This document shows positions 1-63,023 of a stretch of 63,023 nucleotides of DNA, piece by piece. The stretch covers positions 1-63,023 of the forward strand of contig CAIMTJ010000047.1 in assembly GCA_903844385.1 (NCBI GenBank). Reading direction: 5' to 3'. Made by a program: the position numbers and the translations under genes. Numbering within the stretch: the stretch's first letter is position 1; every line of letters starts with the position of its first letter. This DNA is from an uncultured Burkholderiales bacterium (GTDB taxonomy: Bacteria > Pseudomonadota > Gammaproteobacteria > Burkholderiales > Burkholderiaceae_C). The notes beneath the pieces were generated by a model that was given only the letters and a program-made list of their open reading frames with translations, had not been told where the DNA came from and ran no database searches.

Positions 1-648
1 CCTGAGCATTTGCTGCAGTTTGCGGTGATGGGCTCGGCCTTGGTGTCGGTGCTGCAAAATAAGCCCAACCCGAGCGTGGGGTTGCTCAACATTGGCGAGG
101 AGGTCATCAAAGCCAACGAGATGATCAAAAAAACCGCAGAGTTGCTGCGTGCCGCGTCTCAAGCGGGCGATTTGAATTTTGTCGGCAACGTTGAAGGCAA
201 TGATATTTTTAAAGGCACGACGGACATTGTGGTGTGCGATGGTTTTGTGGGCAATGTGGCCCTCAAGACCTGTGAAGGCCTGGCCGCCATGGTCAGCAGC
301 CTCTTGAAACAAGGCTTTGAGAAAAACATCTTCACTCGCTTGGCTTACCTGGTGAGCGCTCCCGTGCTCTCGGGCTTTAAGCAGCGGGTGGATCATCGCC
401 GGCACAATGGTGCGGCGCTCTTGGGGCTGCAAGGCTTGGTGTTCAAGAGCCATGGCTCGGCCGATGCCTTGGCGTTTGAGACGGCTTTGAATCGTGCTTA
501 TGAAGCGGCTGAGCACGGCTTACTCGCCCGAGTTCACGAGCGCATTGCGCATGCATTGCCGCTCTTACAGTCGTTTGCCGAGAGTGATTTGAGTCGCACC
601 TCACCTGTGGCTGAGTCCTTGGTGCCTCATGACATGGGGGCGGCATGA
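1..648 (+). CDS. plsX: Phosphate acyltransferase PlsX (5' end outside window)
   Basis: C-terminal part of PlsX, which makes acyl-phosphate from acyl-ACP for phospholipid synthesis at the inner face of the membrane. The reading frame is open from base 1, so the start lies upstream and only 215 residues are present. Visible family features are the stretch MGSAL..VLQ, then [12 protein letters not shown], the GNVEGNDIF segment and the [14 protein letters not shown] segment near the middle. The stop codon overlaps the fabH start as ATGA, so the two are translationally coupled in the usual plsX-fabH-fabD-fabG-acpP-fabF order. Identification is firm; only the truncation by the window edge is notable. 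Confidence 0.95.
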
Positions 649-1646
649 CGCTTTACGCCAAGATTGTGGGCACGGGGAGTTTTTTACCCGCCCAGCGCGT
701 CACCAATGAGGCCTTGGTGAGCCAATTGGCTTTGAGTGGGGTGGAGAGCTCGAGCGAGTGGATTGTCGAGCGCACTGGCATTCATGCGCGCCATTTTGCC
801 CAGGCGCACGAATTCAGCAGCGACTTGGCGTACCACGCGAGCGTGCAAGCACTGGATGCTGCGGGTCTGGGTCCTCAAGATATTGATCTCATCATTGTGG
901 CCACGTCCACGCCAGATATGGTGTTTCCGTCAACGGCTTGCATCTTGCAGCACAAGTTGTCCCAACTCCATGAAGCTGCCGCGGGCATTGCGGGGGCACC
1001 GGCTTTTGATGTGCAAGCCGTTTGCAGTGGATTCATTTATGCATTGACCGTGGCCGATGCCATGATCCGCGCGGGCAACGCCCGGCGAGCTTTGGTGGTG
1101 GGCGCAGAGGTGTTTTCTAGGCTACTCGACTTCAAGGACCGCACGACGTGTGTGCTCTTTGGTGATGGTGCTGGCGCGGTGGTGTTGCAAGCGAGCGAGA
1201 CGCCGGGTATTTTGGCGAGCGATTTGCATGCCGATGGCCAGCATGTGGGCATCTTGTGTGTGCCCGGTCACGTCAATGCGGGCGCCGTCTCAGGCAACCC
1301 ACTGCTGCAAATGGATGGCCAGGCGGTTTTCAAGTTGGCGGTGGGTTTGCTCCACGGTGCCGCCTTGAGCGCGCTGGCCAAGGCGCAGATGGTCGAGGCC
1401 GACATCGATTGGTTGATTCCTCACCAAGCCAATATTCGGATCATTCAGTCCACGGCTAAAAAATTAAAACTCCCCATGGAGCGGGTCATCCTCACGGTTC
1501 AAGACCATGGCAATACCTCGGCCGCGTCGATTCCGCTCGCGCTGGATGTGGCGGTGAGAAGTGGGCAAGTGAAGGCCGGACAGCATTTGCTGCTCGAAGG
1601 CGTGGGCGGGGGCTTTACCTGGGGCGCGGTGGTGCTTCGGTTTTGA
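645..1646 (+). CDS. fabH: Beta-ketoacyl-ACP synthase III
   Basis: 333 residues, normal length. It starts type II fatty-acid elongation by condensing acetyl-CoA with malonyl-ACP in the cytoplasm. The catalytic triad is complete: Cys127 in AVCSGF, His260 in IPHQAN and Asn290 in DHGNTSAAS. The C-terminal [10 protein letters not shown] glycine loop is present. The ATG overlaps the plsX stop by 4 bases. The chain-initiating enzyme sits directly before fabD with a gap of about 40 bases, consistent with one transcript. Confidence 0.97.
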
Positions 1647-1689
1647 GTAGGTCCCTTTTTGGCGCAAACAATCTGCTGGAAAAGCAATC

Positions 1690-2712
1690 ATGACCAAACC
1701 TTTTGCATTTGTCTTTCCTGGGCAAGGCTCGCAATCTGTGGGCATGCTCGACTCGTGGTCAGCCCATCCTGAGGTCCAACGCTCACTCGACGAGGCCCAA
1801 AGTGCCTTGGGTGAGGACTTGGGCGCTTTGATGCGAGAAGGGCCCAAGGAAGCCTTGGCGCTCACCACCAATACCCAACCGCTGATGCTCTTGGCCGATG
1901 TGGCCATCTACCGTGTCTGGATCCAAGAGACCGGCCTCACCCCCGCCGTGATGGCTGGACACTCCTTGGGCGAGTACGCTGCATTGGTGGCAAGCGGGGT
2001 GCTGAGTTTGACCCAGGCCTTGCCCTTGGTGCGCTTTCGCGCCCAAGCCATGCAAGAAGCGGTGGCCGTGGGAGTGGGGGCCATGGCGGCGATTTTGGGT
2101 TTGCCCAGTGCGCAAGTGCAAGCCGCCTGTGATGCCATGAGTGCTGAGTTTGTCTCCAGTGGCTCGAGCGAGATCGTGCAAGCGGTCAACTTCAATGACC
2201 CAGGTCAAACCGTCATTGCGGGCACGCTCGCCGGGGTGGACCAAGCCTGCGAGGCTTTGAAGGCCCTGGGTGCCAAGCGAGCCTTGAAGTTGCCCGTGTC
2301 GGCCCCTTTTCATTGCAGCTTGATGAAGCCGGCGGCCTCTCGCTTGAAGGCGATGCTCGACAGCACGCCGTTTCATGCCCCGCAAGTGCCCGTGCTCAAC
2401 AATGTCGATGTGGCCTCGCCGAGCACGACAGAGGCGATCAAAGAGGCTTTGTTTCGCCAAGCGTATCACCCCGTGCGCTGGGTTGAAACGGTGCAGGCCA
2501 TGCAGTCTTTGGGCATCCAGGCCGTGGTGGAGTGCGGACCCGGTCAAGTGCTCAGTGGTTTTACCAAACGCATTGCGCCGGATCTGGAGAGCTGCTCGCT
2601 CAAAGAGTGGGACCATGTCCAAGGCGTGCTGCAGGCGTTGCAAGCCGCCCCCTCAACACCTTCAACACCCTCCACGCCATCTGCCCAGAACCCATCGATG
2701 ACTTCGACCTGA
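1690..2712 (+). CDS. fabD: Malonyl-CoA:ACP transacylase
   Basis: 340 residues. It loads malonate from CoA onto ACP. GQGSQ lies at residues 11-15, the nucleophile Ser92 in GHSLGEY, and the catalytic His208 in VSAPFHCS. The recognisable domain ends near residue 310. The last about 25 residues are a Ser/Thr/Pro tail built on a repeated STP unit, encoded by three near-identical 9-base units at 2651-2677. Such a tail is not part of the usual FabD fold and is probably a disordered extension. A run of C residues at about 2727 lies between this gene and fabG. Confidence 0.97.
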   Translation: MTKPFAFVFPGQGSQSVGMLDSWSAHPEVQRSLDEAQSALGEDLGALMREGPKEALALTTNTQPLMLLADVAIYRVWIQETGLTPAVMAGHSLGEYAALVASGVLSLTQALPLVRFRAQAMQEAVAVGVGAMAAILGLPSAQVQAACDAMSAEFVSSGSSEIVQAVNFNDPGQTVIAGTLAGVDQACEALKALGAKRALKLPVSAPFHCSLMKPAASRLKAMLDSTPFHAPQVPVLNNVDVASPSTTEAIKEALFRQAYHPVRWVETVQAMQSLGIQAVVECGPGQVLSGFTKRIAPDLESCSLKEWDHVQGVLQALQAAPSTPSTPSTPSAQNPSMTST

Positions 2713-2754
2713 TGAGCTTGATCGCCCCCCCCCACCATTCACCCAGGACAGAGC

Positions 2755-3504
2755 ATGAGCGACACACACAGCACCCCCACCGTGGCCTTGGTCACCGGAG
2801 CCTCTCGCGGGATTGGACAAGCCATTGCCACGCAATTGGCCCAGTCTGGCATGGTGGTCATCGGCACGGCCACGTCAGAAGCGGGGGCGCTTCGCATCAG
2901 TCATGATTTGAAGCCCTATGCCCACTGCAAAGGCGTGGTGCTCAATGTCAACGACCGCCAGGGTTGCGAGGATTTGGTGGCCGCGGTGCTGGCCGAATTC
3001 TCCGCTTTGCACGTCTTGGTCAACAATGCGGGCATCACCAAGGACATGTTGGCCATGCGGCTCAAAGATGAGGACTGGGACGAGGTGATTCAAACCAATT
3101 TGAGTTCAGTGTTTAGACTCTCGCGCGCGGTGATCCGCCCGATGATGAAGCAACGCTTGGGCCGCATCATCAACATCACGAGTGTGGTGGGTGCGAGCGG
3201 CAACCCAGGCCAGTCCAATTACGCAGCGGCCAAAGCCGGGGTGGCCGGCATGACCCGAGCGCTAGCGCGCGAGCTGGGGTCTCGAGGCATCACCGTCAAT
3301 TGTGTGGCGCCGGGCTTCATTCAAACCGACATGACCGCCAGTTTGACGCCTGCCCAGCAAGACGCGTTGCTGGCCCAAATTCCTCTGGGCCATTTGGGCT
3401 CGGTGAGTGATGTGGCCCATGCCGTTGCCTTTTTGGCCAGCCCCCAAGCCGCCTACATCACTGGCCAAGAGTTGCACGTCAATGGCGGTATGTTGATGCT
3501 GTAA
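2755..3504 (+). CDS. fabG: 3-oxoacyl-ACP reductase
   Basis: 249 residues, classical short-chain dehydrogenase. It uses NADPH to reduce 3-oxoacyl-ACP. The cofactor loop TGASRGIG is near residue 15, NNAG at 90-93, and the catalytic Ser143, Tyr156 and Lys160 (YAAAK) are all present, with the C-terminal YITGQELHVNGGM signature. It starts at ATG 2755, 42 bases after fabD. Position between fabD and acpP supports assignment to fatty-acid synthesis rather than one of the many other SDR enzymes. Confidence 0.97.
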   Translation: MSDTHSTPTVALVTGASRGIGQAIATQLAQSGMVVIGTATSEAGALRISHDLKPYAHCKGVVLNVNDRQGCEDLVAAVLAEFSALHVLVNNAGITKDMLAMRLKDEDWDEVIQTNLSSVFRLSRAVIRPMMKQRLGRIINITSVVGASGNPGQSNYAAAKAGVAGMTRALARELGSRGITVNCVAPGFIQTDMTASLTPAQQDALLAQIPLGHLGSVSDVAHAVAFLASPQAAYITGQELHVNGGMLML

Positions 3505-3579
3505 TTTTTTTACAATGTGAAAATTTTCGCCCCATCAGCGCGAGTAAAATTGCTGATTCCATTACAACCCTCTGAGTAA

Positions 3580-3822
<243 letters not shown>

Positions 3823-3871
3823 TGGAAATACCGCTTAAAGAGCAAGCGTTGGTAGAGAAAGTTAAAACCGC

Positions 3872-5119
3872 ATGACCCGACGTCGCGTTGTCGTGACTGG
3901 GCTTGGATGCGTCAGTCCCGTGGGGAACACGTATGAAGAGTCTTGGTCCAATCTATTGGCTGGGAGGAGTGGCATTGATCTGATCAAGAAGTTCGATGCC
4001 ACTGGCTTTGCTTGCCATTTTGCCGGAGAGGTCAAGGGACTGGACTTGGAGCCCTTCATCAGCGCCAAAGAGGCGCGGGGGATGGACGAGTTCATTCATT
4101 TTGGCATTGTGGCGGCTTTGCAAGCTGTCGCCGACTCAGGCCTGCCTATTTTGGATCAACTGAGCCCCGAACAGGCCGACCGCATTGGTTGCCTCATGGG
4201 CTCTGGTATCGGTGGCTTGCCCCTGATCGAGTCGATGCACGCCGAGTTGACCGCACGCGGCCCGCGCAGGATTTCGCCATTTTTTGTGCCCGCATCGATC
4301 ATCAACATGATCTCCGGTCACGTCTCCATTCGAATGGGCTTTAAAGGGCCCAACTTGGCCATGGCCACGGCTTGTACCACGGGCTTGCACAGCATTGGGA
4401 TGGCCGGTCGACTCATCGAATACGGCGATGCCGATGTGATGGTGGCCGGTGGCGCTGAGGCCACCCTCTCACCCCTGGGCTTGGGTGGCTTTGCCGCCAT
4501 GCGAGCTTTGTCCACCCGCAATGACCATCCCCAAGAAGCCTCTCGCCCCTGGGACCGAGACCGCGATGGTTTTGTGTTGGGCGAAGGCGCCGGTGCGTTG
4601 GTCTTGGAAGAGTATGAATACGCCAAAAAGCGCGGTGCCAGAATTTACGCCGAGCTCATTGGTTTTGGGATGAGTGGCGATGCGGGTCACATGACGGCCC
4701 CCAACATGGATGGCCCCAAACGCGCCATGGCGCATGCGCTCAACAACGCGGGTATCAATGCCGACCAAGTCCAGTATTTGAACGCCCATGGGACCTCAAC
4801 GCCATTGGGCGATGTCAATGAAACACAAGCGATCAAGGCCGCCTTTGGCGACCATGCCAAAAAGTTGGTGGTCAACTCAACCAAGTCCATGACCGGGCAT
4901 TTGCTCGGTGGTGCCGGTGGCATAGAAAGCGTCTTCACGGTGTTGGCTTTGCACCATCAAAAAAGCCCGCCCACCATCAATTTGATGAACCCCGACCCCG
5001 AGTGTGATTTGGATTACTGCGCCAATACCGCTCGCGACTTGCCCATCGAGATCGCGATGAAAAACAATTTTGGTTTCGGCGGCACCAATGGCACCTTGAT
5101 TTTTAAGCGCTTTGTTTGA
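3872..5119 (+). CDS. fabF: Beta-ketoacyl-ACP synthase II
   Basis: 415 residues, normal length. It condenses malonyl-ACP with growing acyl-ACP. The active-site Cys168 is in TACTTGLHS, His306 in [11 protein letters not shown], and Lys338 and His343 in KSMTGHLLG; the glycine-rich FGFGGTN end is present. It is the last gene of the fatty-acid operon. No clear terminator follows; the next 390 bases are gene-free, where rpoE, rseA and rseB would normally be found in related genomes. Confidence 0.97.
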
Positions 5120-5509
5120 CCCCAGCGCTGGCGTGTTGGTTCTCACTCACCAGCGCGCGACCCTTCGTGTTTGAAGGCGGGTCCTGGGTGAGGTGCACCC
5201 AGCGCTCCCCAATAGGCGTCATCGAGGACCCAACACCCCCACATTTTCATGGCCCCAACAGCGGGCCAGGTCTTGTGCAAAAATAGCCAAAGCACTCCCC
5301 GAGAAAACGTTCGCCAGGAGCACTCTGGGGGGAGCTAGCAGTCTTGGAGCCTGGGCTCGCGCGCATTGATGGGGTCAAGCTCAAGTCAAGCCCTCTTGTA
5401 AATCAGAACTCCTCCCCCACCTATGCGCCACAGCTCCAGCGGGTTGGAGCCTGGGCTCAAGATGTGCCCCGTGATGATCTGATCGCCCTATTTTTTTCGG
5501 AGTTTATCC
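5120..5509. other. Gene-free interval at the site where rpoE-rseAB is usually found
   Basis: No credible protein is encoded here on either strand. A perfect 15-base direct repeat, TTGGAGCCTGGGCTC, occurs at 5344-5358 and 5444-5458, exactly 100 bases apart. A small hairpin with a 7-bp stem lies at 5184-5202 but has no T-run, so I do not call it a terminator. The last bases before degP carry a modest Shine-Dalgarno sequence (CGGAG). What drives degP transcription is not visible. Confidence 0.6.
5344..5458. repeat. 15-bp perfect direct repeat, copies 100 bp apart
   Basis: TTGGAGCCTGGGCTC appears at 5344-5358 and again at 5444-5458. The flanks are unrelated, so this is not a longer tandem duplication. 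It lies in the interval that replaces the expected rpoE-rseAB genes and could be a scar of the deletion or a repeated binding site; neither is shown. Confidence 0.6.
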
Positions 5510-7111
5510 ATGCATTGTGTCACTCAGTTCAATTCCTTGAGCGTTTCAAAGCGTTTCACGGCCCTCGCCACGGCGTGGGCATTGGTGGTGAGTCCTGGGC
5601 TGAGTTTGGCCGCGACCGCCATGGGCAGCGCACCAGGGGGGAGCGTTGCGCCAGGCGCTGCCGCACCTGGCGCAGCGCCGTCTGCAGCCAATGTGCCCAG
5701 CACGAGCAGTGGGGTGCGCACGCTGCCCGATTTCACCGATTTGGTCGAACTCGTGGGCCCCTCGGTGGTCAATATCAAAACCATGGAAAAAGTCAGTGTC
5801 CGTGGCAATGGGCAGGACTCGTCCGAAGACCAAGACATGCAGGAGTTGTTTCGCCGCTTCTTTGGTGTGCCTTTTCCCAATGCGCCGGGTGCTGGCCCCA
5901 ATGCGCCCAGGCAACCTCGCAAGTCTCCCAATGCACCGCCCGCACAGCCCTCTGAGGAGGAGCTCACCAAAGGGGTCGGTTCGGGCTTTATTTTGAGTGC
6001 TGACGGCTTGATCATGACCAATGCGCATGTGGTGGAAGGTGCCGATCAAGTGTTGGTGACCTTGACGGATAAGCGCGAGCTCAAGGCCAAGATCATTGGC
6101 GTGGACAAGAGAACGGACGTGGCTTTGCTCAAGGTGGAGGCGAGTGGTTTGCCAGCGGTCAAAATCGGCGACGTCTCTCGCCTCAAAGTCGGTGAGTGGG
6201 TGATGGCCATTGGTTCACCCTTTGGTTTAGAAAACACCGTGACTGCCGGTATCGTGAGCGCTAAAAAACGCGACACCGGGGACTATTTGTCGTTCATTCA
6301 AACCGATGTGGCCATCAACCCTGGCAACTCCGGTGGGCCGCTGCTCAATATGCGCGGCGAGGTGGTGGGCATCAACAGCCAGATTTACTCACGCTCGGGT
6401 GGTTTCATGGGGATTTCGTTTGCGATTCCCATTGATGAGGCCATACGGGTGTCTGATCAATTGCGCACCCTGGGACACGTGCAACGCGGCAAGCTCGGCA
6501 TCCAAATTGAGCAAGTGAGCAAAGATCTCGCCGAGTCACTGGGCCTGGGCAAAGCCCAAGGCGCCTTGGTGCGCAGTGTGGAGACGGGTTCTCCAGCCGA
6601 GAAAGCGGGTCTCGAGCCCGGAGACGTGGTGTTGAAGTTGGATGGAAAAGTCATCGAGCGCTCGATTGATTTGCCGCGCTTGGTGGGCATCATCAAGCCA
6701 GGGACCAAAGCACTGCTCTCGGTCTGGAGGCGAGGCGCCAATAAGGAGGTCGCCGTGACTGTGGGTGAGTTTGAGGCCGACGCGCCCGTGGCCGCCAAGG
6801 CCAGCAAAGACAAGCCCGCCGCGGGCAATGCGCTCGCCAGCTTAGGCCTCACCTTGAGTGACTTGAGCGAGGAGCAAAAAAAGGAATTCAAAGTGAGCGC
6901 TGGGGTTCGCGTCGAGCAAGCCGTTGAAGCGGCTGCCCAGGCCGGTCTTCGTGAAGGCGACATCATCACGGCGCTGGCCAATACCGATGTCACCTCGGTC
7001 AAGGGCTTTGAAGCGATTTTGTCGCGCCTGGACAAGACGCGGCCCACCAACATTTTGTTTCGACGAGGCGCTTGGGCCCAATTTGCCATCATTCGCCCCT
7101 CCGCCAAATAA
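5510..7111 (+). CDS. degP: DegP/DegQ/MucD-type periplasmic serine protease with two PDZ domains
   Basis: 533 residues. HtrA-family protease-chaperone that degrades misfolded envelope proteins. The N-terminal hydrophobic segment at about 17-35, ending in LSLAA, looks like a signal peptide. It is followed by a Gly/Ala/Pro-rich linker to about residue 65. The triad is His173 (TNAHVV), Asp203 (RTDVALLK) and Ser274 (GNSGGPLL). PDZ1 spans about 310-400 and PDZ2 about 435-525. In the group this gene normally follows rpoE-rseA-rseB; here that module is absent and the protease stands behind a 390-base spacer. Subtype (DegP, DegQ or MucD) is not certain. Start ATG 5510 fits the signal peptide. Confidence 0.93.
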   Translation: MHCVTQFNSLSVSKRFTALATAWALVVSPGLSLAATAMGSAPGGSVAPGAAAPGAAPSAANVPSTSSGVRTLPDFTDLVELVGPSVVNIKTMEKVSVRGNGQDSSEDQDMQELFRRFFGVPFPNAPGAGPNAPRQPRKSPNAPPAQPSEEELTKGVGSGFILSADGLIMTNAHVVEGADQVLVTLTDKRELKAKIIGVDKRTDVALLKVEASGLPAVKIGDVSRLKVGEWVMAIGSPFGLENTVTAGIVSAKKRDTGDYLSFIQTDVAINPGNSGGPLLNMRGEVVGINSQIYSRSGGFMGISFAIPIDEAIRVSDQLRTLGHVQRGKLGIQIEQVSKDLAESLGLGKAQGALVRSVETGSPAEKAGLEPGDVVLKLDGKVIERSIDLPRLVGIIKPGTKALLSVWRRGANKEVAVTVGEFEADAPVAAKASKDKPAAGNALASLGLTLSDLSEEQKKEFKVSAGVRVEQAVEAAAQAGLREGDIITALANTDVTSVKGFEAILSRLDKTRPTNILFRRGAWAQFAIIRPSAK

Positions 7112-7184
7112 GCCACCACGCTGCCTAGGCAGCTCAAAGCCCACTCAGGTGGTCGTGAGCGGTTGCCCAAGGGGACAGGTCAAT

Positions 7185-7215
7185 TGACCCCATACCGAAG
7201 TCGGATATGGGGTCA
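7185..7215. repeat. Inverted repeat TGACCCCATA...TATGGGGTCA
   Basis: Perfect 10-bp arms at 7185-7194 and 7206-7215 with an 11-base loop in which CCG/CGG can pair further. It lies 73 bases after degP. There is no T-run on either side, so a simple intrinsic terminator is unlikely. It resembles a REP-type palindrome, but no other copy was noticed in this window. Confidence 0.5.
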
Positions 7216-7463
7216 AATCCACTTAAAACACACAACACAAAGAAATATTTTTTTATTTTTGAAGCCCCCAGGAGATCCCCCGTTGATGGAGGATGATTTA
7301 AAAAGAATGGTTTTTTACTACTGTATAAGTTAGAATCCTTGCCAAGCTGCCTTTGTTTTACCCTAACTTTGCCCCCAATTTGTCACTTATGGTTCATATC
7401 AGTGAGTCTCCACAATTACTCCACAGCTCACCCACAACTTGTTCTCTGAAGTGCTTGGTCTTT

Positions 7464-7483
7464 TGTGTATAAGTTGTGCATAA
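7464..7483 (-). promoter_or_regulatory. Pair of DnaA boxes, 2 bp apart
   Basis: Read on the - strand, TTATGCACA (7475-7483) and TTATACACA (7464-7472) each match the DnaA consensus TTATNCACA at every defined position, and they are separated by only 2 bases. Two weaker box-like sequences in the opposite orientation, TACTCCACA at 7417-7425 and TCACCCACA at 7428-7436, lie just upstream, and AT-rich DNA lies further left. DnaA binding is inferred from sequence only; no dnaA, dnaN or rpmH gene is present to suggest the main origin. Confidence 0.5.
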
Positions 7484-7553
7484 CACCTGTGTTGCAGTCC
7501 GGCAACGAACCCTTACTGGCCCAACGGGCTCTGTGCAAGTGGACAATTTTGCC

Positions 7554-7559
7554 TACAAT
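7554..7559 (+). promoter_or_regulatory. Candidate -10 element (TACAAT) of a small RNA promoter
   Basis: TACAAT sits 7 bases before an interval that folds into two hairpins and ends in a strong terminator. A weak -35 candidate, TGTGCA, lies 16 bases upstream. The assignment rests mainly on the terminator position. Confidence 0.35.
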
Positions 7560-7565
7560 GAAGTT

Positions 7566-7632
7566 TCCAACTTTCGCAGTTGCCAAAAGATCGTTGGTTC
7601 AGGGCGCGTCAACACTGACGCGCCCTTTTTTA
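7566..7632 (+). ncRNA. Candidate small RNA upstream of lepA
   Basis: About 67 nt between a TACAAT -10 hexamer and an intrinsic terminator. It would contain a 5' hairpin with CAACT (7568-7572) pairing AGTTG (7578-7582) around a TTCGC loop. A roughly 19-nt single-stranded stretch follows, then the terminator hairpin. No ORF fits inside and lepA starts 43 bases after the terminator, so this could be a free small RNA or an attenuated leader of lepA. I do not recognise the family; it is not 6S, tmRNA, RNase P or SRP RNA by any feature I can see. Confidence 0.4.
7602..7632 (+). terminator. Strong intrinsic terminator before lepA
   Basis: Perfect 10-bp stem GGGCGCGTCA / TGACGCGCCC with an ACAC loop, followed by TTTTTT. 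It ends whatever is transcribed from 7112-7600, so lepA needs its own promoter, read-through, or regulated antitermination. Confidence 0.9.
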
Positions 7633-7674
7633 TGCCTTGAGCGTTTAATTTCAATCACTTAAGTCCCTCCCTTG

Positions 7675-9486
7675 ATGAATCACATCAGAAATTTTTCAAT
7701 CATTGCGCACATCGATCATGGTAAATCCACCTTGGCCGATCGCTTGATTCAGCGCTGTGGCGGCTTGCAAGAGCGCGAGATGCAAGCGCAAGTTCTCGAC
7801 TCCATGGACATTGAAAAAGAGCGTGGGATAACCATCAAAGCGCAGACCGCTTGTTTGTATTACAAAGCACTCGATGGCATCGTTTACAACCTCAATTTGA
7901 TCGATACACCAGGCCATGTGGACTTCTCCTACGAGGTCTCGCGTTCATTGTCGGCTTGTGAGGGTGCGCTCTTGGTGGTCGATGCCAGCCAAGGTGTGGA
8001 AGCACAAACCGTGGCCAACTGTTACACCGCCCTGGACCTGGGGGTCGAGGTGTTGCCTGTGCTCAATAAGATGGATCTGCCCCAAGCCGATCCTGACAAC
8101 GCCATTGCTGAAATTGAAGACGTGATTGGTATTGACGCCTCCAACGCCATTCCCTGTTCGGCCAAGACGGGCATGGGGATCGATGAAATTTTGGAAGCCA
8201 TCGTCGCGCACGTGCCCCAACCCAAGGGTGACCCCGAGGCGGCGCTTCGCGCCATGATCATTGACAGCTGGTTTGACAACTACGTGGGCGTTGTGATGCT
8301 CGTGCGCGTGGTCGATGGGTTCATTGCCCGCGGTGAGCGCATCCAAATGATGGCCACCCAAGCGAGCTACTTGGCCGACAATTTGGGTGTATTCACGCCC
8401 ACGAATGTGCCTCGCGACATCCTCAAAGCGGGTGAAGTGGGCTACATCATCGCCGGTATCAAGGAGCTCCAAGTGGCCAAGGTTGGGGACACCATCACCA
8501 AAATCAAAGCGGGCAGTGGTGGACATTTGGCCACGGCCACCCAGGCCTTGCCGGGCTTTAAAGAAATACAGCCTCAGGTGTTTGCCGGTCTTTACCCCAC
8601 CGAGGCCAATCAGTACGACTCCCTCAGGGACAGTTTGGAGAAGTTAAAACTCAACGATTCGTCCTTGCACTATGAGCCCGAAGTCTCCCAGGCCTTGGGC
8701 TTTGGATTTCGCTGTGGCTTTTTGGGGTTGCTGCACATGGAAATCGTGCAAGAGCGACTCGAGCGCGAGTTTGATCAAGACTTGATCACGACCGCCCCGA
8801 GTGTCGTCTACCAAGTGCTCAAAGCCGATGGCGAGCTCATCATGGTGGAGAACCCCTCCAAGATGCCCGATCAAGGCAAAATTGAAGAAATTCGTGAACC
8901 CATCGTCACCGTTCACTTGTACATGCCGCAAGAGTACGTGGGTGCGGTGATGACCCTGGCCAATCAAAAGCGCGGTGTCCAATTGAACATGGCCTACCAT
9001 GGCCGCCAAGTCATGCTCACCTACGAGATGCCCCTGGGTGAGATTGTGCTCGACTTCTTTGATAAATTGAAATCGGTCTCTCGCGGCTATGCCTCGATGG
9101 ACTATGACTTCAAGGAGTACCGTGCCTCGGATGTGGTCAAGGTCGATATCTTGCTCAACGGGGAAAAAGTCGATGCCTTGTCGATCATCGTGCACCGCTC
9201 GCAGTCACAGTACCGTGGACGTGCCGTGGCGGCCAAGATGCGCGAAATCATCTCTCGACAAATGTTTGACGTGGCCATTCAAGCGGCCATTGGTGCTAAC
9301 ATCATCGCTCGAGAAAGCATCAAAGCCTTGCGTAAAAACGTGATCGCCAAGTGCTACGGTGGCGACATCACCCGAAAGAAAAAACTCCTAGAGAAACAAA
9401 AAGCAGGGAAAAAACGCATGAAACAAATCGGTTCGGTCGAAGTGCCTCAAGAAGCTTTTCTGGCCATCTTGCAAGTGGAGGATTGA
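7675..9486 (+). CDS. lepA: Elongation factor 4 (ribosome back-translocating GTPase)
   Basis: 603 residues, normal length. LepA/EF4 is a translational GTPase related to EF-G. G1 is [10 protein letters not shown] near residues 10-19, followed by the GITIK switch, DTPGH, NKMD and SAK motifs. The C-terminal LepA-specific domain carries [16 protein letters not shown] near residues 570-585. I chose ATG 7675 rather than the TTG just before it. The gene is followed within 2 bases by lepB, the classical lepA-lepB pair. Confidence 0.97.
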
Positions 9487-9487
9487 C

Positions 9488-10483
9488 GTGCAAATCATCA
9501 CTGCCATCATTTTGGCCGCCTTCTCCGCTTATATTGGTGCTTGGTATTTGGGCGCTCTCGAGGGCAACTTTGCCCTGCTGCTGTTTTTGGCCACCTCGGT
9601 GAGCGGCGTTTACTGGGTGCTCGAGAAGGCCCTATTTTTACCCCAACGCCTCAAAGCAGCACAGGCCATTGAGACGCGTGAGATCGCGCGTCAACAAGAG
9701 CTTGAAAAAATGGGTTTGACCCCTTCCAGTGTGGACCTCTTGCAAGCGCGCGAAGAGGTGCTGCGCCAGCCTTGGTGGCTCGATTGGACCGCCGGTCTGT
9801 TTCCCGTGATTTTGGTGGTTTTTATACTGCGCTCTTTTCTTTTTGAGCCTTTTAAAATTCCATCTGGCTCCATGATCCCAACCCTTTGGGTGGGGGACTT
9901 GATTTTGGTCAATAAATTTCATTACGGGATTCGCTTGCCGGTGCTCAACACCAAAATCACCGAGGGTTCGCCCGTTCAGCGCGGTGACGTGATGGTGTTT
10001 CGTTACCCACCGAACCCAAGCCTGGACTACATCAAACGCGTGGTGGGCTTGCCCGGTGACACCGTCTCCTACCTCAATAAAGAGTTGAAGGTCAATGGTG
10101 TGGAGATCAGCAAAACGGCGGTGCCCGACTTCTTTGAAGAGGAGTCTTTGCGCTACATCAAGCAGTTTGAGGAGGTCTTGCCCAAGGGGGACCCCGCTGA
10201 TGGCCAGTCGCCGCGCGTGACTCACCGGCTCTTGAATGAGCCCGATCGTCCGGCCTTTGTCTCAGGAGCGGACAACTATGCGTTCAAAGACAACTGTCAG
10301 TACAGTGTCGATGGGGTGGTTTGCAAGGTTCCTGCCGGTCACTACTTCATGATGGGTGACAACCGAGACAACTCTTTGGATTCACGCTATTGGGGCTTCG
10401 TGCCTGACAGCAACGTGGTGGGCCGGGCGTTTTTTGTCTGGATGAACTTTGGCAACCTCAAGCGCATTGGCGCCTTCGATTGA
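9488..10483 (+). CDS. lepB: Signal peptidase I
   Basis: 331 residues starting at GTG 9488, one base after the lepA stop. It is an inner-membrane peptidase that removes signal peptides. Two N-terminal hydrophobic segments (about 3-45) precede a third at about 101-120. The Ser/Lys dyad is Ser128 in PSGSM and Lys183 in YIKRVVG, and the MGDNRDNSLDSR box lies near residues 290-301. Operon continues into rnc. Confidence 0.96.
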   Translation: MQIITAIILAAFSAYIGAWYLGALEGNFALLLFLATSVSGVYWVLEKALFLPQRLKAAQAIETREIARQQELEKMGLTPSSVDLLQAREEVLRQPWWLDWTAGLFPVILVVFILRSFLFEPFKIPSGSMIPTLWVGDLILVNKFHYGIRLPVLNTKITEGSPVQRGDVMVFRYPPNPSLDYIKRVVGLPGDTVSYLNKELKVNGVEISKTAVPDFFEEESLRYIKQFEEVLPKGDPADGQSPRVTHRLLNEPDRPAFVSGADNYAFKDNCQYSVDGVVCKVPAGHYFMMGDNRDNSLDSRYWGFVPDSNVVGRAFFVWMNFGNLKRIGAFD

Positions 10484-10487
10484 GCTC

Positions 10488-11186
10488 ATGAAACGCTCCA
10501 CCCCCAGCCCCGAGACCTTGGCCTTGCTCGAGCGCTTGAAGGTGAGTTTTGTGAACCTGGGGTTGTTGGAGTTGGCGCTCACGCACCGCAGTTTTGGTGC
10601 CGAGCACAACGAGAGGCTTGAGTTTTTGGGCGACACTGTGTTGAACTTGGCGGTGTCTCGCATGCTTTATGTTGCGCTGCCCAACTTGCCCGAAGGAGAC
10701 CTCTCACGTGTGCGGGCCAATTTGGTCAAGCAAGACACCTTGTTTCGTTTGGCCTTGGATTTGCAACTGTCTGCGCTCATTCGCTTGGGCGAGGGGGAGA
10801 TGAAATCGGGCGGACAAAAGAGACCCTCGATTTTGGCCGACGCCTTGGAGGCCTTGATTGGTGCGGTGTTTTTGGATGCCGGTTATGAGGCCGCAGAAGC
10901 GTTGGTGTTTCGACTCTTTGAGCCCATCGAAATCAACCCCGGCATGCAAGCTGCCTCCAAAGACCCTAAAACAGAACTCCAAGAGTGGCTCCAAGCCAAG
11001 CGCTTCAAACTGCCCATCTACCGCGTGGTGGGCACCTTGGGTGCCGCGCATCAACAAACCTTTGATGTGGAGTGTGAGGTGCCTGAGTTGTCGTTGATTG
11101 AGCGCGGCATTGGTGGCTCGCGCCGTGCGGCCGAACAAGTGGCTGCTCAAGCCATGCTGCTCGCTATTGAAGAAATGAAACCATGA
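10488..11186 (+). CDS. rnc: Ribonuclease III
   Basis: 232 residues from ATG 10488. An in-frame ATG at 10449 lies inside lepB and would add 13 residues with no family support. It cleaves double-stranded RNA in rRNA and mRNA processing. The catalytic signature NERLEFLGD is at 41-49 and the second acidic site is in LADALEALIGAVFLDAG. The C-terminal double-stranded RNA-binding domain begins near residue 157. The stop overlaps the era start by 4 bases. Confidence 0.95.
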   Translation: MKRSTPSPETLALLERLKVSFVNLGLLELALTHRSFGAEHNERLEFLGDTVLNLAVSRMLYVALPNLPEGDLSRVRANLVKQDTLFRLALDLQLSALIRLGEGEMKSGGQKRPSILADALEALIGAVFLDAGYEAAEALVFRLFEPIEINPGMQAASKDPKTELQEWLQAKRFKLPIYRVVGTLGAAHQQTFDVECEVPELSLIERGIGGSRRAAEQVAAQAMLLAIEEMKP

Positions 11187-12478
11187 CCACTCCTGCCCAT
11201 GACGACAAGCCGCCCGCGCCTGTAAAAGCACCCAAGGCCAAGACCCCAAGGCCCAAGTCCACCCAGTCGAGCAAAGTTGCCAAGTCAAGCACCAACGCAA
11301 TCACCAACGCCAGCACCAACGCCAGCACCAACGCCAGCCCCGCTGATCGGGGTCTGGACGATGCCTTGGCGCAGCAGTCCGACAACAGCTCCAATCCCAT
11401 CCCCAAAACCAGCAAACCAAGCCCGGTAAAAGCCAAGACCCGCCCCTCTAGCCAGGCCCCTTTGGCGCAACCCGCCACGCCTTTGGCGGCAAAGGCTTTG
11501 TCCGATGTAGACCGCATGCTCGCCGAGTTGGCCAATGCGGGAGCGAGCGCCGCCAATGGTGAGCACACCCAGATGGATCCCGCCCTCCAGCACTGTGGGT
11601 TGGTGGCCATCGTGGGGCGACCCAATGTGGGTAAATCGACGTTGATGAACGCCTTGGTGGGACAGAAAATCAGCATCACCTCACGCAAAGCACAGACCAC
11701 CCGGCATCGCATTCAGGGCATCAGAAACGAAGGTCATGGACAACTGATCTTTGTCGATACCCCTGGGTTTCAAACCCTGCACAACAACGCCTTGAATCGC
11801 TCGCTTAACAAAACGGTTTTGGGCGCCATTGGCGATGTGGACCTCATTTTGATGGTGGTGGAGGCTGGCTACTTCAATTCATCCGACGCCAAGGTCTTGT
11901 CCTTGTTCAAGCCGAGCGTACCCGTGATTTTGGTGGCCAATAAACTCGATCAAGTGAAGTCGCGCGAGGCCATGATGCCCTGGTTGCAAGAGATGCAAAC
12001 GCGCTTTGATTTCAAAGCCATCATCCCCATGTCGGCCAAAACGGCCAAAGACGTGGAGCGCTTGGTGGTGCTGTGCTTGGCCGATTTGCCCTCGCAGCCT
12101 TGGTGGTTCAACAACGAGGAGCTCACCGACAAGAGCGAGCGTTTTTTGGCCAGCGAAATCATTCGTGAAAAACTCTTTCGCTTCACCGGTGACGAATTGC
12201 CCTACACCTCCACGGTCGTGATCGATCAGTTTGAGGAAGAAAAGGGCAAAACGGTGGCCCGCATGGTCAAGATCGCGGCCACCATCGTGGTCGAGCGCGA
12301 TGGCCACAAGGCCATGGTGATTGGTGAAAAAGGCGAAAAACTCAAAAGAATGGGCACCGAAGCCCGCCAAGAGCTCGAGCATTTGCTGGGCGCCAAGGTG
12401 TTTTTGCAGTTGTGGGTCAAGGTTCGCTCCGGTTGGGCGGACGATGAGGCGCGGGTGCGCAGTTTTGGCTACGAATAG
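11183..12478 (+). CDS. era: GTPase Era with long low-complexity N-terminal extension
   Basis: 431 residues against about 300 in the family. Era binds 16S rRNA during 30S assembly. The G1 loop GRPNVGKS is at 145-152, DTPGF and NKLD follow, and the KH RNA-binding domain fills the C-terminus (VIGEKGEKLKRMG). Residues 1-137 are extra: Pro/Lys-, then Ser/Thr/Asn/Ala-, then Ala-rich, encoded in part by four 12-base tandem units at 11291-11338. No internal ATG, GTG or TTG just before the GTPase domain looks like a better start, and the ATGA overlap with rnc supports 11183. Confidence 0.93.
   Translation: MTTPAHDDKPPAPVKAPKAKTPRPKSTQSSKVAKSSTNAITNASTNASTNASPADRGLDDALAQQSDNSSNPIPKTSKPSPVKAKTRPSSQAPLAQPATPLAAKALSDVDRMLAELANAGASAANGEHTQMDPALQHCGLVAIVGRPNVGKSTLMNALVGQKISITSRKAQTTRHRIQGIRNEGHGQLIFVDTPGFQTLHNNALNRSLNKTVLGAIGDVDLILMVVEAGYFNSSDAKVLSLFKPSVPVILVANKLDQVKSREAMMPWLQEMQTRFDFKAIIPMSAKTAKDVERLVVLCLADLPSQPWWFNNEELTDKSERFLASEIIREKLFRFTGDELPYTSTVVIDQFEEEKGKTVARMVKIAATIVVERDGHKAMVIGEKGEKLKRMGTEARQELEHLLGAKVFLQLWVKVRSGWADDEARVRSFGYE
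11291..11338 (+). repeat. 12-bp tandem repeat, four units, inside era
   Basis: ACCAACGCAATC followed by three exact copies of ACCAACGCCAGC. It encodes TNAI-TNAS-TNAS-TNAS in the N-terminal extension of Era. Unit number is likely to vary between strains by slippage. Confidence 0.85.
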
Positions 12479-13487
12479 AGACCAGCGCAGAACCCGCGTT
12501 GCGGACGAACCCGCTTTCGTCTTGCACCGCTACGATTGGAGCGAATCCAGTCTGGTGCTCGATGTCTTTACCCGTCACCATGGGCGCATGGCGCTCGTGG
12601 CCAAGGGTGCTAAGCGACCTCACTCGAATTTGCGCCCGGTGATCATGCCCTTGCAGCCGCTGCAACTGAACTTCAGCGGAGACCATGAGGTCCGCACCTT
12701 GACGGGTGCACACTGGCTTGGCGGGCACGTCTTTCCCCGGGGCGACTCACTGCTGGCGGGCTTTTATTTGAATGAACTTCTCTTAAAGCTCATGGCGCGC
12801 GAGGATCCGCATGAACACTTGTTTGACTTGTATGCCCAGGTGGTAAAAATTTTAGCCAGCGGGCTTGAGCCCACTTTGTGGCCCTTGATGCGTGCATTTG
12901 AATTGTTGCTTTTAAAGGGACTGGGGCTGTTGCCCAATTTGGATGCTCAAAGTGCCAACTTGCAGCCCCTGGGCCCGCAGGTGCTCTACGTTTTACTCGC
13001 TCCGCTGGGGCTGGTGTCTATGGTGGGGCTCGATGATGAGGAGCGTGCGAGGTTGAATCTGGGCATGAAGCTCGCGCCTCACCTGAGCGCTCCCTTGGGT
13101 TCAGTTGCAACGCTGCAGGCTCAAAGCGTGGGCTTACAGTCTTTGGCCCCTCAGACACGCGCGCGAGCCCAAGCTCAGGCCATTTCACTCTCGAGCGGGC
13201 CTGGTGCGGGGGGGATCCCATCAGCTCCTGGTTGGGAGAGCGCTTCAGGCTCGGCAGGCTTGCCCTTGCCCAGCACCATGACCGGGCTCAGTGGTGAGCA
13301 CTGGCAGGCCTTGTCCTGGGCTTTGAATTCGAGCGAGCCGCTCACGGCAACGCTGCGAGTCTGCGCTGAGTTTGAAGCCTTGGAGCGAGCGAGTTTACAG
13401 ACTCAACTCAGAGCCTGGCTCACCCATCATTGTGGGGGTGTGGGTCTTAAAACGCGCCAGTTCATGGTGGACATTCAGGCCTTGTGA
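12465..13487 (+). CDS. recO: DNA repair protein RecO (start uncertain)
   Basis: 340 residues from TTG 12465, overlapping era by 14 bases. This start gives an N-terminus MATN..TRVADEPAFVL like other betaproteobacterial RecO. ATG 12444 is a possible alternative. RecO loads RecA with RecF/RecR. The OB-fold begins HRYDWSESS..LDVFTR and is followed by GAKRP. A Gln/Ala/Ser/Gly-rich insertion at about residues 215-275 interrupts the helical C-terminal domain and makes the protein longer than usual. The end, GLKTRQFM, is typical of the group. Confidence 0.85.
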   Translation: MATNRDQRRTRVADEPAFVLHRYDWSESSLVLDVFTRHHGRMALVAKGAKRPHSNLRPVIMPLQPLQLNFSGDHEVRTLTGAHWLGGHVFPRGDSLLAGFYLNELLLKLMAREDPHEHLFDLYAQVVKILASGLEPTLWPLMRAFELLLLKGLGLLPNLDAQSANLQPLGPQVLYVLLAPLGLVSMVGLDDEERARLNLGMKLAPHLSAPLGSVATLQAQSVGLQSLAPQTRARAQAQAISLSSGPGAGGIPSAPGWESASGSAGLPLPSTMTGLSGEHWQALSWALNSSEPLTATLRVCAEFEALERASLQTQLRAWLTHHCGGVGLKTRQFMVDIQAL

Positions 13488-13511
13488 GATACTCTTGCTC
13501 ATCTCGATGCC

Positions 13512-14363
13512 ATGAACATGACGCTGCCCTCCAAACCCACATTGGTCGCCTCCTCGCACTTGAACCCTCAAGGCCCGGGGATGGGGTGCGCGCTCTCGGT
13601 CAATGTCAATAAGATTGCGCTGGTGAGAAACTCCAGAGCCTTGGATATACCCAGCGTCGTGGGCTTGAGCGAGGTCTGCCTCCAAGCTGGCGCGCATGGA
13701 CTCACTGTCCACCCCAGACCCGATGAGCGCCATATTTTGACGCGAGACGTGGCCCGTCTAGCTCAACTCCTGAAGGCCTGGCCCGATCGGGAGTTCAATA
13801 TCGAAGGCAACCCGCTGCACAATTTGATGGATTTGGTGCGCGAATTCCGGCCCCACCAAGCCACCTTGGTGCCCGATAGCGTGGCGCAATCCACCAGTGA
13901 CCATGGTTGGCGCTTTCCCCAAGACTTGGAGGTCTTGCGACCGATCGTGAAAACGATTCAATCGTGGGGCGTCAGAGTGAGTCTTTTTATGGACCCGGTG
14001 CCTGAGCAAATGCAATTTTGCCAGCAGTTGGGTGTCGAGCGAGTGGAGCTTTACACCGAATCCTACGCCCAAGGTTTTTTGCGCGCCAAGTCTAGCGCCT
14101 CGGGTGTGCTGGATGCGCAGCGACTCCAACAGGCCTTGTCGCCCTATGTCCAAACGGCCCACGCGGCCCACGCCTGTGGCTTGGAGCTCAACGCTGGACA
14201 CGACTTGAGTGCAGACAATTTGCGAGCCTTTCTCACCCATGTGCCGCATGTGCGTGAAGTCTCCATTGGTCACGCCCTGATGGCCGACGCACTGATGCTC
14301 GGTTACAACAAAGCGGTGCAGTTGTATTTGGCCCAAATCCCCACGACGGCGACACACGCATGA
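13512..14363 (+). CDS. pdxJ: Pyridoxine 5'-phosphate synthase
   Basis: 283 residues. It forms the pyridoxine ring in the cytoplasm from 3-amino-2-oxopropyl phosphate and deoxyxylulose phosphate. Family signatures are [15 protein letters not shown] near residue 30, [15 protein letters not shown] near 62-76, EFNIEGNP, and NAGHDL near the end. About 25 extra residues precede the barrel compared with typical PdxJ; a later start would require a non-ATG codon. The stop overlaps acpS by 4 bases. Confidence 0.95.
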
Positions 14364-14797
14364 GTGAGGTGCAACACGTCTTTGGTGTGGGCACCGATAT
14401 CTGTGATATTCGTCGCATCAAGCTCACGCTCGAGCGCCACGGCGAGCGCTTTGCGCGGCGCATTTTAGGGCCCAATGAGTGGCGTGTCTTTGAGCTTCGA
14501 TCGGCGCGTTTGAGCGAGCGCGGTGTGCGATTCGTGGCCAGCCGGTTTTCAGCAAAAGAGGCCTTCAGCAAAGCCATTGGCCTTGGAATTCGCTCGCCCA
14601 TGCAGTGGCGACTGTGTGAGGTGGTCAATGCGCCCTCAGGCCAGCCCCAGGTGTTGCTGCACGGTGAATTGAAGGACTGGTTTGAGGAGAAGCATTTGAG
14701 CGCCAAGGTCAGCCTGTCTGACGAGAGCGACTACGCTGTGAGTTTTGTGGTGGTGCAGCAACGTGTTTGCCTGCAGTCCCCAGCCCCACTAGGGTAA
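14360..14797 (+). CDS. acpS: Holo-ACP synthase
   Basis: 145 residues. It transfers 4'-phosphopantetheine from CoA to Ser37 of the ACP encoded at 3583. The Mg-binding motif VGTDICDI is at the N-terminus and [13 protein letters not shown] in the middle. ATGA overlap with pdxJ indicates coupling. The family domain ends near residue 130 and the last about 12 residues are not conserved. Confidence 0.94.
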
Positions 14798-14883
14798 GAC
14801 TCGCTCGAGAGCCGTCTGCCAACGCCACCAGCACTGTCAGCAACAAAGCCACCACCAACGCCACCGCCACCCATCAAGAGAAC

Positions 14884-16080
14884 ATGAAAAAAAATAAATC
14901 ATCCAAGTCCCCTAAAGCATCTTTGAGCGCGCGATCGACCCAGCCTTTGCAAGAGCGTGGCCTGCAGCACTCACCAGTTTTGTTGGATATTGACGGTCTT
15001 CATCTGAGCAAAATCGACCGCTCGCGCTTGTCGCATGTGCTCACGGGTGGGGTGATCTTATTTGCTCGCAATTATCAGAGCAAGGCACAACTCTCTGAGC
15101 TGTGCGCGAGCATTCGAGAGGTCAAGCCCGATGCCCTCATTTGCGTGGACCAAGAAGGCGGGCGAGTGCAGCGCTGCAAAACCGATGGCTTTACCCCCTT
15201 GCCCGCGATGGCAGCTCTGGGCTCGGCCTGGTACCAAGAGTCCCAACTCAGCGACACTTGGAGTGGACTCAGCACGCTTCGTGCAACCAGCAAGGCCTGG
15301 GCTGTGGGCTATGTGATGGCGAGTGAGTTGCGCTCTAGTGGTGTGGACTTAAGTTTTGCCCCCGTCTTGGATTTGAACCATGGTGGCAGCACTGTCATTG
15401 GAGACCGCTCGTTTGACCGCGACCCCAGAGTCGTGAGCTTGCTCGCGCAAAGTGTCATGCACGGCATGAGAGACGCGGGCATGGCCAATTGCGGTAAACA
15501 CTTTCCCGGACACGGTTTTGTGCGCGCTGACTCACACGTGGACATGCCAGTCGACGCCAGGACCTATGCGCAAATGGCCAACGATGACATGCTCCCCTAT
15601 GGCGTCTTGTCGGGCAGCTTGATGAGCATCATGCCCGCTCATGTGATCTACCCCAGCGTGGACTCGAGAGCTTGTGGTTTTTCCGCCAAGTGGCTGCAAG
15701 AGGTGTTGCGCGATACGCTCGGTTTCACCGGCGCGATCGTGAGCGATGATTTGTCCATGCAGGGTGCTCGCGAAATCGACGCTCGGGCCTGCAGTTATGC
15801 GCAGGCTGCTGTGCACGCCTTGAATGCGGGCTGCGATTTGCTCCTTCTTTGCAATCAAAGTGTGATCCCCCAGGGTGAGAAATCGAACAAGACGCTTGAC
15901 TATTTTCTCGATGACTTGACCCGCTCTTTGCTGCGCCAGGAGTGGCTCGAAAGCGAAGAGAGCGAGCTCAGGAGGCGAGCACTCTTGGGGGTAGGCCCCG
16001 CCAAATCTTGGTGGGACTTGGTGCGCGAGCCGCGCTATATCCAAGCCATGGAGTTATTGGCTGAAATCCCCCACCAATAA
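14884..16080 (+). CDS. nagZ: Beta-N-acetylhexosaminidase NagZ
   Basis: 398 residues from ATG 14884. The frame is open back to TTG 14767 inside acpS. It is a cytoplasmic glycoside hydrolase family 3 enzyme that removes GlcNAc from muropeptides in cell-wall recycling. KHFPGHG at 205-211 and Asp288 in IVSDDLSMQG (nucleophile) are present, as is DQEGGRVQR at 89-97. The first about 30 residues are Ser/Lys-rich. The in-frame DNA between 14800 and 14884 would encode a Ser/Asn/Ala/Thr-rich stretch much like the Era extension, so a longer protein is possible. Confidence 0.9.
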   Translation: MKKNKSSKSPKASLSARSTQPLQERGLQHSPVLLDIDGLHLSKIDRSRLSHVLTGGVILFARNYQSKAQLSELCASIREVKPDALICVDQEGGRVQRCKTDGFTPLPAMAALGSAWYQESQLSDTWSGLSTLRATSKAWAVGYVMASELRSSGVDLSFAPVLDLNHGGSTVIGDRSFDRDPRVVSLLAQSVMHGMRDAGMANCGKHFPGHGFVRADSHVDMPVDARTYAQMANDDMLPYGVLSGSLMSIMPAHVIYPSVDSRACGFSAKWLQEVLRDTLGFTGAIVSDDLSMQGAREIDARACSYAQAAVHALNAGCDLLLLCNQSVIPQGEKSNKTLDYFLDDLTRSLLRQEWLESEESELRRRALLGVGPAKSWWDLVREPRYIQAMELLAEIPHQ

Positions 16081-16286
16081 TTACAAGGGCAAGTCACTTT
16101 TTCGCTCCAATAGCGGTTAGACTGAAGAGGATGGATCAAAGCGCTCGGGTTTTGGGGAGTAGGCCCCGAACCGGTTGAGCTTTGTGATGGGTTGGAGTCG
16201 GGTGGGGTCAAGCACAACCCCTGGACTTATTTTGAGGCAAGATCTTGGGTTGCAAAACCTGAATTCGACCGAGAACTCACCCCAGC

Positions 16287-16314
16287 CATGCTCTTAATGT
16301 GGGAGCATGCTTTT
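16287..16314 (+). terminator. Possible weak terminator after nagZ
   Basis: Stem CATGCTC (16287-16293) / GAGCATG (16303-16309) with a 9-base loop, followed by CTTTT. It lies in the 250-base interval between nagZ and the small lysine-rich gene. The short T-run and large loop make it uncertain. The rest of the interval has no recognisable gene. Confidence 0.35.
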
Positions 16315-16334
16315 AACCTCTGAACTTGTGAACC

Positions 16335-16544
16335 ATGGCCACACCCAATTACAACTACGAAAAACGTCAACGCGAGTTGGCCAAAAAGAAAAAGAAAGAG
16401 GACAAACTCAAAGAGAGGGAAATCCGCAAGGCCGATCCAGCGGATTTTTCAGCCTCTTCATCGGGCTTGGGTGTACCGCCTGCTGCCCAAGTGCAACCCG
16501 TGCCCCCCCATCCCGCTGAGCCTCATCAAGAGCCCAAGGCTTAG
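16335..16544 (+). CDS. Small lysine-rich conserved hypothetical protein
   Basis: 69 residues. N-terminal half is highly basic and predicted helical (YEKRQRELAKKKKKEDKLKERE), while the C-terminal half is Ala/Pro-rich and probably disordered. I recall similar short proteins opening MATPNY.YEKRQRELAKK in betaproteobacteria, usually annotated as hypothetical. No catalytic motif is visible. A nucleic-acid or ribosome contact is plausible from the charge but is inference only. It converges with lysS, 35 bases away. Confidence 0.75.
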   Translation: MATPNYNYEKRQRELAKKKKKEDKLKEREIRKADPADFSASSSGLGVPPAAQVQPVPPHPAEPHQEPKA

Positions 16545-16579
16545 ACACCAAAGCGGCCCTTTACCCTCTCGTTGCCGAG

Positions 16580-18133
16580 TCAGTGCTCTTTTTTGAGCGC
16601 AGGAAATAAAATCACATCCCGGATACTGGCGCTATCGGTGAGCAGCATCATGAGGCGGTCAATCCCGATACCGCAACCCGCTGTGGGTGGCATGCCATAT
16701 TCCAACGCCGTCACGAAGTCATGGTCATAAAACATGGCTTCGTCGTCCCCCGCGTCTTTTTGCGCGACTTGGCCGGCAAAGCGCTCGGCTTGGTCTTGGG
16801 CGTCGTTCAACTCGCTAAAGCCATTGCCAAATTCTCGCCCCGTCACATAAAGCTCAAAGCGCTCGGTGACCTCAGGGCGGGTGTCGCTTGCGCGGGCCAG
16901 GGGAGAGATCTCGACGGGGTGCTCGCAGATGAAGGTCGGTTGCCAGAGCTTTTCTTCAATCGTCTCTTCAAAATATTTCACTTGTAGAGACGCCAAAGAA
17001 GGCTTGGAGCCCACGTCAACGCCAAGCTTCAAGAGCGCATGGCTCAGCGCATTGGGATCCAAAACATTGAGCTCAGCAGGTGCATACTTTTGCAGTGCCT
17101 CAACAATCGTCAGTCGTTCAAAATCAGCCCCCAGGTCCACCGTTTGACCTGCATAGGTGAGCGTCGTTGTCCCCAAAGTTTGCATGGCCACATGGCGGAT
17201 CAAGTCTTGTGTGAAGCTCATCAAATCGAGGTAATTCCAATATGCCGCATAGAACTCCATCATGGTGAACTCAGGGTTGTGGCGCACGGACATGCCCTCG
17301 TTTCTGAAGTTGCGGTTGATCTCAAACACCCGCTCAAATCCACCCACGATCAAGCGCTTTAAGTAAAGCTCAGGCGCAATGCGCAAAAACATTTCTTGAT
17401 CAAGCGCATTGTGGTGTGTGATGAAGGGCTTGGCATTGGCCCCGCCGGGGATGGGGTGAAGCATGGGCGTTTCGACTTCTAAAAACTGGTGCTCGAGCAT
17501 GAAGCCACGCAAACTCGAGACCGCTTTGGAGCGCAATTGAAACCGCTCGCGCGTGCCCTCGTCCATCATCAAATCAATGTAGCGCTGGCGGTATTTGACC
17601 TCTTGGTCTTTCATGCCGTGGAATTTGTCAGGCATGGGGCGCAAACTCTTCGTGAGAAGGCGCAGTGTCGTGGCATGGATGGAGAGTTCGCCTGTTTTGG
17701 TGATGAACAAGGTGCCTGTGCAGCCCACGATGTCGCCAAGGTCCCAGTGCTTGAACTGCTCATACAGATAGTCACCCAAGGCCTCTTTGGTGACATAGAC
17801 TTGGATGCGCGAGGTGCTGTCTTGCAAGGTGGCAAAACTCGCCTTGCCCATCAACCTCTTGAGCATCATGCGACCGGCCACACTCACTTTGATTTGCTCG
17901 GCTTTGAGGGCGTCGGGCTCGGCTTGGTTGTAGGCCAGATGGAGCGCGCGCGCACGGTGCTCGGGCTTGAAGTCATTGGGAAACGCCACAGCGCCACCGC
18001 TGGCTTGGGTCTCTTTGATCGCTTTGAGTTTGCCCAGGCGCTCGAGCACCAACTGGTTTTCATCGACAGGAGTGGCTGCGTCGCTGCCGGCAAGCGCGTG
18101 GTGGGGGTCGTCGTGGTTGGGGGTTGCGGTCAT
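16580..18133 (-). CDS. lysS: Lysyl-tRNA synthetase, class II
   Basis: 517 residues, normal length plus a short N-terminal tail. It charges tRNA-Lys. An N-terminal OB-fold tRNA anticodon-binding domain (about 70-180) precedes the class II catalytic core: motif 1 around [11 protein letters not shown], motif 2 in FRNEGMS, and motif 3 in [11 protein letters not shown] near the C-terminus. It stands alone between the convergent small gene and accD. Confidence 0.97.
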
Positions 18134-18240
18134 GGCGTGAATTTCTTTGAGCGTGAGAAAAAAAAGGGGGGTGAGTCAAGCCAGGGCTTCAGGGGGGGCA
18201 GGCGTGACCCAAGGGGAGTGAAGCCGTGTTGCTCGAACGC

Positions 18241-19113
18241 TTAGAGCACGGCCTCGGCGGGTTGCTTGAGCAAAATGGCCAAACTGGTGGCGATGGTTTT
18301 GCGCAAATCGCGGCGATCACAGATGAAGTCCAAGGCGCCTTTGGTTTGTAAAAACTCCGAGCGTTGAAAACCCGCAGGCAAGGTCACCCGCACCGTGCTC
18401 TCGATCACGCGAGGGCCAGCAAATCCAATGAGCGCTTTGGGCTCGGCAATCACCAAGTCACCCAAGAAGGCAAAGCCCGCAGAGACTCCGCCCATGGTGG
18501 GATCGGTGAGCACACTGATGTAGGGCAGTCCTTTTTTCGCCAAACGGGTCAAGGCGGCATTGGTTTTGGCCATTTGCATGAGAGACAGGAGTCCCTCTTG
18601 CATGCGAGCGCCCCCGGTGGCGGTGAAACAAATGAAGGGAACTTTTTGTTCGATGGCCGTCGTCACACCGCGAACAAAGCGTTCTCCGACCACCGAGCCC
18701 ATGCTCCCGCCCATGAAATCGAATTCAAAGCAGGCCACCACCACATTGATGTCGTGCACGCTGCCACCCATCACCACCAGCGCATCGGTCTCGCCCGTTT
18801 GCTCAATGGCCGCCTTCAAGCGCTCAGGATATTTGCGCGAATCCTTGAACTTCAACGCATCGACAGGCAAAACCTCTTGGCCCACTTCGTAGCGTCCTTG
18901 GGGGTCTAAAAAAGCGTCCAAGCGTTTCCTCGCGCTCATGCGGTGGTGGTGTGCGCAGCTGGGGCAGACGTTTTGATTTTGTTCCAAATCATTTTTGTAC
19001 AGCACCGTCTCGCAACTCGGACACTTGATCCACAAGCCCTCGGGTACGCTGCGCCGATCGGCTGGATCGGTGTGTTGAATTTTAGGAGGCAGTAATTTTT
19101 CTAACCAACTCAT
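18241..19113 (-). CDS. accD: Acetyl-CoA carboxylase carboxyltransferase beta subunit
   Basis: 290 residues. It forms the biotin-carboxyl transferase with AccA and supplies malonyl-CoA to the fab pathway. The N-terminal zinc ribbon has Cys31, Cys34, Cys50 and Cys53. The crotonase-like core contains GGARMQEG and the glycine-rich oxyanion segments. It is downstream of trpA after a 200-base gap, as in related genomes; folC, which often follows, is not here. Confidence 0.96.
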
Positions 19114-19267
19114 GGAAATCGTCCTCTAAATTAGGGTTGCAGTCTGTCGCTTGAGCGATGGTCAGCCCGCTCAGGGTGTGCCCTGGGCAAAGCCCTGGAG
19201 CTGCGGACTCGTCTTTCAACAAAACCCATCCCAAGGCAGCCCATGGAGCTCGGTGTTCACCCAGACG

Positions 19268-19279
19268 CTAGACGTCTAG
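19268..19279. repeat. 12-bp perfect palindrome CTAGACGTCTAG
   Basis: It lies in the 200-base accD-trpA interval, inside a short run of TAGACG-like units. It could be a regulator-binding site for accD. No partner sequence or promoter hexamers were recognised. Confidence 0.3.
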
Positions 19280-19316
19280 ACGACATGGGGCATTATCCCT
19301 CGCTCCAAGGGGAGAC

Positions 19317-20183
19317 TTAGCGCGGCGTGTCCAAAGCGTGTCGAATTTTTTGCAAAAACTCTGCCAAGCGCTGGCTCGCCTGCGAGAGGTCGCCGTCTTG
19401 AATAATTTCAATGAGTCGGGTGCCGATCACCACCGCATCGGCCACTTGGGCCACCGCGCGAGCACTTTCTTCATTTCGAATCCCAAAGCCCACACCCACG
19501 GGAATGCTCACATGTTCACGGATGATGGGCAGCATGCGGTCCACCGCCTGCGTGTCCAAGTGGGCCGCCCCGGTGATGCCTCTGAGTGAGACGTAGTAAA
19601 CGTAGCCGCTGGCGACTTTTGCAACGGTGGCCATGCGCTGCGTTGTGCTGGTGGGGGCCAACAAGAAGATCAAGTCCATGCCGTGGGCTTTGAGCGACTC
19701 AGAGAGTGAGACGCATTCCTCTGGGGGGTAATCCACCACCAAAAGTCCGTCAACACCGCTCAAGCTGGCATCTCTCACAAATGCGCCCTCGCCATGAAGG
19801 CCTTCATAGTGTTCAATGGGGTTGGCATAACCCATGAGGACCACCGGTGTGGTGGTGTCGCTTGCACGAAACTCGTGCACCATGCGCAAAACAGCGCTCA
19901 AATCGACACCTTGGGCCAGCGCATGTTCACCCGCCTTTTGAATGACGGGCCCGTCAGCCATGGGGTCACTGAAAGGGACCCCGAGCTCGATGATGTTGGC
20001 GCCACTGTGCACGGCCGAATGCATCAACTCAACCGTCATGGCCGGGTTTGGAAAGCCCGCCATCAAGTAGGGGATCAAGGCCACTTGGTGCTCAGCCAAG
20101 AGAGCGTCCAAGGTGTGCTTGATGCGCTCGCGGTTGGATGCGTCTGGGCTGATCTGGGGGGGGGTGGTCTTCATGGGTTTCAT
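19317..20183 (-). CDS. trpA: Tryptophan synthase alpha chain
   Basis: 288 residues from ATG 20183, which overlaps the trpB stop as ATGA. A longer upstream frame exists but only inside trpB. It cleaves indole-3-glycerol phosphate and passes indole to TrpB. Catalytic Glu66 and Asp77 lie in [14 protein letters not shown], and the GITGA phosphate-binding segment is present. Confidence 0.96.
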
Positions 20184-21472
20184 GCGCCGCCTCCAAGGCT
20201 GGTGGGCATGTGCACCGTGCTTGTCTTGGAGCCTTTGACCTCTTGGCCACGGCAAGACGGGCGGCAATAAAAGTCTGCCTGGCTCAAATCGGCCACGGTG
20301 CCAATGTCTTTGTCTCCTCTGCCCGAGAGATTGACCAAAATGGATTGGTCTGTGCGCATGGTTTTGGCCAACTTCATCGCATAGGCCACCGCGTGGCTCG
20401 ACTCCAAGGCAGGGATGATGCCTTCTTTGCGGCACAGGTAGTGAAACGCATCCAAGGCCTCTTGGTCGGTGATGCCCACGTAGGTCGCTCGCTGCGAGTC
20501 TTTGAGAAAGGCGTGCTCGGGCCCCACACCCGGGTAGTCAAGACCGGCCGAGATGCTGTGCGTCTCGGTGATTTGTCCCTGATCATTTTGCAGCACATAG
20601 GTGCGGTTGCCGTGAAGCACACCAGGCGTGCCCCTGAGCAGCGAGGCCGAATGCTTGCCGCTGTCGAGCCCAAGGCCCGCGGCCTCCACGCCAATGAGGC
20701 GGGTGTTTTCAAAATTAATGTAGGGGTGAAAAATGCCCATGGCGTTGCTTCCCCCCCCCACACAGGCCACCACCGCATCGGGTTGACGGCCGTGGTGCAT
20801 TGAGGGCATTTGTTCAATGCACTCTTTTCCAATCACACTTTGAAAGTCTCTCACCATCATGGGGTAGGGATGCGGGCCTGCGACCGTGCCGATGATGTAA
20901 AAGGTGTTGTCCACATGCGTGACCCAGTCGCGCAAGGCTTCATTGAGTGCGTCTTTGAGTGTTTGTGAGCCGCTCGTGACGGGCACCACCGTGGCACCCA
21001 AGAGTTTCATGCGGTAGACGTTGGGACTTTGGCGCATGACGTCTTCTTGGCCCATGTAGACCACGCACTCCAGACCATAGCGCGCACAAATGGTGGCGGT
21101 GGCGACACCATGTTGGCCCGCCCCTGTCTCAGCAATGATGCGCGGCTTGCCCATGCGTTTTGCCAGCATCGCTTGGCCAATGGTGTTGTTGATTTTGTGC
21201 GCGCCCGTGTGATTCAAGTCTTCGCGTTTGAGGTAAATTTGCGCGCCGCCCATGTCTTGGCTCATCCGAGCAGCGTGATAAATGGGAGACGGTCGACCCA
21301 CAAAGTGCTTGAGCTCACTGTGAAATTCGGCCAAAAAGGCCGGGTCGTTTTGGTAGTGAGCGTAGGCCTCAGACAGCTCTTGGATGGCATGGGTAAGGGT
21401 CTCGCTCACGAAACTGCCACCAAATCGGCCAAAGTGGCCGCTGGCATCGGGTTGTTGATAGGATGTCGACAT
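20180..21472 (-). CDS. trpB: Tryptophan synthase beta chain
   Basis: 430 residues from ATG 21472. ATG 21484 is an in-frame alternative. PLP-dependent enzyme joining indole and serine; PLP Lys93 is in HKINNT. The GGGSNA phosphate cup and SGRGDKD near the C-terminus are present. About 25 residues follow the normal end, forming a Cys/Gly/Ser-containing tail. Part of trpF-trpB-trpA. Confidence 0.96.
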
Positions 21473-21521
21473 AGAGAAAAGCATTCCAGTGAAAAATGAA
21501 CCGGGCAAAGGGGGGCGAGCC

Positions 21522-22244
21522 TCAGGACTTGGGGGAGACCTCCAGTGTACCCAAGGGACGTTGTGCCGCCCGAGCCGCTTGGATGAATTGACGGATCAAT
21601 TCGGGGTCTTTCACACCCCGAGCGCGCTCCACGCCGGAGCTCACGTCCAGGCTTAAGCTTTTCACCCGCGGGGACAATCTCTCAAGCGCTTCACCCACGT
21701 TATCGGCCGTGAGTCCACCAGAAAGCACCAAGTGAGCATCGAGCTTTTCAGGGATCAAGGACCAGTCAAACCGTTGTCCTCCGCCACCGTAACCCGGCAC
21801 CATCGCGTCCAAGAGCACAGCGTGGGCGTTTTTGTACAAGTTCACGTATTTTACGAGGTCAAAAGCAGTGTCTTGCCCCGAGCCTGAAGGAGGCGTCTGG
21901 GCAAGGGGTATTCGGATGGCGCGAATATAGCGCAGTCCCGTGAGGTGTGACATTTCTTCGCAAAACTCAGCGCTCTCATCGCCATGGAACTGCAGCCAAG
22001 CCCCTGGCACGGCCTGGGCGGCCTCGACAATGGTCTCGCGCGAGGCGTTGACCACCAGCAGCACCGGCGACACAAACGCGGGTAGCCGGTGCGCCAAGGC
22101 TGCGGCACGTGCAATGCTCACCACCCTCGGGCTGGGTGGATAGAGGACCAGGCCAATGGCCTGGGCACCGGCATGAACGGCGGCGTCCACATCTTGCTCG
22201 GTGGTGAGACCACAAATTTTGATGGGAATGTGCAAGGTGTTCAT
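21522..22244 (-). CDS. trpF: Phosphoribosylanthranilate isomerase
   Basis: 240 residues from ATG 22244. ATG 22262 is also possible, and still longer starts would run into truA. (beta/alpha)8 enzyme of tryptophan synthesis. The catalytic Cys is in KICGLT at the N-terminus; the Asp is in [18 protein letters not shown], followed by SGGL and LDVSSGVE phosphate-binding loops. It lies between truA and trpB, 49 bases before the trpB ATG. Confidence 0.95.
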
Positions 22245-22311
22245 CGCAAAGAAGTCAGGCATAGGGCGTTGGGTCTTGGTGGGCGAGCCCGCTGGCTCTT
22301 GGGTAGTGGAC

Positions 22312-23202
22312 TCAAAGCCCCACAACCCCCCAATCATAACGCTCATGCGCCAAGGGCAACTCCCACACGGGGTCATAAACTGGCCCGAGGAAATACAAGC
22401 CATCAGCGGCAAAGGTGGGAGCGGCGGCTCGTCGGTCTTTGGCCTTTATCACCGCTGTGAGCCACTCGGGTTCATGCTCGCGCGCACCCACTTGGACCAA
22501 GCAGCCCATGATGTTGCGAATCATGTGGTGCAAAAACGCATTGGCTTGGATTTCAAAACGCACATAGCCTTGGGGCTGGGTTTCGTGGTCTGTGAGACCC
22601 GCACGGGCGTTGCGGCTCGCAGCTGGCGAAGCCTCGGGGTGAGCGCCCCAGGCTGGGGCCGGTTCAATGCGCGAGATGCTGGCGTGTGCAATGGTTTTGA
22701 TGGGGGACAAGGCCTGGCATTGGGCCGCACGAAAAGAGCTGAAGTCGTGCTCCCCGAGCAAATACTGGCAAGCCGCTTGCATGCGAGAGGTATCGAGCCG
22801 TTGGTGAAACCAGCCCACGCGTTGGTAAGACAAGCTCGGGCGCACCGGTGAGTCTGAGAGCAAATAGGAGTATTTTCTGGCCAGTGCACTCGAGCGGGCG
22901 TGAAAGGTGGGTGGGACCACACGAGCCCACTGCACCGCGACATCCCGGGGCAAGTAGCGGTTGGTGCCCCGAACCCAGGAGCTGTTTTCTCGCACCACGG
23001 GGGAGTCAAAGTGCACCACTTGCATCACAGCGTGCACGCCCGAATCGGTGCGTCCTGCGCAATGGGTTCGTATGGGAAACTGGGTGAACGCTTGCAGGGC
23101 TTTTTCCAGATGGTCTTGCACTGTCAGGCCTGAGAGTTGGCTCTGCCAGCCCTCATAGGCCTGGCCTGAATAGCTGAGCCCCAGGGCGATGCGTTGGCTC
23201 AC
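22312..23202 (-). CDS. truA: tRNA pseudouridine(38-40) synthase
   Basis: 296 residues. It modifies uridines in the anticodon arm. The catalytic Asp53 is in AGRTDSGVHA; the FLHHMIRN segment of the second half is present. An Ala/Ser/Pro-rich insertion of about 35 residues around 180-205 lengthens the protein. It sits between the FimV-like gene and trpF, the usual order in Burkholderiales. Confidence 0.95.
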   Translation of the reverse strand: MSQRIALGLSYSGQAYEGWQSQLSGLTVQDHLEKALQAFTQFPIRTHCAGRTDSGVHAVMQVVHFDSPVVRENSSWVRGTNRYLPRDVAVQWARVVPPTFHARSSALARKYSYLLSDSPVRPSLSYQRVGWFHQRLDTSRMQAACQYLLGEHDFSSFRAAQCQALSPIKTIAHASISRIEPAPAWGAHPEASPAASRNARAGLTDHETQPQGYVRFEIQANAFLHHMIRNIMGCLVQVGAREHEPEWLTAVIKAKDRRAAAPTFAADGLYFLGPVYDPVWELPLAHERYDWGVVGL

Positions 23203-23229
23203 AAAATGGGCGTAGTGAGGCTGTGGCGC

Positions 23230-24894
23230 TTAGCCACGCTCAGCCAACCAAGCGTGGGCGCTGCTGAGCAATTCACCGGTGGCTTGCTGAGCGATTTCTT
23301 GAACAATGGCGCGCGCAGTGTGCTGTTGACCGACTTGCCACAATTCTTGCGCCAACTCAAAACGCACTTGCAGCGGATTTTCAAGGGGCTCATTGGGGTG
23401 GCTTGGAAAAGGGGATGCGAGACTTTCATCATGCAAGGGCAAGTCCAAATCAAAATTCAAGTCGACATGGTCGCTCAGCGTGGTGGGTGAACTGGCCGTG
23501 AGCGTGGGCTCGCCCATCGAGTCGTGCTCTGCATGGGACGTGCTCAGCATGTCTTTGGTCGAGTCATGTTGGGGTGCTGGCGCATCAAATGAGCGGGGCT
23601 CATGGCGCGCGGCAACGGGGACCTGGGCCCATGCGGGTGGTGCATCGTGGGTCATGGACTCGGGGTCAAGCCAAGGCTGGTGATCCATGTCGTGCGCAGG
23701 GGCGTCTGCTTGGGTTGATGACGGTGTTTTTTGGCGCCACAAAGCGCCCAGGACCAAGATCACCAAACTCAGTCCCGCCCAAACGGGTGCCAAAGGATGG
23801 TCCAACCAATGGGCCAATTGAGGCGCATTCACACTCAACCACGCCTTGGGAACCGTCCAGGCTTTGGAGAGGGCGGTGCCGACATCGAGGAGCGTCTTTT
23901 GCAAGCTCCAAGGCGTTGCGGCATTCTTGGCAATGGCATTGAGATCGTTGATGTTTTGGCTCAGCTCTTGGGCCTTTTGTGCGTCGATTTTGGCCTGAGC
24001 CTGTTGCGCCAATTCATCCGCCGCTTTGGCCGCTGCTGTATTGGCCTCGCTGAGTTTGAGTTGGTCTTTTTTCTCGCGAGGGGTTTTCGCTTTGGAGCCC
24101 ACCAAGCCGGAGGCAGTTTGCTTGGTGTTTTTTTCCAGGCCGGGCTTGGCGTTTTGGAGCTTGGCCACCAAGGCGGCACGGTATTGCTCAAAATCAATGT
24201 GTTGAAGCTTGACTTGTTCGCTCGCGTCTTTGGGCTTGAGGTTCAGGGCCTCATCTTTGGTGGGCAGAGTAAGATTGGCGTCAGCTCTGAGGCGGTTGAC
24301 GTTTTGCGCCACAAAGGCATTGGGGTTGGAGCGCAGCAGCCCCATGAGCATCTGATCCAAGCTCACCGAGGCGTCTTTGTATCTCAAGGCCAATTCACTG
24401 GCGGTGTCGCCTGCATGGACGGGGACTTGAGAGGGGGCACTCAAGTTGTCCGTGCTGTCCATGGTGGCCGAGTCCAGCAGCAAGCCCATCTCTTTGGTGA
24501 CTTGTCCCGTGGACCAGTGCAGTTGCAAGAGCACATCCAAAAAAGACTGACTCACAGGCTCTTTGCTGGTGACGCTCACATAGGGTTGGCCGTTGAGTCG
24601 CTTGGCCAAGACGGCCTTGGCGCTGTTCAAAACACCGTCAAAACTCGCACCCAAAGCGCTGTAGGACCCGCGGTCTGCCAAGTTCACCTCCAGCCCCTGT
24701 TGCTCCTCAGGTGACAGGCTCTCCAAGTCAAACTCCACCACCAAGGGCTCGCCTTGCTTGGAGAGCATTTTGGCTCGGCCCAAGCCAAGAGCCTGTGCAG
24801 GCGAGGTACTCAGACTCAACAGCCCAGCCAAGCTCAGACTCAGCACCCAAACTCGCAGCGGTGATGGCGTTAAATTACGTTGGTAAGTACTCAC
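23230..24894 (-). CDS. fimV: FimV-like inner-membrane protein, short form
   Basis: 554 residues from GTG 24894; TTG 24909 is also possible. FimV helps assemble type IV pili and polar systems in other bacteria. A signal peptide at about 8-35 ends before GLGRAKMLSKQGEPL, the FimV N-terminal domain. A LysM-like region lies at about 155-225, then a Lys/Ala-rich coiled stretch with one transmembrane segment near 370-385. An acidic C-terminal part ends in an ELAQELWQVGQ tetratricopeptide-like motif. Many homologues exceed 800 residues, so this is a shortened version. Context (asd-fimV-truA) supports the call. Confidence 0.82.
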   Translation of the reverse strand: MSTYQRNLTPSPLRVWVLSLSLAGLLSLSTSPAQALGLGRAKMLSKQGEPLVVEFDLESLSPEEQQGLEVNLADRGSYSALGASFDGVLNSAKAVLAKRLNGQPYVSVTSKEPVSQSFLDVLLQLHWSTGQVTKEMGLLLDSATMDSTDNLSAPSQVPVHAGDTASELALRYKDASVSLDQMLMGLLRSNPNAFVAQNVNRLRADANLTLPTKDEALNLKPKDASEQVKLQHIDFEQYRAALVAKLQNAKPGLEKNTKQTASGLVGSKAKTPREKKDQLKLSEANTAAAKAADELAQQAQAKIDAQKAQELSQNINDLNAIAKNAATPWSLQKTLLDVGTALSKAWTVPKAWLSVNAPQLAHWLDHPLAPVWAGLSLVILVLGALWRQKTPSSTQADAPAHDMDHQPWLDPESMTHDAPPAWAQVPVAARHEPRSFDAPAPQHDSTKDMLSTSHAEHDSMGEPTLTASSPTTLSDHVDLNFDLDLPLHDESLASPFPSHPNEPLENPLQVRFELAQELWQVGQQHTARAIVQEIAQQATGELLSSAHAWLAERG

Positions 24895-25231
24895 ATTGGT
24901 CTTTCGCAATAGTCAACAATGGCTGGATAGCCAAGCAAGGATGACCCCCTAGCCCACCATGGAGTCCAAGATCGTGCAGACTCAAAAAGCCTAGCCCATC
25001 CTATTTCAAAACAAATCGCATTTTAGCCAAGCATCGGGCCAAGAAATGGCCATCAACACGATTTGTCATGGATAAAAGCGCGGAAAAACCACGGTTTTAA
25101 CGATTCAGGCTGAAGCCAGCTGCTTTGAATCTTGGATTGGGCGTTGGGGCAGTCCCAACACGCAGACCCAGCAGGCCAGTTGGCGCCCTCTGAGCACTTG
25201 AGCCCAGGGATCATCAACGGGTGGCTGGTTC
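24895..25231. other. Intergenic interval between asd and the FimV-like gene
   Basis: About 340 bases with no credible gene. A GTTGGG/CCCAAC hairpin with a GCAGT loop lies near 25144-25160, downstream of asd, but lacks a T-run. A promoter for the fimV-truA-trpF run is expected here; no convincing hexamer pair was seen. Confidence 0.5.
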
Positions 25232-26374
25232 TCAGTGAGCGTCGAGCACGATGTTGAGCATGCGCCTCAAGGGCTCAGCTGCGCCCCAAAGCAGTTGATC
25301 TCCCACCGTGAAGGCGCCCAAATACTCGGGACCCATGGCCAATTTGTGCAAACGACCAATGGGCACCTCAAGGCCACCCGTGACGGCTTGTGGGGTGAGG
25401 TAGCGCTCGCTGGCCTCTCGTTCATTGGGGATGACTTTGACCCAGTCGTTGGCGTGGGCCAAGAGTTGTTCAACCTCAGACAAGGGCAGGTCTTTTTTGA
25501 GCTTGATGGTGAGCCCTTGGGAGTGACAGCGCATGGAGCCCACTCTCACGCACAGGCCATCAATGGCAACGCTGCCGGGGCTTCTGAAGCTGGGTAGGCC
25601 CAAAATCTTATTGCACTCGGCGCCGCCTTTCCACTCCTCTTTGCTTTGCCCGTGCTCCACCGGCACGTCGATCCAGGGTATCAGGCTGCCCGCCAATGCG
25701 CTACCTCGAAAATTCTTCACTGGAAAATCACTCGATCTGAGCGTTTGGGTGACTTTCTTGTCGATCTCCAAAATGGCACTGGCAGGATCGGCAAGCTCGG
25801 CCTTCACGCTGTCGTGCAAGGCCCCCATTTGCGACAGAAGTTCGCGCATATTTTGAGCGCCAGCGCCCGAAGCGGCTTGGTAAGTCATGGCCGAGACCCA
25901 TTCCACCATGCCCGCCTTGAAGAGTCCGCCCATGGCCATGAGCATCAAACTCACCGTGCAATTGCCCCCAATCCAGTTGCGCTTGCCGCTGTCCAAAGCG
26001 CTGTCAATCACGTGGCGATTCACGGGGTCCAGGATGATCACCGCATCGGGCGTCATTCTGAGCGTGGAGGCGGCATCAATCCAGTGTCCGCTCCACCCTT
26101 TTGAGCGAAGCTTGGGGTGGATCTCTTGGGTGTACTCACCGCCTTGGGTGGTGATGATGATGTCGCACTGCATGAGGCTCGTGAGATCGTGGGCGTCCAA
26201 CAACACGCCGGCGCTGACGCCCAATTGGGGTGCTTGCCCTCCGGCATTGGAGGTCGTGAAAAAGAGCGTCTCAACACGCTCAAAGTCACCTTCTTGGCGC
26301 ATGCGGTCCATCAAGACCGAGCCCACCATGCCGCGCCAGCCTACCATGCCTAAAGTTTTTTTTGCTTGACTCAT
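25232..26374 (-). CDS. asd: Aspartate-semialdehyde dehydrogenase
   Basis: 380 residues, the long Gram-negative form. It reduces aspartyl phosphate on the path to lysine, threonine, methionine and diaminopimelate. NADP-binding [10 protein letters not shown] is at residues 10-19, the catalytic Cys139 in GGNCTVS, and the substrate-binding [11 protein letters not shown] segment near 280. It follows leuB, 32 bases away, on the same strand. Confidence 0.97.
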
Positions 26375-26406
26375 TTGGGGTCACTCCATTGTAAAAATCA
26401 ATCGCC

Positions 26407-27492
26407 TCACTTGACCAAGCCGCTCAAGGCCTTGGCCACTGCATCTCCCATCTCCTGGGTGTTGACTCGCGTGCAACCTTCGCTAAAGATGTCACCGGTT
26501 CTGAGCCCCGCTTGGAGCACTGAGGTCACCGCCTCTTCAATGAGTAGAGCAGCTTGGGGCTCTTGTAGCGAGAACCTGAGCATCATGGCTGCCGACAAGA
26601 TCGTGGCCAATGGATTGGCAATGCCTTTCCCAGCAATGTCGGGCGCACTGCCATGACTGGGCTCGTAAAGACCTTGGTTCTTGATGTTCAAAGAGGCCGA
26701 GGGCAGCATGCCAATGGAGCCCGTGAGCATGGCGGCCTCATCGGACAAAATATCGCCAAACAAATTCCCCGTGACCAAGACGTCAAACTTCTTGGGCTCT
26801 TTGACCAGTTGCATGGCCGCGTTGTCGACATACATGTGGTCCAAAGCAACGTCAGGGTACTGCGCGGAGACTTGAATGACCACGTCACGCCAAAACTGAG
26901 AGGTCTCGAGCACATTGGCTTTGTCCACGCTTGTCAAGCGTTTGGAGCGTTTTTGCGCCGCTTGAAACGCCACATGGGCGATACGCTCGATCTCAGGGCG
27001 TGAGTAGCGCATCGTGTCAAAGGCTTCGGGGGCACCTGGGAAATGTCCATCGGTGGCCACCCGTTGTCCGCGTGGTTGACCGAAATAAATGTCACCGGTG
27101 AGCTCTCGGATGATCAAAATATCCAGCCCCGCAATCAGCTCATTCTTGAGCGAAGATGCACCCACGAGCTGTGGGTAACAAATCGCGGGTCTGAAATTGG
27201 CAAACAGCCCCATGTTTTTTCTCAAACCCAAAATCGCTTGCTCGGGTCGCAAGGGTCGGTCGAGTTTGTCGTATTTCCAGTCGCCGACTGCACCAAACAA
27301 AACGGCATCAGACTTCATGGCCAGCTCCAAGGTGCTGGCTGGCAAGGGGTGGCCGTGAACATCGTAAGCACTGCCACCCACCAAGGCTTCATGCATTTCC
27401 AAGTCCAGCTTCAAAACCGACAAAACCTTCAAGGCCTCGCGGACAATTTCTTGTCCAATGCCGTCGCCAGGAAGCACTGCAATAGTTTTCAT
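26407..27492 (-). CDS. leuB: 3-isopropylmalate dehydrogenase
   Basis: 361 residues. Two ATGs stand in tandem; I chose 27492 because its spacing to the GGA is better than that of 27495. NAD-dependent oxidative decarboxylase of leucine synthesis. LPGDGIG at the N-terminus, the [10 protein letters not shown] loop and the DNAAMQLV and GSAPDIAG motifs are all present. It belongs to a leuC-leuD-leuB run. Confidence 0.97.
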
Positions 27493-27583
27493 CATCAATC
27501 CAATATGAGTGTTGCGTTGTTGAGTCTCACCACTGCGTCAACGGGCCAGCGTTGCGCAGTACTTGATGCCATATCGCTGGGCT

Positions 27584-28234
27584 TCAAGTGGCCAAGGTGT
27601 GCGCCAACCAAGGTTGTGTGGTGAGGCGGTGAGCTTCGAAGTCGCGGATTTTTTGCGAGTGCGTGAGTGTGAGCCCAATGTCGTCCAATCCATTGATCAA
27701 GCAGTGTTTGCGAAAAGCTTGAACTTCAAAGGGGTAGGACTCACCGTCGGGCGACAGCACCACTTGAGAGGCCAAATCGATGGTGAGCTCAAAGCCCACA
27801 AAGCCAGTGACTTGCGCAAATAAGTGATCAATCACCCGCTCTGGCAACACGATGGGCAACAAGCCATTTTTAAAGCAATTGTTGAAAAAGATATCGGCGT
27901 AACTGGGGGCCAAAATTGCTCGGAAACCGTATTGGTCTATCGCCCAGGGGGCGTGCTCACGGGATGACCCACAGCCAAAGTTCTTGCGCGCGAGCAAAAT
28001 CGACGCACCTTGGTAGCGCGGCAAGTTCAGGACAAAGTCAGGATTGACTTTGCGGCTGTTGGGGTCTTGACCGGGTTCACCGTGGTCCAAGTAGCGCCAT
28101 TCGTCAAACAAATTGGGACCAAATCCGGTTTTCTTGATGGACTTGAGAAATTGCTTGGGGATGATCGCATCCGTGTCCACATTTTCGCGGTCCATGGGTG
28201 CCACGAGGCCCTTGTGCAGTGTGAATTTTTGCAT
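27584..28234 (-). CDS. leuD: 3-isopropylmalate dehydratase small subunit
   Basis: 216 residues. It provides the swivelling domain of isopropylmalate isomerase. [14 protein letters not shown] and the [10 protein letters not shown] loop are diagnostic. It lies 30 bases after leuC. The small secreted peptide gene that some relatives carry between leuC and leuD is not present. Confidence 0.97.
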
Positions 28235-28264
28235 GGTCTTGTCCTTTTTCTTCTTTCAACTCAC

Positions 28265-29686
28265 TCAGGAAAACTGGCGAACATCGACAAAGTGCCCGTG
28301 AATGGCGGCGGCGGCGGCCATGGCGGGGGAGACCAAGTGGGTGCGCCCTCCAGCGCCTTGGCGGCCCTCAAAATTGCGGTTACTCGTGGAGGCACAGCGC
28401 TCTTGGGGCTCGAGCTTGTCGGCGTTCATGGCCAAGCACATGGAGCAACCCGGCTCGCGCCATTCAAAACCCGCGGCTTTGAAGATCACATCCAAGCCCT
28501 CGCGCTCGGCTTGTTCTTTGACCAAGCCAGAGCCGGGCACGATCAAAGCGAGCTTGACGTTTTTGGCCACTTTTTGCCCGATGTGTTTGACCACCCGAGC
28601 GGCGTCTCGCATGTCTTCGATGCGCGAGTTGGTGCATGACCCGATGAAGACCTTGTCGACATGGATGTCGGCGATCGCTTTACCAGGCTCGAGGCCCATG
28701 TAGACCAACGCGCGCTCGATGGCCAAGCGCTTGGCGGGGTCGCGCTCTTTGTCAGGATCGGGCACGATCGATGCAATATCGAGCACCATCTCAGGAGACG
28801 TTCCCCAGGTCACTTGGGGGGCAATGGCGCTGCCGTCCAAATCCACCACGGTGTCAAAATGCGCATCGTCGTCGGACTGCAATGTCTTCCAGTAGCTTGC
28901 GGCCAAGTCCCACTCCACGCCCTTGGGCGAGAGCAGTCGATCCTGGGTGTAGGCCAGCGTTTTTTCATCGACCGCGACCAAGCCCGCGCGAGCACCAGCT
29001 TCAATGGCCATGTTGCAAAGCGTCATGCGCCCCTCCATGGACAAGCCGCGGATCACACTGCCACCAAATTCAATCGTGTGGCCCGTGCCACCAGCCGTCC
29101 CAATGCGACCAATGATGGCGAGCACGACATCCTTGGCGGTACAGCCCTTGGCCAAGTTGCCGTTCACGCGCACCAGCATGTTCTTGGCTTTTTTGGCCAA
29201 CAGCGTTTGTGTGGCCAGCACGTGTTCGACTTCGCTCGTGCCGATGCCATGCGCCAAAGCGCCAAAGGCGCCATGCGTTGAGGTGTGCGAGTCTCCACAA
29301 ACAACGGTCATGCCGGGTAAGACCGCACCGTTTTCTGGGCCGATCACATGCACAATGCCTTGACGCTTGGAGAGAAAAGGGAAGTAGGCCGCAGCACCGT
29401 ATTCCTTCATGTTGTCATCCAAGGTGGTGACTTGCTCTTTGCTGATGGGGTCGGTGATGCCGTCGTATCCCAACTCCCAGCCTGTGGTGGGGGTGTTGTG
29501 GTCAGCCGTGGCCACGACGGAGCTGATGCGCCAGACCGGGCGATGGGCTTGTCTGAGCCCTTCATAAGCTTGTGGTGAGGTGACTTCATGCACCAAATGG
29601 CGATCGATGTAGAGCACGGCGGTGCCGTCTTCTTCGCTGTGCACCACGTGTTCGTCCCAAATCTTGTCGTAGAGCGTTCGTCCCAT
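28265..29686 (-). CDS. leuC: 3-isopropylmalate dehydratase large subunit
   Basis: 473 residues. Aconitase-family enzyme with a [4Fe-4S] cluster, ligated by the Cys in FIGSCTNSR and the pair in [26 protein letters not shown] is also typical. First gene of the leu run; about 200 bases separate it from gltA, including the gltA terminator. Confidence 0.97.
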
Positions 29687-29792
29687 GATGATTCTTCTTT
29701 CTTGCGCAACGGATAGAGGGTCTATTTTAGGCGTTAAGCGCCACTTTTGCTCTGAGCTGGCTAATTTTTCTCAAGGGTTTGCCATGGGACAC

Positions 29793-29826
29793 AAAAAAAG
29801 CGACCCCGATGCGTCGGGGTCGCTTT
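29793..29826 (-). terminator. Strong intrinsic terminator after gltA
   Basis: Thirteen-base-pair stem (29797-29809 with 29814-29826, core GCGACCCCGA / TCGGGGTCGC) with a 4-base loop, followed on the - strand by a T-run. It ends the sdh-gltA transcript and insulates leuC. Confidence 0.92.
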
Positions 29827-29894
29827 CATGCGGTGGTGTGCCTTGGGAAGGCCAAAAAATCAGCCTTTCTTCAACGCTGAGTCAGCGCTTGGCT

Positions 29895-31205
29895 TTAGCG
29901 CTTGGCAATGGGCTGCACGTCGCGACGCACGGCTCCTGTGAAGAGCTGACGAGGACGTCCAATTTTGTACTCGGGGTCGGCAATCATCTCATTGAGTTGA
30001 GCAATCCAGCCCACGGTTCTGGCCAGGGCAAAGATGCCCGTGAACATGTTGACCGGTACACCAATGGCGCGCTGCACGATGCCGGAGTAGAAGTCCACGT
30101 TGGGGTAGAGCTTTCTTTGCACGAAGTAGTCGTCTTCCAAGGCGATTTTTTCAACCGCTTTGGCCAACTTGAACAAGGGATCATTTTCCAGGCCCAACTC
30201 GGCCAAAACTTCGTTGCAGGTCTCTTGCATGAGCTTGGCACGGGGGTCGTAGTTTTTGTAAACACGGTGGCCAAAGCCCATGAGCTTGACGCTTGAGTTT
30301 TTGTCCTTGACTTGCTCCATGAATTCGCCCACTTTGGCCAAGCCACCGGCAGCTTGCAACTCACCGAGCATGTTCAAGCACGCTTCATTGGCGCCACCGT
30401 GCGCGGGGCCCCATAGACAAGCAACACCGGCTGCAATGGCGGCAAAGGGGTTGGTGCCAGACGAGCCGCAAAGGCGAACCGTGGAGGTGGAGGCATTTTG
30501 CTCATGGTCAGCGTGCAAAATAAAGATGCGGTCCAAGGCGCGCTCGAGCACGGGGTTGACCACATAATCTTCACAAGGATTGCCAAACATCATGCGCAAA
30601 AAGTTACCCGCATAGCTCAGTTCGTTTCTGGGGTAAAGGTGGGGTTGGCCAATGCTGTATTTGTAAGCCATGGCGACCAAGGTGGGCATTTTGGCAATCA
30701 AGCGGATGGCTGAGATGGCGCGATGCTCTGGATTGTTGATATCGGTGCTGTCGTGGTAAAAGGCCGAGAGTGCCCCCACCAAGCCCGTCATCACGGCCAT
30801 GGGGTGGGCGTCGCGCCTGAAGCCGCGCAAAAAGAAATGCATCTGTTCATTGACCATGGTGTGCTGAGTCACCAAGTGAGAGAACTCATGCTTTTGAGTG
30901 GCGTTGGGTAGATCGCCTTTCAGGAGCAAAAAGCAAGTCTCCATGAAGTTGCACTCGGTGGCCAACTGCTCGATGGGGTAGCCGCGGTAGAGCAACTCGC
31001 CTTTGTCGCCATCAATGTAGGTGATGCTCGATTCGCACGAAGCCGTGGACAAAAAACCTGGATCGTAAGTGAACATGCCCGACTGGCCGTAAAGTTTACG
31101 AATATCGATCACATCCGGGCCAATCGTGCCGTGGTAGACCGGCATCTCAACGTTGGGTGCCCCATTGCTGAACGATAAAGTGGCTTTGTAATTAGCGAGG
31201 TTCAT
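29895..31205 (-). CDS. gltA: Citrate synthase
   Basis: 436 residues from ATG 31205 with AAGGA upstream; longer frames reach into the preceding gap without family support. It condenses oxaloacetate and acetyl-CoA. Visible signatures are the N-terminal [13 protein letters not shown] segment, the [11 protein letters not shown] histidine loop, [14 protein letters not shown], and the C-terminal [13 protein letters not shown]. Type I (hexameric, NADH-sensitive) length. Last gene of sdhCDAB-sdhE-gltA. Confidence 0.97.
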
Positions 31206-31259
31206 GATTGCATTTTCCTTTGTCTTTTGGGGGCGCCCAAACCTTGGGCCTGACACATC

Positions 31260-31556
31260 TTAGCGCCTGAGCATATTCAACACCCGATCGCGCTCAGGTG
31301 TAAAAAATGAAGGCTCAAGCTCATTTCTTTTGAGCAATAAATCCAACAAGTCGTTATCCGACAGATCCATTAAATCATACAAGGCTTGGGCTTGTGAAAC
31401 AGTCAAGTTTTGTGCGTATTGCTCAAAAAAAGCTTGGATCAATAAGTCGTTTTCAAGGAGACCTCGCCGACAACGCCAGCGCAATTTACTGTATTCCCGA
31501 GCACCCAAAGGGGCTTGGGGATCCAATCCTTGCAAGAAAGTGTCGATCACGTTCAT
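31260..31556 (-). CDS. sdhE: Succinate dehydrogenase flavinylation factor SdhE
   Basis: 98 residues. It promotes covalent attachment of FAD to SdhA. The conserved RGLLE motif is at 31-35 (family motif RGxxE), followed by the five-helix fold with LYDLMDLSDNDLLDLL. It lies between sdhB and gltA, as in many proteobacteria. Confidence 0.93.
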   Translation of the reverse strand: MNVIDTFLQGLDPQAPLGAREYSKLRWRCRRGLLENDLLIQAFFEQYAQNLTVSQAQALYDLMDLSDNDLLDLLLKRNELEPSFFTPERDRVLNMLRR

Positions 31557-31606
31557 GGCAGCAGGGCGCGAGGTGAGGGGTCAATCAGCGGGTGGAACTC
31601 GAGCGC

Positions 31607-32311
31607 TTAAATGGCGCGACGAACCATCAACTCTTTGATCTTGCCAATCGCTTGTGTGGGGTTCAAGCCCTTGGGACACACGTCCACACAGTTCATGATG
31701 GTGTGGCAGCGAAAGAGTCGGTACGGGTCTTCCAGGTTGTCGAGTCGCTCACCAGTGGCTTGATCTCGGCTGTCGGCAATGAAACGGTAGGCTTGCAAAA
31801 GACCGGCAGGGCCGACAAACTTGTCTGGGTTCCACCAAAACGAGGGGCAGCTCGTGGAGCAGCTCGCGCACAAAATGCACTCGTATAAACCATTGAGCTC
31901 ATCGCGCTCCTCAGGTGACTGTAAGCGCTCCTTCTCAGGGGGCAGTGTGTCGTTGACCAAATACGGCTTGATGGAGTGGTATTGCTTGAAAAACTGCGTC
32001 ATGTCCACGATCAAGTCACGCACAACGGGCAGACCTGGCAGGGGCTTGAGCACGATGGTTTGGGGCAGACTCAGCATATTGGTGAGGCATGCCAGACCAT
32101 TTTTACCGTTGATGTTCATGGCATCTGAGCCACAGACGCCTTCGCGGCAAGAGCGGCGAAAGGAGATGCTGGGATCGAGTTGTTTGAGTTTCATCAGCAC
32201 ATCTAGGAGCATGCGTTCATGCCCATCGAGTTCGATTTGGATGGTCTGCATGTAGGGCTTGGCATCTTTGTCGGGATCGTAGCGGTAGATCTGAAATGTA
32301 CGGGTTTGCAT
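31607..32311 (-). CDS. sdhB: Succinate dehydrogenase iron-sulfur subunit
   Basis: 234 residues from ATG 32311. It carries electrons from FAD to quinone. The [2Fe-2S] ligands lie in SCREGVCGSDA and GLACLT; the [4Fe-4S] and [3Fe-4S] ligands in [12 protein letters not shown] and CVDVCPKGL. The start codon follows sdhA by 55 bases. Confidence 0.97.
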   Translation of the reverse strand: MQTRTFQIYRYDPDKDAKPYMQTIQIELDGHERMLLDVLMKLKQLDPSISFRRSCREGVCGSDAMNINGKNGLACLTNMLSLPQTIVLKPLPGLPVVRDLIVDMTQFFKQYHSIKPYLVNDTLPPEKERLQSPEERDELNGLYECILCASCSTSCPSFWWNPDKFVGPAGLLQAYRFIADSRDQATGERLDNLEDPYRLFRCHTIMNCVDVCPKGLNPTQAIGKIKELMVRRAI

Positions 32312-32366
32312 AAAGTGCTCCAAGGGACAATGGGGGGGGAGAATTCGGTGAGGGACTTGGGAGAAA

Positions 32367-34163
32367 TTAGAAGGTGCGAACTTTCAGCTCAATGCTCTCA
32401 ACCGTGAGCGGCTTCATGTTCACGGGCTTGTAGCTCAAGCGGTTGCCCTCGGAGTACCACAAGCTGTGCTTGAGCCACTCTTCGTCGTTTCTGCCGTTGG
32501 GGTGGGCTGGGCTGTCGGCATAGTCGTCCACGGTGTGCGCGCCTCGGCTCTCGTGGCGAGCGGCGGCTGAGACCATGGTGGACTGCGCGCATTCAATCAA
32601 GTTGTCAACTTCCAAGGCCTCGATGCGAGCGGTGTTGAAGACTTTGGAGTGGTCCTTGAGGCCAATGTTCTTGGTGCGCTCCCTGAGTTCGGCGATCTTT
32701 TGCACGCCTTCGTCCATGACCGCTTGGGTGCGGAAAACGCCAGCGTGCTCTTGCATGGCCGAGCGAATATCGTCGGCCACCACTTGGGCGTATTCGCCGT
32801 TGGTGTTGGCCTCCAAACGGGCCACCCGTGAACGGGTGAAGTCGGCCGCATCTTTGGGCAAGGGTTTGTGGTTTTTGGTGGTGCGGTGAAAGTCAATGAT
32901 GTGGTTGCCCGCGGCGCGTCCAAAGACCAATAAGTCGAGCAACGAGTTGGTGCCCAAGCGGTTGGCGCCATGAACGGACACGCAAGAGCACTCTCCCACG
33001 GCATAAAGTCCTTGAACGGGCTCGTTGTGGTTGCTGCCCGATTGGGTGACCACTTGGCCGTGGATGTTGGTGGGAATTCCCCCCATTTGGTAATGGATGG
33101 TGGGCACCACGGGAATGGCTTCTTTGGTGATGTCCACGTTGGCGAAATTGAGTCCAATCTCGTACACCGAGGGCAGGCGTTTCATGATGGTCTCTGCGCC
33201 CAAGTGATCGAGTTTCAACAGCACATAGTCTTTGTTGGGACCGCAGCCTCGACCCTCTTTGATCTCTTGGTCCATGGAGCGCGAGACAAAGTCCCTGGGC
33301 GCCAAGTCCTTGAGTGTTGGAGCGTAGCGCTCCATGAAGCGCTCGCCATTGGAGTTGAGCAAAATGGCGCCCTCACCGCGGCAGCCTTCGGTGAGCAGCA
33401 CACCAGCACCCGCCACACCTGTGGGGTGGAATTGCCAAAACTCCATGTCTTCGAGTGGAATACCTGCCCGTGCGGCCATGCCAAGACCGTCGCCTGTGTT
33501 GATGAAGGCGTTGGTGGAGGCTTTGAAGATGCGACCCGCGCCGCCGGTGGCCAAAAGCACTGTTTTGGCTTGCAAGATGTACATCTCGCCCGTTTCCATC
33601 TCTAAAGCGGTGACGCCCACCACATCGCCTTCTTGGTCGCGGATGATGTCGAGTGCCATCCATTCGACAAAGAAACTGGTTTTGGCTTGTACGTTTTGCT
33701 GGTACAGGGTGTGCAGCATGGCATGCCCCGTGCGGTCGGCCGCAGCACAGGCGCGCTGAACGGGCTTTTCGCCATAATTGGCGGTGTGTCCACCAAAGGG
33801 GCGCTGGTAGATGGTGCCATCTGGGTTGCGGTCAAAGGGCATGCCCATGTGTTCCAAGTCATAGACCGCATGGGGGGCTTCACGGCACATGAACTCAATC
33901 GCGTCTTGGTCGCCCAGCCAGTCCGAGCCCTTGACGGTGTCGTAAAAATGATAGTGCCAGTTGTCCTCAGACATATTGCCCAATGACGCACCAATGCCCC
34001 CTTGAGCAGCAACCGTGTGCGATCGAGTGGGGAAGACTTTGGAGAGCACGGCCACATTGAGTCCAGCACGGGCGAGTTGAAGAGAGGCGCGCATGCCTGA
34101 ACCACCGGCGCCCACAATGACAACGTCAAATTTGCGCTGCACCATTGAATGTGTTGAGGTCAT
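32367..34163 (-). CDS. sdhA: Succinate dehydrogenase flavoprotein subunit
   Basis: 598 residues. Oxidises succinate. FAD-binding GAGGSGM is near residue 17 and the His that binds FAD covalently in RSHTVAAQGG. The FHPTG segment, HGANRLG and the catalytic RGEGA/ERYAP region follow. Matures with SdhE encoded downstream. Confidence 0.97.
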   Translation of the reverse strand: MTSTHSMVQRKFDVVIVGAGGSGMRASLQLARAGLNVAVLSKVFPTRSHTVAAQGGIGASLGNMSEDNWHYHFYDTVKGSDWLGDQDAIEFMCREAPHAVYDLEHMGMPFDRNPDGTIYQRPFGGHTANYGEKPVQRACAAADRTGHAMLHTLYQQNVQAKTSFFVEWMALDIIRDQEGDVVGVTALEMETGEMYILQAKTVLLATGGAGRIFKASTNAFINTGDGLGMAARAGIPLEDMEFWQFHPTGVAGAGVLLTEGCRGEGAILLNSNGERFMERYAPTLKDLAPRDFVSRSMDQEIKEGRGCGPNKDYVLLKLDHLGAETIMKRLPSVYEIGLNFANVDITKEAIPVVPTIHYQMGGIPTNIHGQVVTQSGSNHNEPVQGLYAVGECSCVSVHGANRLGTNSLLDLLVFGRAAGNHIIDFHRTTKNHKPLPKDAADFTRSRVARLEANTNGEYAQVVADDIRSAMQEHAGVFRTQAVMDEGVQKIAELRERTKNIGLKDHSKVFNTARIEALEVDNLIECAQSTMVSAAARHESRGAHTVDDYADSPAHPNGRNDEEWLKHSLWYSEGNRLSYKPVNMKPLTVESIELKVRTF

Positions 34164-34166
34164 AAC

Positions 34167-34532
34167 TTAGAGTCTCCAAAGAACTTGAATTGCCCAGCCC
34201 ATGCATGCGATGAGCCAAACCAGGGTGAAAATTTGCAAAACCAAGCGCATGCCCACAGGCTGGACATAATCCATCCAAATGTCTCTCATGCCCACCCAAG
34301 CGTGGTAGGCCAGCGATAAAATCACGGTGAAAGTAATGGCTTTCATCCATTGGCTGCTGAAAATACCTGCCCACTTGTCATAACCAATGTCCCCTTTGGT
34401 GAGGAGAACCTGGGCCAATAGCAATAAAGTGAATAAGGCCATGATGGCGGCCGTGACCCGTTGGGCCAACCAGTCTCTCAAGCCGTAGTGGGCACCGACA
34501 ACGATGCGTTTTGATCCGTAATTGACTGACAT
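34167..34532 (-). CDS. sdhD: Succinate dehydrogenase membrane anchor subunit SdhD
   Basis: 121 residues from ATG 34532. Three membrane helices. The haem/quinone-region signature YHAWVGMRDIWMDY is in the middle. Three bases separate it from sdhA. Confidence 0.93.
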   Translation of the reverse strand: MSVNYGSKRIVVGAHYGLRDWLAQRVTAAIMALFTLLLLAQVLLTKGDIGYDKWAGIFSSQWMKAITFTVILSLAYHAWVGMRDIWMDYVQPVGMRLVLQIFTLVWLIACMGWAIQVLWRL

Positions 34533-34581
34533 GTCTAAATCTCCTGAAAATAAATGGGGTGGGTTGGTGGTACCAAAGCGC

Positions 34582-35013
34582 TCAGTACAAACCAAATAGC
34601 TTGGCCCCAAGAATGACCGTGAGCCCCAGGCTGAGCACCAACGTGACCACGGCACTTTGGTGCCCAAAGGTCTTGTCTACAGCGTGGTGGGTGTCCATGT
34701 ACAAATGCCTCACGCCAGCGCACAAATGGTGCAAATAGGACCAAATGAGTCCCAAGACCACCAGTTTCACGAACCACGCGGGAATGAAGCCCACGCCGAT
34801 TTGAAAAACCGAGGAAAAGCGCGAAAACGAAATCTCTGAAGAGACCGACACATCAAACAACCAGATGATGAGCGGCAACAACAAAAACATCACGGCACCA
34901 CTCACGCGGTGCAAGATCGACACCCAACCGGCCGCGGGCAAGCGGTAGGTGGGCAAATCTTTCAGGGCATTGATGTTCCTGAAGATGGGGCGTTTTTTGG
35001 CAATCTCGGTCAT
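34582..35013 (-). CDS. sdhC: Succinate dehydrogenase cytochrome b556 subunit SdhC
   Basis: 143 residues from ATG 35013. Three transmembrane helices. SILHRVSGAVMF is the quinone-site signature and HHLCAGVRHLYMDT carries the haem His. First gene of the sdh run; the promoter is likely in the 157 bases upstream. Confidence 0.94.
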   Translation of the reverse strand: MTEIAKKRPIFRNINALKDLPTYRLPAAGWVSILHRVSGAVMFLLLPLIIWLFDVSVSSEISFSRFSSVFQIGVGFIPAWFVKLVVLGLIWSYLHHLCAGVRHLYMDTHHAVDKTFGHQSAVVTLVLSLGLTVILGAKLFGLY

Positions 35014-35075
35014 ACAAAAGCTCTTTCTTGTTTTACTGGAATTGAAAGTCAAGTCCCAATGGATTTCAAAATTCT

Positions 35076-35088
35076 ATTGCAATGCAAT
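35076..35088. promoter_or_regulatory. 13-bp palindrome upstream of sdhC
   Basis: ATTGCA-A-TGCAAT, a perfect inverted repeat centred about 70 bases before the sdhC start, in an AT-rich interval. A possible operator for a TCA-cycle regulator; the protein is not known. It does not resemble the GTCTT...AAGAC element between gntR and mdh. Confidence 0.35.
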
Positions 35089-35170
35089 ATGAAATGAACT
35101 CTAGCGGGCGCAAAAGGGTTAAAAATAAACATAGATGCTGGTTATTTTTTGTTTTTTGAAGTCTTTCGGA

Positions 35171-36082
35171 TTAGTTCAGCTCGTTTTGGTAGTGGTGGTG
35201 ATCGGTGCGATAAATTGCTTTGCGCAACTCCATGGGAATATCTTGGTAGGTGTAGGAAATGCGTTGCACACTCAGCAGTGCACTACCAAGGGGGACTTCC
35301 AAGAGTGTTGCATCCTTGGTGCTTGCGCTCACGGCTCGGATTTTTTCCTGTGCTTTCACCATGCGAACCCCGTAGGTGGTTTCAAAAAGCGCGTAGGTCG
35401 GTCCAGGATAAAGTCTGAGCTCTTCGGTGTGCAAACCCTTGAAGGGGTTTTGCGGTAAGTACAGGTCTTCCAAGATGGTGGGCTTGTGAGCAAATGACAA
35501 AATTCGACGGATATGCACGACCCCATCTCCCTTTTTGAGCTCCAAGTTGTGTGCAACTTCGACGCTCGCCTTGACCCGTTTGCACCACAAAATATGGCGC
35601 GAAGGTGGGATGTTGGGTTTGGACAGCGGACTGGGGTCGTCGGGCACCAATTTTAAAAATCGGTATTGAACCCCGACTTCGTGATGGGTGGCAACAAAGG
35701 TGCCCACGCCTTGGCGGCGAATGAGCAAATTGTCCATGGCCAACTCATCAATGGCTTTACGCACCGTGCCTTGGCTGACTTGGTAGCGCGAGGCCAACTC
35801 GATCTCGCTGGGGATGGGCTCTGCAGGGCGCCATTCGCCAGCTTTCAGGCTTTGCAAAATCAAGGCTTTGATCTGTTGATAAAGCGGGCTAAACAAGGGG
35901 ATGGCATGGGCCGCTTTGATGGGCTTGGGGTCGTCAACGGTGGGCGCCTTGGCGCCTAGGCGAGCCCGGGGAAGGGGGGTGGCCTTGGGCGACTGCTCGT
36001 GACTCAAGCGCTGGGTCCTCTCACGCTCGCTTGGCAATGCCTCTCGGGCCGAGTCGACTGCAAAGGGGTTGGGGGCGTTCAT
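35171..36082 (-). CDS. GntR/HutC-family transcriptional regulator with UTRA domain
   Basis: 303 residues. A basic, Pro-rich N-terminal tail of about 60 residues precedes a winged helix at about 65-130 (IPSEIELASRYQVSQGTVRKAIDEL). The ligand-binding UTRA domain lies at about 150-295 and includes HIRRILSF and the RISYTYQDIPMELRKAIYRTD end. Its position between the sdh run and the divergent mdh-acnB run suggests it controls TCA genes, perhaps through a carboxylate ligand. The ligand is not deducible from sequence. Confidence 0.88.
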   Translation of the reverse strand: MNAPNPFAVDSAREALPSERERTQRLSHEQSPKATPLPRARLGAKAPTVDDPKPIKAAHAIPLFSPLYQQIKALILQSLKAGEWRPAEPIPSEIELASRYQVSQGTVRKAIDELAMDNLLIRRQGVGTFVATHHEVGVQYRFLKLVPDDPSPLSKPNIPPSRHILWCKRVKASVEVAHNLELKKGDGVVHIRRILSFAHKPTILEDLYLPQNPFKGLHTEELRLYPGPTYALFETTYGVRMVKAQEKIRAVSASTKDATLLEVPLGSALLSVQRISYTYQDIPMELRKAIYRTDHHHYQNELN

Positions 36083-36155
36083 GGCAAAAGACGGCCTGCG
36101 TTGTGGAGGTTGGTGGTTCGGTCTGCACTAAAACGGTGCTCTATTGATGGCCTCA

Positions 36156-36180
36156 TTATAATACCAGTCTTCTATAAGAC
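36156..36180. promoter_or_regulatory. Divergent gntR/mdh promoter core with GntR-type operator
   Basis: ATTATAAT at 36156-36163 is palindromic and offers a TATAAT -10 box on both strands. Immediately to the right is GTCTT-CTAT-AAGAC at 36167-36180, an inverted repeat with the GT...AC ends typical of GntR-family operators. It would overlap the start of mdh transcription and the spacer of the gntR promoter. I infer autoregulation of gntR and control of mdh. Confidence 0.5.
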
Positions 36181-36273
36181 AGAAGAGCTTCGAGCGGGCC
36201 TTTTAGGCGTTACACTTGAGGGTGAAGACCACCGTGTCATTTTTTCTTTTATTTTTTCAATTGGAGTGATCTC

Positions 36274-37260
36274 ATGAGTAAAAAGCCTGTGCACGTTGCG
36301 GTAACTGGAGCGGCCGGTCAAATTGGGTATGCCTTGTTGTTTCGCATTGCTTCAGGCGAGATGCTCGGACACGATCAACCGGTCATCCTCCAACTCTTGG
36401 AAGTTCCCGACGAAAAGGCCCAAAAAGCACTCAAGGGCGTCATGATGGAGCTCGAAGATTGTGCTTTCCCGCTGCTCTCCAATATGCACGCCTATGACAA
36501 CCCGACAGCGGCCTTCAAGGACACGGATTACGCTTTGTTGGTGGGTGCTCGCCCGCGCGGCCCAGGCATGGAGCGTGCTGACTTGTTGGCCGCCAATGCT
36601 CAAATTTTTACCGCCCAAGGCAAAGCCCTGAATGCCAGCGCATCCCGAGATGTTCGCGTCTTGGTCGTGGGCAACCCTGCCAATACCAATGCCTACATTG
36701 CCATGAAGAGTGCGCCTGATTTGCCGCGCGAGAACTTCACCGCCATGCTGCGTTTGGATCACAACCGTGCGGCCAGTCAAGTGGCCCTCAAAACAGGCCA
36801 TGCCGTTGGCGATATTGAGAAATTGTGCGTTTGGGGTAACCACTCTCCCACCATGTATGCAGACTACCGGTTTGCCACCATCGCCGGCAAGCCCGTCAAA
36901 GACATGATCAACGACCAAGAATGGAACGCCAATGTGTTCTTGCCTACCGTTGGCAAACGCGGTGCAGCCATCATTGATGCGCGCGGATTGTCCTCTGCGG
37001 CGTCGGCGGCCAATGCGGCCATTGATCACATGCACGACTGGGCCTTGGGCACCCACGGTCACTGGGTCACCATGGGTATCCCTTCCAATGGCTGGTACGG
37101 CATTCCCAAAGACACCATGTTTGGTTTTCCTGTGACTTGTGAAGGTGGGAAATACCATGTGGTCGAGAACTTGCCCATTGACGAGTTCAGCCAGACTTGC
37201 ATCAACAAGACGCTCAAAGAACTCCAAGACGAGCAAGCGGGCGTGGCCCATTTGATTTGA
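36274..37260 (+). CDS. mdh: Malate dehydrogenase
   Basis: 328 residues. NAD-dependent malate/oxaloacetate conversion. The nucleotide loop TGAAGQIGY is near residue 11; [14 protein letters not shown] carries the substrate arginines and [11 protein letters not shown] the catalytic His. It is of the cytosolic-eukaryote-like type common in betaproteobacteria. Starts the mdh - citE-like - MliC-like - acnB run. Confidence 0.97.
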
Positions 37261-37321
37261 GGCTTCACCTCCGCTTGAAGACCGACCAAAGCGCCATGTT
37301 CGCTCATTTGCTGCTCACCCC

Positions 37322-38326
37322 ATGAGGCACCCCCGTGACGTGTTGCTCGGTGCACAGGCCGCTCGCGTGCGTTTGCCCGTGTGTGACCATTACAGTGGTG
37401 TGCTCGCGCGCATGGAAAAGAGTCTGCTGCTGCAGTCCCAGATGATCAAGGCCTTGGGTGCTTGCGTCTTTGATGTCACCTTGGATTGTGAAGATGGCGC
37501 GAGTGTGGGCGCCGAGCGCGATCACGCTTTGCTCGTGAGCGAGTTGATTGCCAAGCGAGGTCCACTCGCAAGAGTGGCCGCTCGCATCCACGCCGTGGAC
37601 CATTCGCATTTTGAAGAGGACGTGGAGTTGATCGTGGGCTCGGTGGGCTCACTGATGAGCCATGTGATGATTCCCAAAGTGGAGAGTGTCCAAGACATCC
37701 AAACGGTGGTCCAAGCTTTAGACCGAGTGGGCGCTCATCAATTGCCCATCCACGCGCTCATTGAGTCACCCCAAGCCGTGCATCAAGCCTTTGATATTGC
37801 CGCCCATCCCAGGGTTGAGTCTTTGAGTTTTGGGTTGATGGATTTTGTGTCTTCCCATGCGGGTGCCATTCCCGAGTGGGGCATGACGATGTCGGGTCAA
37901 TTCAAGCACCCCTTGATTGTTCGAGCCAAAATGGAAATTGCCAGTGCTTGTCACGCCCATGGCAAAACGCCCGCTCACGGCGTGGTGACCGAGATCAATG
38001 ACCTCGCCTCAATTGAGCAAAGTGCAGCAGAGGCTCACGAGCGTTTGGGCTATCCCCGAATGTGGAGCATCCATCCATCGCAAATTGAGCCCATTATTGC
38101 GGCCATGACGCCCAGCCAAGATGCCATTCAAGAGGCCAGCGCCATTGTGTTGGCCGCTCTAGAGGCCGATTGGGGACCCATACGCTTTGAGGGTCGTTTG
38201 CACGACCGCGCGAGTTTTCGCTATTACTGGCAAGTTCTCGAGCGCGCCCATGACACGGCTCGACCCATGCCGCCACAATCACAGATCTTTTTTGAGCCAG
38301 AGTTTGGCCAGGGAGTGAGCGCATGA
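37322..38326 (+). CDS. HpcH/HpaI aldolase / citrate-lyase-beta-like CoA ester lyase
   Basis: 334 residues. TIM-barrel of the CitE family: TLDCEDGAS carries the metal-binding acidic residues and the HVMIPKVES strand follows. Next come LIESPQAV and SIHPSQI, the family's phosphate/CoA-binding end. The exact substrate (malyl-CoA, citramalyl-CoA or another) cannot be read from motifs. The gene lies between mdh and acnB, as in related genomes, and its stop overlaps the next start by 4 bases. Confidence 0.85.
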   Translation: MRHPRDVLLGAQAARVRLPVCDHYSGVLARMEKSLLLQSQMIKALGACVFDVTLDCEDGASVGAERDHALLVSELIAKRGPLARVAARIHAVDHSHFEEDVELIVGSVGSLMSHVMIPKVESVQDIQTVVQALDRVGAHQLPIHALIESPQAVHQAFDIAAHPRVESLSFGLMDFVSSHAGAIPEWGMTMSGQFKHPLIVRAKMEIASACHAHGKTPAHGVVTEINDLASIEQSAAEAHERLGYPRMWSIHPSQIEPIIAAMTPSQDAIQEASAIVLAALEADWGPIRFEGRLHDRASFRYYWQVLERAHDTARPMPPQSQIFFEPEFGQGVSA

Positions 38327-39219
38327 AGAGCTTCATTTGGCGTCTTTGCCGTGACTCAGGCCATCGCTTGGGCTGGGTGGCTTTGGGCCTGGCCGCCAGC
38401 CTTTGTTGTGAGCGGGCTGGGTCACAGCAGCTGAAACCTGACCCTGCCCCGACCACGCAGGGCTCAGGCGCAGTGCACACGTCCAAAAAAGTGGATCAAA
38501 AAGCATCGCCGTCCCTGGCCAAGAAGTCCAACCCAAGCTCTGGCGGCACGCTCGCTCACATCCCCAATGCCTATGAGTTGGGTTTGGCCAAGCCTTATGA
38601 GCCCAGCGCCCAGCCCGTGTTGGGGGCTGCCCAGACGGCTGCCCCGCAAGCGACGAGCTCCAGTAGTGCGCAGCTGGTGTATCCCCCAGCAGCTCGCTTG
38701 GACTCGCCAGCCAGTGCGACTGGTGCGATCACGTTCTCCTCGACAACTTCGGTGAGCCCGGCAAGCAGCGTGAGCCCGCTTACCCGAGCGGTGGTGCCCA
38801 CTGGGCAGTCCAATCTTTCCAATCCATCCCCTTTGGCATCCAAAGACCCCACGATGGCCATTGCCTCGCAAGTTCAAACAGGTCGTTTCCCCTGTGAGTT
38901 GGGACAGTCCATCGATTTGAAAGAGGTCGCTGGCGAGTTGGGCCATTACACCTTGAGTTTGAAGGGACGCGTCTACGCCATGGTGCCCATGGTGTCGCAA
39001 ACCGGTGCCATCATGCTCGAAGACGCCAAGAACGGACTCAAATGGATACAGTTGTCCAACAAATCCATGCTCTTGAACAGCAAGCTTGGGCAACGCATGG
39101 CCGATGAGTGCCAAAGTCCCAACCAAGTTCAAGAAGCCAGAAACCAAAAACTTCACCCACCTCAGCATTTGCTGGCCCCCAAGGGTGAGAGTCAATACAC
39201 CATCAATGTTGTTAACTAG
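38323..39219 (+). CDS. Secreted protein with MliC-like C-terminal domain
   Basis: 298 residues. The N-terminus has a basic, then hydrophobic stretch (about 12-35) with two Cys. A long Ser/Ala/Pro/Thr-rich linker follows (about 40-180). The C-terminal 110 residues start RFPCELGQ and end MADECQS, with the two Cys bracketing a beta-rich segment, much like lysozyme inhibitors of the MliC/PliC type. This assignment is by pattern only. It is coupled by ATGA to the citE-like gene and followed 9 bases later by acnB. Confidence 0.7.
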   Translation: MKSFIWRLCRDSGHRLGWVALGLAASLCCERAGSQQLKPDPAPTTQGSGAVHTSKKVDQKASPSLAKKSNPSSGGTLAHIPNAYELGLAKPYEPSAQPVLGAAQTAAPQATSSSSAQLVYPPAARLDSPASATGAITFSSTTSVSPASSVSPLTRAVVPTGQSNLSNPSPLASKDPTMAIASQVQTGRFPCELGQSIDLKEVAGELGHYTLSLKGRVYAMVPMVSQTGAIMLEDAKNGLKWIQLSNKSMLLNSKLGQRMADECQSPNQVQEARNQKLHPPQHLLAPKGESQYTINVVN

Positions 39220-39228
39220 GAGATCAAA

Positions 39229-41814
39229 ATGTTGAAAGCTTATCGTGAAATCGCCAGTGAAAGACTGGCCCTGGGAATTCCTCCCTTGCCCTTGTCGGCT
39301 CAGCAAACCGCTGAGTTGGTGGCGCTCTTTAAAAACCCCCCGAAGGGTGAAGAAGACGAGTTGCTTCACTTGATGACGTACCGAGTTCCGGCCGGTGTGG
39401 ATGATGCGGCCAAAGTGAAGGCCTCCTATTTGGCACAAGTGACCAAGGGAGCTGAAGTTACCCCTTTATTGAGCCGACAAGCTGCCGCCCATTTGCTGGG
39501 CACCATGCTGGGGGGCTACAACCTCACGCCTTTGATTGATCTCTTGGATGACAAAGACGCGCTGGTGGCCCAAGAAGCGGCCAACGCCCTCAAATTCACG
39601 TTGTTGATGTTTGATCAATTCCATGACGTTCAAGAAAAAGCCGAGCACGGTAATGCTTACGCCAAAGAGGTGGTGAAGTCATGGGCCGAAGCCGAATGGT
39701 TTACCCGTCACCCCGAGTTGGCCAAGAGCATCAAACTCACCGTCTTTAAAGTGACCGGTGAGACCAATACCGATGACTTGTCGCCGGCCCCCGATGCCTG
39801 GAGTCGTCCAGACATTCCATTGCATGCATTGGCCATGCTCAAAAATAAGCGCGATGGGATCACGCCTGAAGAGGATGGCAAACGCGGCCCCATCAAATTC
39901 ATCGAAGATTTGCGCGCCAGAGGCCATTTGGTGGCCTATGTGGGAGACGTGGTGGGAACAGGCTCGAGTCGCAAATCGGCAACCAACTCGGTGTTGTGGT
40001 TCACCGGTGAAGACATTCCTTATGTGCCCAACAAGCGTTTTGGAGGTGTGTGTTTGGGCAACAAAATTGCCCCTATTTTCTACAACACCATGGAAGATGC
40101 CGGAGCTTTACCCATCGAGCTCGATGTCAGTCAGATGAACATGGGCGACGAAATCGAGTTGCGCCCTTACGAGGGTAAAGCGCTAAAGGACGGCAAAGTC
40201 ATTGCTGAATTTGTCATCAAAAGCGATGTGCTCTTTGATGAAGTTCGTGCAGGCGGGCGCATTCCATTGATCATTGGCAGAGCCTTGACGGCCAAAGCGC
40301 GTGAAGCCTTGGGACTGCCCGCGTCCACCCAATTCAGATTGCCCAGCCCCCCAGAGGCGGTAAAAACCGGCTTCACGCTGGCCCAAAAAATCGTGGGCCG
40401 GGCTTGTGGCTTGCCCGAGGGCAAAGGCGTCTTGCCGGGCACTTATTGCGAGCCGCGCATGACGTCGGTGGGCTCTCAAGACACCACAGGACCCATGACC
40501 CGTGATGAGTTGAAAGACCTGGCTTGTTTGGGCTTCAGTGCCGATTTGGTCATGCAGTCGTTTTGCCACACCGCGGCTTATCCAAAGCCGGTGGATGTGC
40601 TCACTCAGCACGAGTTGCCCGATTTCATGAGCACGCGCGGCGGTGTCTCCTTAAAGCCCGGTGACGGCATCATTCACTCATGGCTTAACCGCATGTTGTT
40701 GCCCGACACAGTGGGCACGGGTGGAGATTCACACACCCGCTTTCCCATTGGTTTGAGTTTTCCTGCCGGATCGGGCTTGGTGGCCTTTGCCGCGGCCACG
40801 GGTGTGATGCCGCTCGACATGCCAGAGTCAGTGCTGGTGCGTTTCAAAGGCAAGATGCAGCCAGGCGTTACCTTGCGTGACTTGGTTCACGCCATTCCCT
40901 TGTATGCCATCAAGCAGGGCCATTTGACCGTAGAGAAAAAGAACAAGAAAAATGTGTTCTCTGGTCGAATTTTGGAGATCGAAGGCTTGTCTGAGCTCAA
41001 AGTCGAGCAGGCCTTTGAATTGGCCGACGCCTCAGCCGAGCGCAGCTCAGCGGGCTGCACCGTGCATTTGTCCAAGGAGCCGGTGATTGAGTACTTGCAA
41101 AGCAATATTGTGCTGCTCAAGAATTTGATTGCCCAAGGCTACAACGATGCGCGCACCTTGCGTCGTCGTATCAAATCCATGGAAGAGTGGTTGGCCAATC
41201 CCCAGTTGTTGCGCGCTGATGCGGACGCTCAGTACACCGCCGTCATTGAAATTGACATGTCAGAGATCACCGAGCCCATCGTGTGTTGCCCCAATGATCC
41301 TGATGATGCAAAAACCCTCTCAGATGTGGCTGGCGCCACGATCGATGAGGTCTTCATTGGCTCTTGCATGACCAATATTGGACACTTCAGAGCAGCCTCC
41401 AAACTCTTGGAAGGCCTGCACGATATCCCTGTGAAACTCTGGATGGCGCCTCCCACCAAAATGGACAAGGACCAACTCACCGAAGAAGGTCACTATGGCG
41501 TCTTTGGTGCGGCAGGTGCTCGCATGGAGATGCCTGGTTGCTCTTTGTGCATGGGCAACCAAGCCCAGGTCAAAGAGGGCGCCACGGTCATGTCAACGAG
41601 CACACGCAACTTCCCCAACCGTTTGGGTAAAAATACCTTTGTGTACTTGGGCTCAGCCGAATTGGCCGCCACTTGCTCCAAGCTCGGACGCATCCCCACG
41701 CGTGAAGAGTATTTGAGCAATGTGGGCGCTATCAATCAAAATTCAGCCAACATTTACAAGTACCTCAATTTTGACCAGATTGACAGCTTCCAAAAAGCGG
41801 CGCAAACGGTTTAA
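39229..41814 (+). CDS. acnB: Aconitate hydratase B
   Basis: 861 residues, full length. Interconverts citrate and isocitrate. An N-terminal HEAT-like domain (about 1-160) precedes a swivel domain with VGTGSSRKSATNS and the core with GTGGDSHTRFPIG. The iron-sulfur cysteines lie in FIGSCMTNIGH and GCSLCMGNQ. A good Shine-Dalgarno (AGGAG) precedes the ATG. A terminator stands 137 bases downstream. Confidence 0.97.
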   Translation: MLKAYREIASERLALGIPPLPLSAQQTAELVALFKNPPKGEEDELLHLMTYRVPAGVDDAAKVKASYLAQVTKGAEVTPLLSRQAAAHLLGTMLGGYNLTPLIDLLDDKDALVAQEAANALKFTLLMFDQFHDVQEKAEHGNAYAKEVVKSWAEAEWFTRHPELAKSIKLTVFKVTGETNTDDLSPAPDAWSRPDIPLHALAMLKNKRDGITPEEDGKRGPIKFIEDLRARGHLVAYVGDVVGTGSSRKSATNSVLWFTGEDIPYVPNKRFGGVCLGNKIAPIFYNTMEDAGALPIELDVSQMNMGDEIELRPYEGKALKDGKVIAEFVIKSDVLFDEVRAGGRIPLIIGRALTAKAREALGLPASTQFRLPSPPEAVKTGFTLAQKIVGRACGLPEGKGVLPGTYCEPRMTSVGSQDTTGPMTRDELKDLACLGFSADLVMQSFCHTAAYPKPVDVLTQHELPDFMSTRGGVSLKPGDGIIHSWLNRMLLPDTVGTGGDSHTRFPIGLSFPAGSGLVAFAAATGVMPLDMPESVLVRFKGKMQPGVTLRDLVHAIPLYAIKQGHLTVEKKNKKNVFSGRILEIEGLSELKVEQAFELADASAERSSAGCTVHLSKEPVIEYLQSNIVLLKNLIAQGYNDARTLRRRIKSMEEWLANPQLLRADADAQYTAVIEIDMSEITEPIVCCPNDPDDAKTLSDVAGATIDEVFIGSCMTNIGHFRAASKLLEGLHDIPVKLWMAPPTKMDKDQLTEEGHYGVFGAAGARMEMPGCSLCMGNQAQVKEGATVMSTSTRNFPNRLGKNTFVYLGSAELAATCSKLGRIPTREEYLSNVGAINQNSANIYKYLNFDQIDSFQKAAQTV

Positions 41815-41950
41815 TTGAAGCGCGAGCTTAATCCCTCAAGCTGTCAAGGCCTGGGGGCCAGCTCGCAGTACTTGGGGCGCCAAGAGACTGGCTCCTCGCT
41901 CGTGTTGACCTCTGCGTTTTGAGCGTCAACCACACCTTGCAAAAGAAGCG

Positions 41951-41980
41951 GGCCCGTCGCGAGACGGGCCTCTTTTTTTT
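41951..41980 (+). terminator. Intrinsic terminator after acnB
   Basis: Stem GGCCCGTC / GACGGGCC with a GCGA tetraloop, then TC and a run of eight T. It ends the mdh-acnB run and separates it from panB. Confidence 0.92.
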
Positions 41981-42096
41981 GCAAGTGACTGTTGTCAACT
42001 CACGCCGTGCCATGGGCTCACCTGTGTCGGGTTGCTGGGGATTGTCCCACTTGGCCTTTGCACTGTTAAAATTCGACCAAACTTCATGACCCGCCT

Positions 42097-42981
42097 GTGA
42101 CACAACCCATCTCCCCCAAAGATTTTTCTGCCTATGGCTCTTTCCCGCAAGATGCGCCTCTTGTCAAGCGCAAAGCGGTGAATTTGCCGCGTTTGGCGCA
42201 GATGCACGCCAGTGGCGAAAAAATCTCGATGCTCACCGCCTACGATGCCACCTTTGCGGCCATGGCTGAGGTGGCTGGCGTCGATACCTTGCTCGTTGGA
42301 GACTCCCTGGGGATGGTCTGCCAAGGCAGCGAGAGCACGCTGGCCGTGACCTTGGAGGACGTTTGTTATCACACCCAATGTGTCTCGCGTGGCCTCAGAA
42401 GAAGTCAAGGCGGTGCGTGGTTGATTGCCGACTTGCCGTTTGGCACCTACCAGGAATCTTCTGAGCAAGCCATCCGATCGGCCAGTGCGTTGATGAGGGC
42501 TGGCGCGCACATGGTCAAACTCGAGGGTGGGGGGTGGACCAGCGAGATCGTGGCTTTCTTGGTTGAGCGCGGTATTCCTGTGTGCGCCCATTTGGGGCTC
42601 ACGCCACAAACGGTGTTTGCGCTGGGTGGCTACCGCGTTCAAGGCAAAGACGCCGACAGCGCCCGGGTTTTGCTCGATCATGCAAAGTCCTTGGAAGATG
42701 CAGGGGCAAGTTTGATGGTGCTCGAGATGGTGCCTCACGTGTTGGCGTCCCAAATCACTCAAGCCTTGACTCGCTGCGCCACCATCGGAATTGGAGCGGG
42801 CAACGGAACATCGGGTCAGGTCTTGGTGATGCACGACATGCTGGGCATGAACCTGGGTAAGATGCCCAAGTTTGTGCGCAACTTCATGGCGGGCCAAGAT
42901 GGCGTGCTCTCGGCCATGAAAGCCTATGTTCAAGCGGTCAAAGACGGTACTTTCCCAGACAACCTCACGCATGCTTGGTAA
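42097..42981 (+). CDS. panB: 3-methyl-2-oxobutanoate hydroxymethyltransferase
   Basis: 294 residues from GTG 42097. First step of pantothenate synthesis, making ketopantoate. [18 protein letters not shown], the VKLEGG segment and HDMLG are family signatures. About 25 extra residues precede the barrel. No panC is adjacent. Confidence 0.95.
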
Positions 42982-43152
42982 AAGCGAATAACCCCATTTT
43001 TTTGTGATCAACGAGCGAAATATAGTCAACCATCTTGTTGATCCATCGCAAGGCGTGGTCTTGCTGAGGAGTCAGGCGGTGTTTGCCCTCTTTTCAATGC
43101 GCTTACTTTGTTGTAGTCTGCTCCAAGCACTTCAACCATCAGGAGATTTTCT

Positions 43153-44181
43153 ATGATCCAACGTCGTACTCTATTGCAAAGCGCCTCGGCTGTTTGTGCC
43201 ACTGGTGTTTTAAGCGCCAGCGGTTTGGCCCAGGCTGCAGAAGCAAAGTTGTTGAAGATTTCGCATCAGTTCCCAGGTGGCACGATTGACAAGGGTGACT
43301 TTAGAGACCGCTTGGCCAGAAAATTTGCCCAAGATGTGGAAAAGCGCACGGCAGGTGCTTTGAAGTTTGAAATTTATCCCGGCTCCTCGCTCTTGAAAAC
43401 CGTGGCCCAGTTCTCCGCAGTGAGGAAAGCCGCTCTCGACTTAACCCTCTATCCCTTGGCCTATGCCGGTGGGGAAGTGCAAGAGGTCAACATTGGCTTG
43501 ATGCCTTGCATGGTGACCTCCTATGAGCAAGGCTTTGCGTGGAAAAAAGCTGAAATTGGCCGTGAACTCACCAAACTCTTGGAGGCCAAGGGCGTGAAAA
43601 TCATCACTTGGATTTGGCAAGCCGGAGGCACAGTCTCGCGCTCTACACCGGTGGTCAATCCCGACGACGTGAAGGGCCTGAAAATCCGTGGTGGCTCGCG
43701 CGAAATGGATCTGATGCTCAAGCAAGCTGGCGGCATCATCTCCAGCGTGCCTTCCAATGAGATTTATCCCGCCATGCAAACCGGATCCCTCGATGCGGCT
43801 GTGACGTCTTCGACCTCATTGATTTCTTTTCGCTTAGAAGAAATCTCCAAAGCATTGACCACAGGCCAAAAGAACAGCTTTTGGTACATGTTTGAGCCCT
43901 TGTTGATGTCCAAAGTGGTGTTCGATGCGTTGCCAGTTGCACAGCAAAAGGCCATTCTTGAAGTGGGTCTGGAGTTAGAGAGTTTTGCCACCAAAATGGC
44001 CAAAGAAGATGACATCGAAGTGGCCAATATCTACAAAAAAGCCGGTGCCAAAGTCTTTGACATGGACGATGCTTGTATTGATCGTTGGCGCGCCGTTGCG
44101 CAGCGCTCGGCCTGGCTTGACTTCTCCAACCGCAATGCAGAATGCGACCGATTCCTAAAAATGGCGCAAGCTGTCTCTTAA
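43153..44181 (+). CDS. TRAP transporter solute-binding protein, DctP type
   Basis: 342 residues. The N-terminus MIQRRTLLQSAS..LAQAA is a signal peptide with a twin arginine that may be Tat or Sec. The DctP fold shows EIYPGSSL near residue 75, the conserved GLKIRGGS segment that carries the carboxylate-binding Arg, and EIYPAMQTGSLDAAVTS. Ligand probably an organic acid; not determinable. First of a dctP-dctQ-dctM operon. Confidence 0.92.
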   Translation: MIQRRTLLQSASAVCATGVLSASGLAQAAEAKLLKISHQFPGGTIDKGDFRDRLARKFAQDVEKRTAGALKFEIYPGSSLLKTVAQFSAVRKAALDLTLYPLAYAGGEVQEVNIGLMPCMVTSYEQGFAWKKAEIGRELTKLLEAKGVKIITWIWQAGGTVSRSTPVVNPDDVKGLKIRGGSREMDLMLKQAGGIISSVPSNEIYPAMQTGSLDAAVTSSTSLISFRLEEISKALTTGQKNSFWYMFEPLLMSKVVFDALPVAQQKAILEVGLELESFATKMAKEDDIEVANIYKKAGAKVFDMDDACIDRWRAVAQRSAWLDFSNRNAECDRFLKMAQAVS

Positions 44182-44193
44182 AGTACGTCCGAT

Positions 44194-44724
44194 ATGCAAG
44201 ACCAGACCTTGAACGATCCACTGAGCCGTGAGGGAGCGCCTTTCTTACTTCAAGCGCTCCATTGGTTAAACCAAGTCACGGCTTTTTTTGGAGCCGTGGC
44301 CGTTGGTGTGGCCGCATGTGTGCTCAGTTGGGAGGCCACGGCACGCTATCTGTTCAAAATTCCCAGTGATTGGCAAGATGAGGTCACCATTTTCTTGTTG
44401 GTGGGGGCGACCTTTTTGGCTTGTGCTTGGGTGCAGCAACAACGCGGTCACGTCGCCATCCAAGCACTGTCCGCCGTCTTAGGTCCTCGCGCCGACCGCT
44501 TCAGGCGTTGGCTGAGCGATGTGATGTCGCTGCTTTTTTGCTGTTTCTTTTCTTGGAAGTCATGGACTTTGCTGCTCGAGGCCATTGAGGACCAACAAAT
44601 TTCGGGTTCGGCTTTTGGCGCGCCATTGTGGATTCCCTACGGCAGCATGGCTGTGGGCATGAGTCTTTTGGTCTTGGTTTTGTTCATCCAAGTGGTGAGT
44701 GCCCAAGCACTCAAGCCCACTTAA
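44194..44724 (+). CDS. TRAP transporter small membrane subunit, DctQ type
   Basis: 176 residues with four predicted transmembrane helices, including AVGVAACVLSWEATARY in the first and PYGSMAVGMSLLVLVLF in the last. It pairs with the large permease encoded 11 bases downstream. Confidence 0.9.
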   Translation: MQDQTLNDPLSREGAPFLLQALHWLNQVTAFFGAVAVGVAACVLSWEATARYLFKIPSDWQDEVTIFLLVGATFLACAWVQQQRGHVAIQALSAVLGPRADRFRRWLSDVMSLLFCCFFSWKSWTLLLEAIEDQQISGSAFGAPLWIPYGSMAVGMSLLVLVLFIQVVSAQALKPT

Positions 44725-44735
44725 TTCACTGTCTC

Positions 44736-46094
44736 ATGTCAACACTTCAAATCGGTTTACTCTTTGGTGCGTCAACGTGTTTGGTGCTTTTTTCGGGCAT
44801 GCCCATTGCATTTGCGCTGGGCTCTGTGGCCACGGTGTTCATGTATTTTTTCATGCCCCATGCGTCCTTGGACACGGTTGCGCAAAATGTTTACGAAGAG
44901 ATGGCCAGCATCACGCTGCTCACCATTCCCTTGTTCATTTTGAAGGGGGCCGCCATTGGTAAATCGAAGGCGGGACGAGACTTGTATTCGGCCATGCACA
45001 TTTGGTTGTGCAAAATACCCGGCGGGCTGGGTATTGCGGTGACCTTGGCTTGTGGTCTTTTTGCCGCGATGGCCGGATCGAGCGCAGCGACGTGCTCGGC
45101 CATTGGCAGCTCAGCAATTCCTGAGATGAGGCAGCGTGGCTATTCGTCTCGTTTGGCCGCGGGTTTGGTGGCAGCCGGTGGCACGCTTGGCATTTTGCTT
45201 CCACCATCGGTCACCTTGATTTTGTATGCCGTGGCCGCGGAGCAGTCTCTTGGGAGACTTTTCTTGGCGGGCATTGGTCCTGGTATTTTGCTGGTGGTGT
45301 TGTTTGCACTTTATGGCGTCTTTCGTTTCCAGTGGGAGCAAAAACGAGCGCAAGCTGTGGTCGATGCTGGGGGTGAGTCCTCTCGAATTTTGCAAGTGGA
45401 TCACTACACCTTGGCTCAAAAATTTGCCGCTATTCCGAGGGTTCTTCCCTTTTTGGTGTTGCTCCTGGGGGTCATGTTTGCGCTTTATGGAGGTTTTGCC
45501 ACACCATCGGAGACGGCCGGTCTTGGCGCAGTGTTGGCCTTGCTGCTCATTGCGGTGGTTTATGGGGCATGGAGGTTGTCGGACTTGAAGCCAATTTTCT
45601 TGAGTTCTTTGTCTGAGGCGACGATGCTCATGATGATCATTGGTATGTCCTTGCTCTACTCCTATGTCATGAGCTATTTGCACATCAGTCAAAGCACGGC
45701 AGAATGGATTGTGGGCTTGCACCTGAGCAAGTGGACTTTGTTCTTGGCTGTCGCTTTCATGGTGGTGGTGCTTGGATTTTTCTTGCCCCCCGTGAGCATT
45801 ATTTTGATGACTGCACCGATTATTTTGCCTCCACTGCGCGCACAGGGGTTTGATTTGATCTGGTTTGGCGTTGTGATGTCGGTGATCATGGAGATGGGAC
45901 TGATCCATCCACCCGTGGGGTTGAATATTTTTGTGATCAATAAAATTGCGCCCGACATCGATTTGATCGATGTGGTTTGGGGCACCATCCCGTTTGTCTT
46001 TTTGATCATGTTTGCAGTGCTGCTGTTGTGTTTGTTTCCGCAAATTGTGGATGCACTGCCGCTGTATTTCTACGGTCCCCAGACTCTGCGCTAA
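44736..46094 (+). CDS. TRAP transporter large permease, DctM type
   Basis: 452 residues from ATG 44736. Twelve or so helices of the ion-transporter fold; signature stretches are GLFAAMAGSSAATCSAIG, GGTLGILLPPSV and GLIHPPVGLNIFVI. The start lies after dctQ, not at the earlier in-frame ATG inside it. Imports the ligand of the binding protein using a sodium or proton gradient. Confidence 0.93.
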   Translation: MSTLQIGLLFGASTCLVLFSGMPIAFALGSVATVFMYFFMPHASLDTVAQNVYEEMASITLLTIPLFILKGAAIGKSKAGRDLYSAMHIWLCKIPGGLGIAVTLACGLFAAMAGSSAATCSAIGSSAIPEMRQRGYSSRLAAGLVAAGGTLGILLPPSVTLILYAVAAEQSLGRLFLAGIGPGILLVVLFALYGVFRFQWEQKRAQAVVDAGGESSRILQVDHYTLAQKFAAIPRVLPFLVLLLGVMFALYGGFATPSETAGLGAVLALLLIAVVYGAWRLSDLKPIFLSSLSEATMLMMIIGMSLLYSYVMSYLHISQSTAEWIVGLHLSKWTLFLAVAFMVVVLGFFLPPVSIILMTAPIILPPLRAQGFDLIWFGVVMSVIMEMGLIHPPVGLNIFVINKIAPDIDLIDVVWGTIPFVFLIMFAVLLLCLFPQIVDALPLYFYGPQTLR

Positions 46095-46101
46095 GTCTGT
46101 C

Positions 46102-46136
46102 GCCTCAGGCCTCAGGCCTCAGGCTTTAGGCTTTAA
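46102..46136. repeat. 7-bp tandem repeat, five units
   Basis: GCCTCAG three times, then GCTTTAG and GCTTTAA, directly after the TRAP operon. The last two units differ by two or three bases, indicating decay. The rest of the interval to 46277 has no recognisable gene. Confidence 0.8.
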
Positions 46137-46277
46137 GCCAAAGTGTGCGCGCCAGCATTTCGGGGCGACGCCCTTCATGCGCCTTCACGCACGCGAACGG
46201 GCCACCTTCGCGCGTAAGCCTGGCGGGTCAATTGACGCATCAACCCAAACCCCAGCAGGAATTGATCCCCACTGCGT

Positions 46278-46931
46278 TCAGGGCAGTGGGTTGAGTTCGA
46301 TCCAAATTTCATTTCTGCGCCAAAACGGCAAGGTCCAAGGCGGGTCGTAGCGCGCGAGTTGGGGCTCTCCCGTGGCTTTGAAGCCTTTGCTTTGGATCCA
46401 GGCCGAGAGCGCATCGATTTCTTTTTGAATTCGGGACTGGGTGTTGAGTCCAGAGTAGGTGAGCACTGCGTAAGTTTTAGTGGGGATCGCGGTGATGCTC
46501 ACTTGAGGGTTGTTGGGCCTGGGTAAGGTGTCTTGGGTGTACACCTTGGGCATGACGAATTCAACGCTCCAGTTTTCTGCGTTTTGATACGCCGCTCCAC
46601 TGGCTTGGCTACCCTGTGGTTTAACAATGACGGGAGCGGTCATTGCGATTTTTTCGGCACTCGCGCTCGATGACTCTGCGCTCGGTCGGTTGGATGTGTT
46701 GTTGCGAAAAATAAAGTCGGCAATTCGACGAAAGCCCTGATTGGAGGCTTGGTCCATGTCGCCGCTCAAATGCGTGACGGCGCTCAAGCGCGGTTCATAG
46801 AGTCTCACCTCCATGGAGCCGTCTTGAACCAGAGTCTTGTAGCTTGGCTCTTCAATCGCCATGGCGCTACCCGACCCCGAGATGTAGAGCGCCAGCAAAA
46901 GCCCCAGCGTTTGAACCATTGGTTTGATCAT
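46278..46931 (-). CDS. SOUL-family haem-binding-like periplasmic protein
   Basis: 217 residues from ATG 46931 with GAGGAGA upstream. Signal peptide about 1-24. The SOUL fold shows YEVRLYEPR-like strand (MEVRLYEPRLSAV), ADFIFRNNT, KIAMTAPV and FVMPKVY. Haem binding is family knowledge; no clear axial ligand is visible. A Ser-rich insertion lies at about 83-92. It lies just downstream of feoB on the same strand, 29 bases away, and may be iron-regulated with it. Confidence 0.85.
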   Translation of the reverse strand: MIKPMVQTLGLLLALYISGSGSAMAIEEPSYKTLVQDGSMEVRLYEPRLSAVTHLSGDMDQASNQGFRRIADFIFRNNTSNRPSAESSSASAEKIAMTAPVIVKPQGSQASGAAYQNAENWSVEFVMPKVYTQDTLPRPNNPQVSITAIPTKTYAVLTYSGLNTQSRIQKEIDALSAWIQSKGFKATGEPQLARYDPPWTLPFWRRNEIWIELNPLP

Positions 46932-46960
46932 GATGTATCTCCTCAAGCATGGGGATCACT

Positions 46961-48862
46961 TTAACCCAAGCCCAGCACAAGGGCCAGATGGTAGGTCAAG
47001 AAACTGGCTGCATAGGCCAGCACAAAGAGGTAGGAGAGCATGATCAAGGGCATGCGCCAGCCGTTGGTCTCGCGCCTGACCGTGGCGATGGTGGACAGGC
47101 ATTGAGGCGCGAACACAAACCACACCATCAAGGACAAAGCACTGGCCAAGCTCCAAGACTGTGCGATGAGTGGACCGAGGTTGCTGGCTGTGTCACCACC
47201 TTGCGAGGACAAGGCGTAAACGGTGCCCAAGGCGCTCACCACCACCTCGCGAGCCGCCATGCCAGGAATCAAGGCGATGCTGATTTGCCAGTTAAAACCG
47301 ATGGGCTCGAAAATGGGGGCCAAGGCGTGACCCAACATCCCCGCAAAACTCGCCTCAATGGGCAGACCCTCAAAGCCGATATCGGGACTGGGAAAGCTCG
47401 CCAGGAACCACAACGCAAGGGTCAAGAGCAAAATCACGCCACCGACGCGGTTGATGAAAATCTTGGCTCTTTGCCACAGCCCCATCGCCACATTTTGAGC
47501 CGTGGGCCAGTGGTAAGAGGGCAACTCCATCATCAAGGGCCTGGTGAGGGTGCCTGCACGGGTGAATCGTTTGAGTACCCATGCGACAGCCATGGCACCC
47601 ACAATGCCCATCAAGTAAAGAGCAAACAGCACCAAACCGCGCAGTGACAAGCTGCCGGCGACCAAGGTGTTGGGGATGAAGGCGGCAATGAGCAAGGTGT
47701 AGACAGGCAAGCGCGCCGAGCACGTCATCAAGGGAGCGATCATGATGGTGACCCAGCGGTCGCGTGGATTGGAGATGGTGCGCGCGGCCATGATGCCGGG
47801 AATGGCACAAGCAAAGCTCGACAGCAAGGGGATGAAGGAGCGCCCCGACAGGCCCACACTGCCCATCAATTTGTCGAGCAAATAGGCAGCCCTGGGCAAA
47901 TAGCCCGACTCTTCGAGCACCAAGATGAAGAAAAACAAAATGAGAATTTGTGGCAAGAAGACCAACACGGCGCCTGCGCCTGCGATCAAACCATCGACGA
48001 GCAGGCTTTTGACAAGGGGGTCGTCGATCAGACTCCCCACATAGCCGCCCAAGGCCAAGAAGGTGTTTTTAATCAGGTCCATGGGTGCGATGGCCAAGTC
48101 AAAGACGGCTTGAAACACCACAAAAAGCACCCCCCCCAAGAGTAAAGGGCCCCAGAGTGGGTGCAATACCCAGCGATCAATGTGCTCACTCCAGGCGTCG
48201 GGTTGGATCTGATCGATCCCCAAGTCATGCAAGATGCTTTGGATGCGCTTGGCGTCATGGGTGTCTGAACTGTCTGAGGTGGGGGCTGGCGCCAAGGCCG
48301 TCTCGGGCAAGCCCAAGGGGTCTGCAAATGCCTGCATCAAATGCGCTTTGAGTGCGGCGACCCCTTGCGCGTGAATGCCCACCGTGGGAACGACGGGCAT
48401 TCTCAGTGCGCTCGATAGGGCTTCGGGGTCGATGTGGAGTCCTCTTTTTTTCGCCAAGTCCGACATATTCAGCGCCAAGACGCAAGGCACGCCCAAGCGT
48501 TGTACCGCCAAGGCCAACTTCAAGGTGCGCCTGAGGTTGGTGGCGTCCACCACGCAAACCGCCAAGTCGGGACGTTTCTCTCCAGCGGCCAAGCCCTTCA
48601 AGACATCGTGGGTCACGCGTTCGTCTAGCGAGCGCGGGTAAAGGCTGTAGGCGCCCGGTAAATCCAAGACCCGCAAGGTTTGGCCTGTGTCGCCCCAGAC
48701 CATCTTGCCCTCTTTTCTCTCCACCGTCACCCCGGCATAGTTGGCCACCTTTTGGTGGCTACCGGTCAAGGCATTGAAGATGGCGGTTTTGCCGCAATTG
48801 GGGTTGCCAATGAGGGCCACCAAAGGCGAGCTGTCCACAAAATGCAAGGTCGCTGTTTGCAC
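46961..48862 (-). CDS. feoB: Ferrous iron transport protein B
   Basis: 633 residues from GTG 48862, which lies just after the feoA stop with CGGAG upstream; TTG 48886 is an alternative. It imports Fe(II). The N-terminal G domain has GNPNCGKT, the DLPGAYSL switch and NMSD. The membrane part carries two Gate regions, with CAIPGIMAARTI and SLRGLVLF. Pairs with feoA; no feoC seen. Confidence 0.95.
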   Translation of the reverse strand: MQTATLHFVDSSPLVALIGNPNCGKTAIFNALTGSHQKVANYAGVTVERKEGKMVWGDTGQTLRVLDLPGAYSLYPRSLDERVTHDVLKGLAAGEKRPDLAVCVVDATNLRRTLKLALAVQRLGVPCVLALNMSDLAKKRGLHIDPEALSSALRMPVVPTVGIHAQGVAALKAHLMQAFADPLGLPETALAPAPTSDSSDTHDAKRIQSILHDLGIDQIQPDAWSEHIDRWVLHPLWGPLLLGGVLFVVFQAVFDLAIAPMDLIKNTFLALGGYVGSLIDDPLVKSLLVDGLIAGAGAVLVFLPQILILFFFILVLEESGYLPRAAYLLDKLMGSVGLSGRSFIPLLSSFACAIPGIMAARTISNPRDRWVTIMIAPLMTCSARLPVYTLLIAAFIPNTLVAGSLSLRGLVLFALYLMGIVGAMAVAWVLKRFTRAGTLTRPLMMELPSYHWPTAQNVAMGLWQRAKIFINRVGGVILLLTLALWFLASFPSPDIGFEGLPIEASFAGMLGHALAPIFEPIGFNWQISIALIPGMAAREVVVSALGTVYALSSQGGDTASNLGPLIAQSWSLASALSLMVWFVFAPQCLSTIATVRRETNGWRMPLIMLSYLFVLAYAASFLTYHLALVLGLG

Positions 48863-48863
48863 C

Positions 48864-49115
48864 TCATGGCTCCGAGGAGACTTCAATCAACTGGGCTTCA
48901 GCTTGCCTGAGGGCAAAGGTCGACTGACCCACTCGCACCACCATGGGGTCGCCCCCGATCATGGCTTTGCTTAAGATTTGGACTTGCTCGCCAGGCACAA
49001 AGCCGATGTCCTCGAGCTGTCTGGCCAACCCGCTTTGGGACTCGAGCGAGCGCACGGCCTTGACCCAAGCTTTTTCATGCTTGGGCAGTCGATCGAGCGA
49101 TAAAAAAGAATCCAT
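48864..49115 (-). CDS. feoA: Ferrous iron transport protein A
   Basis: 83 residues. SH3-like cytoplasmic partner of FeoB. LEDIGFVPGEQVQIL and the FALRQAEAQLI end are typical. A Fur-like box lies about 20-36 bases upstream. Confidence 0.93.
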   Translation of the reverse strand: MDSFLSLDRLPKHEKAWVKAVRSLESQSGLARQLEDIGFVPGEQVQILSKAMIGGDPMVVRVGQSTFALRQAEAQLIEVSSEP

Positions 49116-49132
49116 TGAACTATTTTACATTA

Positions 49133-49151
49133 AATGAGAATTATTCGCATT
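49133..49151 (-). promoter_or_regulatory. Fur box upstream of feoA
   Basis: AATGAGAATTATTCGCATT is a 9-1-9 inverted repeat with a single mismatch and matches the Fur consensus well. It sits 18-36 bases before the feoA start, where it would block transcription when iron is plentiful. Confidence 0.8.
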
Positions 49152-49232
49152 CAGGTGGGTGATGACACCCCAGAAGAATCGGGTTTGTCGAGGGCGAGCA
49201 GCTGCGAAAAGCCAGCCAAGGGGATGGCGCAA

Positions 49233-50336
49233 TCAGCTCACCCGAACCCATGCACCTTGAGGTGGTTTGGCCTGCACGCGGCCGATGACCGAGGCTTGAG
49301 AAAAGCCTGAGGCTAGAAAAAGGCTCAAAACCTCTGGCGCACTCTCAGGCGAGCAGCTCACCAACAAGCCCCCACTGGTTTGGGGGTCACTCAAGAGGTC
49401 TTGAGCCCAAGCGGGCAGTGTGTTGGAGAGTTCGACTTGGTGGCCGTAACTCGCCCAATTGCGAGCCGATGCACCCGTCACATGGCCGGCCTCAATCAAG
49501 GCTTGGACTCCGGGCAAGAGTGCGATCTCTCCCCAGTTCAGCGCCAATTGGACCCCTGAGCCCTTGGCCATTTCAAGGGCATGGCCCAGTAAGCCAAAGC
49601 CGGTGACATCGGTCAAGGCTCGGACACCGGGCATCTTGGCAAGCGCCGAGCCAGGCCGGTTGAGTTGGGTGGTGGCCGCAATCAGTTGGTCATAAGCGGG
49701 CGCGCTGAGTTGGTTTTTCTTCAAGGCCGCCGACATCACACCCACCCCCAAGGCTTTGCCCAAAATCAAACAGTCACCCACCTGGGCTTGTGAATTTTTC
49801 TTCAAATACTGAGGGTCCACCAGTCCCAAGGCCACCAAGCCATAAATGGGCTCGACGCAATCAATGGTGTGACCCCCCGCGAGGACCACGCCTGCGTCTT
49901 GGCACACCGACTGTCCACCGCGAAGGATGTCGGCAATCGTTTGGGCATCCAAGGTGTTCACCGGCATGGCCACGATGGCCAGGGCCAAAATCGGTTGTCC
50001 CCCCATGGCATAGACGTCACTGAGGGCATTGGTGGCAGCGATGCGACCAAATTCAAACGGGTCATCCACGATGGGCATGAAAAAGTCGGTGGTCGCCACC
50101 AGCGCTTGGTGTTCGTTGAGTTGGTAGACAGCGGCGTCGTCTGAAGTCTCCAGGCCCACCAAGAGCTCCTTGGGGATGGGCAGGCTCGCCGTTGAGCTGT
50201 GTGTGCGACGCAAAATGTCTTGCAGCACAGCGGGTGCAATTTTGCAGCCACACCCCCCGCCATGCGACAAGGACGTCAAGCGTGGGGTTTGGAGGGGCAG
50301 CTCAGCGTTGGTCTTGGAAGTTGAGAGGTCTTGCAT
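49233..50336 (-). CDS. selD: Selenide, water dikinase
   Basis: 367 residues. Makes selenophosphate from selenide and ATP. The active-site Cys29 (Cys, not selenocysteine) and Cys31-Lys32 are in GGGCGCK. DDAAVY, ATNALSDVYAMGG and TGFGLLGH are also present. No selA, selB, tRNA-Sec or mnmH gene lies beside it, so its use (selenocysteine or 2-selenouridine) is not shown here. Confidence 0.95.
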   Translation of the reverse strand: MQDLSTSKTNAELPLQTPRLTSLSHGGGCGCKIAPAVLQDILRRTHSSTASLPIPKELLVGLETSDDAAVYQLNEHQALVATTDFFMPIVDDPFEFGRIAATNALSDVYAMGGQPILALAIVAMPVNTLDAQTIADILRGGQSVCQDAGVVLAGGHTIDCVEPIYGLVALGLVDPQYLKKNSQAQVGDCLILGKALGVGVMSAALKKNQLSAPAYDQLIAATTQLNRPGSALAKMPGVRALTDVTGFGLLGHALEMAKGSGVQLALNWGEIALLPGVQALIEAGHVTGASARNWASYGHQVELSNTLPAWAQDLLSDPQTSGGLLVSCSPESAPEVLSLFLASGFSQASVIGRVQAKPPQGAWVRVS

Positions 50337-50544
50337 TGGTCTATTTTAAAGGACACAGTGGGTTGGGGTTTTGTGGGACGAGGGGAAATTTTTCACTCCA
50401 AAGCGCAATGATCATTTTTCTTGATCCAGCTCAATCGGCCGCCCCCATGCCCGAAAATCCTTGCAGCCTGTAAGCCCGCTGACTTGGAGTCCCTCAGGGG
50501 TGTTTTGGCTGTCCGCAACTCAGGCTAAGCCGAGGATAAAATGC
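50337..50544. other. Intergenic interval between selD and a small ORF
   Basis: About 200 bases between divergent genes. It should hold the selD promoter and that of the rightward genes. I see no tRNA fold and no clear promoter pair. GAGGA at about 50532 serves the small ORF that follows. Confidence 0.4.
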
Positions 50545-50703
50545 GTGCAATTGTCCCCGACGGCTTTGCCTCCTGGTGTTGCCCATGGGTTTGGTGCTCG
50601 GGGTCAAGTTCTTCATCTCGAACGCAAAGGCTCCCTCATGTTTTTATCGTTCTGCCCACCCGCACAAGATGCGCGGGCGACACACTGGGAGTGGATGGCG
50701 TGA
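50545..50703 (+). CDS. Possible 52-residue protein of unknown function
   Basis: GTG start with GAGGA upstream. The product begins MQLSPTALPPGVAHGFGARG, then LHLERKGSLMFLSFCPP, and ends RATHWEWMA. Composition is protein-like and the frame stays open upstream of the GTG. It may be a small real gene or the end of a decayed one. It precedes the pseudouridine synthase by 38 bases. Homology was not recognised. Confidence 0.3.
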   Translation: MQLSPTALPPGVAHGFGARGQVLHLERKGSLMFLSFCPPAQDARATHWEWMA

Positions 50704-50741
50704 GCACCAAAGCCAGTGACCGTGGCGCAAAACCTGTGCGC

Positions 50742-51500
50742 ATGCAACTCCAAGATCTTTTGTACTCCCAAGGCTTTGGGACTCGGCGCATTTGTCAAGG
50801 CTTGATCGAGCAGGGCCACACCCAGTTGGGTTTACTGGGGCAGGCCAGCGTTTGTGACGATCCATGGCAAGAGGTGCAGGTCGAGCGCGATTGGCCCTTT
50901 GTGGTGCAAGGTGATCAATGGTTTTATTGGCCCAAGGCTTATTTGGTGATGAACAAGCCCGCGTCCACCGAATGCTCTCAAAAGCCCTCGCATTGGCCCA
51001 GTGTTTATTCCTTGTTGCCGGCCCCTTTGCGCCTTCGCCCGCAAAAATCGGCGGTCCAAGGCGTTCAGGCCGTGGGTCGCTTGGACCAAGACACAACGGG
51101 CATGCTGCTCATGACCGACGACGGCGTTTTGATTCATCAACTCGCCTCTCCCAAGCACCATGTGTCCAAAGTGTATGACATCACCACCGAGGATCCTATT
51201 GCACCCCAAGCCCTGGCGCAATTGTTGGACGGTGTGGTGCTCAGCGACAGTGCGATTCCTGTTCGGGCTCAAGCCATCGAACAAATCAGCGAGCGCTTCA
51301 TTCAGATGACCCTCACTCAGGGCAAATACCACCAAGTCAAGCGCATGCTGGCAAGCGTTGGTCACTTGGTGGTGGGCTTACACCGCTCTCAAATGGGGGG
51401 CTTGAGCCTCCCCGCCGACTTGGCGCCTGGTCAATGGCGAGCCTTGAGCTTGCCTGAGTTGGCGTTAATTCAACACGGTGCTCAAGTCCCAGGGGCTTAG
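50742..51500 (+). CDS. RsuA-family 16S rRNA pseudouridine synthase
   Basis: 252 residues from ATG 50742; a longer in-frame version from 50541 lacks family support. An S4-like N-terminal RNA-binding part (about 1-60) precedes the catalytic core with Asp115 in VGRLDQDTTGMLL. YLVMNKP and the GKYHQVKRMLASVG end are typical of RsuA/RluB/E/F. Similar length to RsuA (U516 of 16S rRNA), but the exact target is inferred. Confidence 0.88.
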   Translation: MQLQDLLYSQGFGTRRICQGLIEQGHTQLGLLGQASVCDDPWQEVQVERDWPFVVQGDQWFYWPKAYLVMNKPASTECSQKPSHWPSVYSLLPAPLRLRPQKSAVQGVQAVGRLDQDTTGMLLMTDDGVLIHQLASPKHHVSKVYDITTEDPIAPQALAQLLDGVVLSDSAIPVRAQAIEQISERFIQMTLTQGKYHQVKRMLASVGHLVVGLHRSQMGGLSLPADLAPGQWRALSLPELALIQHGAQVPGA

Positions 51501-51670
51501 ATGTTCACGCTGCCCTTGGCAAGAGCGTTGATTTGGCACCAATCTGGCGCAAAAACACCCGGCAAGGCTGGTTTTGAATCCCCCTTTTAAAGGGGGCAAC
51601 AATGGCGATGTGTGAAGGGTTTCATTGAAATTTCCATTAAACTGAGGTCATGGCTTTGGAAGTAATGCAT

Positions 51671-52657
51671 ATGAACCGATTTGTATCGCGCGCGAGTGGC
51701 TTTGCCCTCACGCTGTGTTTGGGCGTGTTGTGTTCGAGCGCTCACGCTGCGACCCCAGTGTTTGTGCTGAACTCACTCGACTCCACCGTGAGTGTGATTG
51801 ATCCGAGCGATTGGCATGTCACCAAAACCATCGACACCGGCAAGGAGCCGCACCATTTGTATCTCACTCCTGATGAGCGCTCCATGATTGTGGCCAATGC
51901 GGGTGGCGACTCTCTCACCTTCATTGACCCCAGAACGGCCGAAGTTCAACGCGTCGTCAAAGGTACATTGGATCCCTATCAATTGCGGTTTTCTCCAGAC
52001 ATGAAATGGTTTGTCACCTTGGCCAATCGATTGAACCATGTGGACATTTACCGCTGGGACGGCCAAGCTTTGACCTTGGTCAAACGCGTTCCCACAGGCA
52101 AAACGCCCAGTCACTTGTGGATCGACTCCAAAAGCACCTCGGTCTACGCCACGATGCAAGACTCGGATGAATTGGTGGCGATCGATTTGGCCACCCAAAC
52201 CCTCAAATGGAGAATCAAAACTGGCTCAACACCTGCCGATGTGTTTGGCAGCTCAGATGACAAATCCTTGCTCGTGGCCATGACGGGAGGCCAAGAAGTT
52301 CAAGTCTTTGATATCACTCAGTCGCCCGCTCATTTGGTCAAAACCATTCCCACAGGCCAAGGCGCGCATTCGTTCAGGGCTTTGGGGGACGGTCAACATG
52401 TCTTGGTGAGCAATCGCGCGGCCAATACAGTGAGTGTGATTGATCTGCCCACCTTGAGCGTGGAGCGCAGCTTTGCCGCGCCAGGAGGACCTGACGATAT
52501 GGAAATATCAATGGACCGCAAAACCGTCTACGTGTCCTCGCGTTGGATTAAAAAGCTCAGCATCATCGACTTGGCTTCAGGCAAACTGCTCAAACAAATC
52601 AATGTGGGCAAGTCTCCCCACGGGGTTTGGACGCTAGAGCACGCCCCACGGCAATGA
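51671..52657 (+). CDS. Periplasmic YVTN-type beta-propeller protein
   Basis: 328 residues from ATG 51671, eight bases after GGAAG. A signal peptide (about 1-26, ending SSAHA) precedes repeated blades such as DSTVSVIDPSDW, NTVSVIDLPTL and KKLSIIDLASGKLL. It is probably a surface or periplasmic scaffold. Its stop overlaps the deacetylase start (ATGA), and the sterol-desaturase-type gene follows, making a three-gene cassette. Confidence 0.88.
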   Translation: MNRFVSRASGFALTLCLGVLCSSAHAATPVFVLNSLDSTVSVIDPSDWHVTKTIDTGKEPHHLYLTPDERSMIVANAGGDSLTFIDPRTAEVQRVVKGTLDPYQLRFSPDMKWFVTLANRLNHVDIYRWDGQALTLVKRVPTGKTPSHLWIDSKSTSVYATMQDSDELVAIDLATQTLKWRIKTGSTPADVFGSSDDKSLLVAMTGGQEVQVFDITQSPAHLVKTIPTGQGAHSFRALGDGQHVLVSNRAANTVSVIDLPTLSVERSFAAPGGPDDMEISMDRKTVYVSSRWIKKLSIIDLASGKLLKQINVGKSPHGVWTLEHAPRQ

Positions 52658-53601
52658 AAGTTGGCCGCTGGTTCGATACGGGTCTGATGCTCGCTGCCAT
52701 GAACCTTGCCCGACTCAGCACCGTTTTTCACCAACGCTCAAGCCATCCTTGGGCCTGGGCCTTGGCCCTCATCTTGAGCGCCATGGGTGTGGCCATGGCG
52801 GCACAGACCACATGGGTTGACCCAGGTGCTGCGCAGCCCTGCAACAAGCCGCTTTACCTCACCTTTGATACCGGTCACATGGGGGTTGCTCCTTTGATCG
52901 CCCAAGTGCTTGAACAGCACCAAGTGAGGGTGACTTTTTTTGTGGCCGATGAGCCCGCGCAAACTGGGGGCTCGAGCTTGAGCCCAGCTTGGGCGAGTTG
53001 GTGGAGAGCACGTGCACTAGCGGGTCATCAGTTTGCTTCTCACACCCTGGATCACGTCTATTGGAAGGCGGATTTGCCCCAAAGTGGTGGTTTTCGCGTC
53101 AAGCCTTCTGCAGGGGCCCATTCGGGAGAAGTCTCTCGCTACAGTGCCCAGGAGTACTGCCAAGCGGTGGAGGCGGCAGCCCACCGCATTGAAGAGTTGA
53201 CCCAAAAACCAGCCTTGTCTTTGTTCAGGGCACCAGGGGGTAAAACCTCGCCGCAGTTGCTCGCGAGTGCACGCGCGTGTGGCTTTGATCATGTGGGTTG
53301 GAGCGATGCGGGATTTTTGGGCGATGAGTTGCCAAGCCAAGCTTACCCCAACGCCTTGCTGCTGAAAAAAGCACTCGCGCAGATCAAGTCTGGCGACATC
53401 TTGATGGCCCATTTGGGCATTTGGTCGCGCAAAGATCCTTGGGCGCCAGCGGTGCTCGAGCCCTTGCTTGAGGGTTTGCATGAGCGAGGTTTTTGTTTTA
53501 GAACCTTGGATCAGCAGCCGCAATACCAAGCTTGGATTGCCCAACACCGCAGGACCTTGGGGCAGCCCAGGCCTGCCGAGTCCGTCTCAACAGGAGGCTA
53601 G
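52654..53601 (+). CDS. Divergent polysaccharide-deacetylase-like protein
   Basis: 315 residues with an N-terminal hydrophobic segment (about 33-50), so secreted or membrane anchored. NodB-like motifs: TFDTG at 70-74, where the usual TFDDG has a second Asp; SHTLDH with His130 and His134; RAPGG at 192-196; and MAHLG with His253. Thr73 replaces a metal-binding Asp, so metal binding or activity may differ. Substrate unknown. Coupled to the propeller gene by ATGA. Confidence 0.82.
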   Translation: MKVGRWFDTGLMLAAMNLARLSTVFHQRSSHPWAWALALILSAMGVAMAAQTTWVDPGAAQPCNKPLYLTFDTGHMGVAPLIAQVLEQHQVRVTFFVADEPAQTGGSSLSPAWASWWRARALAGHQFASHTLDHVYWKADLPQSGGFRVKPSAGAHSGEVSRYSAQEYCQAVEAAAHRIEELTQKPALSLFRAPGGKTSPQLLASARACGFDHVGWSDAGFLGDELPSQAYPNALLLKKALAQIKSGDILMAHLGIWSRKDPWAPAVLEPLLEGLHERGFCFRTLDQQPQYQAWIAQHRRTLGQPRPAESVSTGG

Positions 53602-53603
53602 GT

Positions 53604-54587
53604 ATGGTGGAGTGGAACAATCTCTTGCCCCAAGGCGCCGATCTCCTGTTGGAGTGGGTGGCTCAGCCGCTCTTGTTCAATCTCGGCCTTGGTGGCTGGG
53701 TTGAAGATGCTTACGAGGCCTGTGAGTGGGTCTTATGGGGACTCATTGAGCTCACCGTGATGGTGGCTCTCATGTGGCCCTTACAAAAGCTCTGGCCCGC
53801 TGAGCGTGTCAGTGCCCTTCATGGGGCCCAGAGGCAAAGCGCCATTCGTGTGGATGTGATCTACACCATGATTCATCGCCTAGGGCTTTTTCGTTTGGTG
53901 TTTTTCATGGCGTTCAATGCGCCCATCGATGCGGTCATGGGGTCTTTGCGTCAAGCCGGTTGGCCCACCTACCACTTGGAGCAGTGGCTACCCGGTTTGG
54001 CTGATCAAGCGGTGCTGTCCTTCTTGGTGTACTTGGTGGTGCTCGATTTTGTCAATTATTGGATCCACCGCGCTCAGCATCAATGGTCATGGTGGTGGGC
54101 CTTGCACGCCGTGCACCACTCTCAACGGGTGATGACGTTTTGGAGCGACAGCCGCAATCACTTGCTCGACGATGTGGTGGTGGCGTTCGTGGGCGTGATC
54201 CTCGCCCAAATGATCGGTGTGCCGCCTTCCCAGTTCGTCCTTCTTGTGGTTTTGACCCAACTCGCCCAAAGTTTGCAGCACGCCAATGTCCGTTGGAGTT
54301 GGGGGCCACTTGAGTGGCTGTGGGTGAGTCCACGTTTTCACCGCTTTCACCACAGCATGGGTGCCGGGCATGAGTTTTCACCAGGAGTATTGGGGGGGCA
54401 TAATTTTGGGGTCTTGTTGCCTTGGTGGGATGTGTTGTTTGGCACCGCCAATTTTGACAATCGCTACGACCCCACCGGTATCAGGCAGATGGTGGGGGTT
54501 CAAGAGGTTTATGGCGACGGTTTTTGGCAGCAGCAGCGCTTGGGGCTCAAGCGGATGTGGCGATCTTTGCGTTCACCGCCTCGCTAG
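53604..54587 (+). CDS. Sterol desaturase / fatty acid hydroxylase superfamily protein
   Basis: 327 residues from ATG 53604 with a near-perfect AGGAGG. Integral membrane di-iron enzyme. Histidine boxes: HRAQH (155-159), HAVHH (168-172) and FHRFHH (245-250), plus NH at 185-186 and QHAN near 225. Several hydrophobic segments. It probably hydroxylates or desaturates a lipid; the specific lipid is unknown. It follows the deacetylase by 2 bases. Confidence 0.9.
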   Translation: MVEWNNLLPQGADLLLEWVAQPLLFNLGLGGWVEDAYEACEWVLWGLIELTVMVALMWPLQKLWPAERVSALHGAQRQSAIRVDVIYTMIHRLGLFRLVFFMAFNAPIDAVMGSLRQAGWPTYHLEQWLPGLADQAVLSFLVYLVVLDFVNYWIHRAQHQWSWWWALHAVHHSQRVMTFWSDSRNHLLDDVVVAFVGVILAQMIGVPPSQFVLLVVLTQLAQSLQHANVRWSWGPLEWLWVSPRFHRFHHSMGAGHEFSPGVLGGHNFGVLLPWWDVLFGTANFDNRYDPTGIRQMVGVQEVYGDGFWQQQRLGLKRMWRSLRSPPR

Positions 54588-54737
54588 GTTCAGGGTGGCT
54601 TTGTGGTATCTTTCAAGCCGCCCGCATGGGGCGCTGGACGTTGCGGGTGTGGCCGTTTGACAGAGATCACTGTCATGGGCGTGGTGTGAAACGGTCTGAA
54701 GAGGAATAAGGGTGGAACTTTTTTGTTGAATGTTGCA

Positions 54738-56000
54738 ATGGCTGATCGCCTCAAGCGCTGGCGTGAGTCCTCGCCAGAGCTCCAAGAGCTCTTCACCCAC
54801 AAGGGTTTTGTTCGGTATTGGTGGTCCAAAATTGCTGCCGGCACCGCCTCTCAAATGCTCATGGTGGCCTTGGCTTGGCAAATGTATGACCTCACGGGCA
54901 GTGCCTGGGACTTGGGCCTGGTGGGCTTGTATCAGTTCTGTCCAGCTCTGGTCTTGACGCTTTGGGCTGGCCATGTGGCGGACCGTTTGCCGCGCGAAAA
55001 AATTGTGATGGTTTGTTGGGCGATTCAATCCCTGGTGGTTTTTGTCATCCTTTTGGCCATCTGGCAAGATGCCTTGAGTCGGTCCTTTTTATTGGGTGTG
55101 TCATTGGTGCTGGGTGTGGTGAGGTCATTTCAAAACCCGGCCCAACAAGCGTTGTTGCCCAGTCTTTTAGAAACCCATTTGTTGCCTCGAGGCATGGCCT
55201 TGAGTTCGATGGGTTATCAAGCGAGCGTGGTGGCAGGACCCGCCTTGGGCGGTTTACTCTATGCAGTGCATGCCAATGCGGTCTATGGTTTGTGCTTGCT
55301 GCTGTATGCGCTCTCGAGTCTTTGGTTCCTGGGCTTAACCACCCAACCCGTTCATCGCGAGCAAGAAGTGGCCAGCCTCGAGTCGGTCTTGGCTGGGGTG
55401 GTCTATGTTTGGCGGGAAAAAATCATTTTGGGGTCGGTGTCTTTGGATTTGTTCGCCGTTTTGCTGGGCGGCGCCACAGCGCTTTTGCCCATATACGCCA
55501 AGGATATTTTTCACACTGGACCTTGGGGTTTGGGTTTGCTCAGAGCCGCTCCAGCGTTTGGTGCCATTGCGGTGTCGCTGTTTTTGACGCGGTGGCCACT
55601 CACCAGGCATGTGGGCCGAGTGCTGCTCGCATCGGTGGGCGTCTTTGGTGTGAGTATCATGGTCTTTGCCGTCTCTGAGGTGTTTGTTCTCTCCTTTGTT
55701 GCCCTCATGGTCAGTGGGGCTGCAGACATGGTGAGTGTGGTGATTCGTCAAACCCTGGTTCAAATTGACACGCCGCCCGACATGCGCGGACGCGTGAGCG
55801 CCGTCAACATGGTCTTTATTGGGGCGAGCAATCAATTGGGGGAATTCGAGTCTGGGGCCACGGCAGCTTGGTTTGGCCCGATTGCCGCGACCTTCATTGG
55901 CGGTTTGGGCACCTTGCTGGTGGCGGTGTCATGGGGGTATTTGTTCAAGTCGCTCCTGCAGCGCGACCGCTTGAGCGATCAAGTACAAACGCCGAACTAA
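54738..56000 (+). CDS. MFS transporter, EntS-like exporter family
   Basis: 420 residues from ATG 54738. Twelve predicted helices. Motif A-like GHVADRLPREK follows helix 2, and VRSFQNPAQQALLPSL and the C-terminal MRGRVSAVNMVFIGASNQLGE are characteristic of the MFS_3/EntS group. Substrate unknown; no siderophore gene is nearby. The end overlaps the convergent ureD by 4 bases. Confidence 0.88.
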   Translation: MADRLKRWRESSPELQELFTHKGFVRYWWSKIAAGTASQMLMVALAWQMYDLTGSAWDLGLVGLYQFCPALVLTLWAGHVADRLPREKIVMVCWAIQSLVVFVILLAIWQDALSRSFLLGVSLVLGVVRSFQNPAQQALLPSLLETHLLPRGMALSSMGYQASVVAGPALGGLLYAVHANAVYGLCLLLYALSSLWFLGLTTQPVHREQEVASLESVLAGVVYVWREKIILGSVSLDLFAVLLGGATALLPIYAKDIFHTGPWGLGLLRAAPAFGAIAVSLFLTRWPLTRHVGRVLLASVGVFGVSIMVFAVSEVFVLSFVALMVSGAADMVSVVIRQTLVQIDTPPDMRGRVSAVNMVFIGASNQLGEFESGATAAWFGPIAATFIGGLGTLLVAVSWGYLFKSLLQRDRLSDQVQTPN

Positions 56001-57007
56001 GAAGACCAAATTCTCGGTGGGGTGTGGGCCAGGCCCCAAAGATCACGTCGCAGTAGGCCCCAAGCCGCTTTTAGCAGCTGCATGCTCGGTTCGACCAAAT
56101 CGCTGAGCACTCTGAGGACCACCACTTGTGGATGGACAGCCGTGACGCCTGCGACCAAATGGGCGGATCCCTCGGGCCTCATTTGCGCAATCAGTCCACG
56201 AATGCCTTCCAAGGCTCGAACTTTGAAATGGGTGGGCCAAGCATGACCTTGGGCAAAGATCAGCGATGAAATGCATCGGTGTCCCCCAAGGCCCACGGGG
56301 CTGTTGAGAAGTCGGTGGTCCAAGGCATCCAGTCTGGCCTTGTCGAGCCAAACGCCTTCAATTTCTAAGTGTTGTTCAAAGATGCCTTGTGTAAACGGCT
56401 GTTGTGCTTGCGGCAAGCCCAGTTGGGTGACATCCCAGGCGATCAACCTCGCATGCTCTTCGAGTCGGAAGACAGCTTGATTCACGCCATAGGAGCTGTT
56501 GTAAGCCAAGGCTTCCATGGGCAACCATTCAAGTTTGGCGTGGTTACTCACATGGGCAAATACTTTTTGGTGAGCCTGCAAGGCCTTGGAGCCATAAAAG
56601 CGTGTGGCGCCAGGCGTGGTGATCAAGGCGTGGCTGTGGTCTTGCAAGTGCACTTGGATGTTCAAGTGATCTCCCCCCACCAGGCCGCTGGGTGGGTGCA
56701 CCAGCACATTGTGGCAGATGGGGTCCCCCTCGGGGTACAAGCTTTTGAGAACCCTCAGCGGGCCGCTGTGGTGATGCCTGAGAACGGTGCGGTTTTGCTC
56801 AACGCTGTAGCGAAGCGAGAGGCAAGCTTGCCACAGGGCGTCTTGCCCCAAAGCGAGCTGGCCTCTCGTGTCAGGAGGCTGGGTGAGCGCCACCACGGTC
56901 TGCCGATGACTCAGGGGGGGTACTCGCCGTTTTGTTGGCTTGACTTGGCGAGACTGTGCTACCCATTTGTTGCCAAAGCGCCAACTCACTTTGAGTGAGC
57001 CGGTCAT
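55997..57007 (-). CDS. ureD: Urease accessory protein UreD (solitary; start uncertain)
   Basis: 336 residues from ATG 57007. UreD/UreH helps load nickel into urease. Family features are GPLRVLKSLYPEGDPICHNVLVHPPSGLVGGDHL-type segments split over residues about 85-120, TTPGATRFYGS, and EWLPMEALAYN. The family domain starts only about 55 residues in, so GTG 56896 or 56893 may be the true start; the longer version overlaps the channel gene by 137 bases. No ureA, B, C, E, F or G gene lies in the window, so any urease must be elsewhere. Confidence 0.85.
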   Translation of the reverse strand: MTGSLKVSWRFGNKWVAQSRQVKPTKRRVPPLSHRQTVVALTQPPDTRGQLALGQDALWQACLSLRYSVEQNRTVLRHHHSGPLRVLKSLYPEGDPICHNVLVHPPSGLVGGDHLNIQVHLQDHSHALITTPGATRFYGSKALQAHQKVFAHVSNHAKLEWLPMEALAYNSSYGVNQAVFRLEEHARLIAWDVTQLGLPQAQQPFTQGIFEQHLEIEGVWLDKARLDALDHRLLNSPVGLGGHRCISSLIFAQGHAWPTHFKVRALEGIRGLIAQMRPEGSAHLVAGVTAVHPQVVVLRVLSDLVEPSMQLLKAAWGLLRRDLWGLAHTPPRIWSS

Positions 57008-58577
57008 TGTCTTTGGCAAAAGTCTCAAAGCGAGCGTGGTCGCTCAAAATAGAGAGTTGTCGAATCTCCGAGACCAGCACTTTGAAATGCTCAACCGCAT
57101 GGGCTGGGTCCTGGGCAATTTGACTCAAGGGCAATTTGGCGCCGTGATCGATGGCATCTCGCTCTTCAATGGCCCGGTCCAAGAGTTTGTCCACCTCATG
57201 TTCGGTCAAATGCAGTCGCTCGGCTTCAGCGCGAATCATCTCGCCCTTTTCCTCGGTGATGTCGCCCTCAGCCAGCACTTTGAGCAAACTGTCTTTGAGC
57301 TCTTCGCGCTCAATGATCAACTGGTCACTAAAGGCCGAAGAGAGCAAGGCCGCAGGGATGGCAAAAATACCGATACCAATCAAGGCCAAAATGATGGTCA
57401 AAAATCGTCCGACTGGTGTGACAGGGGTGATGTCACCATAGCCCACCGAAGCCAGCGTGATCACAGCCCAATAAATGGCTTGCGGAATGTTCTCAAACTT
57501 CTCGGGTTGTGCCTCATGCTCAAAAAGGTAGCCCAAGCTGGCCGTCAAAACCACCAGCAGCATCATCACAAAGCCGGCAGCGGCCATGACGGGCCATTCG
57601 CGCACAATGACTTTGGCCAACGTGGCCGTGGCCCCTGTGTAACGGGTGAGCTTTAAGAGTCGCAGCAGACGGAAGACCCGCAAGAACCGCAAGTCAAAGA
57701 GGTGGTGTAAAAACACCTCTAAGAAAAAGGGCAGCACGGCCAAGAAATCAATGATGGATCCTGTGGTCTTGGCTTGTTTGAGTCGACCCACCAAAAAGTG
57801 TTGAAACCCAGGCTCTTCCACGCAACAGTAAAGTCGCATGAAGTATTCCAACGTGAAGATGGTCACTGCCACCGTGTCCAAGATGATGAACTCGGTGTTC
57901 AAAATATAGTGAACGCTTTGCACCGATTCGAACACCACGGCAATGACGGAGATGACCACCCAGACCACGATGAAATTGTCAAACAGACCGTGCAATGCAC
58001 CACCGTACTCGGAGTTGTAGACCAAGGCGTGCAATTTTTGCCGGAAGGTACGCCCCTCATTGAGTATCTTAAATTCAGTGATGGCTGGCAGTAAGACTCT
58101 AAAGAGCTTGAGCATTCGCAAAAGCCGCAAGAACCGCAACACACGCAGATCAATGGCCAAAAATGATTGGAAATAAAACGGCGCAACCGCAAAGAAGTCA
58201 ATCAGCGCAAAGGGGCTAAAAAGGTAGCGCAATCGAGGATATTTGTTCTTGGCGAATTCCTCATCTTCTGGGGCCAAGTAAAACCGCAAGAAATACTCAA
58301 TCGTGAAGATCGTGACTGAAAACACATCAAAAGCATGAAACAGCTCTTTGTTGGGTTCAAAAACTTGCGGTACATGCTCAAAGAGCATGGCAAACAAGTT
58401 GGTCAATATCAGCAGACCAATCCAGTTGTCCACCTCTTTGTGGTAATTGGTCTCATAGTGGGGGTTGAGCAGCCAGTCATAGAGCTGTTTTCTGATCCCC
58501 TGGCCTGAAGGAATCACTTCCTCCAAGACGCTTTTTTTGCCGTGCAGCAACGCTCGCATGTGATCGATGTTGTCCAT
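56871..58577 (-). CDS. Voltage-gated K+ channel with two tandem voltage-sensor domains
   Basis: 568 residues. First voltage sensor, about 50-165: S1 NWIGLLILTNLFAML; S3 region ALIDFFAVAPF; S4 with Arg145, 148, 151, 154, Lys157 and Arg160. Second, about 195-315: VTIFTLEYFMRLY (238-250) closely repeats VTIFTIEYFLRFY (88-100); S4 with Arg297, 300, 303, 306, Lys309 and Arg312. Pore: S5 about 328-350, selectivity filter SVGYGD (377-382), S6 about 390-415. A charged helical cytoplasmic tail ends at 568. Normal Kv subunits have one sensor. AAGGA precedes the ATG. It follows the gene at 58590 by 12 bases. Potassium selectivity is inferred from the filter. Confidence 0.93.
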   Translation of the reverse strand: MDNIDHMRALLHGKKSVLEEVIPSGQGIRKQLYDWLLNPHYETNYHKEVDNWIGLLILTNLFAMLFEHVPQVFEPNKELFHAFDVFSVTIFTIEYFLRFYLAPEDEEFAKNKYPRLRYLFSPFALIDFFAVAPFYFQSFLAIDLRVLRFLRLLRMLKLFRVLLPAITEFKILNEGRTFRQKLHALVYNSEYGGALHGLFDNFIVVWVVISVIAVVFESVQSVHYILNTEFIILDTVAVTIFTLEYFMRLYCCVEEPGFQHFLVGRLKQAKTTGSIIDFLAVLPFFLEVFLHHLFDLRFLRVFRLLRLLKLTRYTGATATLAKVIVREWPVMAAAGFVMMLLVVLTASLGYLFEHEAQPEKFENIPQAIYWAVITLASVGYGDITPVTPVGRFLTIILALIGIGIFAIPAALLSSAFSDQLIIEREELKDSLLKVLAEGDITEEKGEMIRAEAERLHLTEHEVDKLLDRAIEERDAIDHGAKLPLSQIAQDPAHAVEHFKVLVSEIRQLSILSDHARFETFAKDNDRLTQSELALWQQMGSTVSPSQANKTASTPPESSADRGGAHPAS

Positions 58578-58589
58578 GGTCTCAGTTCC

Positions 58590-59363
58590 TTAGAATTCGA
58601 TGTCAGCAATGGGGATGGGGTAGGACCCTTTGTCGCAAATGGTCACTCGCAACAGCATTTTTTTATCGATGGCATCGGTGCTCGCCAGCGCATTGGCATA
58701 ACTCGCAACGGCCGATCCAGGTGGGGTGGGGTTGACGCTCTCGAGCACAATGAAGCCAGGAATCTCGTGATTGGTGGGGTCGCATTTGTCGATGAAAGTC
58801 AAGGGTTCACCATTGAAGGGATTGGACATTTTGGACCACGCACCCTTCTGACTGGTGAGATAGCGCAAACAATCGCCCCAAGTGCGGGCCACATTTTGTG
58901 CCGAAGCATCCGAGCCTTTGGTCTCCTGAGCAGCAGTGGTGCTTGCTGAGGCATTTTTGGGCAAATCAGCCGATGCTGCTGGTGCGACGCTCACCGTGGC
59001 AGCGGCTGTGGCGCTGTCAGCTGCTGATGCGTCGCTCACCTGCGTCTGTGCAGTCGCGCTCACTTCGCTGGTGCTGGTGCTGGCCATGGGGCTGATGGCC
59101 GGCAGGGCTGGCAACAAGCCTCCTGCACACTCTGTGGGGTTGAAGTTGTCATTGAAACGATCGGCTGAGGCCTGCGTGAACCAAGCGGCCATGGCCTCGC
59201 CGTTTTGTTTGGACCCTTCCGTCTTCATGCCCTCCAAGTAGGCGAGTCGGCCCACAAAGGCGACGGCAAACACCACGAACACCATGAAGCACAGGAACAA
59301 GATGTCAGAAAAGGTCATGGTTTTGACCTTGGGGGGAGTCACAATCTCGTTGGGTTTATCCAT
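58590..59363 (-). CDS. Single-pass membrane protein, candidate partner of the channel
   Basis: 257 residues, no family recognised. A short cytoplasmic N-terminus precedes one transmembrane helix (about 20-43). A juxtamembrane region with Cys79 and a Ser/Ala/Thr-rich linker (about 92-155) lead to a compact C-terminal domain (about 156-257) with Cys165, Cys194 and Cys243 and the motif NPFNGEPLTF. It should face the periplasm. There is no prepilin cleavage motif and no lipobox. The channel gene starts 12 bases downstream, so the two are almost certainly co-transcribed. Function as an accessory or sensing subunit is inference. Confidence 0.75.
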   Translation of the reverse strand: MDKPNEIVTPPKVKTMTFSDILFLCFMVFVVFAVAFVGRLAYLEGMKTEGSKQNGEAMAAWFTQASADRFNDNFNPTECAGGLLPALPAISPMASTSTSEVSATAQTQVSDASAADSATAAATVSVAPAASADLPKNASASTTAAQETKGSDASAQNVARTWGDCLRYLTSQKGAWSKMSNPFNGEPLTFIDKCDPTNHEIPGFIVLESVNPTPPGSAVASYANALASTDAIDKKMLLRVTICDKGSYPIPIADIEF

Positions 59364-59599
59364 AAGGCATCCAAAAAAGTCGAGTTGAATGAGATATTGA
59401 TGGGCTCAATGGTTTTGCCCTGAATTGGTGTGGATCAACCCAGAGGGGGGTGAAGACCACAAAAAAGAGCATTCAAGTCATCAAATCAATACACAAAAGC
59501 ACCAGATCATTCTAGTCGAGTTGATCGGCATCAAAATGACAGTCCCTTTTGTTAACCATTCACCCCAGTGTGAGGGTCAAGGCGGCAACAAGCGCTGGA

Positions 59600-60370
59600 T
59601 CAGCGGTTTTGTGAGCCCTGGTGGGCCCAAGCGGTGGTGTGTTTTTCAACGTAATTGAACAGTTCGTACATGAACATGGCCATCGCGCCCACCACCACCA
59701 AGCCAGCAAAAGCCAGGCCCATGCGCATGGACGACCCGGCTGAAATGAGCAAATACCCAATACCCTCATTGGCGGCCGTCATCTCCGAGACCGTGGTGCC
59801 CACAAATGCCAAGGTGATGGCCACTTTCAAGGATCCGTAAAAGTAGGGCAATGAACGGGGCAACCCCACCTTGATCAAGACGTCCCAGCGCTTGGCGCCA
59901 AGCACCCTCAGTACATCTTCGAGTTCGGGCTCGAGAGTGGCCAAACCGGTGGCAATGTTGACCATGATAGGAAAAAAGCTGATCAAAAAAGCGGTCAAAA
60001 TCGCTGGACCCACACCAATACCGAACCAGACCACCAAAATCGGGACAAAGGCCGCTTTGGGCAAGGCATTGAAGGCGGTCATCAAGGGATAGACGGCGGT
60101 ATAGGCCAAGCGCGAGCTGCCAATTAAAAATCCCAATAAAACCCCCACCACAATCGCCAAGCCAAAACCTGCCATGGTGACCCAATAGGTTCTCCAGGCG
60201 TGGGCGGCAATGATGGCGCTGTACTGCAAGAGCTCTTGGGCGATTTTGAGGGGACTGGGAAAAATAAATTCCGACACCGAGAACGCACTGCACACCACTT
60301 GCCACAGCAGCAAGGTGAAGATCAGTAATATCCAAGGTGAACTGGCTTCGAGCTTTTTAGACCATTTCAT
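59600..60370 (-). CDS. ABC transporter permease, NitT/TauT type
   Basis: 256 residues from ATG 60370; TTG 60418, overlapping the ATPase stop, is an alternative. Six helices. The cytoplasmic EAA loop reads DVLRVLGAKRWDVLIKVGLPRSLPY in pieces near 165-190 and contacts the ATPase. Downstream of the ATPase and binding-protein genes in one operon. Confidence 0.92.
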   Translation of the reverse strand: MKWSKKLEASSPWILLIFTLLLWQVVCSAFSVSEFIFPSPLKIAQELLQYSAIIAAHAWRTYWVTMAGFGLAIVVGVLLGFLIGSSRLAYTAVYPLMTAFNALPKAAFVPILVVWFGIGVGPAILTAFLISFFPIMVNIATGLATLEPELEDVLRVLGAKRWDVLIKVGLPRSLPYFYGSLKVAITLAFVGTTVSEMTAANEGIGYLLISAGSSMRMGLAFAGLVVVGAMAMFMYELFNYVEKHTTAWAHQGSQNR

Positions 60371-60414
60371 AGGGATGTCTTTGAGGTTGGGCGGTGCAGT
60401 GTAAGAAAAGGCCC

Positions 60415-61266
60415 TCAAGCCACGGCAGGGGGAGCGCTGTTGGGCTTTGTCGTTGCGACCCCTTGAGCGCCACGAAGGGCGCCGATGTGACTTCTCAACT
60501 CGTGCACCACGTTGGCGAATTCACTGGTGTAGGTGAGTTCCAAGTCACGCGGCCTTGGCAGGTCAATATCGCGCTTGACAATGAAGCGTCCTGGGCTTTT
60601 TGACATCACGTAGACGGTGTCGGCCAAAAATACCGATTCACGCAGATCATGGGTGACCAGTATCACATTGAAGCGCTGCTCAGTCCACAAGTCGCGCAAA
60701 ATGCACCACAACTCTTCTCGAGTGAAGGCATCCAGTGCGCCAAACGGTTCATCCAACAGCAGCATTTGGGGCTCATGAATCAAGGCGCGACAAATGCTCG
60801 CGCGTTGCTGCATGCCGCCTGAGAGCTGCCATGGGAATTGCCGCTCATAGCCACCCAAGCCCACTCTTTTTAAAAGCTCAATGGCGCGGTGCTCGTACTC
60901 GGCTTTTTTGGCCTTGAATTGGGAGCGATGCGGCTCCACGATCTCCAAGGGCAATAAAACGTTGTCCAGTGTGGTCCGCCACGGCAGCAAGGACGGCGCT
61001 TGAAACGCCATGCCACTGATTTTGAGCGGTCCGGTGACTTCTTCTCCATTGACTCGAATCTGACCACTTGTCGGGCGTCTGAGCCCGGTGGTGAGTTTCA
61101 TGAAGGTGGATTTACCGCAACCGGAGGGTCCCACAATGGCAATGAATTCGCCTCTTTGAATCTCTAAATTAATGTCTTCAACCGCAAACTGTTGCTGAGC
61201 CAACAACTCATCGTTGTACGCCAACCAAACGTTGTTGAATTCAACAAAGGGTTTAGAGGATGACAT
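60415..61266 (-). CDS. ABC transporter ATP-binding protein, NitT/TauT type
   Basis: 283 residues. Walker A GPSGCGKST, Q-loop FQAPSLLPWRT, signature LSGGMQQR, Walker B MLLLDEPFGALD and the switch His in THDL are complete. Its ATG shares a base with the stop of the binding-protein gene (TAATG), indicating tight coupling. Confidence 0.95.
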   Translation of the reverse strand: MSSSKPFVEFNNVWLAYNDELLAQQQFAVEDINLEIQRGEFIAIVGPSGCGKSTFMKLTTGLRRPTSGQIRVNGEEVTGPLKISGMAFQAPSLLPWRTTLDNVLLPLEIVEPHRSQFKAKKAEYEHRAIELLKRVGLGGYERQFPWQLSGGMQQRASICRALIHEPQMLLLDEPFGALDAFTREELWCILRDLWTEQRFNVILVTHDLRESVFLADTVYVMSKSPGRFIVKRDIDLPRPRDLELTYTSEFANVVHELRSHIGALRGAQGVATTKPNSAPPAVA

Positions 61267-62300
61267 TATTTCTTGGACAAGACGTTGAGCTCCTTTGCGC
61301 TAGGCAAGAAGGAGGCGTTCCAAAGAAGATCGGCGTTGACGCGGGTTTTGGTGTTGAAGGCGTCTGAGACCTGGCTGGCCATCAACGACAAGCGTGGGCC
61401 ATTGACTTGACCAAAGCCTTCGCTGCGGGCATCGGGGCTATTGACCACGGTGTCCAAACACAGCTTTAAGCGACGGATCTCCAAATCAACATCAATGATG
61501 CCGTCACGCGCTTTGACGCTTTGGATGGCTTCTGCGGGGTTGGCCAAGACGTCTTTCATGCCACGGCTGAAGGCGCGCAAAAAAGCACGAACAGCTTCTG
61601 GGTTTTCTTTCAAAATTTTGGGAGAAGCAATGATGGCATTTCCATACAACTTCACGCCGTAATCGGGGTATTGCAACACCACCACATCGGCGGCTTTGAC
61701 GCCGCGCGATTCAATATTGAGCAATGAGGTGAAAGTAAAGCCTGTGATGGCATCGAGGTCTCCCCTCACCAGCATGGTCTCGCGCAAGGTCGGATCCATG
61801 GCCGTCCACGTGACGTTGGAGATGTTGTTGGCTTTGGCAAAGATGGGGAAGGCCCGTCGTCCTGCATCAAAGACTGGAGCGCCGAGTTTTTTGCCGTTCA
61901 AGTCGGCTGGGGTTTTGATACCAGACTTCTTCAGCGCCATCACAGACGCTGGGGTGTTGTTGTACACCATCATGATGGCCACGGGTTTATTGGGCGCATC
62001 GGGGTTGTTGGCCGCAAACTCCATGAGGGAGGCCAAGTCTGCAAAGCCCATATCATAGGATCCAGAGGCCACTCGGGTGACGGTTCCTCCAGAGCCGTTG
62101 CCCGCATCGACGGTGACGTCCAATTTCTCTGCTTTGTAATAACCCTTGGTCTCCGGCACCAAGAACAAAGCCGCCGGGCCTTCAAAGCGCCAGTCGAGTT
62201 GAAATTTCAATGGGGTGTTTTGTGCCATGGCGATGCCGGTACTCAAGCCCAAGGCCAAGACAAGACCATTTTTGATCTTGTTTACAGAATGTTTCATCAT
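61266..62300 (-). CDS. ABC transporter substrate-binding protein, NMT1/THI5-like
   Basis: 344 residues from ATG 62300, five bases after GGAGA; ATG 62297 is equally near. A signal peptide (about 1-30, ending GIAMAQ) precedes FQLDWRFEGP and YYKAEKLDVTVDAGNGSGG, the family's ligand-binding start. Relatives bind pyrimidines, taurine or aromatic nitrogen compounds. The neighbouring amidohydrolase and nitrogen-control sites suggest a nitrogenous ligand such as a hydantoin, pyrimidine or ureide; this is inference. Confidence 0.9.
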   Translation of the reverse strand: MMKHSVNKIKNGLVLALGLSTGIAMAQNTPLKFQLDWRFEGPAALFLVPETKGYYKAEKLDVTVDAGNGSGGTVTRVASGSYDMGFADLASLMEFAANNPDAPNKPVAIMMVYNNTPASVMALKKSGIKTPADLNGKKLGAPVFDAGRRAFPIFAKANNISNVTWTAMDPTLRETMLVRGDLDAITGFTFTSLLNIESRGVKAADVVVLQYPDYGVKLYGNAIIASPKILKENPEAVRAFLRAFSRGMKDVLANPAEAIQSVKARDGIIDVDLEIRRLKLCLDTVVNSPDARSEGFGQVNGPRLSLMASQVSDAFNTKTRVNADLLWNASFLPSAKELNVLSKK

Positions 62301-62374
62301 CAAGTTCTCCAAATTGAATGTAATGGGTTATAGCAATAACAGTGCCCATGAAAGACCATTGTAGACAATAAATG

Positions 62375-62390
62375 TGCAAATTTGGTGCAC
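62375..62390 (-). promoter_or_regulatory. Sigma-54-like promoter element
   Basis: On the - strand GTGCAC-N5-TTGCA fits the -24/-12 consensus TGGCAC-N5-TTGCA, with mismatches at the first two -24 bases. The -12 half is perfect. It lies about 75 bases before the start of the binding-protein gene. The altered GG of the -24 box lowers confidence. Confidence 0.4.
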
Positions 62391-62500
62391 CAACAAGACT
62401 GAGTTGAGCTCAAAGGCCATCCCTAAAGATCCGTCTGAAGGATGTTAATGGTCCCCCGATACCTCAACAGGGTGCACCAAGGTGTGCGCATGGGTTGTAT

Positions 62501-62517
62501 TGCACTATGGTGGTGCG
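62501..62517. promoter_or_regulatory. NtrC-like enhancer site
   Basis: TGCACTATGGTGGTGCG matches the NtrC consensus TGCACY-N4-TGGTGCA at all defined positions but the last. It is about 120 bases upstream of the sigma-54-like element, a normal enhancer distance. A second, weaker site with a TGCACCA half begins at 62473. Confidence 0.5.
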
Positions 62518-62618
62518 TTTTTAGGGTGGTTTTACAATGAATTCACCCCCAAGGCCTGCTGCTCTGAGATGAATCGTGGGACCGTGCGCCAATCCAAAGC
62601 GCAAGAGGCGCTCACAAA

Positions 62619-63023
62619 TTAGGCGACAGATCGATCCATTTGTTGCAAAACATGCATCAATGCGTCCACGCCGAGTTGCATGTCTTGGGCCGTGGTGCTC
62701 TCCAGTGGGTTGTGACTGATGCCGGAATTCAGGCCCCTGACAAAGAGCATGGCTTGGGGCATGATGTCATGCATTTTCATGGCATCGTGGCCTGCACCGC
62801 TTGGGAGTTCAAAGACGGGTAGCCCCAAGTCATGGAGTGCGTTGTGCCACAACTGTTTGAGGCTTTCGTCACTGGGTGCGGCACTGATTTTGAGGGTGGG
62901 TGTGAGCTCCACACTCACGCCGCGCTCTTCGCTCATGCGTTGAACCTCTTGCATGACGCGTCCCTCTAAAGCATCTCTTAACTCGTTGCTCGGTGCACGC
63001 ATGTCCATGCTGAAATGAACCAC
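62619..63023 (-). CDS. M20-family amidohydrolase (carbamoylase/allantoate type), C-terminal part
   Basis: The frame is open to the window edge, so the N-terminal two thirds is missing; 134 residues remain. ELPSGAGHDAMKM, AMLFVRG and SGISHNPLEST are the typical C-terminal metal-site and substrate segments of N-carbamoyl-amino-acid, beta-ureidopropionate and allantoate hydrolases. Which substrate cannot be decided from this part. Same strand as, and upstream of, the ABC transporter. Confidence 0.88.
   Translation of the reverse strand: MVHFSMDMRAPSNELRDALEGRVMQEVQRMSEERGVSVELTPTLKISAAPSDESLKQLWHNALHDLGLPVFELPSGAGHDAMKMHDIMPQAMLFVRGLNSGISHNPLESTTAQDMQLGVDALMHVLQQMDRSVA

Follow-up and report, generated by a model that had tools for sequence, protein, structure and literature searches.

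Organization of the locus

The window is the whole 63,023-nucleotide stretch of contig CAIMTJ010000047.1 from an uncultured Burkholderiales bacterium. On its minus strand lies a gene for a K+ channel protein with two voltage sensors (VSD1 and VSD2), and immediately upstream of it is a smaller gene, which we call the partner, for a candidate auxiliary subunit (Table 1). The partner stop codon and the channel ATG are 12 bases apart, and the motif TAAGGA spans the stop. The two-gene cassette is flanked by ureD (55997-57028), the longest frame of which overlaps the 3' end of the channel gene, and by an NMT1-type ABC transporter (59600-62312). The partner gene is an addition to the first-pass annotation of this DNA, which did not mention it.

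Table 1. Features of the double-sensor channel cassette, with positions in the window and residues of the encoded proteins.
Feature	Residues	Position	Strand	Basis
Double-sensor K+ channel gene	568 aa	56871..58577	-	Open reading frame with ATG start; Pfam; 64 full-length relatives
VSD1	46-172	58062..58442	-	AlphaFold helices; conservation; Foldseek to KCNQ/Kv4/NavAb
VSD1 helices	S1 46-67, S2 77-104, S3 122-139, S4 144-172			AlphaFold
VSD1 S4 charges	145-160	58098..58145	-	R145 R148 R151 R154 K157 R160
Inter-sensor linker (helix 178-186)	173-192	58002..58061	-	Model; conservation
VSD2	193-312	57642..58001	-	Pfam; conservation; model
VSD2 S4 charges	297-312	57642..57689	-	R297 R300 R303 R306 K309 R312
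Pore (S5, pore helix, filter, S6)	315-420	57318..57635	-	Pfam; model
Selectivity filter TLASVGYGD	374-382	57432..57458	-	Conservation
Cytosolic tail, modeled as helical, with conservation up to about residue 540	421-568	56874..57317	-	Conservation; AlphaFold
Candidate auxiliary subunit (partner)	257 aa	58590..59363	-	Linkage to double-sensor channels; single transmembrane segment

Pfam recognized Ion_trans in two stretches of the channel protein and the pore domain Ion_trans_2 in one. The C-terminal matches (Ion_trans at residues 198-418, Ion_trans_2 at 339-416) describe one sensor-and-pore unit, in which S1-S4 is joined to S5-P-S6. The whole-genome scan likewise gave separate Ion_trans matches at 57321-57986 and 58092-58430, and the latter spans positions 5-112 of the 241 in the model only, that is, the part without the pore. 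Local alignment of residues 1-190 with residues 191-340 scored 195, compared with a mean of 33 (s.d. 5.6) and a maximum of 53 in 500 shuffles, which rules out a chance repeat as the cause of the likeness between the sensors. The central claim of the first-pass annotation, two S1-S4 units followed by one pore, is thus confirmed by Pfam, by the internal alignment, by conservation and by structure prediction. Two of its finer details also held: the six positive charges in each S4 were found residue by residue, and the S2 motifs, which begin at residues 88 and 238, are exactly 150 residues apart. Taken together, the sequence and the predicted structure support a subunit of the form sensor-sensor-pore with a K+ filter.

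Conservation of the two sensors

Relatives were collected by a tblastn scan of genome contigs with short peptides of the query, which yielded 74 loci and is biased to near kin because of the peptides used. We defined a full-length double-sensor channel (hereafter, double) as a frame of more than 500 aa that aligns from before query residue 45 to beyond residue 530. By that rule there were 64 doubles among the contig loci, and these gave 65 alignment rows with the window channel. Two subsets served for the searches and models described below, A1 with 39 of the 64 relatives and A2 with 38, each plus the window channel (40 rows in A1).

The residues on which voltage sensing depends are kept in both sensors. 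In VSD1, R148, R151, R154, K157 and R160 of S4 were found in all 65 rows and R145 in 62 (the other three have gaps), and E67, F91, E94, R98 and D127 were each present in 65/65. In VSD2, all six S4 charges together with E217, F241, E244 and D277 were invariant, and R248 was kept in 64/65. The aromatic/acid pair of S2 and the Asp of S3 are therefore kept in both sensors of the 65 aligned proteins; we take the pairs F91/F241, E94/E244 and D127/D277 to correspond to F290, E293 and D316 in Shaker numbering. Every position of the filter was invariant (65/65). The mean information per column was highest in the pore (3.83 bits), followed by VSD2 (3.47), VSD1 (3.37), the linker (3.20), the tail (2.62) and the N-terminus (2.48).

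We also compared dN/dS values against three near relatives (L006, L007 and L008, in that order). These were 0.042, 0.040 and 0.023 for VSD1, 0.013, 0.039 and 0 for VSD2, and 0.014, 0.010 and 0.031 for the pore; with two more distant relatives, four of the eight values were saturated, those of VSD1 among them. Measured against the three near relatives, VSD1 shows strong purifying selection, and because its values are close to those of VSD2 and the pore, its sensing parts are kept and not the fold alone. At the level of sequence, the conservation of VSD1 is what one would expect of a working sensor. Conservation alone is unable to separate a gating role of VSD1 from a strict assembly role.

Predicted structure and relation to known channels

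The AlphaFold model of the full channel, calculated from a 40-row alignment, was of moderate confidence (mean pLDDT 73, pTM 0.57). It shows four helices in VSD1, the short helix at residues 178-186, four helices in VSD2, S5, the pore helix, and S6 extending to residue 436, and its filter residues 379-382 have pLDDT below 50. In a Foldseek search with this model, KCNQ and Kv4 structures ranked first, with TM-scores by query of 0.21-0.32 among the best 50. VSD1 modeled alone (residues 1-190, 39 rows) again formed four helices, with a mean pLDDT of 80 and block means of 76-93 across residues 41-180; the outcome that the first-pass annotation had named as refuting, residues 50-165 failing to make a four-helix sensor, was thus not seen. 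Foldseek matched this model to KCNQ1, Kv4 and, lower, NavAb (probability 1.00, TM-score by query 0.39-0.59), and one PDB match only passed an E value of 0.001.

By sequence, the best PDB matches of the channel were KCNQ5, KCNQ4, KCNQ2 and KCNQ3, then Kv1.2-Kv2.1 and Kv4. Like the Kv and KCNQ channels (PF00520, GYGD filter), VSD2 and the pore form a full Kv unit; unlike them, the protein carries a whole extra sensor in front of that unit. To our knowledge, each subunit of a Kv or KCNQ channel carries a single sensor. Since two complete sensors are present in each subunit, the double is a variant of the Kv plan and no ordinary member of it. Two-pore channels (TPC) also carry two sensors in one chain, with sensor and pore repeated, and we therefore considered this reading. 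However, only about 20 residues separate the sensors of the double, which leaves no room for a first pore, and neither Pfam nor AlphaFold places S5-P-S6 between residues 172 and 193; the reading was rejected. Like Hv1 and the voltage-sensing phosphatase, VSD1 is a sensor without a pore of its own directly behind it; unlike in these proteins, Pfam recognizes ion-channel domains only, and VSD1 is without the marks of Hv1.

A full-text search of CC-licensed literature returned, among the matches listed, no description of a sensor-sensor-pore channel and no earlier detailed characterization of this architecture. Because the search was confined to CC-licensed papers, such absence is no proof; having found no description, we regard the layout with its linked partner as apparently undescribed. 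We know of no voltage-gated channel in which more than one sensor is paired with one pore unit.

Distribution and origin

The relatives are mostly labeled Burkholderiales, Comamonadaceae and Limnohabitans. Other labeled hosts are Beijerinckiaceae (L067, L068, L071) and a Rhizobiales bacterium (L064), and two further contigs (L060, L070) come from a Methylococcaceae bin; several labels are names of bins and possibly wrong. The double-sensor channel is carried by some freshwater bacteria. We examined even draws of genomes from the order, the family and the phylum, with the window's own genome (G000) included in each. The profile search found doubles in 4 of 399 genomes of the order (G000, G215, G343, G369) and in 9 of 399 family genomes, with a frame-broken double in G566 in addition. 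Of 398 phylum genomes, two (G000, G343) had a double and 18 others matched over the VSD2-pore part only. When VSD1 was searched class-wide, 32 of 369 genomes matched and the window's own gene was the only double match, the remaining matches being judged single-sensor by frame length with a 671-aa frame in G1207 left out. A 683-aa frame at L125 was considered as a further double and proved to encode an ordinary channel with one sensor, the open frame simply being long. Because only the best few candidates in each genome were scored (at most 3 with A1 and 9 with A2), a double in a channel-rich genome may be missed. In the draws sampled, the double is patchy and rare. No plasmid copies of it were found at an E value of 1e-40. 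Apparent arrays of three to four sensors (tblastn spans of 2.0-2.5 kb) were resolved into a double followed by separate single-sensor frames downstream.

Such neighboring channels recur. Of the 59 doubles whose downstream sequence reaches 2 kb or more, 25 are followed by two further overlapping or abutting single-sensor frames with the filters GYGN and GWGN (for example, L049:5604-6527 and L049:6506-7468). From the pore-helix Trp to the filter, these channels are one residue shorter (25/25 each) than the doubles (65/65), and the two frames resemble the subunits of a heteromeric channel whose filter is unusual. When the GYGN protein was searched against the window's genome (88.6% complete), only the double was matched and no GYGN homologue. 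Contig C34 of this genome encodes two neighboring single-domain channels whose filter reads TLESWS (L092:103-945 and 1034-1852), presumably NaChBac-like bacterial sodium channels. Two loci (L095:3311-9466 and L105:3177-11438) hold four channel genes on the same strand, namely a double, the two odd-filter channels and a second, diverged double with no partner beside it. At L022:1667-3295 and L024:1672-3294, a frame of about 540 aa with one sensor-pore match, GYGD and a long tail lies upstream of the double cassette.

To place the sensors phylogenetically, we used a careful tree from which three long rows (L091, L102 and L096) were left out. In it, VSD1 formed one clade (100/100) and VSD2 another (100/87), and the sister of VSD2 was a group of four single-sensor channels, each some 400 aa long (99/94). 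VSD1 joined the group of VSD2 and these singles at 70/77 only, and a grouping of VSD1 with VSD2 alone gave a p-AU of 0.064. The VSD2-pore tree set the same four singles outside the doubles, placed L096 beside the double L057 (98), and gave a fifth single, the long row L091, no settled position among them. These supports fit two histories: either the duplication came before the singles diverged, which then lost VSD1, or the fusion is older. The tandem duplication proposed by the first-pass annotation is plausible, and the trees do not settle it. At L096, a close relative, the partner is followed by the linker, VSD2 and the pore, with no VSD1 match upstream; a probable loss of VSD1 is the simplest explanation. 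Because L096 retains both the partner and the VSD2-pore unit, VSD1 would be expendable in that locus, and retention of the partner would not depend on it.

The linked partner gene

The partner has a short N-terminus, one hydrophobic helix, a long variable part and a domain with conserved cysteines, of which C79, C165, C194 and C243 were each present in 69-71 of the 72 rows. The family had no match above the cut-off in Pfam or NCBIfam. A homologue lies directly upstream in 61 of the 65 doubles on genome contigs (one frame below 500 aa counted in), and in 60 of these 61 its frame ends at most 9 bases before the channel open frame or overlaps it. The four doubles without it (L014, L040, L060, L073) have fewer than 430 bases upstream and are cut by contig ends. 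Over all fetched loci, in which some genomes are repeated, the partner stands beside 74 of 81 doubles. One of the others, L085, lies at a contig edge where the last part of the partner is present, and no partner adjoins the paralogous doubles L095:3311-4927 and L105:3177-4778. All 80 partner homologues adjoin a channel frame, which proves little alone because the loci were fetched around channels. Other neighbors are less kept, with ABC-transporter genes at 30-31 loci and ureD at 23 (raw counts, cut contigs included).

Of 81 frames classed as single-sensor, six have a partner: one each in L048, L058, L066 and L096, and two in L094. Those in L048, L058, L066 and L094 were taken for broken or cut doubles. 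In three of these loci (L094:3050-4880, L058:3884-5563 and L048:4235-5590), the seeming double is broken by a frame change or a stop and its pieces are recognizable; either real decay or sequencing error may be the cause.

A partner profile (A3), built from seven rows that all stand beside doubles, was run on the 399 family genomes, which gives a test with less bias than the count over loci fetched around channels. It matched in ten, exactly those with a double (G000, G475, G573, G566, G651, G697, G710, G714, G768 and G769), the one in G566 being frame-broken. The partner in G663, the genome of L096, was missed by the seven-row profile and found by a larger local model, so that distant partners may be overlooked.

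From its linkage, we consider the partner a candidate auxiliary subunit of the channel. A review describes transmembrane auxiliary subunits that bind the sensors of K+ channels and modulate these channels (PMC10950684). The partner may be a counterpart of such sensor-binding membrane subunits, that is, of KCNE, DPP and Slo beta/gamma (PMC10950684); unlike them, it comes from bacteria, carries four conserved Cys and belongs to no Pfam or NCBIfam family above the cut-off.

Possible roles of the first sensor

The reading that we favor, and think rather probable, is that of a voltage-gated K+ channel in which four subunits would assemble around one pore, giving four pore-coupled and four outlying sensors. 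VSD2 would be an ordinary sensor coupled to the pore. VSD1 would be a second working voltage sensor outside VSD2, tied to it by the short conserved helix, and its S4 would move with voltage and shift or steepen pore opening. The upstream single-transmembrane partner would probably be an auxiliary subunit in contact with the channel. The completeness of both sensors, the low dN/dS of VSD1, its four-helix fold when modeled alone, the invariant filter, the conserved linker and the linkage of the partner argue for this reading. The moderate model of the full channel, its poor superposition on PDB structures, the single PDB match of VSD1 that passes an E value of 0.001, the absence of VSD1 from L096 and the paralogous doubles without an adjacent partner argue against it.

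Alternatively, VSD1 may mainly be a docking or assembly module for the partner or for neighboring subunits, its charges stabilizing the fold. That the partner is so closely linked to doubles is consistent with this role, as is the binding of sensors by transmembrane auxiliary subunits in known K+ channels (PMC10950684). However, the full S4 ladder, the charge-transfer residues and the S3 Asp are more than docking requires, the partner persists at L096 although VSD1 is absent, and VSD1 is present in paralogous doubles that have no partner next to them; we judge this role unlikely, although it deserves consideration. Much less can be said for VSD1 as a decaying duplicate without function. Its probable loss at least once, in L096, fits decay, but the sensor residues are kept in 65 aligned doubles and the dN/dS of 0.02-0.04 against the three near relatives contradicts it, so that we regard it as highly improbable.

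The first-pass annotation had also offered a proton pathway like that of Hv1; as a complete sensor, VSD1 would suit such a pathway, or a gating-pore one, joined to a K+ channel. Stand-alone voltage sensors can conduct protons. The marks of Hv1 are an Asp in the middle of S1, a Trp in S4 and fewer S4 charges. Across the 65 rows, VSD1 is free of acids in S1 columns 51-66 and of Trp in S4 columns 142-165, and its S4 ladder is full. The only acids in columns 51-73 are E67 (65 rows), D70 (1 row) and E71 (1 row). Asn60, which we take to occupy the place of the Hv1 S1 Asp, seven residues before the conserved Glu, is present in 65/65 rows; Asn at this site is also found in several single-sensor channels. 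When the VSD1 profile was compared with the PDB, the best 60 of 117 matches were Kv, Nav and Cav chains, with no Hv1 among them. Because VSD1 is without these marks, the proton pathway is disfavored, and we consider it very unlikely.

The reading of VSD1 as a modulating second sensor can be carried further, although tentatively. The channel could be an eight-sensor voltage integrator in two layers, in which the inner four sensors open the pore and the outer four set or veto the opening; a KCNE-like partner might read or clamp the outer ring, and its Cys-rich domain could sense the periplasm. Such an integrator would be unlike any channel known to us.

A natural second sensor would offer a test of how sensors add, whether by more gating charge, by a voltage window or by cross-talk in the plane of the membrane. 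If the partner binds, it would represent in bacteria what auxiliary subunits are to animal K+ channels, in a system small enough for structural work, and L096, in which VSD1 is apparently lost and the partner kept, would serve as a natural control.
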